Assembly: GCA_030604825.1 (NCBI GenBank) | Contig: JAUVVB010000002.1 | Span: 1-64,000 of the forward strand | DNA length: 64,000 nucleotides | Direction: 5' to 3' | DNA from: Chloroflexota bacterium | Lineage (GTDB): Bacteria > Chloroflexota > Dehalococcoidia > E44-bin15 | Part shown: positions 1 through 64,000 of the stretch, in pieces | How the letters are laid out: each line of letters begins with the position of its first letter | How positions within the stretch are numbered: the stretch's first letter is position 1 | Translations under genes and position numbers: made by a program | The notes under the pieces: model-generated | Database searches by the model: none | Told to the model about the DNA's origin: nothing | Seen by the model: only the letters and a program-made list of their open reading frames with translations

Positions 1-1311
1 ACCATGATCGTCATCAAGACCCTCATGGAGCGGGGGGAGCTGGGAACCCCTCATGGTCGGGTGATGATCGGCATCCTCCTGGTGCAGGACCTGAGCGTGG
101 TCCCCCTGATGGTCATTGTGCCTTCCCTGGGCGAGTCGGGAATGGCCCTCTTTGCAGCGTTGGGCTGGGCCGCCCTCAAGGCCATTGTTTTTCTCGGGGT
201 GATGCTTGTTTTGGGGCTTTGGGGGCTGCCCTGGCTGATGAAGAGGTTGGCCGGGGCACGCTCCAGGGAGCTATTCCTGTTGGCCATAGTCTGCCTTGGT
301 TTGGGGGCAGCCTTTGGCACCTACTACTTTGGGCTTTCGGTGGTCTTTGGTGCCTTCGTCGCCGGGCTTCTCATCAGCCAGTCCGAGTATGCCCACCAGG
401 CTCTGGCCGATATCGTTCCGCTGAGGGACGTCTTCGCCACCCTCTTCTTCGTCTCCCTGGGGATGCTCGCCGATCCCAACTTTGTGATGGCAAATCCGGC
501 ACTGGTGGGCGGGGTGGTGGTGGTCATAATCCTGGGAAAGTTTCTCATCTGCTCCCTTATCCCCTGGCTATTCGGCTACAGCCTCAAGACGATGCTATTT
601 GTGGGAAGTGGCCTGTTTCAGATCGGTGAGTTCAGCTTCATCCTGGCTGCCCTTGCCCTGGAGAGGGGCGTAATTTCCGATAGTCTCTACTCCTTGACCT
701 TGACCAGCGCTGTTATTACTATATTGCTGACCCCCTTCGGCCTGAGCCTGGCCTCAGCACTTTACCACCGCTTCAGCCAGGGGGAGAGGGTTTCAAGGCT
801 TCTCGCCGCCCGCCCTGACCCGGAGGCGGAGGGGGAGGAGCTTTCCAACCACGTGGTGATCTGCGGCTGTGGTCGGGTGGGCCGAAATCTGGGGAGCGTC
901 CTGGAGCGAAGGAATTTCTCCCGCCTGGTTATCGACATCGATCCCCGGGTTATCGACTCCCTGCGCGCCCGGGGTGTCCCTGCCATCTATGGGGATGCCA
1001 GCAACCCCCATATCCTGGCCCAGGCGCAGCTGGAAAGGGCAAAGGTTATGGTGGTCACCTTCGCCGATCCAATAGCCACCGAGCTGGCGGTGAGGAATGC
1101 GCTGAGGATAAATCCCAGGCTGGATGTGGTGGCTCGTGTTCACGGCGATGAGGAGGCTGAGGTGCTGCGAGGTGTGGGCGTTGCTGAATTGGTGCGCCCC
1201 GAGTTTGAGGCTGGCCTGGAGATGATCCGCCATACCTTGCATCGCTTCGGCTTGACCACATACGAAATTCAGTATATCGTTAACTCCCTGAGGGATGAGG
1301 GGTTAACCTGA
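1..1311 (+). CDS. CPA2-family monovalent cation:proton antiporter with C-terminal TrkA-N (RCK) domain, 5' truncated by window edge
   Basis: Hydrophobic transporter part (GILLVQDLSVVPLM) followed by NHVVICGCGRVGRNLGSVLE Rossmann/RCK domain; the N-terminal membrane half is missing, so the ORF likely begins upstream of the window. Confidence 0.88.
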   Translation, partial: TMIVIKTLMERGELGTPHGRVMIGILLVQDLSVVPLMVIVPSLGESGMALFAALGWAALKAIVFLGVMLVLGLWGLPWLMKRLAGARSRELFLLAIVCLGLGAAFGTYYFGLSVVFGAFVAGLLISQSEYAHQALADIVPLRDVFATLFFVSLGMLADPNFVMANPALVGGVVVVIILGKFLICSLIPWLFGYSLKTMLFVGSGLFQIGEFSFILAALALERGVISDSLYSLTLTSAVITILLTPFGLSLASALYHRFSQGERVSRLLAARPDPEAEGEELSNHVVICGCGRVGRNLGSVLERRNFSRLVIDIDPRVIDSLRARGVPAIYGDASNPHILAQAQLERAKVMVVTFADPIATELAVRNALRINPRLDVVARVHGDEEAEVLRGVGVAELVRPEFEAGLEMIRHTLHRFGLTTYEIQYIVNSLRDEGLT

Positions 1312-1327
1312 GCCAGAGGAGGAACCT

Positions 1328-1945
1328 TTGACCAGATTTATCCTGATCAGGCATGGACAGACCCGGTGGAACAGGTTGGAGAGGTTCAGGGGCAGGGTGG
1401 ATATCGACCTCGATAGGACAGGGCTGAGGCAGGCTGAGGCGGCGGCGGAGAAGGTGGCAAGCTGGGGGGTGAAGGCCATCTACTCCAGCCCGCTGAAGAG
1501 GGCGATGCGGACGGCTGAGATCATCTCCCAGCGCCTCCAGCTTGCGGTTGAGCCGCTGGAGGGGATCATCGACATGCACTTCGGCGAGTGGCAGGGGCTT
1601 CCCATCGGGGAGGTGAGGCAGCGGTATCCGGAGCTCTTTGACCTGTGGCGCTTTAGCCCCCATCGGCTCAAGGTTCCTCAGGGGGAGACCCTGGAGGAGG
1701 TGCGGAGCAGGGTGGTTGCTTGCATCGATGAGGTGGCGGCAAAGCACGACCAGGAAACGGTTGTCTTGGTAACCCATCGGGTGGTGTGCAAAGTGCTTAT
1801 TTGCCACCTTCTTGGCCTGGACAACTCCCACTTCTGGCAGATAGCTCAGGATGCCACCGCGATCAACCTTTTCGAGGTGTGGCAGGGGAGGTTCACCGTC
1901 AGGCTGCTCAACGATACCTGCCACCTGAGGAACCTGAAATCATGA
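1328..1945 (+). CDS. histidine phosphatase family (phosphoglycerate mutase-like) protein
   Basis: LIRHGQTRWN motif, DMHFGEWQG, VLVTHRVV. Confidence 0.88.
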   Translation: MTRFILIRHGQTRWNRLERFRGRVDIDLDRTGLRQAEAAAEKVASWGVKAIYSSPLKRAMRTAEIISQRLQLAVEPLEGIIDMHFGEWQGLPIGEVRQRYPELFDLWRFSPHRLKVPQGETLEEVRSRVVACIDEVAAKHDQETVVLVTHRVVCKVLICHLLGLDNSHFWQIAQDATAINLFEVWQGRFTVRLLNDTCHLRNLKS

Positions 1946-2583
1946 CCATGGAACAAATCATCTCCCTTATGGAGCAAGAGTATGGTGCCTTGGAGCGGCG
2001 CTCCCCTGCCGATCCCATCTCCGTGCTCATCGGAACCATCCTCTCCCAGAACACCTCCGATGTGAACTCCAGGCGGGCCTTCGACCGGCTCATCCATGCC
2101 TTTGGCACCTGGGAGAGGGTGGCGGAGGCGGGCATCGACGAGATCGCTGAGGCCATCAGGGGAGGTGGGCTGAGCCGGATCAAGGCGGCGCGGATAAAGG
2201 CCATCCTTGAGCGGATGCTGAAAAGCCAGGGCTCGCTGGACCTGGGATTCTTGGCCCATCGACCTTCCAGTGAGGCCAGAGGGTGGCTGGAAAAACTCCC
2301 TGGGGTGGGACCGAAGACGGCGGCCTGTGTGCTTCTGTTCTCCCTGGGAAGGCCGGTGCTTCCGGTGGATACCCATGTCTACCGGGTTTCGCGGCGTATG
2401 GGGCTGATCGATTCCAGGGTATCCCCCAAGGAGGCGCAGCGGCTGCTGGAGGAGATGGTCCCCGAGGAGGCGATGTACCAGTTTCATCTTCAACTGCTAG
2501 CACATGGAAGGAAGGTATGCCGGGCGCGGCGACCCTTATGTTATGAATGTATTTTCCAGCAAGAGTGCCCCAAAATTTTATAG
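1942..2583 (+). CDS. nth: endonuclease III
   Basis: Internal ATG at 1942 is a better start than 1786; HhH LPGVGPKTAACVLLF, VDTHVYRV, C-terminal 4Fe-4S motif CRARRPLCYECIFQQEC. Confidence 0.9.
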   Translation: MTMEQIISLMEQEYGALERRSPADPISVLIGTILSQNTSDVNSRRAFDRLIHAFGTWERVAEAGIDEIAEAIRGGGLSRIKAARIKAILERMLKSQGSLDLGFLAHRPSSEARGWLEKLPGVGPKTAACVLLFSLGRPVLPVDTHVYRVSRRMGLIDSRVSPKEAQRLLEEMVPEEAMYQFHLQLLAHGRKVCRARRPLCYECIFQQECPKIL

Positions 2584-2589
2584 AAAGGA

Positions 2590-3636
2590 ATGCCAATGCA
2601 AAAACCAAAGGTAGGCATCATCAACGTCAGCGGATATGTCGGCATGGAGATTGCCAGGCTTCTTCATCGCCATCCCGGGGTTGAGCTTTCCTCCATTACC
2701 GGGAGAAGCGCGGTGGGGCAGGGGCTGGGCCAGCTCCTGCCCCATCTTGGCGATATCGATCTGGTGATTCAGCCCGAGCTTGGGGATGTGGATCTGGTCT
2801 TCTCCGCCCTGCCTCATAAGAGCAGCGCTGAGGCGGTAGTGGCTGCATTGGAGCGAGGGATGAAGGTGGTGGATGTGAGCGCCGATTTCAGGCTAAGGGA
2901 TGCCCAGGAATACCAGAGATGGTATGAATTTTCCCACCCCCGCCCAGAGCTTCTTGAAATGGCGGTCTATGGCTTGACCGAGCTAAATCGTCCCCTCATT
3001 GCCCCCGCCCGCCTGGTGGCAAATCCGGGCTGTTATCCCACCGGGGCCCTGCTCGCCCTCGCCCCAGTGGTGAAGGGGGGGCTAATTGAGCCCCACATCG
3101 TCATCGACGCTAAATCGGGGGTCTCCGGGGCGGGGAGAACGCTGAGCCTGGCCACCCATTTTGCGGAGGCAAATGAAAACGTCTCCCCCTATGCCCTTGA
3201 AGGCCATCGCCATCTGCCGGAGATAGTTCAGGGGCTTTCTCAATTGAATCCAGAGCTATCCTTCTCGGTGACCTTCGTTCCCCATCTGGTACCGATGAGC
3301 CGGGGTATCCTCACCTCCTGCTATGCTCAGCCCAGGGAGGGGAAGATAGCGATGGGGGAAGGGGGGAAAGGGGAGCTTTTGGAGCTCTACCGCGAGTTCT
3401 ATCGCGGTGAGCCCTTCATCAGGGTGGTGGATGTGCCGCCACAGACAAAGCAAGCCTGGGGAACAAACCTCTGCCTCATCTATCCCACCATCGATCTGAG
3501 GGCGGGAAGGCTCATAATCATTAGCTGCATCGATAATCTGGTGAAGGGTGGAGCCGGTCAGGCAGTGCAGAACATGAACATCATGCTTGGCTTCGATGAG
3601 GGGATGGCGCTGAAGGGTGCTGCCGTATATCCGTAG
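2590..3636 (+). CDS. argC: N-acetyl-gamma-glutamyl-phosphate reductase
   Basis: GIINVSGYVGMEIARLL nucleotide-binding start, VANPGCYPTGALLAL catalytic Cys motif. Confidence 0.93.
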   Translation: MPMQKPKVGIINVSGYVGMEIARLLHRHPGVELSSITGRSAVGQGLGQLLPHLGDIDLVIQPELGDVDLVFSALPHKSSAEAVVAALERGMKVVDVSADFRLRDAQEYQRWYEFSHPRPELLEMAVYGLTELNRPLIAPARLVANPGCYPTGALLALAPVVKGGLIEPHIVIDAKSGVSGAGRTLSLATHFAEANENVSPYALEGHRHLPEIVQGLSQLNPELSFSVTFVPHLVPMSRGILTSCYAQPREGKIAMGEGGKGELLELYREFYRGEPFIRVVDVPPQTKQAWGTNLCLIYPTIDLRAGRLIIISCIDNLVKGGAGQAVQNMNIMLGFDEGMALKGAAVYP

Positions 3637-3679
3637 AAAGCGTTGCTTCTTGGAGTCGCCTCTGGTATATTAGCCAGGT

Positions 3680-3755
3680 GCCCCCATCGTCTAGAGGTCT
3701 AGGACATCAGCCTTTCAAGCTGGAAACAGGGATTCGAATTCCCTTGGGGGCACCA
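3680..3755 (+). tRNA. tRNA-Glu (anticodon TTC), CCA encoded
   Basis: GCCCCCA...TGGGGGC acceptor stem, CTTTCAA anticodon loop, GGTTC-like T arm (GGGATTCGAATTCCC), terminal ACCA. Confidence 0.95.
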
Positions 3756-3792
3756 CCAGAGGCATCCCCAGGCGCATTTCTCTCCCTTGGGA

Positions 3793-4905
3793 CTAGTGCC
3801 TGGTGGCGTTGGCGTAGGCGTGGGAGTTGGCGTGGGAGTTGGCGTGGGAGTTGGCGAGGGTCTTCTTTGTCACCTCTGGATCCCTGCATCTGGCCAGCAT
3901 GTCGTCTAGGGTGATCTCCCCACTCAAGTAGAGGCTGATCAGCGCCTGATCCAGGGTTTGCATTTCGTATTGGGAGCCGGTCTGCATCACGTTCATCATC
4001 TGGGGGGTCTTCGCCTCCCTGATGAGGTTTTTGATGGCATCGTTGGCCACCATCACCTCCGCGGCGACGATACGCCCTGAGCCGTTGTTGATGGGTATCA
4101 AGGTTTGATAGAGCACCCCTTGCAAGGTGGTGGAGAGCTGGATTCGGGCCTGCTGTTGCTGGTGTGGGGGGAAGACATCGACAATGCGGTCAATGGCCTG
4201 GGGGGCACTGGGGGTGTGGAGAGTGGTGAGAACCAGGTGCCCTGTCTCTGCCGCGGTGAGAACGGTGGCAATGGTCTCCAGGTCCCGCATCTCCCCTACC
4301 AGCACCACATCTGGGTCCTGGCGCAGCGCATGACTGAGGGCAGCGGTGAAGGACTTGGTGTCCATCCCTACCTCCCGTTGCGAGATGAAGCATTTCTTGT
4401 TATGGTGGAGGAACTCTATGGGATCTTCGATGGTGATAACTCGGCGGCATTCCTTTTCATTGAGGTGATCGATCATGGCGGCGAGGGTGGTGGATTTGCC
4501 ACTGCCAGCAGGCCCGGTGACCACAACAAGCCCGTTTTCCATTAGGGCCATGCTCTTGCATATCTGGGGGAGCCTCAGCTCATCAATGTTAAGGATGGTA
4601 TTGCGAACGACACGGAAGGCCAGGCTGATGGTGCCCCGCTGCAAGGAGGCATTGGCCCTGAAGCGCCCCACGTCGCTAATGCCAAAGGCAAAGTCCAGTT
4701 CCAGCTCATCGGCAAAGCGATTCCTCTGCTCGTTGGTGGTAATGCTGTCGAAGGCCTGCTCGATATCCCCAACCGTCAGCACTTGAAGTTGCCTTTGGGG
4801 AACCAGCTCCCCGTATATGCGGAGCACCGGTGGAGATGCGCAATTGAGATGAAGGTCTGAGGACCCCGTTTCCACCAAAAGCTGAAGCAGCTCATGAATT
4901 TCCAT
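3793..4905 (-). CDS. pilT: type IV pilus twitching/retraction ATPase PilT
   Basis: VVTGPAGSGKSTTLAAMIDHLN Walker A, HALRQDPDVVLVGEMRDLETI, TTLHTPSA; C-terminal NSHA repeats. Confidence 0.92.
   Translation of the reverse strand: MEIHELLQLLVETGSSDLHLNCASPPVLRIYGELVPQRQLQVLTVGDIEQAFDSITTNEQRNRFADELELDFAFGISDVGRFRANASLQRGTISLAFRVVRNTILNIDELRLPQICKSMALMENGLVVVTGPAGSGKSTTLAAMIDHLNEKECRRVITIEDPIEFLHHNKKCFISQREVGMDTKSFTAALSHALRQDPDVVLVGEMRDLETIATVLTAAETGHLVLTTLHTPSAPQAIDRIVDVFPPHQQQQARIQLSTTLQGVLYQTLIPINNGSGRIVAAEVMVANDAIKNLIREAKTPQMMNVMQTGSQYEMQTLDQALISLYLSGEITLDDMLARCRDPEVTKKTLANSHANSHANSHAYANATRH
3805..3858. repeat. 12-bp tandem repeat (GGCGTGGGAGTT x3 plus degenerate units) at pilT 3' end
   Basis: Exact tandem copies at 3817-3828, 3829-3840, 3841-3852 with partial GGCGTT/GGCGTA units before. 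Confidence 0.95.
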
Positions 4906-4945
4906 CTCGTCCCCCAGGCATATTATTTTTAACTATTTCATATAA

Positions 4946-4974
4946 TTTATAACAGAACATTACAATTTTGTCAA
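4946..4974 (-). promoter_or_regulatory. sigma70-like promoter upstream of pilT
   Basis: On minus strand TTGACA-17 nt-TATAAA. Confidence 0.6.
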
Positions 4975-5024
4975 GCCCCTAAAGGGCAATTCCTTGACGA
5001 TCGACTTTGGTAGCCTTTCCCCCG

Positions 5025-5243
5025 CTACAAGATAGGATAATATTCCCTGGTTTCCTCGTCCTTGCGCAGCATCCCCTGGTGGATCAGCTCCTGAATTGCT
5101 TCGGCAACCTCGGTCCGCGACGCCCCAACCCCCTTTTCGATGTCCGATAGCTTAATCCCAGGGTGGGCAATGGCATAAGCCATTATTCTGTGCTTTAGCT
5201 GGTCGTCCCCCTTTGAGCTGCTTTCTACTTCATTATACGACAT
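5025..5243 (-). CDS. small winged-helix/HTH-like protein
   Basis: IMAYAIAHPGIKLSDIEKGVGASRTEVAEAIQELIHQGMLRKD pattern. Confidence 0.6.
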   Translation of the reverse strand: MSYNEVESSSKGDDQLKHRIMAYAIAHPGIKLSDIEKGVGASRTEVAEAIQELIHQGMLRKDEETREYYPIL

Positions 5244-5305
5244 CGATGCACCTGAATTGTCAATAAGAAATTAGGCCTAGGTCTATAGCCCTATTTTCTG
5301 GGTGG

Positions 5306-5992
5306 CTAAGGCACCCGGATCAAGCCATTGCGCAGTGCCAGCACCACGGCATGGGTGCGGTCATTGGCAGACAGCTTGCGCATGATGGAGGTGACGTGGT
5401 TCTTCACCGTCTGGTTGCAGATGCCCAGGGCATGGGCGATCTCCTTATTGGAATTGCCCCCGGCAACATGTTGCAGGATCTCCGTTTCGCGGCGGGAGAG
5501 GGGTGACATTAGGGGCTCCACCTCTTTTTCGCTCACGAGCAGTTCCTGGAATTGCTGCAGCACGCGCAACGCAACCCCTGGCCTGGTGAGCAGGCTTTCG
5601 TTTATGGGATATTCCCCGCGGTAGGCTTTCCTTAGGTCACTAAGCAGCTGTTCATAGGTAGCCTTCTTGGTCAAATAGCCTGCTGCCCCCACTCGGATGG
5701 CAAGAAACAAATGCTCATCATCCTCCCTGGTGGTGAGTACGATAACCGATATCAGCGGCGAGTAGCGCTTGATCTGGCGGGTGAGGTCAAATCCGTTGAT
5801 GGAAGGCAGCTTGGAATCCAGGACCACTACATCGGGCGCTAGGGCCTTTATCTGATGAAGGGCCTCTTCGCCATCATCGGCCTCGCCTATCACCTCGATA
5901 TCCATCTCCCGGGACAGGGCCCTTCTTATCCCTTCTCGGTAGAGCACCTGGCTATCAACCAGGAAAACAGTTATCTTATCCATGCCGATCAC
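5306..5992 (-). CDS. NarL/FixJ-family (LuxR-type) response regulator
   Basis: Receiver domain VVVLDSKLP...LTTRED...KKA, C-terminal LSRRETEILQHVAGGNSNKEIAHALGICNQTVKNHVTSIMRKL. Confidence 0.92.
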   Translation of the reverse strand: MIGMDKITVFLVDSQVLYREGIRRALSREMDIEVIGEADDGEEALHQIKALAPDVVVLDSKLPSINGFDLTRQIKRYSPLISVIVLTTREDDEHLFLAIRVGAAGYLTKKATYEQLLSDLRKAYRGEYPINESLLTRPGVALRVLQQFQELLVSEKEVEPLMSPLSRRETEILQHVAGGNSNKEIAHALGICNQTVKNHVTSIMRKLSANDRTHAVVLALRNGLIRVP

Positions 5993-6152
5993 TGCAATGG
6001 GGGATTTATGTCAATAACTATAACCCCTACCATCATATACCATCATATCAGGCGTTCTTACGGCCAAGTCAATAGTACTTCCGAACTGAAAGGGGGAAAC
6101 TTAGGCCTCATAATTGCGCCTAAGGGGGCAAAACATGGGACCGATTGGGGCG

Positions 6153-6833
6153 TCAATCAATCTGAAGCTGGGCTGATCCCCATCTTTGGGCGTGGGCCTT
6201 CTTTAGCCTCTGGAGCTGGCTCTGGAAGGAAGCCGAGGTTATCCTTTCCGTGCTCATAACCACGGCGTCCTCCCCATCATCGGAGTAATAGCCCTTGCGC
6301 ACCCCAATTCTGGAGAAGCCATACTTCTCATAGAGGGCCTGGGCAGCGAGGTTGGAGCGACGCATCTCCAGGGTGACAACGCTGGCATTGCGCCTCAGGG
6401 CAAGCCCGATCGCGGCGATGAGGAGCAGCTCGCCAATCCCTTGCCTGCGATATGCCCCCCTCACCCCTATGGTGGTGAAGTGAGCCTTATCTGCCATGAT
6501 CCACAGGCCAATAAGGCCAACGATCCTTTGGCCTGGTGATTGCGGCTCTTTTCGCTCCATGCCCAGGAGGTATCTTATCCTTTCCCAGAAAAGGCTGGGC
6601 CTCGATCTTCCCGCTGGGTTTTCCGGGGGCGGGGCGGGCTGCTCGGTATCCCAGGCGACCAGATAATGGGATAGGCTGCCGAAAAGGAGCTCCCGCTTGT
6701 AGGAGGGGGGAGGCCACTGAGTGGGGAAGCATTCCCTATCGATCTCGTTGGCTTGAGGAACATCCTCAACCTGCATCGGTCGCACCGCGTATCGCAAGGC
6801 GTCCCCCATACAAGGATGGCCATATTTTACCAC
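6153..6833 (-). CDS. GNAT acetyltransferase, RimI-like
   Basis: IDRECFPTQWPP..., TTIGVRGAYRRQGIGELLL, NLAAQALYEKYGFSRIGVRKGYY. Confidence 0.85.
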   Translation of the reverse strand: MVKYGHPCMGDALRYAVRPMQVEDVPQANEIDRECFPTQWPPPSYKRELLFGSLSHYLVAWDTEQPAPPPENPAGRSRPSLFWERIRYLLGMERKEPQSPGQRIVGLIGLWIMADKAHFTTIGVRGAYRRQGIGELLLIAAIGLALRRNASVVTLEMRRSNLAAQALYEKYGFSRIGVRKGYYSDDGEDAVVMSTERITSASFQSQLQRLKKAHAQRWGSAQLQID

Positions 6834-6931
6834 ATTGGATCATCTACCACTATCCTTTGCCTACCCTGTGCGTTATATTATATGCACAGGATAACGCTGA
6901 TCTGGCGGTCTTTGCCGCAGGGGGTTGTCAG

Positions 6932-7477
6932 GTGCAGGAGGAGAGGAGCCTGGTGGAGCGGGCGCAGCGGGGGGATGGGGAGGCCTTTGCCAGGCTCTAC
7001 GAGGAGAATTTCGACAGGATCTATCGCTACATCGCGCTCAGGGTAGGAGGCAAGGCCGATGCCGAGGACCTCACGGCGCAGGTCTTCCTCAAGGCGTTGG
7101 AGTCCATCGCTTCCTTTAGGTGGCGCGGGGTGTCCTTCTCCGCCTGGCTGTTTCGCATCGCTCGTAATCTGGCCATCGACCAGCTGAGGAAGAAGGGAAG
7201 GGAAGGACGTCTCGGTGATGAACCCGTTTACCATTTCGACCTGGCGGCGGTGGCAGAGAAGAGGCTAACTATGGAGCAACTGGTCATTGCCGTAGAAGGG
7301 CTCACTCCAGCCCAGAGGGATGTGATCGCCCTTCGTTTTGCTGCCGGCTTGTCCATCACCGAAACGGCCAAGGTCCTGGGAAAGAGGGAAGGGGCGGTGA
7401 AGGCGCTGCAACATAGCGCCCTGGTGGCGCTTAGAAAAAGGCTTTATCGCTGGCGGAACGATGAGCAGGGAATTTGA
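6932..7477 (+). CDS. sigma-70 family RNA polymerase sigma factor
   Basis: AQRGDGEAFARLYEENFDRIYRYI, ADAEDLTAQVFLKALE, LTPAQRDVIALRFAAGLSITETAKVLGKREGAVKALQHSAL; GTG start proposed in the 6536 ORF frame. Confidence 0.85.
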   Translation: MQEERSLVERAQRGDGEAFARLYEENFDRIYRYIALRVGGKADAEDLTAQVFLKALESIASFRWRGVSFSAWLFRIARNLAIDQLRKKGREGRLGDEPVYHFDLAAVAEKRLTMEQLVIAVEGLTPAQRDVIALRFAAGLSITETAKVLGKREGAVKALQHSALVALRKRLYRWRNDEQGI

Positions 7478-8186
7478 AGCAATCCTGGATGAGTGCCTCC
7501 AGCGTCTGCTGGAGGGCGAAAGCGTGGAGCACTGCCTTGCCCGCTACCCGGAGCAGGCGGCGGAGCTTGAGCCCTTACTCCAGGTTGCCCTCGCTGCCAG
7601 GGAGGCATCAGCCATTGAGCCCCGCCCTGAATTCAAGGCTCAAGCAAGGTATCGGCTTCAGTCGGCGCTCACAACTGGGGTGAAGCGGCGTCAACGGAGG
7701 GGACTACGCCTCAGGTGGCAGTGGGCCTTGCCTCTAGCTATTGTGCTTTTCCTCATCCTCGCCGGTGGCAGCACAGTGGCTGCCTCCTCAGCAAGCCTTC
7801 CCGATGAGCACCTTTACCCGGTGAAGACCAGGGTGGAGCAGATAAGGCTATGGCTTACCCCAACGGACATGGGTAAGGCCCGGCTACATGCTCAATTCGT
7901 CAACCGGCGAACAGAGGAGATTGCCCAAATGGTCCACCGGGATAAGACCGAGGTGGCGGTGAGAGTGGCTCACCGCCTGGAGGCTCATCTGCAGCAGATA
8001 AGGCGCCGCGCTCATGGGCCTGGGATACATGACCTGAGGCAGTTCTTGCAGCAGCACGCTGCCGGGAATCTGGCCACCCTTCAGGCCCTGGAGGAGGAAA
8101 GGCCTGCCCTTCGCCCTGCCCTGGAGCGGGCAAGGGAGGCCTATCTGGAAACCCTTCAAGCTATCCAAGGGGGTGAGGGAAAATGA
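7461..8186 (+). CDS. DUF5667-like single-TM protein, candidate anti-sigma partner
   Basis: Overlaps sigma gene; one TM (ALPLAIVLFLILAGGSTVAAS) followed by LPDEHLYPVKTRVEQIRLWLTPTDMGKARLHAQFVNRRTEEI. Confidence 0.7.
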   Translation: MSREFEAILDECLQRLLEGESVEHCLARYPEQAAELEPLLQVALAAREASAIEPRPEFKAQARYRLQSALTTGVKRRQRRGLRLRWQWALPLAIVLFLILAGGSTVAASSASLPDEHLYPVKTRVEQIRLWLTPTDMGKARLHAQFVNRRTEEIAQMVHRDKTEVAVRVAHRLEAHLQQIRRRAHGPGIHDLRQFLQQHAAGNLATLQALEEERPALRPALERAREAYLETLQAIQGGEGK

Positions 8187-8605
8187 GGCTGCGGGCTCAT
8201 CATCTTCTTTGCCTTCTTGGCTTTAGGGGACTGGGCTATTCCCCGGAGTTCGTGGAAAACATGTCCCATATCGCAGAGAGGCTGCGCTCCTTCCCCCAAA
8301 TCCAGTTGGAGATATTGGGCCAGCCCGATGACATATGCTCTCAGTGCCCTTTCCTCGGTGAGGGGGGATGCCAGGATAAGGGGCCCCAATCCGAGGAGGA
8401 GAGGAGGAAAAGAGACCTCGATGTTATGGAGCGAATCGAAGTCGAGGAGGGAGGGAAATTGACCTGGTCTGAGGCCGAAGAACGGATTCGCTCCGCCCTG
8501 ACCCCTGGGGATTTGGAGCGCATATGCCGGGATTGTGAGTGGTTGCCTCAAGGCTACTGCACCCAAGGGCTTGAGAATTTGATAAAAAGGGCAGAGGGGC
8601 GCTAA
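8183..8605 (+). CDS. DUF1284-like Cys-rich protein
   Basis: MRLRAHHLLCLLGFRGLGYS...CSQCPFLGEGGC...CRDCEWLPQGYC. Confidence 0.75.
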   Translation: MRLRAHHLLCLLGFRGLGYSPEFVENMSHIAERLRSFPQIQLEILGQPDDICSQCPFLGEGGCQDKGPQSEEERRKRDLDVMERIEVEEGGKLTWSEAEERIRSALTPGDLERICRDCEWLPQGYCTQGLENLIKRAEGR

Positions 8606-8663
8606 CCTTCCGGCGCTTTTTTCGTTATATTAAATAAGAGGATTAAAAAGGGAGGAACAAGCA

Positions 8664-9227
8664 GTGAGAAAGGCATGGCTCATCGTGGCTTTGGTGGTGG
8701 TGGGAATAGCTCTAGGCTCCGTGGGAGTGGCTCTTGCCCAAGATACCTCTGCACCTCAGCTGGCACCGCCGCTTGAGGGGCAAAACCTGTGCCGGATCGT
8801 GGGCAAGGTGACGGGGATAGGTGAGAGCTCCATTACCGTTGAGGGCGTGAAGGTGAAGCGGGTGGTGGAGGATGGTTCCTTCAGAGTTGACAGGATCAAG
8901 GGAACCTTTACCGTAATGGTCACTGATGAGACCCAATATCGGTTGCCACCGGAAAGGGAGCCTTCTCTTGAGGGCGTCTACGAAGGGGACAGGGTGGTGA
9001 TTGTGGCCGAAGAGGATGGGGAGCTTATCGCCCAGCGAGTTATAGTGGTGCCCCAGGGCTTGAGGGTAAAGCCCGTAAGGCACGCCCTCCTTCTTTGGCA
9101 TCCCGATAAGGACGCAATCGCGGTGGCCATCCCCTCGCAGGGCATCGTGATCATAGCCGAACCCATCAAGGTATTGCCCTTTAGGGGGATGCCGTTTCAG
9201 GGCCCCTTTTCGCCTGGCGCCGAATAG
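8664..9227 (+). CDS. exported DUF5666-like protein
   Basis: N-terminal signal peptide then GKVTGIGESSITVEGVKVK...DETQYRLPP...VYEGDRVVIVAEEDGELIAQRV. Confidence 0.65.
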   Translation: MRKAWLIVALVVVGIALGSVGVALAQDTSAPQLAPPLEGQNLCRIVGKVTGIGESSITVEGVKVKRVVEDGSFRVDRIKGTFTVMVTDETQYRLPPEREPSLEGVYEGDRVVIVAEEDGELIAQRVIVVPQGLRVKPVRHALLLWHPDKDAIAVAIPSQGIVIIAEPIKVLPFRGMPFQGPFSPGAE

Positions 9228-9244
9228 ATAAAAGGGTCAAATAG

Positions 9245-9275
9245 GGGGCAGCCCCTTTGGGGCTGCCCCTTTTTG
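9245..9275 (+). terminator. Rho-independent terminator
   Basis: GGGGCAGCCCC-TTT-GGGGCTGCCCC followed by TTTTT. Confidence 0.85.
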
Positions 9276-9295
9276 GTTCAAAACATCCCTAAGCC

Positions 9296-9324
9296 TTGAA
9301 ATCTACGCTTTACCTTGATATAAT
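9296..9324 (+). promoter_or_regulatory. promoter of the arsR operon
   Basis: TTGAAA-17 nt-TATAAT. Confidence 0.8.
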
Positions 9325-9347
9325 ATATGCGGAAATGCGCATATATT
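9322..9347. promoter_or_regulatory. palindromic ArsR-type operator overlapping the -10 box
   Basis: Perfect inverted repeat AATATATGCG-N6-CGCATATATT. Confidence 0.8.
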
Positions 9348-9362
9348 AATTTGGAGGAGGAG

Positions 9363-9713
9363 ATGTGGGAGCTGCTCAAGGTCTTCAAAGCCCTCTCTGA
9401 TGAAACCAGGATGAGAATGCTTCACTTGCTTTTGGATGGGGAGCTCTGCGTCTGCGAGATCATGCAAGCCCTGGAGATATCCCAGACTCGCGCTTCCCGA
9501 AACCTGGGCATCCTCAGGGATGCTGGCCTCCTCAGGGACAGGCGTGGGGGGAAGTGGGTTCATTACTCCCTGAACCAGGAGGTCGCCACCCGGTATTCCG
9601 AGCTGTTGGAGCTTTTGAGAAACCAACTGACAGAAGACCAAACGATGGTGGAAGATAGGGCTAGGCTCGAAAAGGCGGTGAAGATAGGGAGGCAGGGGGA
9701 CAGGGACTGTTAG
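9363..9713 (+). CDS. arsR: ArsR-family transcriptional repressor (start corrected from 9327)
   Basis: RBS GGAGGAGG at 9353-9360; FKALSDETRMRMLHLLLDGELCVCEIMQALEISQTRASRNLGILRDAGLL. Confidence 0.92.
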   Translation: MWELLKVFKALSDETRMRMLHLLLDGELCVCEIMQALEISQTRASRNLGILRDAGLLRDRRGGKWVHYSLNQEVATRYSELLELLRNQLTEDQTMVEDRARLEKAVKIGRQGDRDC

Positions 9714-9734
9714 AAAGAACGGGGGAGAATAAGG

Positions 9735-9947
9735 ATGATCGAAGCCAGAAAAACGGCTGTAGCCCTTGAGGAAGGGGAATTGATCGAGCTAGCGAGGATC
9801 GTCATCGACCGCGATGAGAAAGAAGCCCTCAGGTTCTTGAAGAAATCTGTGTATGATAAGGTAGCCAAAGCGCAAAGGGGAAGGCTTAAATCTCATCTGG
9901 ACACCGGCGGCGAGAGCCCGGTGGAGATTTTCAAGAAAGGTGGGTGA
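9735..9947 (+). CDS. small conserved-looking protein of unknown function in ars operon
   Basis: Tightly spaced between arsR and ferredoxin, same strand, overlaps next gene start by 4 nt. Confidence 0.6.
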   Translation: MIEARKTAVALEEGELIELARIVIDRDEKEALRFLKKSVYDKVAKAQRGRLKSHLDTGGESPVEIFKKGG

Positions 9948-10297
9948 GCCTCGTGCCTGACCCAAAATTCGACCTCTGGCATGGCGTGAATAGAAAGGAC
10001 ATCGAGTGGTATCCGAGGGTTGACGAGGAGAAGTGTAAAGGTTCTGGTATTTGTGTCACCTCCTGTGGTCGCCGGGTTTTTCGCTATGACTATAGGCGTC
10101 GAAAGGCGAAAGTGGTTTATCCCTACAACTGCATGGTGGGCTGCCAGACCTGCGGCAGCCTTTGCCCTGAAGGAGCCATCTCCTTTCCAGGAGGGAGGGA
10201 AAAGGTGCAGCAGATCGTGGCGCAGTGGGATATCTTATCCAGGGTGAAAGAGGAGCTGGAGGCAAGAAGAGAGGACCTAGAGTTCAAGGAGGAATGA
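9944..10297 (+). CDS. 4Fe-4S dicluster ferredoxin-like protein
   Basis: EEKCKGSGICVTSCGRRVF and YNCMVGCQTCGSLCPEGAISFP. Confidence 0.85.
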   Translation: MSLVPDPKFDLWHGVNRKDIEWYPRVDEEKCKGSGICVTSCGRRVFRYDYRRRKAKVVYPYNCMVGCQTCGSLCPEGAISFPGGREKVQQIVAQWDILSRVKEELEARREDLEFKEE

Positions 10298-10804
10298 ATG
10301 GATGTCGTCGTTCTCAGGGCAAGACAGATAGGGCCATGGCTACTCCACCCCTATGTCACATTGGCCAGCCGGATAGCTCTGGGCGGGATTTTCATCTTCG
10401 CTGGTATAGCCAAGCTGCCCTACATCAACACTCTAATATGGGAGATCAACCAGTACCATATCCTGCCTCACGGCCTGGCCACCGCATATGGTTACGTGCT
10501 GCCCCCTCTGGAGATTGCGCTGGGAATTCTTCTGGTCGTGGGGCTATTCCTCAGGATCAGCGCCTCGGTCAGCGGATTGGTAGTGCTGAGCTTCGCTATT
10601 GCCAAGATCACCGCCCTTGCCCGAGGGTTGGACATTGGTATCTGCGGTTGCTTTGGGCCGGCAGTCCCCTTGCTTGCTGTGCAAAGTCTGGTTATTGATT
10701 TTGTGCTTCTGGCCCTGGCTTTTCAGATACTGTTCCACAGGGGCGAATTCCTCGCTCTAGGGCGTTGGCTGTCTCGAAAAGCAGAGCACGGTGAGGGTTC
10801 TTGA
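10298..10804 (+). CDS. MauE/DoxX-like membrane protein
   Basis: SRIALGGIFIFAGIAKLPYINTLIWEINQYHILP..., four TM-like segments and GICGCFGP motif. Confidence 0.78.
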   Translation: MDVVVLRARQIGPWLLHPYVTLASRIALGGIFIFAGIAKLPYINTLIWEINQYHILPHGLATAYGYVLPPLEIALGILLVVGLFLRISASVSGLVVLSFAIAKITALARGLDIGICGCFGPAVPLLAVQSLVIDFVLLALAFQILFHRGEFLALGRWLSRKAEHGEGS

Positions 10805-10851
10805 CGGAAGCGAAGCGACAAAAGCTATGAAAAGGAGCCAGTCAAGGTAAT

Positions 10852-11934
10852 ATGGAAAAAGAACGAAGGCTGGGCATCTGGGAGAAATACCTGACCATAT
10901 GGATTGCCCTCTGTATTCTGGCGGGAACAGGTCTGGGCCGGCTTTTCCCCCAGATTTCCGATTTTCTGGCCAGGCTTGAGGTAGCCCACATCTCCATCCC
11001 CATCGCCATCTGCCTCTTTGCCATGATCTACCCCATAATGGTTCAGATAAGCTGGGAGGAGATAAAGGGGGCATTGCGCTCACCAAAGCCCATCGGTCTC
11101 ACCCTCTTCGCAAACTGGGTGGTAAAACCATTCACCATGGCCCTCTTCGCCTGGCTTTTTTTAGGCGTTATATTCTCCCAATTCCTCACCCCTGATCAGA
11201 TCCAGCAGTACCGTGCAGGTCTGATCCTGCTGGGAGTGGCCCCCTGCACCGCCATGGTGCTGGTGTGGAGCTACCTGGCGAGGGGAAACATGGGGCACAC
11301 CCTGGTGATGACGGCAATAAACTCTCTGACAATGGTGGTCCTGTATGCGCCTTTGGCTATGCTTCTGTTGGGGATCTCGGGCATAAGGGTGCCCTGGGAA
11401 ACCATAGCTCTTTCCGTGGCTATATACATCGTTACCCCCCTGATCGCCGGGTATATCACCAGGAGGCAGGCGATCAGAAGGAGAGGTATGGAGTGGTTTG
11501 AAACCAGGCTGGTTCCCCCTTTGGCTAAATTGTCCATTATCGCCCTGCTTGTCACATTGATCGTGCTCTTCACCTTTCAAGGCTACCTGATCATCGAACT
11601 ACCCGCCATAATAGGAATGATAACGGTTGGCATTCTAGTTAACATACTGGTTGTATTCGGTGTCACCTATGTTGCCGCCAGGTTTTTGAGGCTTCGGTAC
11701 GAGGATGCAGCGCCAGCTGCCATCATCGCTGGCAGCAATCACTTCGAGGTGGCGATAGCGGTGGCAACCACCCTCTTCGGCGTGGCATCGGGGGCTGCTT
11801 TGGCTGCCGTAGTTGGCGTTCTGACCGAGGTTCCTATCATGCTCTCCCTGGTGTGGCTCTGCCGGGCTACCAGGCGGACCTTTCCTAAACCGTTGCCAGC
11901 AGTGGGGGTAACATCCTCAGAAGGAAAACGTTAA
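10852..11934 (+). CDS. acr3: ACR3-family arsenite efflux transporter
   Basis: CLFAMIYPIMVQISWEEI, GVAPCTAMVLVWSYLARGNMGHTLVMTAINSL, AAIIAGSNHFEVAIAVA. Confidence 0.93.
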   Translation: MEKERRLGIWEKYLTIWIALCILAGTGLGRLFPQISDFLARLEVAHISIPIAICLFAMIYPIMVQISWEEIKGALRSPKPIGLTLFANWVVKPFTMALFAWLFLGVIFSQFLTPDQIQQYRAGLILLGVAPCTAMVLVWSYLARGNMGHTLVMTAINSLTMVVLYAPLAMLLLGISGIRVPWETIALSVAIYIVTPLIAGYITRRQAIRRRGMEWFETRLVPPLAKLSIIALLVTLIVLFTFQGYLIIELPAIIGMITVGILVNILVVFGVTYVAARFLRLRYEDAAPAAIIAGSNHFEVAIAVATTLFGVASGAALAAVVGVLTEVPIMLSLVWLCRATRRTFPKPLPAVGVTSSEGKR

Positions 11935-12497
11935 TCAGATTTTTCAACAAGCTTGGCGATGTCCACCTTGGCGTATCTCTCCCACTCGCTGTAGACGCAG
12001 CCGCAATATTTCTGATGATAGAGGTCAAGCTCCCGGGAGAGGCGGTGGCTTTCCCGAAAGCCGGGCCTGAAGTCCTCATAATAGAACTCAACCCCTTGCT
12101 CCCTTGCCACCTGCTCGCCTACTTCCTTCAGGAGCTCGTGCTTTTGATACGGGCTGATGAGCAGGGTGGTGGTGAAGGAATCGAAGCCCTTTTCTCTGGC
12201 CACCGCCGCCGTCCTGTTTAGGCGCAGCCGAAAGCAGTGGCCGCAGCGGTCCCCCTCATGCCCCACCACCGCCCGAAAGTAATCGATCATGTCGTAACCC
12301 GGGGAAACGATGAGGGGGAGGTTCAGGGCCTCGGCCACGGTGCGCATTGCCTCCAGGCGGTTTCGGTGCTCGGTGAAGGGGTGGATGTTGGGGTTATACC
12401 AGAAGGCGCTTACCTCAAAACCCTGCTCCCTTAGCCGGTTCACGGTGTAGATGGCGCAGGGGCCGCAACAGGCATGAAGCAGGATCTTTTTCGTCAT
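11931..12497 (-). CDS. queH: epoxyqueuosine reductase QueH (DUF208)
   Basis: LLHACCGPCAIYTV, WYNPNIHPFTEHRNRLEAM, DRCGHCFRLRL, YHQKYCGCVYS. Confidence 0.92.
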   Translation of the reverse strand: MTKKILLHACCGPCAIYTVNRLREQGFEVSAFWYNPNIHPFTEHRNRLEAMRTVAEALNLPLIVSPGYDMIDYFRAVVGHEGDRCGHCFRLRLNRTAAVAREKGFDSFTTTLLISPYQKHELLKEVGEQVAREQGVEFYYEDFRPGFRESHRLSRELDLYHQKYCGCVYSEWERYAKVDIAKLVEKSD

Positions 12498-12507
12498 TTC
12501 GTCACAA

Positions 12508-13536
12508 CTAGGGCGAAAAAAGGCCTAGCTGAGGTGGTTTCCCTCTTTCATACGGCAGTCCCAAATGCTCATGGGCAAGGCGGGTGGCCACCCTACCCCG
12601 GGGGGTGCGTTCCAGGAAGCCAAGCTGAAGCAAATAGGGCTCATAAACGTCCATTATGGTATCCGCCTCCTCGCTGATGGAGGCGGCAATGGTATCCAGC
12701 CCCACCGGTCCACCATCGAACTTCTGGATGATGGTGGAGAGCACCTTATGGTCCAGCTCGTCCAGTCCCAGGTGGTCTATCTCCAGCCTTGCCAGTGCCT
12801 CCAGGGCCACCTTTTCGGTGACCACCCCATCCGCCATCACCTGGGCATAGTCCCGCACCCGCTTAAGCAGCCGATTTGCCACCCTTGGCGTTCCCCGGGC
12901 ACGACGGGCAAGCTCCCTTACCCCCCCCTCATCCACCTCCACCCCCAGGATGCGTGCCGAACGCCTGATGATGGCGGCAATGGCCTCATTATCATAGAAA
13001 TCGAGGCGATATACGGCGCCAAACCGGTTCCTCAACGGTGGGCTGAGCATGGCAAAGCGGGTGGTGGCACCGATGAGGGTGAAGGGGGGGAGGCTCAATC
13101 TGAGGCTTCTCGCCCCCGGCCCCTTGCCCAGGATGATGTCAAAGACGAAGTCCTCCATGGCGGGGTAGAGCTTCTCCTCCACCACCCTGCTGAGGCGGTG
13201 AACCTCGTCGATGAAAAGGACATCGTCCTCCTTGAGGCTGGTGAGGATGGCAGCCAGGTCCCCGGGGCGCTCTATGGCGGGGCCGGAGGTGGTTCTGATG
13301 TTAACCCTCATCTCAGCGGCGATGATATTTGCCAATGTGGTCTTGCCCAGCCCCGGGGGGCCGTAGAGGAGGATGTGATCCAAGGGCTCGCCCCTCCCCT
13401 GAGAGGCGGCGATGGCTATCTTTAGATTATCCTTGACCTTCTCCTGCCCCAGGTACTCGGCGAGGCGCTTGGGGCGAAGGGTGGTATCGAGGGGGATGTC
13501 CTCCTCTTTTGGCTTCCCGGATACGATGCGCTCCAT
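12508..13536 (-). CDS. ruvB: Holliday junction branch migration helicase RuvB
   Basis: [76 protein letters not shown]. Confidence 0.96.
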
Positions 13537-13605
13537 TTCCCTTTCCCCAAAATCGATTAACCAATTATATCACAACTTGAGCCGCCATAACCAAGCTTCA
13601 TCTCA

Positions 13606-13634
13606 TTGACAGCTATCGAGGGATGGGATAAACT
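13606..13634 (+). promoter_or_regulatory. promoter for methylmalonyl-CoA mutase locus
   Basis: TTGACA-17 nt-TAAACT. Confidence 0.65.
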
Positions 13635-13682
13635 TCAAAAGGTAGCTAGCTTGCCGTGAATTCTCCACGAAAGGGGGCGTCG

Positions 13683-15338
<1,656 letters not shown>

Positions 15339-15416
15339 GAACTGCCACTGAGGAGCATTACTTTCGGGTTGATGCCTTTTTAACCAAAGCATAAGGGGCG
15401 AAAAAGGGGCGAAAAA

Positions 15417-17069
15417 ATGAGCGAAAGCAAGGGTGAATGGTATGAGCAGACGCTCCAGCCTGCTCTGAAGCGCTTCGGGGAGCGGGGGGAGGCTTTTGAG
15501 ACCAGCTCCGGCATCCCCATCGATGGGCTCTACACCCCCGAGGACCTGGGGGGCTTTGATCATGACCAAGACCTGGGCTATCCCGGGGAGTATCCCTTCA
15601 CCAGGGGCATCCAGCCCACCATGTATCGCGGCCGGCTCTGGACCATGAGGCAGTACGCCGGATTTGCCGATGCCGAGGAGTCCAACCGGCGCTATCGCTA
15701 TCTCCTGGAGCAGGGGCAGACGGGGCTCAGCGTTGCCTTCGACCTCCCCACCCAGATTGGCTATGATTCCGACCACCCCATGGCCCAGGGGGAGGTGGGG
15801 AAGGTGGGGGTGGCCATAGATACCCTTAAGGATATGGAGATATTGTTCCAGGATATTCCCCTGGACCGGGTGAGCACCTCGATGACCATAAATGCCACCG
15901 CCCCCATTCTGCTGGCGATGTACATTGCGGTGGCCAAGAAGCAGGGGGCTGACCTGGCGAAGCTGGATGGCACCACCCAGAACGACATCCTCAAGGAGTA
16001 TATCGCCCGGGGGACCTACATTTTCCCTCCCCGCCCCTCGATGCGCCTCACCATAGACATCGTTGAGTATTGCAGCCAGCACCTGCCTAGGTGGAACACC
16101 ATGAGCATTGGTGGCTACCACATCAGGGAGGCTGGCTCCACCGCCGCCCAGGAGATTGGCTTCGCCCTGGCCAATGGCATCGCCTATGTTCAGGCAGCCA
16201 TCGATGCCGGGCTCGATGTCGATGGCTTTGCCGGAAGGCTCTCCTGGATATTCCAGACCCATAATAACCTCTTTGAGGAGGTGGCAAAGCTGAGGGCAGC
16301 ACGACGGCTGTGGGCCAGGATCATGAGGGAGCGCTTTGGGGCAAAGGAGCCCCGAAGCTGGATGTTCCGCACCCACGTGCAGACCTCGGGCTCAACCCTG
16401 GTGGCGCAGCAGCCGGTGAACAATCTGATCAGGGCCACCATCCAGTCCCTGGCCGCCGTGCTTGGTGGAGTGCAGTCGTTGGCAACCTGCTCCTGGGACG
16501 AGGCCATTTCCCTGCCCAGCGAGGAATCGGTTGTGCTTTCGCTCAGGACCCAGCAGGTCCTCGCCTATGAGAGCGGCGTTGCCGATACCGTTGACCCGCT
16601 GGCTGGCTCATACCTGGTGGAATCGCTGACCAATTCCTTGGAGGAGGAGGCCAAAGGCTATATTGAGAGGGTCGATGAGCTTGGCGGGGCGGTGGCTGCC
16701 ATCGAGCAGGGGTTCCAGCAGCGGGAGATTCAGGAGAGCTCCTATCGCTACCAGAAGGACATCGAGAGCGAGAAGCGAATCGTGGTGGGGGTAAACCGGT
16801 TCGTCTCCCCCTATCCCAGGATAACGGGGCTGCTTCGCGTTGACCCCGAGGTGGCAAGGAGGCAGAGAGAGCGGCTGGCCCAGGTGAAGAGGGAAAGGGA
16901 TGAGGCCAGGGTGGGCGCTGCGTTGAAGGGGCTGGAGGGGGCGGCGCGGGGAATGGAGAACACCATGCCCCATTTTGTGGAATGCGTGGAGGCCTACGCC
17001 ACCATTGGCGAGATGTGCGATGTGCTGCGGGGGGCCTTTGGGGAGCAGAAGGAATTCTTGGTCTTTTAA
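15417..17069 (+). CDS. acyl-CoA mutase large subunit paralog, copy 2 (diverged substrate-side block)
   Basis: Same family as copy 1, but [18 protein letters not shown] instead of [18 protein letters not shown]. Confidence 0.9.
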
Positions 17070-17157
17070 GAACTGCCACTGAGGAGCATTACTTTCGGGT
17101 CGACGATTTTTGACCAAAGCATAAGGGGCGAAAAAGGGGCGAAAAAGGGGCGAAAAA

Positions 17158-18303
17158 ATGGATTTTTCGTTGTCTGAAGAGCACGAGATGTTCCGCAGGA
17201 TGGTGCGGGATTTTGCCGCCAAGGAGGTGGAGCCAGTGGCGGCAGAATTCGATGAGCGGGAGGAGTTTCCCTGGGATAACTTCGCCCGTATGGCGGAGCT
17301 GGGCCTCACCGGGGTTACCATCGCTGAGGAATACGGTGGCAGTGGTGGCGATGCCCTTCACCTCATCATTGCCGTGGAGGAGCTGGCCCATGCCTGCGCC
17401 GCCACCAGCGTAATCCTGGGAGCTGATATATCCCTTTGCTGCCATTCCATCTATAAGTTTGGCAATGAGGAGCAGAAGCGACGCTTTGTGGTTCCCCTGG
17501 CCCGGGGGGAAAAGATAGGGGCCTTTGCCCTCACCGAGGCCGGTGCCGGAAGCGATGCGGCAGCGCTGGAGACCACGGCAAGGCGCGAGGGCGATGGCTA
17601 TATCCTCAACGGCACCAAGATCTTCACCACCAATGGCGCCGAGGCGGAGATCGTGGTGGTGTTTGCCACTGTGGATAAATCCCTGAGGTCAAGAGGGATC
17701 GTGGGCTTCGTGGTGGAGAAGGGCAGCCCCGGTTTTTCCGTGGGCAAGAAGGAAAGAAAGCTGGGGATAAGGGCCTCCTCCACTACAGAGCTCATCTTCG
17801 AGGACTGCTTCGTTCCCCTGGAGAACCGTCTGGCAGAAGAGGGTCAGGGATTCAGGCTGGCGCTGAGCATCATCGACTCCAGCCGTGCGGTGATCGCTGC
17901 CCAGGCGGTGGGGATTGCCCAGGCGGCCCTCGATGTCTCCCTCAGCTACTCAAAGCAGCGCCACCAGTTTGGGCAGCCCATCGCCGATTTTCAAGCCATC
18001 CAGTGGATGCTGGTGGATATGGCAACGGCCATCGATGCGGCGCGCCTGTTGACCTACCGGGCAGCCTATCTGGAGGAGAAGGGGCTTTCCTTCATCAAGG
18101 AGGCAGCTATGGCCAAGGTGTTCGCCTCGGAGGTGGCCATGGCAGCCACCACCAAGGCCATCCAGATCCATGGTGGCTACGGCTATATCAAGGATTACCC
18201 CGTGGAGCGCTACTTCCGCGATGCCAAGATCACCGAGATCTACGAGGGGACCTCGGAGGTACAGCGGCTCACCATTGCCCGAAGCCTGCTCCGCGAGGGA
18301 TGA
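17158..18303 (+). CDS. acyl-CoA dehydrogenase
   Basis: [79 protein letters not shown]. Confidence 0.95.
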
Positions 18304-18381
18304 GAGGATGGCAATGGGGAGCACTTCGAAAGCGGAGGGTGGACTTTAAAGCCTCGTCAGGGGTTCGAAGAAGGAGGAAAG

Positions 18382-18780
18382 ATGATCAAAAACGTTGCCC
18401 ATGTAGCCATTGCGGTAAAGAGCCTGGAGGAGATGTTGAGCCTCCTCGATAGACTTTTCGGGCTCAAGCCATCCCATATAGAGGAGGTACCCGACCAGGG
18501 GGTGAAGGCAGCCCTTATCCCCATAGGCGATGGCGAGATCGAGCTCCTGGAGCCCATTGATCCTGAGGGGGGTGTAGCTAAATTCATCGAGAGGAGGGGG
18601 GAGGGAATCCACCACATCTGCCTCGAGGTGGAAAACGTCGATGAGGCGCTCAAGGCGCTGGCGGAAAAGGGGGTTGAGCTCATCGATAAGGTGGGGCGGA
18701 AGGGGCTGGCGGGGAGGGTTGGCTTCATTCACCCTCGTGCGGTAAAGGGAGTGCTCATCGAGCTGGCACAGAAGGTCTAG
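18382..18780 (+). CDS. mce: methylmalonyl-CoA epimerase
   Basis: [73 protein letters not shown]. Confidence 0.93.
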
Positions 18781-18793
18781 GGGGAAAATTTCC

Positions 18794-19198
18794 ATGACAC
18801 AGCAGAAGATCAGGGTACTGGTGGCAAAACCAGGTCTGGATGGACACGACCGGGGCGCCAAATTGGTAGCGCGCATCCTGCGCGATGCCGGGATGGAGGT
18901 TATCTATAGCGGGCTGCGTCAGACCCCGGAGATGATCGCCGAGACCGTCCTTCAGGAGGATGTGGATGTGGTGGGGCTTAGCATCCTCTCCGGGGCTCAC
19001 CTGGAGCTGTTCCCCGCCATCATGGAGCGGCTCAGGGAGAAGGGGCTTAATCCCATAGTGGTTGCCGGGGGCATCATCCCCGAGGAGGACATCCCCTCCC
19101 TCCAGCAGATGGGGATCAAGTCCATTTTCGGCCCCGGCTCTTCCACCGGTGAGATCGTGGACTATATAAGGGACGCTGTGGCCGCTAAGCAGGGCTAA
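18794..19198 (+). CDS. methylmalonyl-CoA mutase small (cobalamin-binding) subunit
   Basis: [43 protein letters not shown] (DxHxxG), [21 protein letters not shown]. Confidence 0.95.
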
Positions 19199-19986
19199 AG
19201 GCCCCGAAAAGCGGGCTCCCTCTTTTCCAGGAAGGCCCTAACCCCCTCCTTGTGATCCTCAGTGCCGCGGCATATGTTTTGGGCGTAGCTCTCGAAGTCC
19301 AGCTGGCGCTCGAAATCGTTCTCCAGCCCCCTTAACACCGCCCGCTTCGTCAGTTCGATGGCGATGGGGGGTCCCTTGGCTATCTTGGTTGCCAGCTCCC
19401 TTGCTGCCTTCATCAGCTCCTCATGGGGGACAACCCGGTTCACCAGGCCCCATCGCTCCGCCTCCCGGGCATCGATGATTTCCCCGGTGAGCATCAGCTC
19501 CAGTGCCTTTGCCGTTCCCATTACCCGCGGCAATAGGTAGGTGATCCCTCCATCGGGGATGAGCGCCCTCTTCACCCATATCGCTCCAAACCTCGCCTGT
19601 TCCGATGCAATGATCATGTCGCATACCAGGGCCAGGGTCCAGCCAATCCCGGCGGCGATGCCATTTACCGCAGCGATGGTTGGCTTGCTCAGGTTTCTCA
19701 GCGGCATCAGCCATGCGCCTGTGGGCTCCAGCACATACCAGCGGGGCATCTCCAGCTCACCGGCGATGCGCGCCGCCTGCCCGCTGACATCGGCGCCGGA
19801 GCAAAACCCGCGGCCCGCCCCGGTGACGATGAGCACTTTTATCCCATCATCACGGCTCACATCCTCGGCCACCTTCACCAGACCCTCCCTCATCTCCATG
19901 CTGATGGCGTTCAGCTTCTCGGGGCGATTGAGGGTTAGGATGGCAATACCGTCTTCCTTTTCCAGGATCATATCCCCATAGTCCAT
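19195..19986 (-). CDS. enoyl-CoA hydratase/isomerase family protein (start corrected)
   Basis: [64 protein letters not shown] before ATG at 19986; track ORF overextends to 20493. Confidence 0.92.
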
Positions 19987-20050
19987 TCCAGCCACCTCCT
20001 TTTGGGGGAAATCATATCTTGCCATGGGGGTGAATGTCAATGAAAGGTGC

Positions 20051-20079
20051 TTGACATCAAAATGGGGGCATGATAGTCT
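20051..20079 (+). promoter_or_regulatory. promoter for NIL/FdhD-like operon
   Basis: TTGACA-17 nt-TAGTCT. Confidence 0.6.
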
Positions 20080-20097
20080 GGAAACAGGAGGGGAGCC

Positions 20098-20328
20098 ATG
20101 GGCAAGCGATGCCTGAAGTTTACCTTTCCCCCTGAGCTGGTCACTGAGCCGGTGATCTACGGCCTGGGTCAGGATTTCAGGGTGGTGACCAACATTCGCC
20201 GTGCTGACATCACCGAGGACCGAGGCTGGGTGGTGTTGGAGATGGAGGGGGAGGAGGAGAACATCGAGAAGGGGTTGGATTGGGTTATGGCTAAAGGGGT
20301 AACGGTGGAGCCGGTTGAGGAGGGTTGA
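20098..20328 (+). CDS. NIL-domain-like small protein
   Basis: KRCLKFTFPPELVTEPVIYGLGQDFRVVTNIRRADITEDRGWVVLEMEGEEENIEKGLDWVMAKGVTVEPV. Confidence 0.75.
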   Translation: MGKRCLKFTFPPELVTEPVIYGLGQDFRVVTNIRRADITEDRGWVVLEMEGEEENIEKGLDWVMAKGVTVEPVEEG

Positions 20329-20341
20329 GGGGGAGGCGGTT

Positions 20342-20497
20342 ATGACTATCGACGAGCTGGTCAGGAAGATAGATGCCAAGCAACTGAGGGAAGAGGCAAA
20401 AAGGCGAGGCATCAAGACCGCCTGCGTCAAGAAGCTGGACATCGCCAAGCAGCTGCCCAAAGAGGTGTTGGAAAGGCTTGCCTCCCAAGCCAAGTAG
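20342..20497 (+). CDS. 51-aa SAP-like small protein
   Basis: MTIDELVRKIDAKQLREEAKRRGIKTACVKKLDIAKQLPKEVLERLASQAK, between NIL and fdhD-like genes. Confidence 0.5.
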   Translation: MTIDELVRKIDAKQLREEAKRRGIKTACVKKLDIAKQLPKEVLERLASQAK

Positions 20498-21185
20498 GGT
20501 GGAAACGAATAGCGTTGAGATCTGGAAGGTATCCGGGGAGGGGAGAAAGCCAGGGCTCGATTCCGTCATCTGTGAAGCTGAGGTGGCCATCAGGGTTGAG
20601 GGGAGGTTGCACTGCCGACTCTGCTGTTTGCCCACCCATATTGAGGAGCTTGTTTCGGGGCACCTCATATCTCAGGGGATAGCCCCTTCCTCCATCGAGG
20701 TCAGAGAGGGGGCAGATGGGATCTCGGTGGATGCCCGGCGGCAGGGCAAACGCACCAAGCCGAAGAAGATCACCTCCCAAGCGAGGATAGCCGAGGATCA
20801 GGTTTTCGATTTCGTAAGTAGGCTTAACCAAAATTGCCCCCTGTTCCAAAAGACAGGGGGCACTCATGTGGTGGGGCTGTTCAGCAGTGGCAGGGAGGTC
20901 TTCATCGAGGATATCAGCCGGCACTGCGCCATCGATAAGGTGGTAGGCCTGGCCTCAAAGAGGGGGCTCGACCTCTCCCACAGCGTTCTGGTCACCTCCT
21001 GTCGCCAGACCCTTTCCACCATGAAGAAGGCGATCTATGCCCAAATCCCCATCGTCATCACCATCTCCGCCGTAACCGGCCTGGCAATTGAAAAGGCCGA
21101 CCGCTTCGGCATAACCCTCATCGGATTTGCCAGGGAAGGGCGATTCAACATATATTCTCACCCTTGGCGCATCCTTCCCCGCTAG
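20478..21185 (+). CDS. FdhD-like (formate dehydrogenase accessory sulfurtransferase) family protein
   Basis: HIEELVSGHLISQGI, FQKTGGTHVVGLF, EDISRHCAIDKVVGLA, GITLIGFAREGRFNIYSHPWRI. Confidence 0.82.
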   Translation: MPPKPSRVETNSVEIWKVSGEGRKPGLDSVICEAEVAIRVEGRLHCRLCCLPTHIEELVSGHLISQGIAPSSIEVREGADGISVDARRQGKRTKPKKITSQARIAEDQVFDFVSRLNQNCPLFQKTGGTHVVGLFSSGREVFIEDISRHCAIDKVVGLASKRGLDLSHSVLVTSCRQTLSTMKKAIYAQIPIVITISAVTGLAIEKADRFGITLIGFAREGRFNIYSHPWRILPR

Positions 21186-22354
21186 GCGTCATATCCCCGC
21201 GCCTTGAGCCATTTCTGCCTTTGATCGAACCTTATCCCCTCATCGGTGGGCTGGTAGCTGGAGAGGAAGGAGTGCTTGAAGGAGGGGAAGGTGTCGCTGA
21301 GGATATGCTCCCTCATCTGCTCCATGAGCCTCACCACAAAGCGAAGATTGTGGAGGGTGGCCAGGCGATAGGCCAGGAGCTCTTCGCACCGGAAGAGGTG
21401 ATGCAGATATGCGGCTGAGAAATGGCGGCAGGTATAGCAGTCACATTCCTCCTCGATAGGGCGATCCCGATCCCTGAACTGGGCATTTCTGATGATACAT
21501 CTCCCCCCTGTGGTAAACAGGCCGCCATTTCGGGCAATTCGGGTGGGAAGGGCGCTATCGAAGATGTCGATCCCCCGGGAAACCCCTTCAACGAGGTCAT
21601 CGGGAGAGCCCACACCCATGAGATAGCGGGGCTTATCCTGGGGCAGCCGGGCCACCGTCTCCGCCACCATTTCCGCTGTCACCTCCTTGGGTTCCCCCAG
21701 GCTCAAGCCACCTATGGCATAGCCCTCGAAGCCCAGGGAGGTGAGAAAATTCGCCGAATCGCGGCGCAGCTCCCCAAAGACGCCCCCCTGAACGATCCCG
21801 TAGAGGGCCTGGTCTTGTCGCTTCCTGCTCCTCAGGCACCGCTCCGCCCAGCGGTGGGTCCTCTGGGTGGCCTGCTTTACCGCTTCCCGGTCATCGCTAT
21901 AGGGGGGACACTCATCAAGGGCCATGATGATATCGGCTCCCAGCGTCTCCTGGAACTGGATGGCGAGCTCGGGGGTGAAGAAATGCTCGCTGCCATCGAT
22001 ATGGGAGCGGAAAAGGACCCCCTCATCGCTCACCCGGCGCAGCCTAGCCAGGCTGAAGACCTGATAGCCACCGCTGTCGGTGATCAGGGGGCGGTGCCAG
22101 CCCATGAAGCGGTGAAGCCCCCCCAGCCTTTCGATCACCTCGATGCCCGGCCGGAGATAGAGGTGATAGGTATTGCCCAGGACCATCCTGGTGCCCAGGG
22201 CGGAGATCTCCTCCGGGCTCAGCGACTTAACCGTTGCCTGGGTTCCCACGGGGACAAAGGTTGGGGTGGGGACTTCCCCATGGGGGGTGGTGAGCACCCC
22301 GGCGCGGGCCGCGGTATGGGGACAGGTCCCCTTCACCTCAAAGGATGTGCTCAC
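21182..22354 (-). CDS. tgt: queuine tRNA-ribosyltransferase
   Basis: TPHGEVPTPTFVPVGTQATVKSL, LGNTYHLYLRPG, ITDSGGYQVFSLA, CDCYTCRHFSAAYLHHLF. Confidence 0.96.
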   Translation of the reverse strand: MSTSFEVKGTCPHTAARAGVLTTPHGEVPTPTFVPVGTQATVKSLSPEEISALGTRMVLGNTYHLYLRPGIEVIERLGGLHRFMGWHRPLITDSGGYQVFSLARLRRVSDEGVLFRSHIDGSEHFFTPELAIQFQETLGADIIMALDECPPYSDDREAVKQATQRTHRWAERCLRSRKRQDQALYGIVQGGVFGELRRDSANFLTSLGFEGYAIGGLSLGEPKEVTAEMVAETVARLPQDKPRYLMGVGSPDDLVEGVSRGIDIFDSALPTRIARNGGLFTTGGRCIIRNAQFRDRDRPIEEECDCYTCRHFSAAYLHHLFRCEELLAYRLATLHNLRFVVRLMEQMREHILSDTFPSFKHSFLSSYQPTDEGIRFDQRQKWLKARGYDA

Positions 22355-23493
22355 CCCTCAAGCCCCCGTTCCCGGAGCAGGTGATCGGCGATGATCACCC
22401 GCTGTATCTCGGAGACCCCTTCATAGATCTCGGTGAGCTTGGCGTCCCGATAAAGCCTTTCGATCTCCATGTCCTTCATGTAGCCATAGGCGCCATGGAC
22501 CTGCATCGCCATCCTGGTGACATCCACCGCCGCCTGAGAGGTGAAAAGCTTGGCCACTGCCGATTCCTTGAGGATGCTTGCCCCTCCATCGCGAACCAAA
22601 GCCGTCATATAGGTGAGCCATCTGGAGGCCTCCACCCTGGTCGCCATCTCGGCAAGGAGCCACTTTATGGTGAGGAGATCGGCGATGGGCCTGCCATAGG
22701 CCTTCCTCTCTTGGGCATACTTCAGCGAAAGCTCAAGAGCCCCCTGCCCCACCCCCAGAGCCTCAGCCGAAACCGCCAGTTTCCCCACGCTTATCGCCTC
22801 CAGCATTATCTCAAATCCCCTTCCCTTCTCCCCCAGCAGATTTGCCCTGGGGGTGCGAACGTCGTCCAGATAGATTACACAGGGGGAAAGCCCCCTCGCC
22901 CCCAGGGTTTCGCACGCCTTTCGCAGCTCATATCCCGGGGAGGAGGTATCCACGATGAAGGCGCTCACCCTCTCCGTTTCGTCCCTGGCAAAGACCACCG
23001 CCACCTTGGAGGCCGGGGAGAGGGCGATGAACTGCTTCTGGCCGGTGATGACGTAATCGTCGCCCTCAGCTTTGGCCCTGGTCTCGATGGCCCGGGGGTC
23101 TGAGCCGGTAGCCGGCTCGGTGAAGGCAAAGGAGGATAGGTGCTCCCCCTTGGCCAGGGGGGCGAGGAATCTCTGCTTTTGCTCCTCGCTTCCGTAGCGG
23201 AAGATGGCCTCCTCGGCGAGGCCATTGACCCCAATGAGCGCCCCCGCTACCATGGAGGCGCGGGATAGCTGTTCGATGACCAGGGCATATCCGGTGTAGC
23301 CCGCCCCCACCCCTGCATATTCCTTGGGATAGGGGAGCCCGAAATAGCCCACCTCTCCTATCTCCTTGGCCAGCTCGAAGGGGAATTCGCAGCGGCGGTC
23401 GATCTCCATGGCCACCGGCCTTACCGACCTCTCGGCGAAATCCCGCGCCATGTTCTGGATCATCCTCTCTTGCTCGCTGAGATTGAAGTCCAT
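22351..23493 (-). CDS. acyl-CoA dehydrogenase
   Basis: MDFNLSEQERMIQNMARDFAERSV, FAFTEPATGSDPRAIETRA, VHGAYGYMKDMEIERLYRDAKLTEIYEGVSEIQR; start revised to 23493. Confidence 0.93.
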   Translation of the reverse strand: MDFNLSEQERMIQNMARDFAERSVRPVAMEIDRRCEFPFELAKEIGEVGYFGLPYPKEYAGVGAGYTGYALVIEQLSRASMVAGALIGVNGLAEEAIFRYGSEEQKQRFLAPLAKGEHLSSFAFTEPATGSDPRAIETRAKAEGDDYVITGQKQFIALSPASKVAVVFARDETERVSAFIVDTSSPGYELRKACETLGARGLSPCVIYLDDVRTPRANLLGEKGRGFEIMLEAISVGKLAVSAEALGVGQGALELSLKYAQERKAYGRPIADLLTIKWLLAEMATRVEASRWLTYMTALVRDGGASILKESAVAKLFTSQAAVDVTRMAMQVHGAYGYMKDMEIERLYRDAKLTEIYEGVSEIQRVIIADHLLRERGLEG

Positions 23494-23525
23494 TTTTTCG
23501 CCCCTCCTTATGTCAAGCACCGGGC

Positions 23526-24374
23526 TTATAGCAGGAACAGGTCTATGCCCATGGTGAGGAACAGAATGCCAAGGTAAGGGAAGGCGGTTAGCTTATACAC
23601 CCGCCACGCATCCCTGGATTGGGCGGTGATGAGCAGCCTTGAGGTGGCAAAGACCATGGCGATTCCCAGGATATTTGCCATCACCAGGTAGAGAAGGCCG
23701 AAATCGCTGAAGAAGTAAAGGGCGATGGAAATGCCGTAGAGCAGAACGGATAAGGCCACGAGCAGCTTGATGGCATCCCTCGTCTCCCAGGTAACGGGGA
23801 ATATCCTCACCCCGGCCTGGAGGTAGTCATCACGGTGGGAGGTCATCAGGCTCCAGACGTGAAGGGGGACCCAGACGGCGATGAGCAGGCACATGAAGAA
23901 GAGGGTCAGATTTAGCTGGTGGTTGATGGCCAGATAGCCCACCAGCACCGGGGCGCTGCCGGCTATTATCCCCAGAAGGTGGGTGGCCCAGGTCTTGCGC
24001 CACATGACCGCTGCCGCCACCCCTATTGCCCCAAAGAGGAAGCACAGCGGATGGAGAAGCCAGGCCAGGGCCAGGGCCAGGGCGATGAGCGAGGCAACGA
24101 GGGGCAAAACCCTCCTTGGGGGGAAGATACGCCTTGAGGGCAGGGCGCGGTGCTGGGTGCGCCTCATCCTGGCATCGACCTCCCGGTCAAGGTAGTTGGT
24201 CAGGCCATTGCAGCCGCCACTCCCCAGGGCGATGGCGATGAGGGCGATGAAAAGCAGGCTCATGGGGGGGCGACCACCGCCAGCGACCACGGCGGCGCAA
24301 ACGCCGATGAGGGTCAAAAGGGAGGTCTCCCTTGGCTTCAGCACCTCGACATATTTCCTCAGCGAGCGATACAT
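23526..24374 (-). CDS. ctaB: protoheme IX farnesyltransferase (heme O synthase)
   Basis: KPRETSLLTLIGVCAAVVAGG, NYLDREVDARMRRTQHRALPS, HVWSLMTSHRDDYLQAGVRIFPVTWE. Confidence 0.9.
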   Translation of the reverse strand: MYRSLRKYVEVLKPRETSLLTLIGVCAAVVAGGGRPPMSLLFIALIAIALGSGGCNGLTNYLDREVDARMRRTQHRALPSRRIFPPRRVLPLVASLIALALALAWLLHPLCFLFGAIGVAAAVMWRKTWATHLLGIIAGSAPVLVGYLAINHQLNLTLFFMCLLIAVWVPLHVWSLMTSHRDDYLQAGVRIFPVTWETRDAIKLLVALSVLLYGISIALYFFSDFGLLYLVMANILGIAMVFATSRLLITAQSRDAWRVYKLTAFPYLGILFLTMGIDLFLL

Positions 24375-25834
24375 CGTTCTCCAGGCATCTTTTGGTAGTA
24401 TTCTACCACCTTTGCCACCGCTGCTGCTGCCCGCTCCAGGGTGGGATAAACGGGAATGCCCGCCTTCAGGTAGAAATCTCGGAACTGCCTCCTCGCCTTC
24501 TCCACCTCCATCCTCTCCACCTCGGTGCCCCCCTCGGAGAGGACCATTACCAAGGGCTTCCCGGACCTTTCCTTGACGCTCACCGGGGCCTCCAGGGAAT
24601 CCTGGATGAAGGTTCCGCTGGTGTCAAAGAAGGCCCTCATCATGTCGTAGAGGAAGATGTGTATCGCCTGGGTGGCGATCAGGGTATCGATGTTCTCGGC
24701 GCCAGCAGCGCCCTCCAGAACCCCTTTCCATGCCGCGGGAGGTCTCACCGGGGCACCGACATCAACCGGGTTGCAAACGCTGGTTCCTGCAGGGGGCAGG
24801 ATTTTTCTGATCTCCCTTTGAACCTGGAGGGAAAAGGGGGGGACGCTGAGCCCCACCTGGTCGCAGGCATCGGCAGCCGCCACGCTGATCCCTCCTCCGC
24901 CACCAATTACCGCCACCCGGCGGCCGGTGGCGGGTGGCAGGTAGAGAAAGGCCACTGTGGCATCGATGAGCTCCTCCTTGCTCCCCACCCTGAGGGCAGG
25001 GGTCTGCTTGAAAAGGGCATCCCAGGTGGCCTCCTCGCCGCTGAGGGAGGCGGTGTGGGAGTTCACTGCCCTTGAGCCTGCCTCGGTAAGCCCCGCTTTC
25101 CAGATTATCACCGGCTTTTGGATGTGCTGAAGCAGGCTGCGAAAGCGCTTCCCCTCCTGGGTGCCCTCGATATAGGCGGTGACGATGGTGGTCTCCGGGT
25201 CTTGGGCCAGGTATTCCAGAAGGTCGGCCTCATTTACATCGCAGGCATTTCCATAGCTGATGACCTTGCTGAAAGTGATGCCCCATCCTCTAGCCTCCCG
25301 GGCAAACTCGGTGGCATGGCCCCCGCTCTGGGAGATGAAAGCTACCGGGCCCCTCTCCTTGGGGAAATTCGCCCCCGGGAGCAAGGTCAGGCCGCCGCCA
25401 GGGCAATAGACGCCGAAGCAATTGGGGCCGATGAGCCTTATCCCCCTTTTGGCCAGCCTCACCAGCTCCCCTTCCAGCCTGCGCCCCTCCGCCTCGCCCG
25501 TCTCGCTGAAGCCGGCGCTCAGGATCTCCGCCGCCTTCACCCCCTTTGCCAGGCAATCCTCCACCAACCCGGGGACGAGGCGGGCGGGAACGGTGATGGC
25601 GGCAAAATCGACATCCCCAGGGATATCCCTCACCGTGGGGTATGCCTTTAAGCCAGAGACCTCTTTCTCGTGGGGATTTACCGGATAGAGCTCGCCCTTG
25701 AAGCCAAACTCCTGGAGGGTTTTCAGAAAGCGCCCGCCAAACTTCCGCTCATCGGCGGAGGCCCCGATCACGGCAAGGGATCTGGGGTGGAAGATGGGCT
25801 CAAATTCCCTGAGCCGGCCCGTGGGTATATGCAT
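24359..25834 (-). CDS. acyl-CoA synthetase (ADP-forming)-like CoA-binding protein, alpha-type only
   Basis: FHPRSLAVIGASADERKFGGRFLKTL, LIGPNCFGVY, SQSGGHATEFAREARGWGITFSKVISYGNACDVNEADLLEYL. Confidence 0.85.
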   Translation of the reverse strand: MHIPTGRLREFEPIFHPRSLAVIGASADERKFGGRFLKTLQEFGFKGELYPVNPHEKEVSGLKAYPTVRDIPGDVDFAAITVPARLVPGLVEDCLAKGVKAAEILSAGFSETGEAEGRRLEGELVRLAKRGIRLIGPNCFGVYCPGGGLTLLPGANFPKERGPVAFISQSGGHATEFAREARGWGITFSKVISYGNACDVNEADLLEYLAQDPETTIVTAYIEGTQEGKRFRSLLQHIQKPVIIWKAGLTEAGSRAVNSHTASLSGEEATWDALFKQTPALRVGSKEELIDATVAFLYLPPATGRRVAVIGGGGGISVAAADACDQVGLSVPPFSLQVQREIRKILPPAGTSVCNPVDVGAPVRPPAAWKGVLEGAAGAENIDTLIATQAIHIFLYDMMRAFFDTSGTFIQDSLEAPVSVKERSGKPLVMVLSEGGTEVERMEVEKARRQFRDFYLKAGIPVYPTLERAAAAVAKVVEYYQKMPGERCIAR

Positions 25835-25844
25835 AGTTTGCTCC

Positions 25845-27491
25845 TCATGTTAACAGCTTATCGAGCGCGCCCACCACATGCTCCAGAGGAACCTCATTGC
25901 TGATCATGGGTTGACCAATACCCCTGAGCAGCACCCAATTCACTGCCCTCTCCCTCACCTTCTTATCCAGCTCTATAGCGCCAAGAACCCTTCCCCTTTC
26001 GATGCCAGGGCAGGTGGTGGGCAGGCCAAATTTCTGGATCAGCCCTTCTTGGCGCTTGACGGTCTCCTGAGGAAGAAGCCCGAGCTTTTCGCTGATCATC
26101 GCTGCCGCCATCATGCCGATGGCCACCGCCTCCCCGTGAAACAGGCGTTCATAGTCGGTGGCCGCCTCAAGGGCGTGGCCGATGGTGTGCCCGTAGTTGA
26201 GGATCATGCGCCGTCCCCGCTCCTTTTCGTCCTCAGCCACCACCCCGGCCTTAAGCGTAGCGCTACGCCTCACCGCCTCGGTGGTGGCCTCCACCTCCAG
26301 ATTTAGGAGCTTTTCGGCATGAACCTCCAGAAAATCCACCAGCCCTGGATCGAGGATCATGGCATGCTTGATCACCTCGGCCCATCCTGAGGTGAGCTCG
26401 CGCTGGGGAACGGTGGAGAGGGTGCTCACATCGGCAAGGACAAGGCAGGGCTGATAGAAGGCACCGATAAGGTTTTTCCCCTGGGGGTGATTGACCGCCA
26501 CCTTGCCCCCGATGGCGGAATCGGCCATGGCAACCAGGGTGGTGGGCACCTGAACCAGGGGCATGCCGCGCAGGAAGGTGGCAGCCACAAAGCCGGCCAG
26601 GTCTCCCACCATCCCCCCGCCCAGAGCGACGATGGCATGAATCCTCTCGGCACGCCGCTCCACCAGCCAATCGTAGAGCTGCGCCGCTGTGTCCAGGGTT
26701 TTTGTGCCCTCGCCCGGTGGCACTACAAACGCCTCTACGCCAAATCCTGCTCGCTCCAGGGATTCGCTGGCCCGAGCGCCGTAGAGCAAGAAGACCTCCT
26801 CATCGCTGATGATGAAGGCAAATTCGCCCAGCCCGGCGCGGCGCATTCGACTTCCCAGCTCATCGAGAAGCCCCCAGCCAACGAAAACGGGATAGCTCTC
26901 GGTGGCGGTTACCACAAAGGAGGCACCCTCGCTCCTTTCCTGGTTCCACCTTTCGCCGAGCTTTCTCCAGCAATGAATCACCTCATCCGATGCCTCTTGG
27001 ATGGTGAGGTTATCGGTATGCACCGCCCAGTCAGCCAGGGCATAGTAGGGCTGGCGAGACATCTTCAGCGACTCTATCTGCTTGAGGGGTTCGGGGCCAG
27101 CAAGCAGGGGCCTGACCACCGAATTTGCCTGTTGAGCGGCAATGAGGCGCTCATAGATGGTCTGGGGACTGGCCTCAAGGCAGATCACCATCCCGCTACG
27201 GGCGAAAAGCTCCCGATTCCTGGGGTCGACGACCGCTCCGCCACCGGTGGCGATGACCAGCTCCTTCCTGGCGCAGAGCTCCCCCAGCACCTGACGCTCC
27301 AGCTGGCGAAATCTCTCCTCGCCATCCTGGGCGAAGATCTGGGGGATGTCCTTGCCGGCGACCTCCACGATCACGTCATCGCTGTCCACAAAGCCCCACC
27401 CCAGCCGCCGCGCCACCTCCTGCCCTACCCTTGTCTTGCCGGTAAAGGAGAAACCGGTGAGGATGATGTTTCGAGGAGCTCTTTCACCCAT
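25845..27491 (-). CDS. aroKB: fused shikimate kinase / 3-dehydroquinate synthase
   Basis: N-terminal ILTGFSFTGKTRVGQEVARRLGWGFVDSDD...IATGGGAVVDP; C-terminal IVALGGGMVGDLAGFVAATFLRGMPLVQVPTTLVAMADSAIGGKVAVNHPQGKNLIGAFYQP. Confidence 0.95.
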   Translation of the reverse strand: MGERAPRNIILTGFSFTGKTRVGQEVARRLGWGFVDSDDVIVEVAGKDIPQIFAQDGEERFRQLERQVLGELCARKELVIATGGGAVVDPRNRELFARSGMVICLEASPQTIYERLIAAQQANSVVRPLLAGPEPLKQIESLKMSRQPYYALADWAVHTDNLTIQEASDEVIHCWRKLGERWNQERSEGASFVVTATESYPVFVGWGLLDELGSRMRRAGLGEFAFIISDEEVFLLYGARASESLERAGFGVEAFVVPPGEGTKTLDTAAQLYDWLVERRAERIHAIVALGGGMVGDLAGFVAATFLRGMPLVQVPTTLVAMADSAIGGKVAVNHPQGKNLIGAFYQPCLVLADVSTLSTVPQRELTSGWAEVIKHAMILDPGLVDFLEVHAEKLLNLEVEATTEAVRRSATLKAGVVAEDEKERGRRMILNYGHTIGHALEAATDYERLFHGEAVAIGMMAAAMISEKLGLLPQETVKRQEGLIQKFGLPTTCPGIERGRVLGAIELDKKVRERAVNWVLLRGIGQPMISNEVPLEHVVGALDKLLT

Positions 27492-27509
27492 GCCAATTCA
27501 TCTCAATGA

Positions 27510-28661
27510 TCATCTGGCCATCGCATCCAGATAGCTCTTGTAGTTGCGCAACGTCTCCCCGATGTGGTCGCCGCCAAATTTCTCCAGCAGGGCATCGGCG
27601 AGAACGATGGCCAGCATGGCCTCGGCAATCACCCCTGCCGCGGGGACAACGCATATATCGCTCCGCTCGTAATGGGCCTCCACCGCCTTTCCCGTCTTCA
27701 GGTCCACCGAGGGCAGCGGCTTGGCCAGGGTGGGTATGGGCTTGACCACGGCGTTTGCCACGATGGGCTCGCCATTGGTCATCCCCCCTTCAATCCCCCC
27801 GGCGCGATTGGTGGTGTGATGCCACTCTCGCTTTGCTTTATCGAATTCAATTATGTCGTGAGCCTGAGAACCCCTCAGGTCGGCCAAATCGAACCCAGCC
27901 CCGATCTCCACCCCTTTTATGGCATTGATGCTCATCAATGCCTGGGCGATCCTGCCATCAAGGCGGCGCTCCCAGTGGACATGGCTCCCCAGGCCAATGG
28001 GCACCCCGGTGGCGATGACCTGGAAGATCCCCCCCACGCTGTCGCCTGCCTCCGTTGCCCTATCGATGGCAGCCATCATCTCCCTTTCCGCCTTGGCATC
28101 GGCGCAGCGAAGGGGCGATTTTTCGAGCTGGGCCCAGTCTATATTTTGACTCTCTTTTGCTTTCACCCCTCCGATGGCAATGGTATGGCTGTGAATCTCG
28201 ATGCCGAACTCTTCGAGAAGCCTTCTTGCCACAGCGCCAACGGCAACCCTGGCTGCCGTCTCCCGGGCACTGGCCCGCTCCATGATGGGGCGGATATCCT
28301 CCACGCCGTATTTCAGCGCCCCTGGCAGGTCGGCATGGCCCGGACGCAGCCGGGTCACCGGCTCAATCTCTTGCTCCACAGGGGAAACGGCCATGACCTC
28401 CTTCCAGTTCTCCCAGTCTCGATTCCAGATGAGGAGGGAGATGGGGCTGCCCATGGTCAGGCCATAGCGCACCCCGGAGAGGATTTCCGCCCTGTCCTGC
28501 TCCAGCTCCATGCGGACGCTTCTGCCATATCCCCCCTGGCGGCGCTTAAGGTCGCGGGCGATATACCCCTCATCCAGGGGCAAGCCCGCAGGCACCCCCT
28601 CAACGATGGCGGTCAATGCTCGACCATGTGATTCCCCTGCGGTCAGAAAGCGAAATATCAT
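27510..28661 (-). CDS. aroC: chorismate synthase
   Basis: FLTAGESHGRALTAIVEGVPAGL, RPGHADLPGALKYG, ERASARETAARVAVGAVARRLL. Confidence 0.96.
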   Translation of the reverse strand: MIFRFLTAGESHGRALTAIVEGVPAGLPLDEGYIARDLKRRQGGYGRSVRMELEQDRAEILSGVRYGLTMGSPISLLIWNRDWENWKEVMAVSPVEQEIEPVTRLRPGHADLPGALKYGVEDIRPIMERASARETAARVAVGAVARRLLEEFGIEIHSHTIAIGGVKAKESQNIDWAQLEKSPLRCADAKAEREMMAAIDRATEAGDSVGGIFQVIATGVPIGLGSHVHWERRLDGRIAQALMSINAIKGVEIGAGFDLADLRGSQAHDIIEFDKAKREWHHTTNRAGGIEGGMTNGEPIVANAVVKPIPTLAKPLPSVDLKTGKAVEAHYERSDICVVPAAGVIAEAMLAIVLADALLEKFGGDHIGETLRNYKSYLDAMAR

Positions 28662-29062
28662 TTGTCCTCCCCGAGCGCGGCGTTCAATGGTGGCAGTTCG
28701 TCATGGTCTTGTTGGTAGTCCTTCAGTAAGCGTTTTTCAAATTCCCCAGGATCTAAGGAGTGAGGCAGCTTCCCACACCACGCAATCTCAATCTGATACT
28801 TTTGCATGAGTTTAGAAATTCGTTTGTTGGTCCATTGCGTTGGGCCAGGATGTACTATCTGATAAATTCGTCGGCGGAGATTAACCGTGCTACCAATATA
28901 GAGAATGTCTGAAACTCCCTTCAAGCGTCCAATGCACTTTGCCCCTGCTAGCCTTAAAATATATGTTCCTGGAAGTTGTGGGACTTGGTCTGACCTGATC
29001 TGGTTCAGCAGGTGCCATAACGGAAAGTGTGTCTTAATACGCGCGTCTTGGCTGTCCATCAT
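28658..29062 (-). CDS. GIY-YIG-like nuclease-domain protein
   Basis: PGTYILRLAGAKCIGRLKGVSDILYIGSTVNLRRRIYQIVHPGP...NKRI, EKRLLKDYQ. Confidence 0.78.
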   Translation of the reverse strand: MMDSQDARIKTHFPLWHLLNQIRSDQVPQLPGTYILRLAGAKCIGRLKGVSDILYIGSTVNLRRRIYQIVHPGPTQWTNKRISKLMQKYQIEIAWCGKLPHSLDPGEFEKRLLKDYQQDHDELPPLNAALGEDK

Positions 29063-29152
29063 GCCTCCTCTAGCATGATTTCGGGTGATTTTCTATCTGT
29101 CATATTCGGAAAAAGCGAACTCGCTCCCGAGCAGAATTCGAACTAACTGATC

Positions 29153-29983
29153 CTACAACGCCTTTCTTGCCGCCTCAAACATTATGTCAACTGGCGGCTT
29201 CTTCCCTGTCCACAGCTCAAAGGCTATCACCCCTTGATAAACCATCATCGCCAGCCCGTTAAGGGTGCGCGCCCCAGCGCGCTTGGCATCCAAAAGCAGC
29301 GGCGTCTCTATGGGATTATACACCACATCGTAGACCAGCGCCTCCTTTGGGACAAGCCCCGGCTTGAGCGGGGACTGGCCCTCGGTGGCGCTATGCTTCA
29401 TCCCCAGCGGGGTGCAGTTGACCACCAGGTCGCAAGGGGGGAGCGCATCGATAAAGTGCTCTGCCACAGATACGGAGACCCCCAGCGCCTCCAGGTCTTT
29501 GGCCAACTTCTCCGCCCGCTCAACGATGACATCGGTGATGACCAGCGACCTCACCCCTGCCCTGGCCAGGGCGAAGCCTGCTGCCCGGGCCACCCCCCCG
29601 GCACCCAGAAGGATAGCCCTCTTTCCCGCGGGTTCAAAGCCCCCCTCTTGGCGCAGCGCCTGCAAAAAACCCTCGGCGTCGGTGTTATAGCCGATGAGCG
29701 TTCCCTCTCTATGGACTATGGTGTTGATGGCGCCAATCTGATGGGCGAGGTCGTCCCGCTCATCCACCAGCGGCATAACTGCCTCCTTGTGGGGGATGGT
29801 CACATTAGCCCCCAGGGTTGAGGGCTGGCGAAGCCGCTCCATAATAGCCCCAAGCTCATCTGGCTTCGTCTCCCAGGCCTCATACCTAATGTCCAGGCCC
29901 AACTGGTCGAAGGCTGCCTGCTGCATCTGGGGGGACACGGAATGCCCCACGGGGTATCCGATAAGCCCAACATACTTTGTCAT
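29153..29983 (-). CDS. aroE: shikimate dehydrogenase
   Basis: GLIGYPVGHSVSPQMQQAAF, GANVTIPHKEAVMPLVDE, NTDAEGFLQAL, VVNCTPLGMK. Confidence 0.95.
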   Translation of the reverse strand: MTKYVGLIGYPVGHSVSPQMQQAAFDQLGLDIRYEAWETKPDELGAIMERLRQPSTLGANVTIPHKEAVMPLVDERDDLAHQIGAINTIVHREGTLIGYNTDAEGFLQALRQEGGFEPAGKRAILLGAGGVARAAGFALARAGVRSLVITDVIVERAEKLAKDLEALGVSVSVAEHFIDALPPCDLVVNCTPLGMKHSATEGQSPLKPGLVPKEALVYDVVYNPIETPLLLDAKRAGARTLNGLAMMVYQGVIAFELWTGKKPPVDIMFEAARKAL

Positions 29984-30024
29984 GGCAAATTCCCCAAATT
30001 AAAAAAGCCGCTTTTTGCCTGGCA

Positions 30025-30444
30025 TTATTGGTTGCAAAGGGCGCGCCTGCTATCAAGGTAACTTTGCAGGATAAGGGCTGCTGCCATGGCATCGCGTCGC
30101 GCCCTTCGCTTCTCTCTCTTCATTCCGGCCTGGAGCAGCAGGCGCTCGGCAGCAACGGTGGAAAGCCGTTCATCCCAACTCTCTACGGGGATATCGGTGT
30201 GCTCAGAAAGCGCCTGGGAGAAGGCGAGGGTTCTCTCCGCCTGCTGGCCTATGCTGCCATCCAGGGAGCGGGGAAGCCCCACCACGATGAGCTTCGCCCC
30301 ATGCTCCTCCGCCAGGGCAAGGATCCTCCTCACATCGGCCTCCTCCCCTGCCCGCTCCATCACGGTGAGGGGAACGGCCAGCATCCCTTCGGCGATGGCC
30401 ACCCCGATCCGCTTCTCCCCGATATCGAGTCCAAGGGTGCTCAT
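30025..30444 (-). CDS. ruvX: RuvX/YqgF-family Holliday junction resolvase-like protein
   Basis: LGLDIGEKRIGVAIAEGMLAVPLTVM, IVVGLPRSLDGSIGQQAERTLAF, WDERLSTVAAERLL. Confidence 0.92.
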   Translation of the reverse strand: MSTLGLDIGEKRIGVAIAEGMLAVPLTVMERAGEEADVRRILALAEEHGAKLIVVGLPRSLDGSIGQQAERTLAFSQALSEHTDIPVESWDERLSTVAAERLLLQAGMKREKRRARRDAMAAALILQSYLDSRRALCNQ

Positions 30445-33110
30445 GATTTTTGGATGCTCTCCTTCAGCAGCTTTCTTGCCAGCTTCAGCGCTTCGCCTAG
30501 CTTATTTTTGTCTCTGCCTCCACCCTGCCCTAGCTTGGCCGTCCCGCCGCCGCCTCCCCCGGTGACCGCTGCCACCTCCTTTACCAACCTGCCGGCATGA
30601 AATCCCCGCTTCACCGCATCGGCAGTTCCCATGACCACAAAGTTAGGTCTATCGTGGAGGATAGTGCCTAAAACGATTGCGCTTTTGCCCAGCTCCCCTT
30701 TCAGGAAGTCGCCCATCTGGCGCAACGCCTCGATGCTCGAGGCCTCCTCAACCGGCTCGGCCAGTATCTTGAACTCGCCAACGGGCTCAGCCTTTTCGGC
30801 CAGCTCTTTGGCCTTCCTCCTCAAAAGCTCTCGCTCCAGGGTGAGGGCCCTTTTTCGCTCTGCCTCCAGCTCGGCGCGAAGGTCGGAGATGCGGCCTTTG
30901 ATATCCAGCGCCTTGGCCCCCAGTTCCTGGGCGGTCTCCTCCACGATGGACACCTGTTTCTCAACGAACTCCTCGGCCCCCCTCCCGGTAACCGCCTCGA
31001 TGCGGCGCATCCCGGCGCCAATGCTGCTCTCACCGAGGATGAGCAAAAGGCCGATCTCCCCGGTTAGCCTTACGTGGGTACCTCCACAGAGCTCACGGCT
31101 AAAGGGAGGCTTGCCGATCTCCAGCACCCTAACTTCCTCCCCGTACTTCTCTCCAAAGAAGGCCAGGGCACCTCGGGCTATCGCTTCCCTATAAGAGGTT
31201 CTCCTATCCCTCACCGGGAGGTTTTGGCGCACCCACTCATTGACCATGTGCTGCACCTCCATCAGTTGCTCCCGGGTCGGGGTGCTGGAATAGGTGAAGT
31301 CAAATCTGAATCGGTCAGGGGCGACCAGTGACCCCGCTTGCTGCACCTGGCTTCCCAGCATCTGGCGCAGCGCTGCCTGAAGCAGATGGGTCGCTGTATG
31401 ATTTCGGGCGATGTCCAGGCGGCGTTTTTCGTCCACGATGGCCTCGACCTCGTCATTGACTGATATTTGTCCTTCAACCACCTTTCCCTGATGAATGAAG
31501 AGGTCCTTATATGCCCCCTCCAGCTTCTCCGTATGCCTTATGGTGTTGGTGACCGTCATCCTGCCCTTTTCGCCGCGAATTTCGCCGCTATCACCAACCT
31601 GACCTCCCATCTCCCCGTAAAAGGGCGTCTCACGTAGGACAACCTCCACCTCATCGCCTTCGGAAGCTGTTTCCGCTGGCTGACCATCGAGAAGCAGTGC
31701 TACTATGGTTGAGCCTTTTTTGAGGGCCTCATCGCCAACGAACACCGTTGGCGGGGCGCTGAGAGCGGCGTAGGCTTCCGCTTTCTCCTCCGCCGAAGCC
31801 ACCCTCTGAGCTGCCCTGGCCCTCTCGCGCTGGCGCTCCATTTCCTCCTCAAAGGCCTCAAAATCCACCGTCAGCCCGTTCTCGGCGGCGATCTCAGCCG
31901 TCAACTCCTTGGGGAAGCCATAGGTGTCATATAGCTTGAAAATATCTTCGCCAGAGATGGAGCTCTTCCCTTTCTGTTTGGCCTCCTCCATGATCCTATC
32001 GAGGAGATTGAGTCCCGTGACGAGGGTTTGGCTGAACCTTGCTTCCTCGGCCTCGATGGTGCTGAGAATGAAGTCCCGATTTGTCATCAGTTCCAGATAC
32101 TGTTGCCCCATCTGGGACATGACGGCCCGTGCCAGACTGCCCAGGAAGGGCCCCTCCAGCCCCAGCTTCCTGCCGAACAGGGCGGCGCGGCGCAGCACGC
32201 GGCGCAGCACATAGCCCCGCCCCTCGTTGCTGGGCACTACGCCATCGGCGATGAGGAAGGTGATGGCGCGACCATGCTCTGCCACTATCCTCAGCGCCCG
32301 GTCGCTGGCTTCATCCTTTCCATAGCCCTTGCCAGCAAGCCTTGACACCAATTCTATGAGGGGGGCGAAGAGGTCGGTTTCATAGACCGACGCCTTCCCC
32401 TGAACGGCGGCAGCAGTTCGCTCCAGGCCCATACCGGTATCGATATTGGGTTTGGGCAGGGGGACGCGTCGCCCATCCCTCTGCTGATCATACTGGGTGA
32501 AGACCAGATTCCAGATCTCCACGAAGCGACCGCATTCGCAGCCCGGACCACATTCAGCCCTGCCACAGCCAATGCCCTCCCCCAGGTCATAGTGGATCTC
32601 GCTGCAGGGCCCGCAGGGTCCACTCTCACCGGCAGGTCCCCAAAAGTTGTCCTCCTCCCCAAAGCGAAGGATCCTCTCCCTGGGGACCCCAACCCCTTGC
32701 CAGTAGCGGAAAGCCTCATCGTCATCCAGGAAGATGGTAGCCCAAAGGCGTTCCGGGGGCAGCCCCAGGCTCTGGGTGACAAACTCCCAGGCCCATTCTA
32801 TGGCCTCTCGCTTGAAGTAGTCGCCCACGCTGAAGTTCCCCAGCATCTCGAAGAAGGTTAGGTGCTTGGAATCGCCCACCGATTCGATGTCGGTGGTGCG
32901 GAAGCACTTCTGGCAGGATGCCAGGCGGGGGTGGGGGGGAGTTGCCTCTCCGGTAAAGTAACGCTTGAACTGCACCATGCCCGCGGTGGTCAGCAGCAGC
33001 GTTGGGTCTCCCAGGGGCACCAAGGAGGAGCTGGGAATTACCTGATGGCCCTTTTCCTCGAAAAAGCGGAGGAAAAGCTCCCTGATCTCGTCGCCGGTCA
33101 CCTTCTTCAC
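30441..33110 (-). CDS. alaS: alanyl-tRNA synthetase
   Basis: IRELFLRFFEEKGHQVIPSSSLVPLGDPTLLLTTAGMVQFK, NHTATHLLQAALRQMLG, ELCGGTHVRLTGEIG. Confidence 0.97.
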   Translation of the reverse strand: MKKVTGDEIRELFLRFFEEKGHQVIPSSSLVPLGDPTLLLTTAGMVQFKRYFTGEATPPHPRLASCQKCFRTTDIESVGDSKHLTFFEMLGNFSVGDYFKREAIEWAWEFVTQSLGLPPERLWATIFLDDDEAFRYWQGVGVPRERILRFGEEDNFWGPAGESGPCGPCSEIHYDLGEGIGCGRAECGPGCECGRFVEIWNLVFTQYDQQRDGRRVPLPKPNIDTGMGLERTAAAVQGKASVYETDLFAPLIELVSRLAGKGYGKDEASDRALRIVAEHGRAITFLIADGVVPSNEGRGYVLRRVLRRAALFGRKLGLEGPFLGSLARAVMSQMGQQYLELMTNRDFILSTIEAEEARFSQTLVTGLNLLDRIMEEAKQKGKSSISGEDIFKLYDTYGFPKELTAEIAAENGLTVDFEAFEEEMERQRERARAAQRVASAEEKAEAYAALSAPPTVFVGDEALKKGSTIVALLLDGQPAETASEGDEVEVVLRETPFYGEMGGQVGDSGEIRGEKGRMTVTNTIRHTEKLEGAYKDLFIHQGKVVEGQISVNDEVEAIVDEKRRLDIARNHTATHLLQAALRQMLGSQVQQAGSLVAPDRFRFDFTYSSTPTREQLMEVQHMVNEWVRQNLPVRDRRTSYREAIARGALAFFGEKYGEEVRVLEIGKPPFSRELCGGTHVRLTGEIGLLLILGESSIGAGMRRIEAVTGRGAEEFVEKQVSIVEETAQELGAKALDIKGRISDLRAELEAERKRALTLERELLRRKAKELAEKAEPVGEFKILAEPVEEASSIEALRQMGDFLKGELGKSAIVLGTILHDRPNFVVMGTADAVKRGFHAGRLVKEVAAVTGGGGGGTAKLGQGGGRDKNKLGEALKLARKLLKESIQKS

Positions 33111-33188
33111 CGTAATCCCAATTTACTTCTCCCCGATTTTATTGTAACCCAAGGTCATGTGTCAATGAGCAGCGCCATCGCCGCTGAC

Positions 33189-33217
33189 TTGACAACCCCA
33201 AGGCGGTTGTGTTAAGT
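33189..33217 (+). promoter_or_regulatory. otsA promoter with embedded palindrome
   Basis: TTGACA-17 nt-TTAAGT; ACAACC-N7-GGTTGT lies at 33192-33210 between the boxes. Confidence 0.5.
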
Positions 33218-33282
33218 TTGACTATCCCCCAGAACCCGATTGCCTCAGCTAACTTAAACGACAAAAACGAGGACTATGGGTA

Positions 33283-34827
33283 ATGCCTACGCCCAACCGG
33301 CGGGAGAATCGCAGAGCTCTACTTAGCTATCGGTGCCAAGAGCTGCTGGAGCAAAGGGGGCTCATCCTCGCTAGCAACCGAGGTCCCATTGAATACCATA
33401 TTACTGAAGATGGTAAATTACAGGGGCGCCGCGGCAGTGGCGGAGTGGTCACTGCCCTTAGCGCTATCAGCCAATATGTGGCGCTTACCTGGATTGCCAG
33501 TGCCACCGGTGAAGGAGACCGCAAGGCTGCGCAAATGGCTCAACATGGCCGCCTTAAGGCACCCCTGGTTGGACATAATCTTTACCTCCGCTTCGTAGTT
33601 TCATCGGGGAGCACCTATCATAAGTTCTACAGCGTCTTTTGTAATCCCCTTTTATGGTTCCTGCAACATTGCATGTGGAATTCCTCTCATACCCCCAACA
33701 TCGATGCCCGGGTCCACGATGCCTGGGAAAACGGCTATGTACAGGTAAACAAGGCCTTTGCTCAAGCAGTGATTGCCGAGGTCCGGGAAAGCGATCGCCT
33801 TCCCCTGGTGATGCTCCATGATTATCATCTTTATCTGGCTGCCGATTACATTCGGAGGGAATTGCCCGATGTCATCCTTCAGCACTTCACCCACATCCCC
33901 TGGCCCGGACCTCACTACTGGCAACTGCTTACCAGTTGCATGCGCAAGGCCATCTGTCGGGGCCTTTGCGCCAACGACATCGTTGGCATGCAAACGAAGA
34001 GGGATGTGCAAAACTTCCTCCACACCTGTGAGGTCTTTATCGATGGGTCTGAGGTGGATTTTAAGAAGGACACCGTCTTGGTGGATGGCCACCTCACCAA
34101 GGTTAACTCCTATCCCATATCCGTGGATGTAGCTAACCTGCAGCGGGTAGTCAATACGCCCTGGGTTCAAGGATATGAGGAAAAGCTCCGCCCCTTATGC
34201 GGCGACAAGACCATTGTCCGGGTGGACCGCATGGAGCCCAGCAAGAACATCCTGCGTGGTTTTAGGACTTTTGATATGCTCCTGGAGAGCCACCCTGAGC
34301 TGAGGGGGAAGGTTAACTACCTGGCCTTTTTGGTGCCATCGCGCACTCATATCAGGCAGTACCAGAGGTATACCCAACAGGTCAATGAGTTAATCGCGGC
34401 GATAAACGCCAAGTATGGCAACCAGGAATGGCTGCCGATCAGGGTGTTCTTGGAAAATAACCACGCCCAGGCGCTGGCTGGTCTGCGCCTCTACGATGTG
34501 CTGGTGGTAAACCCGGTAGCCGATGGCATGAACCTGGTGGCCAAGGAGGGGCCAACGGTCAATATCCGCGATGGCGTCCTGGTGCTCTCCGACGCTGCTG
34601 GAGCCCACGAGCAGCTTGGCGAGCATGCCCTTTCCGTGTCGCCAACGGACCTGCAGGGAACCATGGAGGCAATGTATCAGGCCCTATTTATGCCCGCTGA
34701 GGAGCGGGAAAGGCGAGCCACTGCGTTGAGGAAATCCATTGAACAAGAAGATGTGGGCATGTGGCTCTACCGGCAGCTTGAGGACCTCACCGCTCTGGCT
34801 CGGGAACGGTCGCTGCAAGCCATCTGA
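33283..34827 (+). CDS. otsA: trehalose-6-phosphate synthase-like GT20 glycosyltransferase
   Basis: LASNRGPIEYHI, GRRGSGGVVTAL, VMLHDYHLYLAADYIRRELPD, VDRMEPSKNILRGFRTFDMLL, LVVNPVADGMNLVAKEGP. Confidence 0.9.
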   Translation: MPTPNRRENRRALLSYRCQELLEQRGLILASNRGPIEYHITEDGKLQGRRGSGGVVTALSAISQYVALTWIASATGEGDRKAAQMAQHGRLKAPLVGHNLYLRFVVSSGSTYHKFYSVFCNPLLWFLQHCMWNSSHTPNIDARVHDAWENGYVQVNKAFAQAVIAEVRESDRLPLVMLHDYHLYLAADYIRRELPDVILQHFTHIPWPGPHYWQLLTSCMRKAICRGLCANDIVGMQTKRDVQNFLHTCEVFIDGSEVDFKKDTVLVDGHLTKVNSYPISVDVANLQRVVNTPWVQGYEEKLRPLCGDKTIVRVDRMEPSKNILRGFRTFDMLLESHPELRGKVNYLAFLVPSRTHIRQYQRYTQQVNELIAAINAKYGNQEWLPIRVFLENNHAQALAGLRLYDVLVVNPVADGMNLVAKEGPTVNIRDGVLVLSDAAGAHEQLGEHALSVSPTDLQGTMEAMYQALFMPAEERERRATALRKSIEQEDVGMWLYRQLEDLTALARERSLQAI

Positions 34828-35587
34828 GGAATCGCTCCGCATCCCCTACCCCGTTGAGGGTAAAGTCCGCCTCCTTCTCTACCTGGTGCGATGTCTCCTC
34901 GTCAACGACGCCCAGGGCTAAGCCTTTGAATGGGGCACTATGAAGGGCGGCAAAGGCATCGACATCGCTGATGTCATCGCCGAGGTAGATCCCCCCCTTC
35001 AGGCGATAGCTCTCCACCAGCCCCAATAACGCAATCCCCTTATTCACCTCCACGGGCGGCCTTAGCTCCACCACCATCCTCCCCTCCACGATGCGAAACC
35101 CCCTGGCTGAAGGGGATTTTGCTATCCTTTCCATGATATAGCCCCTGGCCATCTGGTGATGGGGACATTGGCGGTAGTGGATGGAGAGCGCTATCCCCTT
35201 GTTCTCCAAGGCAATGCCTTCCATGGCGAGAAGGCTGCCGAGTTCCCCCAGCGTTGCCTTTACCTTGGCACCATATTCCGCCACCCCCTCCATCATCGCC
35301 ACCTTGCCATCCGCCCATCGCTCAAGGCCATGGTTGCCGATATAGACCATACCCTCAACCCCTATCATCTCCCTGGCTTGCTGGGCGGGGCGTCCTGAGA
35401 TGGCGGCAACCAGTGCTAGCCTTTTGCTGAGGGTGGCCAGGCTTTCCCGGCAGCGGGGGGAGACTCGTGCCTCCTCGGGGTAGGCAGCGATCTCGCTTAT
35501 CGTCCCATCGATGTCGGTGATCAGCCCCAGGGGGGACAGGGTTAACACCTCTAGAACGGCCTCAAGATTGTCGAATAGATAAGGCAT
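34787..35587 (-). CDS. otsB: trehalose-phosphatase
   Basis: GLITDIDGTISEIA, LALVAAISGRPAQQAREMIGVEGMVYIGNHGLE, YLGDDISDVDAFAAL. Confidence 0.92.
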   Translation of the reverse strand: MPYLFDNLEAVLEVLTLSPLGLITDIDGTISEIAAYPEEARVSPRCRESLATLSKRLALVAAISGRPAQQAREMIGVEGMVYIGNHGLERWADGKVAMMEGVAEYGAKVKATLGELGSLLAMEGIALENKGIALSIHYRQCPHHQMARGYIMERIAKSPSARGFRIVEGRMVVELRPPVEVNKGIALLGLVESYRLKGGIYLGDDISDVDAFAALHSAPFKGLALGVVDEETSHQVEKEADFTLNGVGDAERFLRWLAATVPEPER

Positions 35588-35607
35588 AGCACCCCTGGCG
35601 ATGGCGC

Positions 35608-36543
35608 CTATTCGCCCTCTTCTTCGGATGGTGGCGGCAGCACCTCTTCAGTGGGTGGTGGGGCCTGGCTGGGCGGGGCCCCTGCCGCAAAGCCCGGTGG
35701 CGGTGGGCTGCCGAAGTAGACCTTGGTATGAGGCCAGGGGATCTCGATGCCTTCCTCGTCGAAAACCCTCTTTATCCTCCTCCTCAGCTCCCCCATCACC
35801 TCCCACTGCCTGATGGGCTTGGTCTCCCCCAGTATCTTGATGGCAATCCCCGAATCCTCAAAGGCGTCCACCCTCCGCACTTGAGGCGCACCAAGGATAA
35901 GCTCACCCCAGTAGGGGTCCTCGGTCATTTCTTTGCCTATCCTATTTAAGACTTCGGTCACGTGGTCGAGGTCCTCGCCATAGCCTACCGAGATGTTCAT
36001 GTTCACTCGCGACCAGTCCTGAGTGAAGTTTGAGGCCACCCTGATCTCCCCGTTGGGAACGGAGTGCACTATGCCATCCAGGTCCCTGAGAACGGTTCGC
36101 CTCAGGTTTATCTCCTCCACGATGCCGGCAATATCGGCGACCTTCACCACATCGCCCACACTGTATTGATTTTCAATAAGGATGAGAAGCCCAGCGATAA
36201 GGTCCCTGACCAGGCTCTGGGCACCGAAACCGATGGCGATGCCAGCAATGCCGAATCCGGCGACCACCGGGGTTATGTTGATCCCTATCTCAGCGAGGAT
36301 CATAAAGGCGGCAGCCACTATGATGAGCACCACCCCCGTGCGCACAAAAACACGGGACAGGGTTTTTATCCTCTGCTCTACCTCCTCCTCAGGCTTTTTC
36401 GCCATCCTCTTCGGTATTGTAAGCCTTAGCGCTGGGGGCACCAGCCGGTGCAGAGTGAAGTACAAAGCGGCGCAAACTATGAGGATGATGAGGATGCGAA
36501 CGCCGTGGGAAGCGAGCCAATCCAAGACAGGTGTCCAGTCCAT
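35608..36543 (-). CDS. MscS-family mechanosensitive ion channel
   Basis: ITPVVAGFGIAGIAIGFGAQSLVRDLIAGLLILIENQYSVGDVVKVADIAGIVEEINLRRTVLRDLDG. Confidence 0.93.
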   Translation of the reverse strand: MDWTPVLDWLASHGVRILIILIVCAALYFTLHRLVPPALRLTIPKRMAKKPEEEVEQRIKTLSRVFVRTGVVLIIVAAAFMILAEIGINITPVVAGFGIAGIAIGFGAQSLVRDLIAGLLILIENQYSVGDVVKVADIAGIVEEINLRRTVLRDLDGIVHSVPNGEIRVASNFTQDWSRVNMNISVGYGEDLDHVTEVLNRIGKEMTEDPYWGELILGAPQVRRVDAFEDSGIAIKILGETKPIRQWEVMGELRRRIKRVFDEEGIEIPWPHTKVYFGSPPPPGFAAGAPPSQAPPPTEEVLPPPSEEEGE

Positions 36544-36558
36544 GATTTCCCTCCCTAA

Positions 36559-38085
36559 TTACTGCACCAGGCTCCGCGGGCGATACTGAATCGCCTCGGC
36601 GAGGTGGCTGGTGCTGATGGTCTGGGAACCGGCGAGGTCGGCGATGGTGCGGGCAAGCTTGAGGATGCGGTGAAAGGCGCGGGCGGAAAGGGAGAGTTGC
36701 CTCATCGCTGCCCGGAGCAGGCCCTGAGCCTCCGCCTCCACCTGGCAGAACTCCCTTACCTCCACCGGGGTCATCTCCGCATTGCAGGTGAGCTTTGTTC
36801 CTTGAAACCGCTCTTGCTGAACCTGGCGCGCCCTTCCCACCCGGGAGCGGACCTCTTCCGAGCTTTCCCCCATTCTCTCATCGGTGAGCTTCTCATATTC
36901 GATGCGGGGCACCTGCACGAAGATGTCGATCCTATCCAGGAGAGGGCCGCTGATCCGCTTCTGATAGCGTGAGATCATCCCCGGGGAACAGGTGCATTCC
37001 TTAACCGGATCCCCGAAATAGCCACAGGGGCAGGGATTCATCGCCGCCACCATCATGAAATTTGCGGTGAAGGTGACGCTCCCCTGGGCGCGGCTGATGG
37101 TGACCACCTTGTCCTCCAGGGGCTGGCGAAGCGTCTCCAGCGTGGCATGCCCAAATTCGGGGAATTCGTCCAGGAAGAGAACGCCGCGGTGGCTCAGGCT
37201 TATCTCCCCAGGCCGAGGCCAGCGTCCCCCGCCAACCAGCCCGGCATGGGATATGGTGTAATGGGGGGCGCGAAAGGGGCGCTGCCGGATCAGGGGGGTA
37301 TCCGGGGGCAGCAGGCCGCTCACGCTATAGATCTTGGTAACCTCCAGGGCCTCCGCCATGCTCATCTGGGGCAGGATGGTGGGCAACGAGCGTGCCAGCA
37401 GGGTCTTTCCGCTTCCCGGGGGACCGCTCATCACCAGGTTGTGCCCTCCGGCAGCCGCCACCTCCAGGGCTCGCTTCACGTGCTCCTGCCCCTTTATGTG
37501 AGCCAGGTCCATCGCCTGCCATCCCCCTGGGGTTAGAGCCTCTATTTCCCCCTCAGGGTGGTAGGGGGGGATAATCGCCTCGCTGCGAAGGTGAGATGCT
37601 AGCTCGGCAAGGGAATTCACCGGGATGATGTTCACCCCTTCCACCAGTGACGCCTCCCTGGCATCGGCAGCGGGGACAAAGACGGTGGAAAGCCCCTTCT
37701 CTTGGGCAAGGGCAACCATGGGCAGGATGCCATGGGTGTGGCGCACGCTGCCATCCAGGGAGAGCTCCCCCAGGAAGAGCATGTGGGATATATCTGCGGC
37801 GAGCTGCTCTGAGCTGAGGAGGATGCCCACCGCCATGGGCAGGTCATAGGCGGGCCCCTCCTTCTTCAGGTCGGCGGGGGCTAGGTTCACGGTGATTCGC
37901 TTCATGGGGAAGGTGCAGTCAGAGTTCCTGATGGCAGCCCGCACCCGCTCCCTGGCCTCCTGCACTGCGGTATCGGGCAGCCCAACAATGGTCATCATGG
38001 GTAAGCCAGCCGAAATATCAACCTCCACATCAACAATCTGAGCATCAAGACCCACCACTGCGGCACTATTTACCTTCGCTAGCAT
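36559..38085 (-). CDS. comM: YifB/ComM-family Mg-chelatase-like AAA+ ATPase
   Basis: VNSAAVVGLDAQIVDVEVDISAGLP, NLVMSGPPGSGKTLLARSLPTILP, NPCPCGYFGDPVKECTC. Confidence 0.94.
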   Translation of the reverse strand: MLAKVNSAAVVGLDAQIVDVEVDISAGLPMMTIVGLPDTAVQEARERVRAAIRNSDCTFPMKRITVNLAPADLKKEGPAYDLPMAVGILLSSEQLAADISHMLFLGELSLDGSVRHTHGILPMVALAQEKGLSTVFVPAADAREASLVEGVNIIPVNSLAELASHLRSEAIIPPYHPEGEIEALTPGGWQAMDLAHIKGQEHVKRALEVAAAGGHNLVMSGPPGSGKTLLARSLPTILPQMSMAEALEVTKIYSVSGLLPPDTPLIRQRPFRAPHYTISHAGLVGGGRWPRPGEISLSHRGVLFLDEFPEFGHATLETLRQPLEDKVVTISRAQGSVTFTANFMMVAAMNPCPCGYFGDPVKECTCSPGMISRYQKRISGPLLDRIDIFVQVPRIEYEKLTDERMGESSEEVRSRVGRARQVQQERFQGTKLTCNAEMTPVEVREFCQVEAEAQGLLRAAMRQLSLSARAFHRILKLARTIADLAGSQTISTSHLAEAIQYRPRSLVQ

Positions 38086-38164
38086 CCCGGGATCGTGTTC
38101 CTTTCACCCTATCGGCTTGCAGCGGCAATTATACTACACGGAAGCTCGTGGCTTCAAGGCATGA

Positions 38165-39229
38165 CTATTCTGCCACTGACTGCCCCCCAAACCAGCAGCC
38201 TGGATCTGAGGCGAGCATATCTCCCGTTTCCTCGTAAGCTCTCCCCCTACAACCGGCACAGACCTCCTTATAGTCACATCTACCACAGTCACCCTTTAGT
38301 AGATCCCTGCAGCGGAGCTGAGCAAGTATTGGTGATTCCTGCCATATCTCCCTGACGCCGCTCTTCTTTACGTTGCCGAGGTTTATCTGCAGCAACATGC
38401 AGGGGTTAACTTCCCCGCTGGCCCGCACAACCAGATAGCCTAAGGGCATCCCCGCGGCACATCCCCTGCCATAATACGGTATCCTCGCCAGATGCTCCAT
38501 TGGGATGTGCTTTGGCCTGATCTGTCTTTGCTTCAGGATTAGCGGGTACATGGGGCAGGCGGGAACTCTTATCACAATAGGACAATCTACTTGTGCTTCA
38601 GCAAGCCACTTCATCACATCTCGCCGCTCCTCAATGCTCAGCACCTGGTCCCGGCATTCCCTTTTAGCCCTGCCAGCCAGCACCAAATCAAAGAATTCGG
38701 CAGCCTCGGCGCCGCTGTCTATGGCGAGACGGAGCATTTCCGGTAGCTGGGACAGCGTTGGTTTTCTTATCACCATGTTGAACTGGAATGGCAGCCCCTC
38801 TGCCTTGCACGACGATGCTCCAGCAAGGGCCTCTGCCAAGGCGCCGTCCTTGCCCCGGAACCAGTCGTGGGTTTCAGCGTCGGCTCCATCAATCGAGATG
38901 GCTACCGAGCGGATACCCGAACTTAACAATCCCCTTGCCGTTGCCCTGTCGATCATAGTGCCATTGCTGCCGATAACCGTCCTTATCCCTTTGCCCGAGG
39001 CATAGCGAGCGACCTCAAAGAAGTCCTCTCGACACAGCGGTTCTCCTCCGTCAAATATGAGCAGCCCTATGTCCCAACCTGCCAGGTCATCAACGAGCTT
39101 CAAGGACTCCTCGGTCGGCAGATCCTCGTTCCCCGAATCTTCCGTGGATTCGCTATAGCAATGCCGGCAGGCCAGGTTACACTTGCTGGTGATGCTGTAC
39201 GAGACTAAGAGTGGCGGCGGTATATCCAT
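38165..39229 (-). CDS. radical SAM/SPASM-domain protein (NirJ/AhbD-like style)
   Basis: SITSKCNLACRHCYSES, IFDGGEPLCREDF; C-terminal CGRCDYKEVCAGCRGRAYEETGDMLASDPGCWF. Confidence 0.85.
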   Translation of the reverse strand: MDIPPPLLVSYSITSKCNLACRHCYSESTEDSGNEDLPTEESLKLVDDLAGWDIGLLIFDGGEPLCREDFFEVARYASGKGIRTVIGSNGTMIDRATARGLLSSGIRSVAISIDGADAETHDWFRGKDGALAEALAGASSCKAEGLPFQFNMVIRKPTLSQLPEMLRLAIDSGAEAAEFFDLVLAGRAKRECRDQVLSIEERRDVMKWLAEAQVDCPIVIRVPACPMYPLILKQRQIRPKHIPMEHLARIPYYGRGCAAGMPLGYLVVRASGEVNPCMLLQINLGNVKKSGVREIWQESPILAQLRCRDLLKGDCGRCDYKEVCAGCRGRAYEETGDMLASDPGCWFGGQSVAE

Positions 39230-39577
39230 CTGATTCCTCCTCTATTCCTGGGCTGACTCAAAAGGGGCATCAAAAGTCGCCGATTTCTTGCTGTATCCTA
39301 CCTCTCAGGTGCGTCTTTAGTCAATCCTACACCTGGCAGCCTTGCGGGGCAATCTAGGTAACTAGGGGGGCTGTGCGGCGTTTTTGGCCTCCGCAATAGG
39401 CCCTCATCGGCAGTTACCCATCTGGAAGAATTGAACAAGATGCCCCAATGTTACATTCACCTAGGACAAAATAGTGCATGAACGTCGCCAATTGGCTGCT
39501 GAGTTCTAGGGGAATTGACAGTTGCGGGTCGTAGGGCTAGGATTGGTGTAAACAGTGATCGGGGCCGGGCAAATATC

Positions 39578-40441
39578 ATGAGCAAAGTTGCGATTATGAC
39601 CGACAGCAGTGCTTGCATCCCACAGGAGCTGGAAAGCAAGTATGATATTGCCGTTGTGCCGCTGCTGATAGTCTTTGAAGACAAGAGCTACCGAGACGGG
39701 GTAGACATGAGTGCCGACGAGGTTTACCGGCTTATGCGAAATAGGGATAAGCTGCCTACCACCTCAGTTCCATCACCAGCGGATTTCCTCGAGGTCTATC
39801 GCCAGCTGAGACAGAAGACGGAAAGCATCCTTTGCATCACCCTTTCCAGTGTGCAAAGCAAAACTTTTGACGTAGCGGTGATAGCTAAGGAGATGGCCAA
39901 AGAGGCGATACCAAACACTGCTATAGAGGTCATTGACAGCCGAACCGTTGCCGGCGCTCTGGGGTTTGTCGTCCTCGAGGCAGCTCGTGTTGCCAGCCAG
40001 GGTGCAGATATAGCTCAGGTGGCTGAGGCTGCTCGAAGCATGATACCCAGGGTAAACCTCATTGCTATGCTGGATACCCTCTATTATCTGGCAAAGGGCG
40101 GTCGCGTTGGCAAGGCATCAGCCTGGGCTGGATCCCTGTTGAATTTCAAGCCGATCCTGGAGCTTCCTACCTCTACGGGAAGTACCGAGGCTTTGGAGCG
40201 CCCTAGGACCAAAGCCAAGGCGGTAAAGCGCCTGCTGGAGATAATGGCAGAGAGGGTTGGGGACTCCCCGGTGCATGTCCTGGTGCACCATGCCGGGGTG
40301 CCTGAGGAGGGGGAGCAGCTTAAAGCTCAGGTGGCGTCAAGATTCAACTGTGCTGAGCTCTATCTCACCAGGTTCACCCCAATGATGGGGGCTCATACCG
40401 GCCCTGGGGTGCTGGGCCTCTCCTTCTACGCTGAGATCTGA
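39578..40441 (+). CDS. DegV-family protein
   Basis: VAIMTDSSACIPQELESKYDIAVVPL...YRDGVDMSADEVY, TTSVPSPADFLEVY, SRTVAGALGFVVLEAARVASQGA; ATG 39578 preferred. Confidence 0.9.
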   Translation: MSKVAIMTDSSACIPQELESKYDIAVVPLLIVFEDKSYRDGVDMSADEVYRLMRNRDKLPTTSVPSPADFLEVYRQLRQKTESILCITLSSVQSKTFDVAVIAKEMAKEAIPNTAIEVIDSRTVAGALGFVVLEAARVASQGADIAQVAEAARSMIPRVNLIAMLDTLYYLAKGGRVGKASAWAGSLLNFKPILELPTSTGSTEALERPRTKAKAVKRLLEIMAERVGDSPVHVLVHHAGVPEEGEQLKAQVASRFNCAELYLTRFTPMMGAHTGPGVLGLSFYAEI

Positions 40442-40760
40442 CCTAATGGCAAGTATCCCAAGCGATGAGCCCTGGCAGCCGTCCCTTTGCAGAGCGCTGC
40501 AATATGTATGATGTCGTGGTAATGCAGGCTGGGCCTGCCGGTGCCTTCATCCAACTCGTCGGCACCGCTTGCGGGGTGGCACACCCATAGGGCACAACTC
40601 TAGGTTGAAAGTAGTGCGCGGCAATGATATACTTCGATTTTGGAGGTTCTCCAAGAAGGGGCTTGAGGGAAACATGCTCGATATCAAGTATTTCAAGCCG
40701 CTTTAGCACCCTTTCCTTCTAGACCGATTATCTTTCCCTCTCTTGGAGCTGTTGTCACTA

Positions 40761-40785
40761 ATAAGACAGCCCTAGGCTGTCTTAT
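40761..40785 (-). terminator. stem-loop downstream of prepilin 1
   Basis: ATAAGACAGCC-CTA-GGCTGTCTTAT; 11-bp perfect stem. Confidence 0.6.
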
Positions 40786-40817
40786 CTCCTCTGATATTAT
40801 GCGTTTACCCTTTGGCC

Positions 40818-41177
40818 TCACTCGCAGGGGCAATTCTCGGTGTCGTTGGGGACCACCTTTCCATTGGCCTCGATCTTCCAGTCGCAGTTGGCGTCGCTAC
40901 CGGGCCTTTGGTCTATGTAGCCACCTATCAGCTTTTCATAGTCGATATCTCCAGTGTTGCCATCCACAGTGGGCCAGGCGCCGTCGTTCTTCATGTAGTA
41001 AGCGGCCACCGCTGTCTGAAGGGAAGATGCATCAGCCTCACAGGCTCGTGTCGCGCTCCTGCCTAAAAACATGGTCACGCTCAGGGCAACCATGCCCAAC
41101 AGCACTGCTATTATGCTTATCACGATGAGCAGCTCAACCAGGGTGAATCCCTTTTTTCTCCCGAGGTGCTTGAGCAA
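40818..41177 (-). CDS. type IV prepilin-like protein 1 (TTG start proposed)
   Basis: GRKKGFTLVELLIVISIIAVLL prepilin motif; C-terminal NCPCE; TTG at 41177 with GGGGAGG upstream. Confidence 0.85.
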   Translation of the reverse strand: MLKHLGRKKGFTLVELLIVISIIAVLLGMVALSVTMFLGRSATRACEADASSLQTAVAAYYMKNDGAWPTVDGNTGDIDYEKLIGGYIDQRPGSDANCDWKIEANGKVVPNDTENCPCE

Positions 41178-41226
41178 TCGGCCTCCCCGCGTACTAATAT
41201 TACCATATCTGTGGGTACCGTTTCCA

Positions 41227-41364
41227 GTTCGAAAGCACAGTGCTGGACACAAGAGCAGCAACCCGCGCTGCGGGTTGCTGCTGCATTGATATGTGGGCGG
41301 CGCCCCCGCTCACATACAACCTTCGGCTAATAACCTCTCATCTCATCCACTGCGCCGGGTCATT
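41227..41364. repeat. noncoding repeat R, copy A, with two hairpins
   Basis: Near-identical to 42677-42810; hairpin GCAGCAACCCGC-GCT-GCGGGTTGCTGC (41255-41281), then ATGTGGGCGG...CCGCTCACAT. Confidence 0.85.
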
Positions 41365-41463
41365 TTACCAGGCCTTCATCACTCGCGGCCGTTTCATCTT
41401 CAGGCCCAGCACAGTTCCCGTGGCCACCGCAACAAGTAAGGCCAAACCTATCCACCTTTTCAT
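41365..41463 (-). CDS. 32-aa small membrane-protein candidate, copy A (absent from ORF track)
   Basis: Reads MKRWIGLALLVAVATGTVLGLKMKRPRVMKAW* with GGAGG upstream; homologous copy at 42811-42909. Confidence 0.65.
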   Translation of the reverse strand: MKRWIGLALLVAVATGTVLGLKMKRPRVMKAW

Positions 41464-41549
41464 CTATCGCCTCCTTCATCCTCAAGCACCGCGTTAACGG
41501 GGGCTTCAGACTGAACAGTGTGCCCCCCTTGCTTTTGCTAAGGACTATG

Positions 41550-41933
41550 CTAGTCGCAGGGGCAGTTAACGGTGTCGTTGTTGTCGACAATCCCATTGGC
41601 ATCGAATTGCCAGTCGCAGTTGGTATCGCTTTTCGGGGTCTCAAGCGCGTAACCGGGAGCCAGCAGGTTCCAGTCAATGTCTCCTGGAGCAGTACCAAGT
41701 GTGCTGGGCCAGCTGCCCTCGTTGCCCGCATAGTAGGCCAGCACCGCTCCCTGTAGGGAGCGCTTGTCGGCCTGGCAAACCTGGCTCTCGCCTGCCCCCA
41801 GGAATCCGGTGAGGCTCAGCGCAACCACTGCCACCAGCACGGCGATGATGCTCATCACGATCAACAGCTCGATGAGGGTGAAGCCACGCTTGACTCCCAT
41901 TCGTCTGAAGCCCCTTTGCTTCAGCCTTTTCAT
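41550..41933 (-). CDS. type IV prepilin-like protein 2
   Basis: GVKRGFTLIELLIVMSIIAVLVAVVALSLTGFLGAGESQVCQADKRSLQ, C-terminal NCPCD. Confidence 0.9.
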   Translation of the reverse strand: MKRLKQRGFRRMGVKRGFTLIELLIVMSIIAVLVAVVALSLTGFLGAGESQVCQADKRSLQGAVLAYYAGNEGSWPSTLGTAPGDIDWNLLAPGYALETPKSDTNCDWQFDANGIVDNNDTVNCPCD

Positions 41934-42025
41934 CTCGCAACCTCCTTCCTAGTTGCTTTTCTTTATCCAATTTTGTATAATATTATCATCTTTTCAGTAC
42001 CAAAGTACCACTGAGGTATAAATCT

Positions 42026-42061
42026 GTCAATCGGGAATTAGTCCTAGGTCTGTGGCCTTAT
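42026..42061. promoter_or_regulatory. shared upstream motif, copy at truncated kinase
   Basis: GTCAAT-N4-AATTAG-T-CCTAGG-TCTGTGGCCTTAT; compare 5259-5294 and 43497-43532. Confidence 0.55.
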
Positions 42062-42174
42062 CTTCCTTGATGGGAGTTACTACGTGGGGTTGAGGCGCCA
42101 GCGGCAGGAAAGTTTGTATGCTGCTACGTAGGAGAGAGGATGGGCGTATAATGGCCTAACCCTGCAGGGGGAGG

Positions 42175-42885
42175 ATGGAGATGGCAGAAAACAGGGTTTA
42201 CCTAGGTGAATACGGCATAATCCGCATGGTATGCATTGGCGACCAGGACGAGGCCAGCGCCAGGGCGATGGCGGAGGAGATGCTGAGGATTTCAAAGACC
42301 GTTTCTGGCCCTCCTAGGGTGCTTTTCGACACCACCAGGGCGGGCAGGTTCTCGGTTGAGGCCAGGCAGCTTGCTGCCCGCTCTTTGAACATGGCCAAGG
42401 GAGGCAGGGCGGCGGTCATCGCCCCATCCATGCCCATGCGAGCCCTGGGACTTTTCATAGCGGCTGGCAGAGGGGCCCAAAACGTGAGGGTCTTTGAGAC
42501 GGAAAGGGAAGCCCTGAGCTGGCTGCATGAGCCGGTGAAGCCCTCTCAGCGGCGAGGCATCGCTTTTTACAGCCTGTTGATGGCCTTTTTTGGGATGAGA
42601 TGGCTCAGGATCAAGGAACGCTGGCTCAGGGAGGTGTTTGATGTCCTGGGAAGCGTTGCCATGGGGTACCACTTCGAATTCGAAAGCACAGTGCTGGACA
42701 CAAGAGCAGCAACCCGCAGCGCGGGTTGCTGCTGCATTGATATGTGGGCGGCGCCTCCGCTCACATATAACCTTCGGCTAATAACCTCTCATCTCATCCA
42801 CTGCGCCGGGTTACCAGCTTTTCATCACTCGGGCACGTCTTATCTTCAGGCCCAGCACAGTTCCCGTGGCCACCGCAACAAGTAA
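42175..42885 (+). pseudogene. truncated duplicate of the sensor kinase (STAS-like N-terminal domain only, fused to repeat R sequence)
   Basis: Residues 1 to about 164 parallel the kinase starting at 43645; homology stops at ...DVLGSVAMG and the ORF runs into repeat R (YHFEFESTVLDTRAATRS...). Confidence 0.8.
42677..42810. repeat. noncoding repeat R, copy B, with two hairpins
   Basis: Matches 41227-41364; hairpin at 42706-42732 has loop AGC instead of GCT. Confidence 0.85.
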
Positions 42886-42909
42886 GGCCAAACCTATCCA
42901 CCTTTTCAT
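42811..42909 (-). CDS. 32-aa small membrane-protein candidate, copy B
   Basis: MKRWIGLALLVAVATGTVLGLKIRRARVMKSW*, same length and frame as copy A. Confidence 0.65.
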   Translation of the reverse strand: MKRWIGLALLVAVATGTVLGLKIRRARVMKSW

Positions 42910-42993
42910 CTCTCGCCTCCTTCATTCTCAAGCACCGCGTTAATGGGGTCTTCAGACTAGGCTAAATGGTGTGCATATGACCTACTGCAAACC

Positions 42994-43404
42994 TTACTCG
43001 CATGAGGGAACGTCAGCTTTGCAGGGGCAGTTAGCGTTGTGGTTGCACACAATCCCGTCCACCTTGACATACCAGCCACAGTTAGTATCACTGCCCGGCG
43101 TATCAAGCACGTACGTAGGCTTCAACAGGGTGAAGTTGATAGCCTGTGGGGTACCTGTCGTGGGCTGGGTGGTAGACGGCCAGCTGCCATTGTTACCCGT
43201 GTAGTAGGCCAGCACCACTGACTGGAGCGAGCGCTGGTCGGCCTGGCAAACCTGTTCCTTGCCTGCGCCCAGGAAGCCGGTGAGGCTCAGCGCAACCACC
43301 GCTACCAGCACGGCGATGATGCTCATCACGATCAACAGCTCGATGAGGGTGAAGCCGCGCTTGCCTCCAACTCGCCTGAAGCCCCTTTGCTTCAGCCTTT
43401 TCAT
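42994..43404 (-). CDS. type IV prepilin-like protein 3
   Basis: GGKRGFTLIELLIVMSIIAVLVAVVALSLTGFLGAGKEQVCQADQRSLQ, C-terminal NCPCKADVPSCE. Confidence 0.9.
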   Translation of the reverse strand: MKRLKQRGFRRVGGKRGFTLIELLIVMSIIAVLVAVVALSLTGFLGAGKEQVCQADQRSLQSVVLAYYTGNNGSWPSTTQPTTGTPQAINFTLLKPTYVLDTPGSDTNCGWYVKVDGIVCNHNANCPCKADVPSCE

Positions 43405-43496
43405 CCTGCAACCTCCTTCCTACTTGCTTTTCTTTATCCAATATTGTATAATATTATCATCTTTTCACTACCAAAATAGCACCGAGGTATAAAACA

Positions 43497-43532
43497 GTCA
43501 ATGAGGAATTAGTCCCGGGGTTGTGGCCCTAT
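43497..43532. promoter_or_regulatory. shared upstream motif, copy at full-length kinase
   Basis: GTCAAT-N4-AATTAG-T-CCCGGG-GTTGTGGCCCTAT. Confidence 0.5.
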
Positions 43533-43644
43533 TGTACCTGATGGAAGTTACTGCTCGGGGTTGAGGCGCCAGCGGAACAAAGTGCGTATACTGTTGCATG
43601 AGAGGGAGGATGGGCGTATAATGCTCTCACCCTGCCGGGGGGAG

Positions 43645-45444
43645 ATGGAGATGGCAGAAAACAGGGTTTATCTGGACGAAGAGGGCATACTCCGCATCGT
43701 ATGCATTGGCGACCAGGACGAAACCAGCGCCAGAGCGATGGTGGAGGAGAGGCTGAGGATTGCAAAGACCGTTTCTGGCCCTCCAAGGGTGCTCCTCGAC
43801 ACCACCAAAGCAGGCAGGTTCTCGGTTGAGGCTAGGCAGCTTGCTGCCCAGTCCCTGAACATGGCCAAGGAAAGCAGGGCGGCGGTCATCGCCTCATCCA
43901 TGCCCATGCGAGCCCTGGGGCTTTTCATAGCGGGCGAGAGGGGAGCCCAAAACGTGAGGGTCTTTGGGACGGAAAGGGAAGCCCTGAGCTGGCTGCGTGA
44001 GCCGGTGAAGCGCTCTCGGCGGCGAGGCATCGCTTTTTATAGCCTGTTGATGGCCCCTTTCAGGATGAGATGGCTCAGGATCAAGGAACGCTGGCTCAAG
44101 GAGATGTTTGATGTCCTGGGAGGCGTCGCCATGGGGGATTTCTCCAAGAGGATAGCGGTTTCCCGCCATCAGGATGAGCTTACCCTGATCGAAGCCGGGA
44201 TCAATTTGATGGCCGATGACCTGGAAGATAGGGAAAGAGAGGCCAAGGAGTATGAGAGGAGGCTGGAGGAGTACTCTCAGGGGCTGGAGCTAAAGGTGGA
44301 GGAGAGGACGCAGGAGCTGCTGCGGCGCAACCGGGAGCTTGCTGCCCTCAATGCCATCGCTGCCGTTGCCAGCCAGTCCCTCGACCTTCACGAGGTCCTC
44401 AACGCTACCCTGGACAAGATATTGGAGGTGATGGCGGCGCAGGGTGGCACCATTTACCTCCTGGACGAAAAGGGCGAAGAGCTGGTGCTGGCCGCTCATC
44501 GGGGTCTGTCCGATGAGACGTTAAGGTATGCCCGGCGGATAACGGTGGATGCCAATGCCTTGGGGCAGGCAACCTCGGGGCAGATGGCTAGTGGGGACGC
44601 TCTTTCGGACTATGCCCCTTACCACACCGCTATTGCCGCCTCGCTGGCAAAGGAGCCCCTCCCCCTGGCCAGCGTTGCCCTGAGGGCTAAGGGGAAGTGG
44701 CTCGGGTTGCTCCATGTCCTCACCGGCCATGAGCTGAGCGCTGAGGAGAAGCAGTTGCTCCTTTCCATTGCCAACCAGATGGCAGTATCCATAGAGAACG
44801 CCAGCCTTTATAAGAACGTGCGCAAGCTGGCTCTCATCGAGGAGAGGACCCGCCTCGCCCGGGAGCTGCATGACTCCGTTTCCCAGCTCCTCTTCAGCGT
44901 GGTGCTGAACTCCGAGGCGGCCAGCGCTACGGTTAAAAGCAACCCTGAGCTTGCCAAGAGCTGCATCCATTCCGTTCAGACGAGTGCCCATGAGGCTCGG
45001 GAGCAGATGCGAAACCTGCTCATCGAGCTGCGCCTCGATGAGCTGGCAGAGGGGCTGAGTGCGGCATTGGCTACGTATGTCGCCAAGTTCCAGGAGAGGG
45101 AAGGGATCGAAGTGACCTTCTCTGTGGAGGGGGAGAGGCCGGTGTCAGGCTTCATAGAGAGGGAGCTTTTCCGCATTGCCCAGGAAGCGCTGAACAACAT
45201 CGCCAAACATTCCCGGGCAAATTCGGCCCTGATGAAGCTTCGCTTTTACCCCGACCGCCTTCGGCTCAAGGTGGAGGACGATGGCATCGGTTTTGACCTC
45301 GCCAAATTGGGAGGGACAGGTCTCGGGCTTACCACCATGAAGGAGCGGGCTGAGGGCATCAAGGGCAGGCTTGAGGTAGAGTCAGCCCCGGGAAAGGGGA
45401 CCAGGGTCACCGTGGAAGTACCTTTGGAGGAGGGTCATGGATAA
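43645..45444 (+). CDS. sensor histidine kinase with N-terminal STAS/SpoIIAA-like domain, coiled coil, GAF, HisKA_3 and HATPase
   Basis: ARELHDSVSQLLFSVVLNSEA H-box, FRIAQEALNNIAKHSRAN N-box, FDLAKLGGTGLGLTTMKERAE; start moved from 43561 to ATG 43645. Confidence 0.9.
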   Translation: MEMAENRVYLDEEGILRIVCIGDQDETSARAMVEERLRIAKTVSGPPRVLLDTTKAGRFSVEARQLAAQSLNMAKESRAAVIASSMPMRALGLFIAGERGAQNVRVFGTEREALSWLREPVKRSRRRGIAFYSLLMAPFRMRWLRIKERWLKEMFDVLGGVAMGDFSKRIAVSRHQDELTLIEAGINLMADDLEDREREAKEYERRLEEYSQGLELKVEERTQELLRRNRELAALNAIAAVASQSLDLHEVLNATLDKILEVMAAQGGTIYLLDEKGEELVLAAHRGLSDETLRYARRITVDANALGQATSGQMASGDALSDYAPYHTAIAASLAKEPLPLASVALRAKGKWLGLLHVLTGHELSAEEKQLLLSIANQMAVSIENASLYKNVRKLALIEERTRLARELHDSVSQLLFSVVLNSEAASATVKSNPELAKSCIHSVQTSAHEAREQMRNLLIELRLDELAEGLSAALATYVAKFQEREGIEVTFSVEGERPVSGFIERELFRIAQEALNNIAKHSRANSALMKLRFYPDRLRLKVEDDGIGFDLAKLGGTGLGLTTMKERAEGIKGRLEVESAPGKGTRVTVEVPLEEGHG

Positions 45445-46081
45445 GATCAGCGTTCTCATCGTGGATGACCATCCTGTGGTAAGGGAGGGACTGTGCAGCT
45501 TCCTAGAGCTTCACCAGGACCTGGAGGTGGTGGGCGAAGCGGGCGACGGCGTGGAGGCCGTGGAGAAGGTGGGAGAGCTTTTGCCCGATGTGGTGCTTAT
45601 GGACCTGGTTATGCCCAGGATGGATGGCATAGCCGCCATCCGCCAGATCAGGGCGCTCAGCCCCAGCACCCGCATCCTGGTGCTTACCAGCTTCGCTGAC
45701 GATGACAAGGTTTTCCCCGCCGTCAAGGCAGGTGCCCATGGCTACCTGATGAAGGACATCAGGCCCGCCGACCTGGCAGAGTCAATTCGCTCAGCCTACC
45801 GCGGAGAGCCAACCCTCCATCCCCAGATCGCCAGGAAATTGATGGAGCAGCTATCCGGGAGGGAGGGTGAGGTTCCCGGGGAGAGATTGACCGCCCGTGA
45901 GGGCGATGTTTTGCGCCTCATCGCCAGGGGCAACAGCAATAAGGAGATCGCCCACCAGCTGGTGATCAGCGAAAAGACGGTAAAGACCCATGTGAGCAAC
46001 ATCCTGCAAAAGCTTCACCTCGCCGACCGCACCCAGGCTGCGCTTTATGCTGTCCGCCAGCGGATAGCAGAGGGCGAGTAG
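45437..46081 (+). CDS. NarL/LuxR-family response regulator
   Basis: SVLIVDDHPVVREGL, VVLMDLVMPRMDGI, LTAREGDVLRLIARGNSNKEIAHQLVISEKTVKTHVSNILQKLHLADRTQAALYA; overlaps kinase stop. Confidence 0.96.
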   Translation: MDKISVLIVDDHPVVREGLCSFLELHQDLEVVGEAGDGVEAVEKVGELLPDVVLMDLVMPRMDGIAAIRQIRALSPSTRILVLTSFADDDKVFPAVKAGAHGYLMKDIRPADLAESIRSAYRGEPTLHPQIARKLMEQLSGREGEVPGERLTAREGDVLRLIARGNSNKEIAHQLVISEKTVKTHVSNILQKLHLADRTQAALYAVRQRIAEGE

Positions 46082-46094
46082 ATAACCCCTGGGG

Positions 46095-46877
46095 TCATCC
46101 TCCAACCAGAGCAAGGTACCAGTGGCTCATCGCCTCCCCCCAGATGATGGTAACCATGGCTGCCGTGGCCAGGAAGGGGCCGAAGGGGATGGCTTCCTTT
46201 AGCCCTCTCACCCTGGTTAGCAGCAGGATTATGGCCACCAGCCCTCCACCAAGGATCGCCAGGAAGAGGGAGATGAAAACGAGCGGGAAGCCGGTGGCCA
46301 ATCCCACCAGCCCTGCCAGCTTTACATCCCCTCCCCCCATGCCCCCCCGGGAGATTAGATAGGGTATGAGCATCAGGCCAAAGGCTATTGCCCCGCCTAA
46401 AAGGGCACTGAGGGCGCTGATCTCGGGCCAGAAGAAGGTCAGGCCAAGCTTGGACCAGAAGAATGAGAAGAGGAAGGCCAGCGCCATCCCCGGATAGACA
46501 ACGTTGTCCAGGATCAGCTCATGCTCTAAGTCGATGACGATGATCATCAGGAATAGGGAGGCGTAGATGAGGGCCATGGCAAGCTGGGGGCTGAGGCCAT
46601 ATTTCCAGGTGAGGAGGGCGAAGAGCAGGGCGGTCCCGAGTTCCACGATGGGAAGCCGAGGGGAGATGCGGGCGCCGCAGTAGCGGCAGCGACCGCGAAG
46701 CCACAGGTAGCTGAAGAGGGGCACCAGGTCCTTGGCCCTCAGCCTTTGGTGACAGGCGTCGCAGTGGGAGGGGGGTCTGATTATGGATTTACCCTGGGGA
46801 AGGCGATCCATGCACAGGTTTAGGAAGCTGCCTAAAGCAAGTCCAAGGAGGGCGAAGATGGGTATGGCAGCGCTCAT
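46095..46877 (-). CDS. pilD: prepilin peptidase (A24 family)
   Basis: LGSFLNLCMDRLPQGKSIIRPPSHCDACHQRL, CRYCGARISPRLPIVELGTALLFALL, GGMGGGDVKLAGLVGL. Confidence 0.95.
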   Translation of the reverse strand: MSAAIPIFALLGLALGSFLNLCMDRLPQGKSIIRPPSHCDACHQRLRAKDLVPLFSYLWLRGRCRYCGARISPRLPIVELGTALLFALLTWKYGLSPQLAMALIYASLFLMIIVIDLEHELILDNVVYPGMALAFLFSFFWSKLGLTFFWPEISALSALLGGAIAFGLMLIPYLISRGGMGGGDVKLAGLVGLATGFPLVFISLFLAILGGGLVAIILLLTRVRGLKEAIPFGPFLATAAMVTIIWGEAMSHWYLALVGG

Positions 46878-47746
46878 AATGCCCTGAGCACCAGGCCCAT
46901 GTTCACCATGAAATCGGCAACTGGCAACTCGGAAGGGTAGTGCAGGGGTGGGTCCAGGGGCTCTAGGGGACGCCCGGTAAGGGTGGCCACATTTATGGCG
47001 AAGGCCACGCTTGCAGCAACGGCGCCAGTGAGGTACATGGGAATATCGGGGTTCAGCGGCTCATCGCGGTGGCTTTCGTTGTACTGCGATATGGTGCGCA
47101 CCAGCTCATCGCTCATCCGCCCCACGGCGTAGTCGGGGGCGACCATCTCCTCGCTGAGGAAGGAGCTGCGAATAAGCTCGGGGACATCATCGAGCACGAT
47201 AACCGACTCCACGCTATTGCTCTCCCCGTTGCCAATGATGCCATCCCTTCGATTCACCGCCATCATCAGCGCCAGCGGCTTGAGGTCGATAATGCTGGCT
47301 CTTAGCCCCGCCAGCTGCATGGTTCTCATCAGCGCGTCGAGGGGTTCCTTGGGAACGGTGACTATGAAAACCTGCTGTTGGGCGCCTTTCAAGGGCAAGG
47401 CTTGCCAATGGAGGTAGCTATCCTCCAGGGTATCCCCTAGGATCCTCCTTGCCTCCCGTTGCACGATGTCCTCTAGCTGTTTTACCTCTACCTTGGGCAG
47501 GCTCAGAATTCGTGAGGTGGTACCCACTGCGGAGAGGGCGCAGACTAGCTGGCCTTTGGCGAACTTCCTCTCTGCCAGGACATTCTTTACCACCTCTGCC
47601 AGCCCTTCAGGGTCGGCCACATAGCCCCTTCTGAGGAACTGCGGGTTAAAGGGGGTGCTATCCCATGCCTCCACCGTATCGCCACGGGCGCTTAATATCC
47701 TCACCGTGTTTCCTTCAATGCTTAGCGATAGGATGCGCTTGGCCAC
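46874..47746 (-). CDS. pilM: PilM-like pilus assembly protein
   Basis: ILSLSIEGNTVRILSARGDTVEAWDSTPF, VCALSAVGTTSRILSLPKVEVKQLEDIVQREARRI. Confidence 0.82.
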   Translation of the reverse strand: MAKRILSLSIEGNTVRILSARGDTVEAWDSTPFNPQFLRRGYVADPEGLAEVVKNVLAERKFAKGQLVCALSAVGTTSRILSLPKVEVKQLEDIVQREARRILGDTLEDSYLHWQALPLKGAQQQVFIVTVPKEPLDALMRTMQLAGLRASIIDLKPLALMMAVNRRDGIIGNGESNSVESVIVLDDVPELIRSSFLSEEMVAPDYAVGRMSDELVRTISQYNESHRDEPLNPDIPMYLTGAVAASVAFAINVATLTGRPLEPLDPPLHYPSELPVADFMVNMGLVLRAL

Positions 47747-47755
47747 GAATCCCTC

Positions 47756-48307
47756 CTACTCCGGCTGAGCATAGACCTGTATGTAAAAGGTCATTGACCA
47801 GATAAGGGTGTCGCTATCATAGGCGAGCTCCACCTCATCCATTTTGATGGTCTCATAAGGGGGGTTCTCCTCCACCCCGGCGAGGAAATCGAATATCTCA
47901 TCCAGGGTGCCGCTGACGGTGGTCTCGTAGGAGAAAAGCCGATATTCGGTCTGGCTTCCGTTTACAGCCTCGTCGGTCACGTCCCCTTCGGTCCAGGAGT
48001 CGATGTGCGCCCCGGCTTCCTCTGCCGCCGTCCTCACATGGTCATATATAACATTGTCCTCCACATCCATGGGGAAAGGCGCTTCCTCTAACTGCTGCAG
48101 CAGGTTGGTAAGATATGCTTGCAGCTCCTCGATGTCGTAGGTCTGCTCAAACGCGTCTATTTGCGCCTCCACCGCAGCCAGATCGGCGGACAGTGCACCC
48201 TTGCTGCTACCATCCCGGTAATACCCTATGCCGAAGTAGATGTTACCTGCCAACAGGGCGATCACGATCAGCAGGAAGAGGGCCTGAAACCCGGAGGGCC
48301 TCCTCAT
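47756..48307 (-). CDS. pilO: PilO-like pilus assembly protein
   Basis: Single N-terminal TM (LFLLIVIALLAGNIYFGIGYY), coiled coil, position between pilM and pilN. Confidence 0.6.
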   Translation of the reverse strand: MRRPSGFQALFLLIVIALLAGNIYFGIGYYRDGSSKGALSADLAAVEAQIDAFEQTYDIEELQAYLTNLLQQLEEAPFPMDVEDNVIYDHVRTAAEEAGAHIDSWTEGDVTDEAVNGSQTEYRLFSYETTVSGTLDEIFDFLAGVEENPPYETIKMDEVELAYDSDTLIWSMTFYIQVYAQPE

Positions 48308-50136
48308 TGGTCACCTCCAGGCAATGTCACGGTGATGGCAAAGGTATAGTCACCGGCGGCGGCCGCAATGGCAGCCCTGATGTCGTCCAGCCAGACGACG
48401 CAGGCACCTGGGTCACGGTTTGCATATAATGCCACCGACTGAACGCAGCCGAGATCCGAGGGATAGGTTGGGGATAGAATAACCTCCGTCCAGGTATCGG
48501 CGGTGAGTGCCGGAATACCCAGTGTTTCCACCGGGGTGGGTAATCCTACGGTCAGGTACACCGTCAGTTTCTGCGGAGAGTTGATGGCACCCGGGTCTGA
48601 GATACCCCGGTCTGAGATGGTGATGGTGGCAGTGTAGCTGCCAGCGGTGAAAGCAGGAGGACCAATGATGTCTACCGCCACCGTGACACTGGTCTTATCC
48701 TCCTCCTCCTGCCCGTCGGAGTCGCCGCTGGTAGGGCTCAATTTAAGCCAGGCGGCGCTGCTGGTCGCGGTCCAGTACAGGGTTGCGCCACCCGAGTTCC
48801 ATATCTGCAGGGTCTGTTTCGCCGGGTTTGTTGCTTCCCTGGTACAGAAGATGAAGCTGAGCGGGCTAAGCCCTATTTCGGGCGGTGCGACTGGTGTGGG
48901 GGTAGGGACCGGCGTCGGGGTTGGGTATGGAGTGATGTTCAGGGACACCGGCACCGTCTGCGGGGTGTTGGTGGCGCCCGGGTCCGAGATGGTGATGGTG
49001 GCTGTGTAAGTGCCAGCAGCCAGCCCGGTGATGTCCACCGAGACGGTGACATCGTCCATCTCCCCGGTGGAGTCGCCGATGCCGGGAGCAAGGCTGAGCC
49101 AGGCGCCATCATCGCTCACCGTCCAGTTTAGGGTTCCGGTACCCGAGTTCCATATACGCAAGATCTGGTCTTTAGGGTTAGTTCCCCCTACGGTTGCACT
49201 GAAGCTAAAGCTTGAAGGGCTGTACGCAATCGTGGGAGCGGCAGGCGCGGGGAGGGCGGGGGAATACAATACGAGCTGGAAGACCCCCGCCGGCTGGTCT
49301 GTGCTGCTCTTAATCCAAAATGTGATGTGCTTGGCGTCGCGCAGGTCTGTTGAAATGTTCTGCACATCCTCGTGGGCAACTAAACCGGAGCTGAAGGGGG
49401 CGGAGATGCTCTGCTTGGCGCTGGCAAACCGCGCCTTATAATCCAGGTAATCTGTGAAAGAAAATACGCTGCTTGCTGGGTTCCACTCATCCTCACAATC
49501 CTCGATAACGATGTCGGACAAGCCGTTGGTGGTGACGCGTTCCGTTTCTGTGATGTCGACTGAGGTGAATAGCCCGGTATCTTCCAGGGCTGCGGCATAT
49601 TGGCTGATCAACTCAGTGGTGGCAGCGGTGCCCTCAATGGTCAAAGAGCCCTGGGTGATGGCGGTGATGGTAACCCCGACGGGGGCGGCATCCTCGATCG
49701 CCTCCAGCACCTCAGACCAGGTAAACGTGGTCTGGGAAAGGGCGGTGTGGTCCTGCCCCATAGCGCCGAGCAAGCCCTCAAGCTCATCGATGCGCTCGTT
49801 CAAATCGCCGGCCTCGCCAGCTAGGCTTAGCAGGAAATCGCGGTAGTCCTCTCTGTCGGCCAGGGTATCCTGTAAGCTATCGATATCTGCGTCTTGCTCA
49901 TGCCAAAGCCCGTAGAGATTCGGTATATCATAATCCTCAGCGAGCTTGTCGAAGGGGGAGAAAGGGAAGAAGGGGAATATCAGATAGCCTGTGACCAGGG
50001 CCAGGATTACCAGCATAACGCTGAATAGCGATATAGGCGCTGGCGCTCGCGCCACCGCAACCCGGCGCAGGTTCAGCTTTATTAAGCTTGGCCGGCGATG
50101 GTGAGTATGCTCAGGTTCGCGTGGCGCTGCCATCAT
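48304..50136 (-). CDS. pilN: PilN-like protein with large nested extracellular-type insertions (jelly-roll plus two BACON-like repeats)
   Basis: PilN-type start (SLIKLNLRR...ISLFSVMLVILALVTGYLI) and end (AGDYTFAITVTLPGGDQ); interior ITFWIKSS...VWLDDIRA and two WTVSDDGAWLSLAP / WTATSSAAWLKLSP units. Confidence 0.75.
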   Translation of the reverse strand: MMAAPREPEHTHHRRPSLIKLNLRRVAVARAPAPISLFSVMLVILALVTGYLIFPFFPFSPFDKLAEDYDIPNLYGLWHEQDADIDSLQDTLADREDYRDFLLSLAGEAGDLNERIDELEGLLGAMGQDHTALSQTTFTWSEVLEAIEDAAPVGVTITAITQGSLTIEGTAATTELISQYAAALEDTGLFTSVDITETERVTTNGLSDIVIEDCEDEWNPASSVFSFTDYLDYKARFASAKQSISAPFSSGLVAHEDVQNISTDLRDAKHITFWIKSSTDQPAGVFQLVLYSPALPAPAAPTIAYSPSSFSFSATVGGTNPKDQILRIWNSGTGTLNWTVSDDGAWLSLAPGIGDSTGEMDDVTVSVDITGLAAGTYTATITISDPGATNTPQTVPVSLNITPYPTPTPVPTPTPVAPPEIGLSPLSFIFCTREATNPAKQTLQIWNSGGATLYWTATSSAAWLKLSPTSGDSDGQEEEDKTSVTVAVDIIGPPAFTAGSYTATITISDRGISDPGAINSPQKLTVYLTVGLPTPVETLGIPALTADTWTEVILSPTYPSDLGCVQSVALYANRDPGACVVWLDDIRAAIAAAAGDYTFAITVTLPGGDQ

Positions 50137-50266
50137 CCTTTTCCGGGTAAAGGTTAAACTTCAAGGAAATTTAGCACAATAGTAGCAAAAAGTCAAGCAA
50201 ATTGCTCAAAAGGGGATTAATCCAGCCCTTGGCAAGGCGGCTGCGGGTGTGCCATTATGTCAACCG

Positions 50267-51310
50267 TTATTGGCTCTCATAGGTGTAGGTGACAATGTCC
50301 AACGGGTCCGGTCCCATTATATAGCTTATGACCGTAGTCCCTCCTGCTGTGGCGGTGACCCCATAAATTGCAACGTCTAAATCCCAGGTTAAATAGATGT
50401 CATGCCGGTTCGTCCTCGCCCAGGAAAAAGCCCCCTCAGGATCCTCATCTGCCGGGGTAAATTGAAAGGACAGGCCGTGCACATACGGGGGCCCGGCGCC
50501 TGAATTGAAATTGACGGCGGGATCAAAATCCCACACATAGGCTTTACCATCGCGGAAGGGGCTTTCCGTGGGCGCGGCAGTGACCAGCGTGCCACTGACG
50601 GTTGCACCGCTGGAGTGGGGAGCAGCGATAGTATTGTCAGCTCCTCTGGTGCAGCCGGTGAATGCCGCGTTGTCCGTATCCGAGTACTCGATCAGCTCGT
50701 CCTCGATGTGTAACACACCCGTTGGGGGGAAGAGGGCAGTGCTAGCCACGGGGATGATGGTAACGGTCTCATCAATGTCCTGGGTTAGCGTGGTTACGGC
50801 GGCACTCGTCCCAGCGACGTAGCTAAAGCCAGAGGGCAGCCAGATACCTATTCTATTTATCCACAAATTTCCTTTTGCTCCATCATAGGCGATATCGATT
50901 TGGTAAGTGCCAGCCTCGGTAGTATGCCCCGTTGTCACCAATGCGCTATGGGGCTCTGTCCCTTGATGTTCGTCCTCTACCTCAAAGCCCTCGAGAATCC
51001 AGATGTGTTCTATGGTAACGGCTACTTCGTTGCCATTTATATCTGCTATCGTGTACTGGTAGGGCGGATCATCCGCGCTTGGGGGTAGATTGGCATCGAC
51101 GTTCTGTATTTTGTATACCGCATCCTCTATGCCGGCATCAGCGGCATAAAACCTCTGCATGATGTCCTCTTGAAGCTGGGCGGACTTGATGCTGGTGGTC
51201 ATGAGCAGCAGCAGGGGTACCAGGATGAGGCCAGCCACGATTAGCAGGATTAACACCGTAACCAGGGCGTAGCCTGCCTCATTTTTTCTGGGCTTGATCC
51301 TTTTCCCCAT
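50267..51310 (-). CDS. PilX-like pilus accessory protein with phage-fibre-style module
   Basis: NEAGYALVTVLILLIVAGLILVPLLLLMTTSIKSAQLQEDIMQRFYAADAGIEDAVY; internal GVLHIEDELIEYSDTDNAAFTGCTRGADNTIAAPHSSGATV; ATG 51310 preferred. Confidence 0.75.
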   Translation of the reverse strand: MGKRIKPRKNEAGYALVTVLILLIVAGLILVPLLLLMTTSIKSAQLQEDIMQRFYAADAGIEDAVYKIQNVDANLPPSADDPPYQYTIADINGNEVAVTIEHIWILEGFEVEDEHQGTEPHSALVTTGHTTEAGTYQIDIAYDGAKGNLWINRIGIWLPSGFSYVAGTSAAVTTLTQDIDETVTIIPVASTALFPPTGVLHIEDELIEYSDTDNAAFTGCTRGADNTIAAPHSSGATVSGTLVTAAPTESPFRDGKAYVWDFDPAVNFNSGAGPPYVHGLSFQFTPADEDPEGAFSWARTNRHDIYLTWDLDVAIYGVTATAGGTTVISYIMGPDPLDIVTYTYESQ

Positions 51311-51335
51311 CACGCTTCCTCCCACTACGCCACCG

Positions 51336-51848
51336 CTAGGATAGAGGCCTGGCCTTAACATTGTACGTTCTAGTGGCGGTCTCTTCCCCAACCTGAGCCG
51401 TTATCACCAGGGTGAGCATTCCTCCATCCCAGCTACAGCTGGTGTTTGCCGAATCGATATATCCGGCGACAAAAACGGTCTCTGCGGAGCCACCGTTAAC
51501 TGAATAAGCCCGCATCAGCTTCTTGAGACCATCGTCGGCGTCTGCCAGGGTGTAATCAACCTGATGTTCATCGCCTTCCCAGTCAAGCCATACCAGGGTG
51601 ATGAACTCCGGGGTTGCCGGGTCACTGTCAACCGTAACCTGTTGAGCCATCACCGCATCGTGGCTGACCCAGGAACCGGCGTTCTGCACCTGACCAAAAG
51701 CAGCCATATAATTGCTATCACGATCGCTGGAGGTAAAGAGCTGATGAATCCCGCTCGCCACAGCAGCCACTATCAGAGCGGAGATAGCCATAACTGCCAA
51801 TAGCTCCAGCAGCGTCAACCCCTTTTGGTTCAAAGGCTTCGCACTCAT
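51336..51848 (-). CDS. prepilin-like protein (PilW/GspJ type)
   Basis: NQKGLTLLELLAVMAISALIVAAVASGIHQLF. Confidence 0.82.
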   Translation of the reverse strand: MSAKPLNQKGLTLLELLAVMAISALIVAAVASGIHQLFTSSDRDSNYMAAFGQVQNAGSWVSHDAVMAQQVTVDSDPATPEFITLVWLDWEGDEHQVDYTLADADDGLKKLMRAYSVNGGSAETVFVAGYIDSANTSCSWDGGMLTLVITAQVGEETATRTYNVKARPLS

Positions 51849-52246
51849 CGGTTCACCTTATAGCTTTCGGTGGTGAGCAACAGCTCACCTTCAAAGTAGA
51901 CCTCGACCGTTACCTGCTGAATGCCGTCGTCATTATCAATGCCGTCGCCCTTGGGGTCCAGGCGCTCGGCAGCGACCTCAATGGAGTAGCCAGCAGGGAT
52001 GTTTATATTCGGGTCTACATCGTATTGAGGATGACCGGGGTCGAGGCTGTCGTCGTAAGCAATGTACTTGATATATTCCAGCTCGGTTCGGGTCAGGCTC
52101 TCGGCAGTAGTTCGCTGATTGACGCCAAATGTGGTTTTGTGACTCACGGTCAAAGCGGTAGCCAGCCCACTCGCTATCACCCCCAGAATAACCAGGGCTA
52201 TCAATACCTCGACCAGGGTCATTCCCTTTTGGTTGCCCAATCTCAT
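51845..52246 (-). CDS. prepilin-like protein (PilV/GspI type)
   Basis: NQKGMTLVEVLIALVILGVIASGLATALTVSHKTT. Confidence 0.85.
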   Translation of the reverse strand: MRLGNQKGMTLVEVLIALVILGVIASGLATALTVSHKTTFGVNQRTTAESLTRTELEYIKYIAYDDSLDPGHPQYDVDPNINIPAGYSIEVAAERLDPKGDGIDNDDGIQQVTVEVYFEGELLLTTESYKVNR

Positions 52247-53454
52247 CCCCCCATTTGCCCCATCATGGAGTATATTGGGGTGATAATGGAGAGGGCGAGG
52301 AGGGCCACGAAGAGGCCCACCACCAGAACCAAGGCTGGCCCCAGCATCCCGGTGGCCCGGGCAATGGCCTTGTCTGACTCACCGTCATAGAAATCCGCCA
52401 TCACCTCCAGATTTGCCTCAAGCCTACCGCTCTGCTCACCAACCCCCACCACCTGGGAGAGGAGGGGTGGGAAGACAGGCTGTTCCATCAGTGCCCGAGA
52501 CAGGGTCTCCCCGGAATGGATATCGGAACGCACCTTTACCAGCGCCTGTTTAAGCGGCAAGCTTCCCGTTGTCTCTATCACCAGGTCGAGGGCCTCGGTG
52601 ATGGGAATGCCGCCCCGAATCAGGGTGGCGATGTTTCTCGCCAGCCGGGACATGCTCCCCTTGATGGAGATGTCGCCAAATAGGGGCATGCGCCATAGGA
52701 GGAAATCCTTGTTCTTGCTTCCCTGGGGGGTTTTGACATACCACCATCCGATACCAACAACGAGCGACAGGCCAATGATTATATACAGGATGTTACCTCT
52801 GACGAAATTGGCGAGGGCCAGCATTATCCTGGTGAAGATGGGCAACTCCCCGCCAAAGGCGGTGAAAAGGCCGCTCAATGCCGGTATGACGAAGCCGAAC
52901 ATTACTCCCCCAGCGACAATGCCCAGGACGAGCACCATGACGGGGTAGATCATGGCATTCCTGATCTTGCTGACGACGGCAGCCTCCTTCTCCATATGTA
53001 TCACTATTTCCCTCAGCATTAGCTCCAGGTTTCCTATCTCCTCCCCTACCCTTACCAGGCGCAGATAGAAGGGGGAAAATACCTTGGGGTGTTTGGCGCA
53101 CGCGTCGGAGAAGGGGCTGCCCGTCTCCACACCCCCGATGAGCTGCTGAATCACCTTCTTCATGCCCGCCTTATTGGTTCGCCCATGGAGCATATGTAGC
53201 GCGGGGAGGATGGCAATACCCGAGGTGAGCAAGGTGGCCAGGTCGCGGCTAAAATAGACCACGTCATTGCGGCTGATCCTGGAGAGGAAAGGCAGTGCCT
53301 CATCCAGGGAGGGGGGTGTGACCTTCTTCTCCAGGCTGATGATGGTGAGCTGGGATCGCCACAGCGCCGCCTCAGCGGCGTGCTCCGAATCAGCCTCAAG
53401 CGTGCCCTTGGTCATACTGCCGTCAGAAGTGCTGGCCATGTATTTGAACCACAT
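52243..53454 (-). CDS. pilC: type IV pilus inner-membrane platform protein PilC/GspF
   Basis: FSRDLATLLTSGIAILPAL, FYLRLVRVGEEIGNLELMLREIV, RLARNIATLIRGGIPITEALDLV, VVGVGEQSGRLEANLEVMADFYD. Confidence 0.95.
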   Translation of the reverse strand: MWFKYMASTSDGSMTKGTLEADSEHAAEAALWRSQLTIISLEKKVTPPSLDEALPFLSRISRNDVVYFSRDLATLLTSGIAILPALHMLHGRTNKAGMKKVIQQLIGGVETGSPFSDACAKHPKVFSPFYLRLVRVGEEIGNLELMLREIVIHMEKEAAVVSKIRNAMIYPVMVLVLGIVAGGVMFGFVIPALSGLFTAFGGELPIFTRIMLALANFVRGNILYIIIGLSLVVGIGWWYVKTPQGSKNKDFLLWRMPLFGDISIKGSMSRLARNIATLIRGGIPITEALDLVIETTGSLPLKQALVKVRSDIHSGETLSRALMEQPVFPPLLSQVVGVGEQSGRLEANLEVMADFYDGESDKAIARATGMLGPALVLVVGLFVALLALSIITPIYSMMGQMGG

Positions 53455-53545
53455 GTCTCGAGCTCCTTAACTAATTTTGTCTTATTTTATATCATGCTAG
53501 CATAAAGTAGATTATCTTGTCAAGCCGCTGCCAAAAACCCAGCGC

Positions 53546-53581
53546 AAAAAAGGTTGGGCAGGCATTGGCGCCGCCCAAACC
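53546..53581 (-). terminator. hairpin H1, terminator after pilB
   Basis: Minus strand GGTTTGGGCGGCGCCAATGCCTGCCCAACC followed by TTTTTT. Confidence 0.8.
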
Positions 53582-53603
53582 AGTTATCTCAAATTCTTAT
53601 CCG

Positions 53604-55313
53604 TTAGCCAATGGTGAAGACGTTACGGATCACCTCCCCAGGGGTAGTTATCCCTTCCTTGACCTTGAGCATGCCATCGCGGCGCATACTGGTCATTCCC
53701 TCTCTCAGGGCCTGTTGCTTAATCTCCGCAGCTCCTGCCTCCCGGTTCACCAGCTGCCTTATTTCGTCGCTCATGGTGAGCAGTTCGAAAACCCCGATTC
53801 TGCCCAGAAAGCCGGTATGGGAGCAGAAGCTGCAGCCGGTGCCATAGGCAAATTCGGTTTTCTCCTCCCCCATCTCATGCTGGTAAGCCATTGCCTCGAC
53901 GAGGGGGGCTTCTCTCATCTGCCTGCAGTAGGGGCAGACCTTCCTCACCAGGCGCTGCGACATAGCTCCGATAACTGCCGAGGTAACCAGGAAGTGCTCC
54001 ACCCCGAAATCGAGGAGGCGAACGATAGCACCGGCGCCATCGTTGGCGTGGATCGATGTCAGCACCAGGTGACCGGTGAGGGCAGCCGTTATCGCCGTAT
54101 TTGCCGTCTCTGCATCGCGGATCTCGCCGACGAGGATTACATCGGGGTCGAGGCGCATGATGGCCCTCAGCCCACTGGCAAAGGTTATGTCCGCAGCGCG
54201 ATTAACCTGCATCTGCTGGATCCCCTGGAACTGGTATTCAACGGGGTCCTCGATGGTCATGATATTGAGCTCTTGGCAATTTAGCTTGCTCACCGAGGCG
54301 TAAAGGGTGGTGGTCTTGCCCGAGCCGGTAGGACCGCTGATCAGGGTCATGCCAAAGGGGGAGTGAAGCGCCTTCTGGTAGGTCTCCAGGATACTGGGGG
54401 GCATCCCCAATGCGGAGAGCTCTATTATGGACATGGATTTATCCAGTACCCTGAGCACCGCCATCTCCCCATGATTGGTGCCCACGGTGGCAACGCGGAA
54501 ATCCACATCTTTGCCGGCGATGGTGGCGCTGAACTGGCCATCCTGGGCGCGGCGGCGTTCGGCGATGTTCATGTTGGACATCACCTTGATCCTGGTGAGC
54601 AGCGCTGAGTGGACTTCCTGGGGCAGGCTAACGGCGTTGTGGAGCACGCCATCAACCCGGTAGCGAACCTGAACCTCTTCCTCCTGAGGCACGATATGAA
54701 TATCCGATGCCCTGTCCTTCACCCCCTGGGTAAGCAGCATCTCCACCGCTCGCACTATGGGGGCATGGCTGATCGCTTCCAGAGTGAGGGTTGGCTCCGC
54801 TACCCCCCTTCCTCGGGCGGTGGTCAACAGCTGTCTGATTTCCTTCTCTATCTGGGTGGTCAGCTTGTATTGGGTATCGACGGCCTCGCGGATGCCACCA
54901 CTAAGGGGGATGATCGGCTTTATCCGCTTCTTGGTGAGCACGGCAAGGGTATCGATGAGTTGTAGATTATCGGGATCCTCCATGGCCACGGTCAGGGTAT
55001 CGCCATCCACCGATAGGGGCAGAATGTTGTGTTCCCGGGCCACCTCTTCAGGGATCAATGCCAGAGCGGAGGCCTGAACCTGCACCTGCTTCAGATCCAC
55101 TGCGGGAACATTTAGCTGGAAGCTGAGAACGGTGGCAAGGGTCTCATGGCTGACGAGGCGTTGCTCGATCAGGATATCCTTCAGATCCTTATTGGAATGT
55201 TGGGCAGCCTGTCTGGCAGCTTCGAGCTGTTCCTTGGTGATGAATGCCCCTTCCACTAGGAGCTCGTCTATCTGCTTCCGGTTTCGCAGTCCCCTTGACT
55301 CTGCCTCGGCCAT
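53604..55313 (-). CDS. pilB: type IV pilus assembly ATPase PilB/GspE
   Basis: ISGPTGSGKTTTLYASVSKLN, RAIMRLDPDVILVGEIRDAETANTAI, CPYCRQ...CSFCSHTGFLGRIGVFELL; start at 55313 or 55343. Confidence 0.96.
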   Translation of the reverse strand: MAEAESRGLRNRKQIDELLVEGAFITKEQLEAARQAAQHSNKDLKDILIEQRLVSHETLATVLSFQLNVPAVDLKQVQVQASALALIPEEVAREHNILPLSVDGDTLTVAMEDPDNLQLIDTLAVLTKKRIKPIIPLSGGIREAVDTQYKLTTQIEKEIRQLLTTARGRGVAEPTLTLEAISHAPIVRAVEMLLTQGVKDRASDIHIVPQEEEVQVRYRVDGVLHNAVSLPQEVHSALLTRIKVMSNMNIAERRRAQDGQFSATIAGKDVDFRVATVGTNHGEMAVLRVLDKSMSIIELSALGMPPSILETYQKALHSPFGMTLISGPTGSGKTTTLYASVSKLNCQELNIMTIEDPVEYQFQGIQQMQVNRAADITFASGLRAIMRLDPDVILVGEIRDAETANTAITAALTGHLVLTSIHANDGAGAIVRLLDFGVEHFLVTSAVIGAMSQRLVRKVCPYCRQMREAPLVEAMAYQHEMGEEKTEFAYGTGCSFCSHTGFLGRIGVFELLTMSDEIRQLVNREAGAAEIKQQALREGMTSMRRDGMLKVKEGITTPGEVIRNVFTIG

Positions 55314-55384
55314 TCTGGCAACCCCCTCTCCTTGGGTGGACAACTAGATTGCCTAGCTTTAACCTCAAATACAGGGTGCAAAAT

Positions 55385-55422
55385 AAAAAAAGATTCGGAT
55401 GACCTTTGGCGCCGCCCGAATC
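55385..55422 (-). terminator. hairpin H2, terminator/attenuator-like element upstream of pilB
   Basis: Minus strand GATTCGGGCGGCGCCAAAGGTCATCCGAATC followed by TTTTTTT, upstream of the pilB start. Confidence 0.7.
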
Positions 55423-55564
55423 AATTATCTAGTTATCTAGAACCTTTACCTAATGCAGCATATTACCATACATGGGGAGAAATGTCAACCTTTGGCAGCG
55501 GATGATCATGGTGCCATCTTGATTTCAGGGGCATCGTATATTATGATGCAAAGAGGAGGTAAGC

Positions 55565-56062
55565 ATGAGCATAGATTTCCTTACTGCCCTTCGCCAGAAT
55601 CATGCCCTGGAGCATGCCACCATTGCCATCTTGACCAGGAACGTGGGCTTTAACGTCAGGCTGGTAGGGCAGGCGACTACTACGGGCTTTTACATCTATG
55701 GTGATGTTCCTACCGATGCCATCCAGGAAGCTGCTGGCGAAGGCTTGGCTCGATTGAAGCAGGGGGAGCGGGAGTTGGCGTTGTCACCCCTTTGCGGCAC
55801 GAATATCTCGGTGGCGGGGGTAATGGCGGGGATAGCCTGCTTCCTCGCTTTGGGCGGTAAGAGTCGGGGGAGACGGCTTCCCCTTGCTATCTTGGCTGCA
55901 ACCTGGGCTATGCTAGCCGCCCAGCCCGTGGGCAGGTTGGCACAGAAGCATTTGACCACCTCGTCAGAGCTATCCAATGTGAGCATCAAGCGAATTACCC
56001 GCCGTGGCACAGGCACTAAGATGCTCCACAAGGTGGAGACCATTCGGGAACCAGGGGGGTGA
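55565..56062 (+). CDS. DUF6391-like membrane protein
   Basis: LRQNHALEHATIAIL..., C-terminal hydrophobic helices. Confidence 0.65.
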   Translation: MSIDFLTALRQNHALEHATIAILTRNVGFNVRLVGQATTTGFYIYGDVPTDAIQEAAGEGLARLKQGERELALSPLCGTNISVAGVMAGIACFLALGGKSRGRRLPLAILAATWAMLAAQPVGRLAQKHLTTSSELSNVSIKRITRRGTGTKMLHKVETIREPGG

Positions 56063-56072
56063 GGCGGACCGA

Positions 56073-56573
56073 TCAGCGAGGTGGGGCCTCTTTGGCGGCA
56101 GCCACGGTCTCCACGAAGGCGTCTATCTGAGCCTTCAGTTGCGCCTCGGAATAGTCGCGGGTGTCGATGATGTCGCTCTCCAAGAACAGGATGGGTACCG
56201 TCACCTGCTCCAGCAGCACGTTCTTATAGAAGATCTGCCCGATGGTGGTGGCACGGCAGGAACGGCTGCCGTGCATCACTATCCCGTCGATCTGGTACTC
56301 CCTGACGAACTCCAGGATGCGCTGAATCTGGGGATGGCCACATTCCTGGCGTGCCTTGTTGTGCATCTCCGTAGCCCGGTGATACCACCCATTGACCAGG
56401 AACTCTAGGGGGTCATCGATGGTCGCTTCGGGCTCGAAGGGCGTGCCGGGGTAGTAAGCTGTCTCCATGACGAACACCGCCCCCAGATTCTCGAAGTAGC
56501 TGAGGAGGTCCATGTGATGCCAGGGGGGGAGCCCCCCACCCCAGAGGAGACGGTATTTCTCATCTGGGATCAC
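56073..56573 (-). pseudogene. remnant of a 2-hydroxyacyl-CoA dehydratase (HgdB-like) subunit, C-terminal half
   Basis: DEKYRLLWGGGLPPWHHMDLLSYFENLGAVFVMETAY...GIVMHGSRSCRATTIGQIFYKNVLLEQVTVPILFLESDIIDTRDYSEAQLKAQIDAFVE; upstream frame interrupted by stops. Confidence 0.75.
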
Positions 56574-56693
56574 CCCTATCTTATTCTCTACCCGGTGCTT
56601 TACCAGGAGCTAAAGCACCTGTAGAAGTCCGAAGCCTCCTTGCGGCTTGCCAGAAACAGGCCGGGCACGGTCTTGGCCTTCTCCATGCTCCCC

Positions 56694-57893
56694 TCAGATT
56701 GCCTCCTGGTTCTTCAGTTCGGCGATGTCCTCCCAGGTGTATCCGCAGACTTCCATAAGCACCTCTTCGGTGTGTTGACCGAACTCGGGGGCGTAGGTTC
56801 TGACCTTGCCCGGGGTCTTGCTGAGCTTGACCGGGATGCCTACCACCTTGATCGGGCCAGCCTGGGGGTGGTCTACCTCCACGATGTAGTCATTGGCCAG
56901 AACCTGTGGGTCGTTGGCCACCTCTGCGTAGGTGCTGACCGGCACCGCGATGATGCCATGCTCATCCAGCAGCTTCAGCCACTCGTCCCTGGTTTTGGTG
57001 ATGAATACCTCATCCAGAATGGCGATGAGCTCTGCGGGCCTTTCCGCTCGGGCAATGTGGGATTCGAACCTGGTGTCCTTCTCCAGCTCCTCGATGCCCA
57101 GCGCTTTGCACAGGTCGGGCCAGAACCTATCGGTCTGCAACATGGCGAGGCAAAGCCACTTATCGTCTTGGGTGCGGTAGACGTTCCACAGGGGGTTGGG
57201 CAGCAGGGTCCGGCCCACCCTCTCCGGGAGACGGTCTGAAGACAGATATTGTTGCAGGCTGAGCCTGCCCATCTCCACCATGCTACCCAGTAGCGATACA
57301 TCCACCTCCTGCCCGATCCCGGTTCGCTCTCGGGCGAAGAGGGCCAGCATGATGCCATAGGCCAGGAGGACTCCCCCCGCCTCGTCGGCCAGCCCCCCGC
57401 CTATGGAATGGGGAACGCCGTCGCTGCCCACGGTGGTGCTCATTATGCCGCTCCTCGCCTGCCCGGCGAGGTCAAAGGCAGGCTTATCGCTGTCAGGGCC
57501 CTTAGGGCCCCATCCGGAGGAATAGGCATAGATGAGCTTGGGGTTGAACTTAACCAGGGTGTGGTAGTCCACCCCCAATTTCTGGCCAATGCTGGAGCGA
57601 AAGTTGGTGACAAAGACATCCGATTTCTCCGCCAGCTTGTAGAGGACCTGCCTGCCTGCTTCGGTCTTCAGGTTCAAAATGATGCCCCGCTTATTGCGGT
57701 TCTGATTCCCAAAATAATAGTTGAGCACCACCGGGACCCCACCTATCTTGGATAGCCCTCGCCCGGGATCCCCCCGAGGTTCCTCGATCTTGATCACGTC
57801 GGCGCCCATATCTGCCAGCAACGCGGTAGCGGTTGGCCCTTGCTGCCACACCGTCCAGTCCAATATCCTGATACCATCCAGCGGCATAGCCAT
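56694..57893 (-). CDS. CaiB/BaiF-family (type III) CoA transferase
   Basis: LDGIRILDWTVWQQGPTATALLADMGADVIKIEEPRGDPGRG, NRNKRGIILNLKTEAGRQVLYKLAEKSDVFVTNFR. Confidence 0.95.
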   Translation of the reverse strand: MAMPLDGIRILDWTVWQQGPTATALLADMGADVIKIEEPRGDPGRGLSKIGGVPVVLNYYFGNQNRNKRGIILNLKTEAGRQVLYKLAEKSDVFVTNFRSSIGQKLGVDYHTLVKFNPKLIYAYSSGWGPKGPDSDKPAFDLAGQARSGIMSTTVGSDGVPHSIGGGLADEAGGVLLAYGIMLALFARERTGIGQEVDVSLLGSMVEMGRLSLQQYLSSDRLPERVGRTLLPNPLWNVYRTQDDKWLCLAMLQTDRFWPDLCKALGIEELEKDTRFESHIARAERPAELIAILDEVFITKTRDEWLKLLDEHGIIAVPVSTYAEVANDPQVLANDYIVEVDHPQAGPIKVVGIPVKLSKTPGKVRTYAPEFGQHTEEVLMEVCGYTWEDIAELKNQEAI

Positions 57894-57918
57894 TTTATAA
57901 CTCCTTCCCCCAGATGGG

Positions 57919-58929
57919 TCACGGCTTTGGCGCAGACCTGCCCCATCTGCTGATGAATCTCTCCTTGACCTCCGGGTTGACGAACCCGTGTGGCCATTCC
58001 CCTTGCAGCACGCGCGCCACCTCCTCTACCGGGCGCCGCCGCAGCTCTATGCTCGATGTCTCGGAGTAGTAGCCCGAATGACCGGTGTAGATGACGTTTT
58101 CCAGTTGGAGCAGGGGGTTATCCAGGTCGAACTCCGGTTCCAGCACGTCCAGGGCTGCCCCAGCAAGGTAGCCCTCGCTGAGGGCAGTGTAGAGGGCATC
58201 CTGATCGATGAGACCGCCCCGCGCCGTGTTGATCAGAAAGGCCGTCTTTTTCATCCTCTTGAATTGCTCAAGTCCAAACATGTGGCGATTATCGGCGGTA
58301 AGGCTGGCGTGAATGGTGATGAAGTCAGACTCCCGGAGCAGGCGGTCCAGTTCCACCCTTTCCACCCCGAACTCTGCCATAACGCCCTCGGGCACATAGG
58401 GGTCGTAGGCGATGAGCTGGAAACCAAATCCCCTCGCCTTGGGGACCAGGGTGCGGGGGATCCTGCCGAAGCCAACTATGCCCAGGGTTTGTCCCCTCAG
58501 CTTGTATACTGGGGCACGTATGCTTACCATTTGAAGCCGGTCTAGCTTGCTCTTGAGGGCGTTATTGACGCGGACGATCTTTCTGGCGCAGGTGAGGATT
58601 AGGGCCATGGTGTGGTCTGTCATCTCGTCCAGGCAGTAGTCGGGCACATTGGCGACACAGATGCCGTGCTCGGTGGCAGCGGCGACATCTATATTATCGT
58701 AGCCAATCCCCATGTTGCTGATGATCTTGCACCTGGTCAGCCTCTCGATCACCTTGCGGGTAAAGGGCTCAAACAGGGCTATCACCCCATCGGCATCGTG
58801 GGTTTTCTCGATCAGTTCCTCCTCGGTGGGGCAGTGGGCCACCACATACTCCGCCCCCAGCTTGCCCAGAACCTCCTCCTCGTAGGGGATTCCGCCCAGT
58901 CGGCCGGTGTTGACCACCTTGAGCGCCAC
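57919..58929 (-). CDS. D-2-hydroxyacid dehydrogenase family protein
   Basis: LRGQTLGIVGFGRIPRTLVPKARGFGFQLIAYDPY, FLINTARGGLIDQDALYTALSEGYLAGAALDVLEPE. Confidence 0.93.
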   Translation of the reverse strand: MALKVVNTGRLGGIPYEEEVLGKLGAEYVVAHCPTEEELIEKTHDADGVIALFEPFTRKVIERLTRCKIISNMGIGYDNIDVAAATEHGICVANVPDYCLDEMTDHTMALILTCARKIVRVNNALKSKLDRLQMVSIRAPVYKLRGQTLGIVGFGRIPRTLVPKARGFGFQLIAYDPYVPEGVMAEFGVERVELDRLLRESDFITIHASLTADNRHMFGLEQFKRMKKTAFLINTARGGLIDQDALYTALSEGYLAGAALDVLEPEFDLDNPLLQLENVIYTGHSGYYSETSSIELRRRPVEEVARVLQGEWPHGFVNPEVKERFISRWGRSAPKP

Positions 58930-58941
58930 CTTTGCTCCTTT

Positions 58942-59172
58942 CTACCGTTCTACGTACTTATACACCTCGATGGCGTACTCCGGACACATCCACCCGCAGA
59001 CCCCGCAGGCATTGCACCTTTCCTGTTCCACAAAGATAGGTATGGGGTATCCTTTGAAGCTTACCTTGTCCTGTGGGATCACAATGCATCCCCTGGCGCA
59101 GAAGACGGCGCACAGGCCACAGCCGCGGCAAAGTCCCTCCTGGATAACTATCTCTCCCCTGTCCATCTCCAC
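58942..59172 (-). CDS. 4Fe-4S dicluster ferredoxin (delta-like subunit)
   Basis: CRGCGLCAVFCARGCI and CNACGVCGWMCPEYAIEVYKYV. Confidence 0.9.
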   Translation of the reverse strand: MEMDRGEIVIQEGLCRGCGLCAVFCARGCIVIPQDKVSFKGYPIPIFVEQERCNACGVCGWMCPEYAIEVYKYVER

Positions 59173-59183
59173 CCTTTTCAGCG

Positions 59184-59768
59184 CTAGCCCTTGTAGTTCG
59201 CCATCAATTCCGCCCCTATTCTCAGGGCCTTCTTGTTCAGCGGCAGCAGACCTTTCCTTCTGCTGCCTGCCATGGTTTCCCCCAGCGTCTTCTCAACTAC
59301 CGGTAGAGGCACCGCCTTGCTGGCTTCCAAGTAGGCGCCCAGGAGGATGAAGTTAGCCACCTGGTGGCTGCCCAGCTCCTGGGCAACCCCGCTGGCAGGT
59401 ATGTAGAAAGTCTTGACGTCATCCCTTTGCACCTTGTTCTGCACTATGGAGCTATCGATGATGATGGTGCCCCCGGGCTCCACCCTGCCCTCGAATTCCT
59501 TAAATATCGGTGCCAGGAAGGTAGCCTCGGTCATGATGATGGCGGCCTGGGGCCGATGTATTGCCGGGGATGGTATCTCCTCATCGGAGAGGATAACGGT
59601 GCATTCGCTCTCGCCGCCCCTCATCGCCGCCCCGTACACCGGGAAATAGAGCACATTGGGGTATATCTTCATCCCCGCCTCTGCCAGCAGCCTGCCGATG
59701 GTGAGCACCCCTTGACCGCCAATCCCGGCTATCATCAGCTCAAAATACCTTGTCTCTTCCTTTCCCAT
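59184..59768 (-). CDS. 2-oxoacid:ferredoxin oxidoreductase gamma subunit
   Basis: LMIAGIGGQGVLTIGRLLAEAGM, YGAAMRGGESECTVILSDEEIPSP. Confidence 0.93.
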   Translation of the reverse strand: MGKEETRYFELMIAGIGGQGVLTIGRLLAEAGMKIYPNVLYFPVYGAAMRGGESECTVILSDEEIPSPAIHRPQAAIIMTEATFLAPIFKEFEGRVEPGGTIIIDSSIVQNKVQRDDVKTFYIPASGVAQELGSHQVANFILLGAYLEASKAVPLPVVEKTLGETMAGSRRKGLLPLNKKALRIGAELMANYKG

Positions 59769-59779
59769 GTCACCCCTTG

Positions 59780-60547
59780 CTAATCGATGCTATCCACGTT
59801 CTTGAATTCGCCCAGGGGGAATTCCGCCAGCATCTTCTCCTCGATGAACTGGAGCGACTCCACAGGGCTCAATCCCCATACCGAGGGGCAGGCGGAAAGA
59901 AACTCCACGAAGCCGTACCCGATGCCATCGATCTGCTTCTTAAAGGCCATCTTGGTGGCACGCTTTGCCCGCTGGTAATTGGCGGGGGTATGTACCGTGC
60001 AGCGGGCGGAGTAGGCCACCGATTTCATGGTAGCTACCAGCTCAGCGGCGTGCAGGGGGTATCCGGTAGTCTTTGGGTCCCGCCCATAGGGGGTGGTGGT
60101 GGTTCTCATCCCAGGCAGGGTGGTGGGCGCCATCTGTCCGCCGGTCATCCCATAGCCAGCGTTGTTCAGAAAGATGGTGGTCAGCTTCTCACCTCTGAGC
60201 AGGGCATTCATGAAGCAGCCGAGGCCGATGGCTCCTAGGTCGCCATCCCCTTGCACGGTGAAAACCACCGACTCGGGGTGGATGCGCTTGATGGCAGTGG
60301 CCATGGCCGGGGCACGCCCATGGGGGCAAGAACCGAAGTCGATATCGAAAGTCATGGGCCAAGCGTAGCTACAGCCAACCCCGGCCAGACCGATGATATT
60401 ATCTTCGATGCCCATTTCATCGATCACCTCGCAGAGCAAGCGGATGATGATGCCGTAATGGCACCCAGGGCAAGTGATGCCGGGCATGAGATTTCTTAGC
60501 CTTGGTCTGCCACATACCTTCTCTTTGGCGATGGCTTTCTCTTTCAT
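59780..60547 (-). CDS. 2-oxoacid:ferredoxin oxidoreductase beta subunit (TPP-binding; start corrected)
   Basis: CPGCHYGIIIRLLCEV, FGSCPHGRAPAMATAIKRIHPESVVFTVQGDGDLGAIGLGCFMNAL; track ORF overextends into the alpha gene. Confidence 0.94.
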   Translation of the reverse strand: MKEKAIAKEKVCGRPRLRNLMPGITCPGCHYGIIIRLLCEVIDEMGIEDNIIGLAGVGCSYAWPMTFDIDFGSCPHGRAPAMATAIKRIHPESVVFTVQGDGDLGAIGLGCFMNALLRGEKLTTIFLNNAGYGMTGGQMAPTTLPGMRTTTTPYGRDPKTTGYPLHAAELVATMKSVAYSARCTVHTPANYQRAKRATKMAFKKQIDGIGYGFVEFLSACPSVWGLSPVESLQFIEEKMLAEFPLGEFKNVDSID

Positions 60548-61632
60548 GTAAGCTTTTCTATCTCCTCCAGAATCCTCTCGGGGTATATGATACCCCCTCC
60601 CCGCTCGTTGTGACGACCCCACAACCCCAGCAGATGAACCGGCACTCGGCCCTGCACCGCAAACCTCACGTCTTCTACAAACTCGCCGGGGCTGTCTTCC
60701 ACCACCAGCACCTTTCCCGCTGCCAGGGCCGCTTGCCTTAGGGGCTCTTCGGGGAAGGGCCACAGGGTTATCGGCCGGAACAGCCCAGCATTGATCCCTT
60801 CGGCGCGAGCCATGTTCACCGCGCTTCTCGCCATCCTGGCTGAGCTGCCGTAGGCTGCCACCAGCAGGGTAGCGTCATCAGCGAGGTAGGTGTCGTATCT
60901 CACCTCGCTCTCCGCTATCCTTTGGTATTTATCGAGCAGGTGCATGTAGAAAGTGATGATTCCCTTGGACAGGTCACCAGGGAAGCGGGGGGCACCAGCA
61001 GGGTGGTCACATCGGCCTCCCTTTCCCCCCTTTCCCTTTAGAGCCCATTCCTTCTCTGGCAGGGGGCCAAATTCCAGGGTCCTCAACTCCACAGGCTCTG
61101 CCATCCTGCCGATGATGAAGTCCGTGAGGACAATGGCTGCAATCCTGTATTTATCGGCCAGGTAGAAGGCACGTTGAACCAGGTCGAAGGTCTCCTGGGG
61201 GGAGGAGGGGGCAAGAACGATGCAACGATAGGCTCCATGGCCTCCGCCTTTGGTAACCTGACGATAGTCGGTCTGCCCCTGCTGGCCCCCAGTGCCAATC
61301 CCTGGCCCCATCCGCATCACGTTGACGATGACGCAGGGGGCCTGGGCGGCGGAGATGTAGGAAATCCCCTCCTGCATCAGGCTGAAGCCGGGGCTGGAGG
61401 TGGAGGTCATCACCTTGGCCCCCGCCAGGGCGCCGCCATAGAGCATGTATATGGATGCGCCCTCACACTCCGATTGGACGAAGGCTCCACCAATCTGGGG
61501 TAACTCTCGGGACATATACTCGGCGATCTCGCTCTGGGGGGTGATGGGGTAACCAAAGAAATGCTTGCAACCAGTTTGAATTGCGCCCCGCGCTACTGCC
61601 TCGTTGCCATCGATGAATACCTTCTCAGCCAT
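60544..61632 (-). CDS. 2-oxoacid:ferredoxin oxidoreductase alpha subunit
   Basis: IDGNEAVARGAIQTGCKHFFGYPITPQSEIAEYMS, SSPGFSLMQEGISYISAAQAPCVIVNVMRMGPGIGTGGQQGQTDY. Confidence 0.95.
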   Translation of the reverse strand: MAEKVFIDGNEAVARGAIQTGCKHFFGYPITPQSEIAEYMSRELPQIGGAFVQSECEGASIYMLYGGALAGAKVMTSTSSPGFSLMQEGISYISAAQAPCVIVNVMRMGPGIGTGGQQGQTDYRQVTKGGGHGAYRCIVLAPSSPQETFDLVQRAFYLADKYRIAAIVLTDFIIGRMAEPVELRTLEFGPLPEKEWALKGKGGKGGRCDHPAGAPRFPGDLSKGIITFYMHLLDKYQRIAESEVRYDTYLADDATLLVAAYGSSARMARSAVNMARAEGINAGLFRPITLWPFPEEPLRQAALAAGKVLVVEDSPGEFVEDVRFAVQGRVPVHLLGLWGRHNERGGGIIYPERILEEIEKLT

Positions 61633-61821
61633 TCCGTTGATTTTATTGCGGCCCTAATGTTTAAGTATATCGCATCCTCAAATCCAGGTCAATTTTTGCA
61701 GAGCTAATTGCTGAAATTGACAGCGCCTTTGGTGCTCCCGGAATTTGTGGCGCCAGCAACTAACTTCAGCTTGCAAAGCCCCCAACGAGCTGCTAGAATG
61801 GAGCGAGACAGATAGGCACTA

Positions 61822-61897
<76 letters not shown>

Positions 61898-62371
61898 GAT
61901 AAACAAGCATTCTGCTTAACACTCTGCTTAACTGTTGTCATTTCCGCCCCCTTTCCTCTGCTGTGCCCATTCTGGACAATAGGGCGTAGGCTTACCGAGC
62001 AATCGCCAGGGATACCAACCTCTTGTGAACATCGGTTTGCGGATAGCACCGCATACAATACACCTCTCGTGAAGGCCGCCACTTGTGCTCTGCCTCAGTT
62101 CAGGTTTGTGTCGATACTGTCCCATCCTCTTCCTCCTTTCCCCTAGCCGCCTATATGAATGCTCTTCTAGTTGTGGAAGTCAACATCCCTAAACCCGAAG
62201 TCTCCCCAACTCTGGCTGACACAGCTAGTGTCCAGCTTGGTCATAGGACACACCTACGAACATCTCACGCTTCCGCCAGAATTCGCCCACTTCTGGGGCA
62301 TTCCAGATGTTGCTTCCTATGAGTTTTTGAGCGTGAATCGGGGGTAGCCTTTAGGAAAGGGGGATTATAGG

Positions 62372-62497
62372 ATGGCACTCAAGATTACATGCGTAGTATG
62401 TGGGCAGCGCAGGATCATCGCTTATCAGGGGGACACTGGCCCGGTGTGCGAGGTCTGCGCTGCTGTAGAAGCTGGGCTGCGCAAGCCCGAGAAATAG
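62372..62497 (+). CDS. 41-aa zinc-ribbon-like small protein (absent from ORF track)
   Basis: MALKITCVVCGQRRIIAYQGDTGPVCEVCAAVEAGLRKPEK*; preceded by GGAAAGGGGG like the next gene. Confidence 0.6.
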   Translation: MALKITCVVCGQRRIIAYQGDTGPVCEVCAAVEAGLRKPEK

Positions 62498-62525
62498 GCA
62501 AATCTTAAGGAAAGGGGGTGTCAAG

Positions 62526-62852
62526 ATGCCAGAGGAGAAGGTCGTAGCCTTCAGGATGCCGCTCGAGGACTTCAAAAAGCTTCAGGCTGACCGGGAGTCC
62601 CGGGGGATGGGATGGAATGCCTACACGCTAAATGCCTTCCAGCAGACCTACAGCGTGGACATCGCCATCCCTGAGAAGGCCGAGAAGCCGAAGGCTGAGA
62701 AGCAGCTTTCGAAGGCCGCTCAAAAGCGACTTGATAAGGCCATGAGGAAGGCCGCCGAGGCTTCGGGACCAGAGGTTACTGGTGACCCCGGGTGTGCGCT
62801 TCCTCCTCCGCCAGACGAGCTGCCACCTGACCCACCGCCGCCAGAGAGCTAA
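62526..62852 (+). CDS. small accessory protein with Pro-rich tail
   Basis: MPEEKVVAFRMPLEDFKKLQADRESRGMGWNAYTLNAF...; GGAAAGGGGG RBS-like leader. Confidence 0.6.
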   Translation: MPEEKVVAFRMPLEDFKKLQADRESRGMGWNAYTLNAFQQTYSVDIAIPEKAEKPKAEKQLSKAAQKRLDKAMRKAAEASGPEVTGDPGCALPPPPDELPPDPPPPES

Positions 62853-62873
62853 TGCCTCCGGGCAACTAAATAA

Positions 62874-62900
62874 GGGGACCAACCGAACTGGCTGGTCCCC
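62874..62900 (+). terminator. stem-loop downstream of 62526 ORF
   Basis: GGGGACCA-N11-TGGTCCCC; no strong T-tract. Confidence 0.5.
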
Positions 62901-63022
62901 TTCCTGGTTCTTGGTAGCGGGAGTTGGTAGAACGTCCTGAAAGCCCCAAATATGACAGCCTCCAGAACTGAGATTCACGTCCAGACTGGAGGCTGCCAAA
63001 ATCCGCGGGTTGCGCTTGCCCC

Positions 63023-63355
63023 TTACTTCTTCCTGGGAGGCCTCAGCCTTCTTCCCGAGCGAGCTGAGTAATACTCGATGCCGTCAGGCATGACTTCCGC
63101 TACCACTGGAGTTGAATTGGTCTTGGTAGCACTCTGCTTCAGGCGACCGAGGTCTTTAGGAGAAGGTGGTGCGGGTGTGCCACTTTCAGAGCTTTTGACC
63201 TGAATCTTCCACTTCGTTCCACCTGGGAACTCTGCAAGTGCATCGAAAGACCCCCTGCTGCCGGGACTTAGATCGACACTGGCTCCCCCACCTCTTAGTG
63301 AGCGGGCGACCTTCTCCTCTGCTTCTCTGCCTTTCTCTGATGAACTCTTCGGCAT
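63023..63355 (-). CDS. PD-(D/E)XK-like nuclease candidate (Hjc-like pattern)
   Basis: KGREAEEKVARSLRGGGASVDLSPGSRGSFDALAEFPGGTKWKIQVKSS: E...GSxGxxD...QxK arrangement. Confidence 0.6.
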   Translation of the reverse strand: MPKSSSEKGREAEEKVARSLRGGGASVDLSPGSRGSFDALAEFPGGTKWKIQVKSSESGTPAPPSPKDLGRLKQSATKTNSTPVVAEVMPDGIEYYSARSGRRLRPPRKK

Positions 63356-63422
63356 TCAAGATGCTCCTTTCTCATACTCGCCATCCCAAGAGGTGACCGA
63401 CCACACCGACTGACAACATGGC

Positions 63423-63451
63423 TTGACAGAGTGGCGAATGCGTGATACACT
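63423..63451 (+). promoter_or_regulatory. sigma70-like promoter in accessory segment
   Basis: TTGACA-17 nt-TACACT. Confidence 0.6.
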
Positions 63452-63457
63452 TCGCCA

Positions 63458-63526
63458 CGCTCCTGAGCGGCTGTCCCCGAGATGGCTGCTCAGATGAAAC
63501 CCTCAGATGCTGCTGAGGGTTTCATT
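63458..63526 (+). ncRNA. candidate short structured RNA
   Basis: Follows the promoter; CTGAGC...GCTCAG stem then perfect 13-bp stem ATGAAACCCTCAG-ATGCTG-CTGAGGGTTTCAT. Confidence 0.4.
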
Positions 63527-63545
63527 TCATCCAGACACAAAAACA

Positions 63546-63562
63546 CCCCACTCCTAGCGGGG
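63546..63562 (-). terminator. candidate minus-strand terminator in the accessory segment
   Basis: Minus strand CCCCGCTAGGAGTGGGG followed by TGTTTTTGT; 4-bp stem only. Confidence 0.35.
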
Positions 63563-63816
63563 CATGCTGCTCTGCATTTAAGCTGCTCTATGCAGTGCTA
63601 GGAGCTATAAACCCTCCCTTCTGGGAGACCTGGCGTTCACCGACCAAGCTTCCTTCATATTCGATTGCAAAATTATACCACAACCCGGGCACCAACACAA
63701 GCTTTTGGAGCTGCCCGACAGGATCAGCCGGCGGTTCCTTCTCCTCGTCCTCGCAGCTAGCTGCCTGCTCACCATCAGCTAAAACCCTTCGCTGTGCATC
63801 GGTATCCCAGGGCCAC

Positions 63817-64000
63817 TTATTTGTATTCACAGGTGGAGACTGCAACCCCCCATATAACGAAGAGGCCCTCTATTTCCAGGTAGAATGTGCCAGTCTCGTA
63901 AACATAGATCACATCGTCTCCTGCTCGGCCTAGCTCGTTGGCTAGGAGATCAACCGGCCTACTCTGACCGACTTCATGCAGCCAGATGGAAAAGCCCCCA
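63817..64000 (-). CDS. C-terminal part of an unknown protein running off the window
   Basis: Open minus frame ...FSIWLHEVGQSRPVDLLANELGRAGDDVIYVYETGTFYLEIEGLFVIWGVAVSTCEYK*. Confidence 0.5.
   Translation of the reverse strand, partial: GGFSIWLHEVGQSRPVDLLANELGRAGDDVIYVYETGTFYLEIEGLFVIWGVAVSTCEYK

Follow-up and report, generated by a model that had tools for sequence, protein, structure and literature searches.

A pilN-like gene in a type IV pilus cluster of a Chloroflexota bacterium, probably of the class Dehalococcoidia, encodes, as sequence comparison confirms, a real PilN interrupted by a jelly-roll that is itself interrupted by two BACON_2 domains. The gene lies in a 64,000-nucleotide stretch of one contig (the window; Table 1), within an intact cluster on a single strand that comprises a PilB-like ATPase, a PilC-like protein, three pilin-like proteins, pilN, pilO, pilM and a presumed prepilin peptidase. 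A sequence-only reading of this DNA had proposed the three-level anatomy (PilN, jelly-roll, BACON pair), and it is borne out by the split of a profile built from homologs only and by Pfam matches of PilN and BACON_2 above their cut-offs. Additional observations go beyond that reading: unrelated inserts occur at the same site in other PilNs, the jelly-roll is mobile in phage virion proteins, and a neighboring pilin carries a phage-baseplate-like module.

The pilN gene sits beside pilM and pilO, and the start of pilO overlaps its stop; the 183-aa pilO-like product has no significant Pfam match and was assigned by position and by this overlap. The pilN reading frame and composition are intact and no GC break accompanies them, leaving a compositional island at pilN unsupported, and a plus-strand reading of the same interval was rejected because it is full of stops. 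At the corresponding pilin of a related locus (L062), a similar phage-baseplate-like module is visible in the sequence, and in another relative (G001, L060:3726-5648 (-)) the pilin-like product encoded at this position is 640 aa long and apparently holds two jelly-rolls, neither of which is matched by any Pfam family.

Table 1. Features of the pilus cluster and segments of the pilN product (residue numbers refer to the 610-aa protein).
Feature	Position in window	Strand	Evidence
Prepilin peptidase (PilD-like), presumed	46095..46877	-	Sequence
pilM-like, 290 aa	46874..47746	-	PilM_2 27.0 bits, at cut-off
pilO-like, 183 aa	47756..48307	-	Position, size, membrane helix; overlap with pilN recurs in relatives
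pilN-like with nested domain insertions, 610 aa	48304..50136	-	Single open frame; Pfam PilN 32.5 bits
PilN part, residues 1-200	49537..50136	-	Pfam, AF2 elements, alignment with 198-211 aa orthologs
Jelly-roll, first half, residues 208-293	49258..49515	-	Homolog-only profile 2-89, i-E 3e-13
BACON_2 repeat 1, residues 299-405	48922..49242	-	Pfam BACON_2; 70-74% aa identity to contig C13 repeats of the same genome
Pro/Thr-rich linker PTPTPVPTPTP, residues 406-418	48883..48921	-	Direct reading; AF2 confidence low
BACON_2 repeat 2, residues 419-531	48544..48882	-	Pfam BACON_2, best stretch 424-489
Jelly-roll, second half, residues 532-590	48367..48543	-	Homolog-only profile 91-149, i-E 3e-11
PilN last strand GDYTFAITVTLP, residues 595-606	48319..48354	-	AF2 strand 597-604; last-strand PSSM
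Pilin-like with phage baseplate/tail-like module at about residues 196-268	50267..51391	-	PHROG 2885 baseplate wedge, E 4.8e-10
PilC-like platform protein	52243..53454	-	T2SSF 190 bits
PilB-like assembly ATPase	53604..55343	-	T2SSE 417 bits

The N-terminal part has the layout of PilN (PF05137), a component of the type IVa pilus assembly/alignment complex: a cytoplasmic tail precedes a single membrane helix (residues 37-56, modelled and visible as a hydrophobic stretch in the sequence), which is followed by a coiled coil (modelled at 74-134) and by a ferredoxin-like core up to the penultimate strand. The Pfam match covers residues 143-205 (32.5 bits against a cut-off of 22.8; profile positions 2-66 of 78). 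Together with the pilO and pilM neighbors these features liken the protein to known PilNs, from which it differs in its 390-aa insert, the whole of which separates the penultimate strand of the fold from the last, and in a degenerate INLLP-like motif. Within the insert, a jelly-roll profile made from nine homologs, the window protein left out, splits in order into residues 209-295 (profile 2-89, i-E 3e-13) and 533-591 (91-149, i-E 3e-11), with almost no profile positions missing and with 237 aa between the two pieces that hold both BACON domains. Alignment of the query with the intact jelly-rolls alone (MAFFT) gives the same split (207-297 and 534-590), while a MAFFT run on the PilN, jelly-roll and BACON pieces together put them in the wrong places and was discarded. 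In the structure predicted for a homolog (pLDDT 89), the interruption maps to the loop that joins strands six and seven. The BACON_2 family (PF19190) matches in two tandem stretches (49.4 bits against a cut-off of 25), and the tandem pair with its Pro-rich linker resembles the BACON_2 repeats of bacteria and crAss-like phages, from which it differs in lying inside a jelly-roll loop inside PilN.

The sequence-only reading had named an AlphaFold model of the 610-aa protein as a check, and the full-length AF2 model (mean pLDDT 70, pTM 0.34) agrees with the nesting, with a PilN-like series at residues 140-200 (H140-150, E155-161, E166-171, H174-186, E192-200), a last strand at 597-604 and beta-sandwich strands in between. 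The input alignment of this model was selected from about 1,800 trial subsets scored for correct piece placement, so that its nested topology leans on the choice of alignment, whereas the profile split does not. Because the full-length model is modest and its alignment was picked for placement, the nesting rests on the homolog-only profile split.

The one soft point of the nested anatomy is the final strand. A 12-column last-strand score, trained on 33 uninterrupted PilNs and applied without the loci cut by contig ends (L067, L069, L169, L171 and L174), places the best window within the C-terminal 70 residues in eight of nine insert-bearing PilNs, the query included, although these nine proteins are related and the tests are not independent. 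In the query, GDYTFAITVTLP is the top window by a narrow margin (10.7 vs 10.4 for the best other window of the insert); for seven of the other eight proteins the C-terminal window scores highest, mostly with a wider margin. This narrowness would suit an arrangement in which the jelly-roll and BACON domains were fused behind a complete PilN domain, the C-terminal strand lying outside it. We consider such a fusion very unlikely: the AF2 model places a strand at 597-604, the same last-strand signature follows the insert in those seven proteins, and the Pfam PilN match, which extends to profile positions 72-77 in most uninterrupted PilNs, ends here at 66 of 78. Even harder to credit is an assembly chimera of two genes, which the sequence-only reading had named as one of two findings that would overturn it. 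The genome is indeed a draft of 30 contigs, and BACON repeats similar to those of the window lie on two other contigs, but these copies are only 53-74% identical in protein, no second jelly-roll copy was found in a search of the genome contigs, the single frame continues naturally on both sides and overlaps pilO, and same-site PilN inserts occur in independent genomes. Thus, misassembly of pilN is unlikely, given the paralogous BACON repeats elsewhere in this genome and the overlap between pilO and pilN. The arrays on the other contigs lie at about 7127-7807 (G000:C13) and about 9603-10946 (G000:C15; four copies with a Pro/Thr linker).

The sequence-only reading had proposed to check whether orthologs lack one or both insertions: four orthologs of 198-211 aa, three from the family of the query and a fourth from its order, lack the whole block. 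A peptide-pattern search of the genome contig collection with the whole protein returned no relative. In a tree of the PilN core, the query groups with the three insert-free PilNs of its family (support 96/87) on a long branch (1.22), and the simplest reading is a gain of the insert inside this family. Because close relatives do without any insert, it is not essential for pili in the family. The query also departs from its orthologs at the INLLP-like motif, IKLNLRRV vs IDLNLLPP (window 50029-50136 (-)), where the flanking RRPxLIxLNL is kept and LPP is lost, which makes PilM binding by this PilN uncertain. The degenerate motif and the long branch together suggest that relaxed function or altered constraint is possible. 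A different motif has been reported for monoderm PilN (PMC6916266), so the INLLP form may not define the PilN family here.

Up to 400 genomes of the class and up to 400 of the phylum were searched, and the loci retrieved from them revealed other Chloroflexota PilNs of 416-1074 aa that carry an insert at the same site, unrelated to that of the query. In these proteins the penultimate strand is followed by a Pro/Thr-rich linker and a carboxypeptidase-regulatory-like domain (CarboxypepD_reg), in some cases with additional F5/8C discoidin domains (F5_F8_type_C; best cases E 9e-12 and 3e-18); only part of the group reaches the Pfam cut-off, the rest being assigned by visible similarity. Most of the carboxypeptidase-regulatory-like PilNs end in a C-terminus like SVSFVIILEVA. 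In those of the other insert-bearing genomes where it was readable, pilO comes directly after pilN, its start only a few bases away from the pilN stop, and encodes a short product (171-186 aa). The tree sets the carboxypeptidase-regulatory-like group apart from the query and its family by one change (support 93/28; one change in 200/200 bootstrap trees). Since the PilN tree separates the two insert groups, at least two origins of inserts at one site are the simplest reading. In the open-access literature, nothing relevant was found on a PilN that bears carbohydrate-binding or discoidin domains.

Intact relatives of the jelly-roll are present in other proteins. It was detected in 59 viral loci of one collection scan and in 9 of another, the two overlapping, with a hand-made consensus of the jelly-roll alignment rows as the query of one of them; its viral hosts include major tail tube and minor tail proteins, tail spikes and head-tail adaptors; among its cellular hosts are Chloroflexota archaellin-like proteins and tandem arrays in candidate-phyla bacteria. 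Judged by these sequence matches, it is a roaming module that the virion proteins of phages share with a core machine of the cell. In one phage adaptor-like protein (L034:703-2250 (+), residues 29-337), a domain unrelated to the BACON pair (PHROG 2448 region, residues 117-259) splits the jelly-roll in that very loop (profile 3-93 and 96-147), so that the loop is itself an insertion site. Other relatives (L100:3704-5389 (+), L154:1636-3357 (+) and L156:2692-4386 (+)) are broken elsewhere, near profile positions 114-130. Three tandem copies per protein are seen in the candidate-phyla bacteria L102, L104, L105 and L106, and three Chloroflexota proteins of 366-370 aa (L020:1243-2346, L101:3722-4819 and L103:2147-3256) share a similar layout with the jelly-roll at about residues 93-249. 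The archaellin family (PF01917) is matched by the first of these and by four members of a 42-protein set.

The homolog model has a beta-sandwich of the carbohydrate-binding module (CBM) type, and its best PDB matches are mostly CBM families. Foldseek ranks families 30, 8, 11, 4 and 22 closest (E about 1e-5, TM about 0.55), a likeness in predicted fold to CBM30/CBM11/CBM22-type modules and to phage tail receptor/decoration domains. Unlike the CBM modules, the jelly-roll is matched by no Pfam family and no named CBM sequence family, in the query or in the intact homologs, and its identity to the structural matches is mostly 11-18%. As its fold is closest to CBM families, it is plausible that the jelly-roll contacts glycans. 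BACON domains have been treated as linkers or spacers, not as proven sugar binders (PMC11216935, PMC6949934), and by analogy the pair is more likely a spacer than a glycan binder.

Neither secretin nor Omp85 turned up in the genome of the window or in 13 comparison genomes, all drafts, whereas positive controls were detected; the monoderm-like setting suggested by the sequence-only reading is thereby supported. The extracytoplasmic part of PilN should therefore face the wall or S-layer directly, as far as absence from draft genomes indicates, and the insert would project outside the membrane because PilN has a single membrane helix. The suggestion of a complex that is surface-exposed or binds glycan is plausible, and we infer the facing side of the insert, its tether role and its glycan ligand. 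The reading that we favor, at roughly an even chance of being right, is that of a type IV pilus PilN in Chloroflexota devoid of an outer membrane, with an insert serving as extracytoplasmic tether or spacer against the envelope. A beta-sandwich module would have entered the hairpin before the last strand of the ferredoxin-like domain, and the loop of this CBM-fold jelly-roll would have been occupied by the two Ig-like BACON domains. The BACON pair could keep the jelly-roll at a distance from the PilN/PilO ring, or pad it, so that it may touch the cell wall or S-layer, perhaps the glycans thereof, and the insert might stabilize a pilus base that lacks PilP and PilQ.

An unlikely alternative, to which we still grant appreciable weight, is that the insert is passive decoration: an insertion-tolerant loop would have taken up a mobile beta-sandwich from the local pool of phage and surface proteins, later kept by drift or as a steric spacer with no partner. 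The embedding of the jelly-roll in many unrelated virion proteins, the different insert in the same loop of the phage adaptor-like protein, the orthologs that do without the block, and the long branch with its degenerate motif would all fit; yet at least two separate origins at one site suggest use, as does the retention of the other insert across families, in some cases with F5/8C domains, and the intact frame and composition with no GC break also speak against passive decoration. Less probable again is an adhesin role, in which the insert, displayed at the pilus base, would attach to outside glycans or surfaces (particles or other cells) and not to the cell's own envelope. PilN lies at the membrane, probably beneath the S-layer or wall, and known pilus adhesins are filament pilins (PMC8179133), whereas the CBM-like fold, the discoidin domains of the parallel PilN group and the apparent lack of an outer membrane covering the insert would favor such a role.

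The favored tether or spacer has partial counterparts. For the large PilO of monoderm Firmicutes, a role in fixing the machinery to the wall has been proposed (PMC6916266), and Litorilinea aerophila has a LysM-bearing PilO and a PilN beside its archaellum locus (PMC12488501). In these cases, as here, a protein of the assembly complex gains an extracytoplasmic part in a cell without an outer membrane, and wall anchoring has been proposed; here, however, PilN is enlarged, by internal insertion and not at the C-terminus, and pilO encodes only 183 aa. ComZ of Thermus thermophilus is different, being a DNA-binding tip protein of the pilin fold (PMC6561018), whereas PilN differs in fold and is a membrane assembly protein. 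A broader proposal, which we put forward tentatively and with more doubt than confidence, is that in Chloroflexota without an outer membrane PilN, and not PilO, is the envelope-anchoring subunit, and that its pre-last-strand hairpin is a recurrent docking site for independently mounted beta-sandwich modules (jelly-roll and BACON, or carboxypeptidase-regulatory-like and discoidin) that would grip wall or S-layer glycans and replace the PilP-PilQ link.

It is an unsolved problem in the field how the type IV pilus machine is retained in, and crosses, the envelope of a cell that has no outer membrane (PMC6916266). For holding this machine, a PilN whose extracytoplasmic modules are large and arose at least two times at a single site is a concrete candidate. 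Additionally, the case shows three-level nesting, a domain in a domain in a domain, and a module common to phage virions and a core cellular machine.
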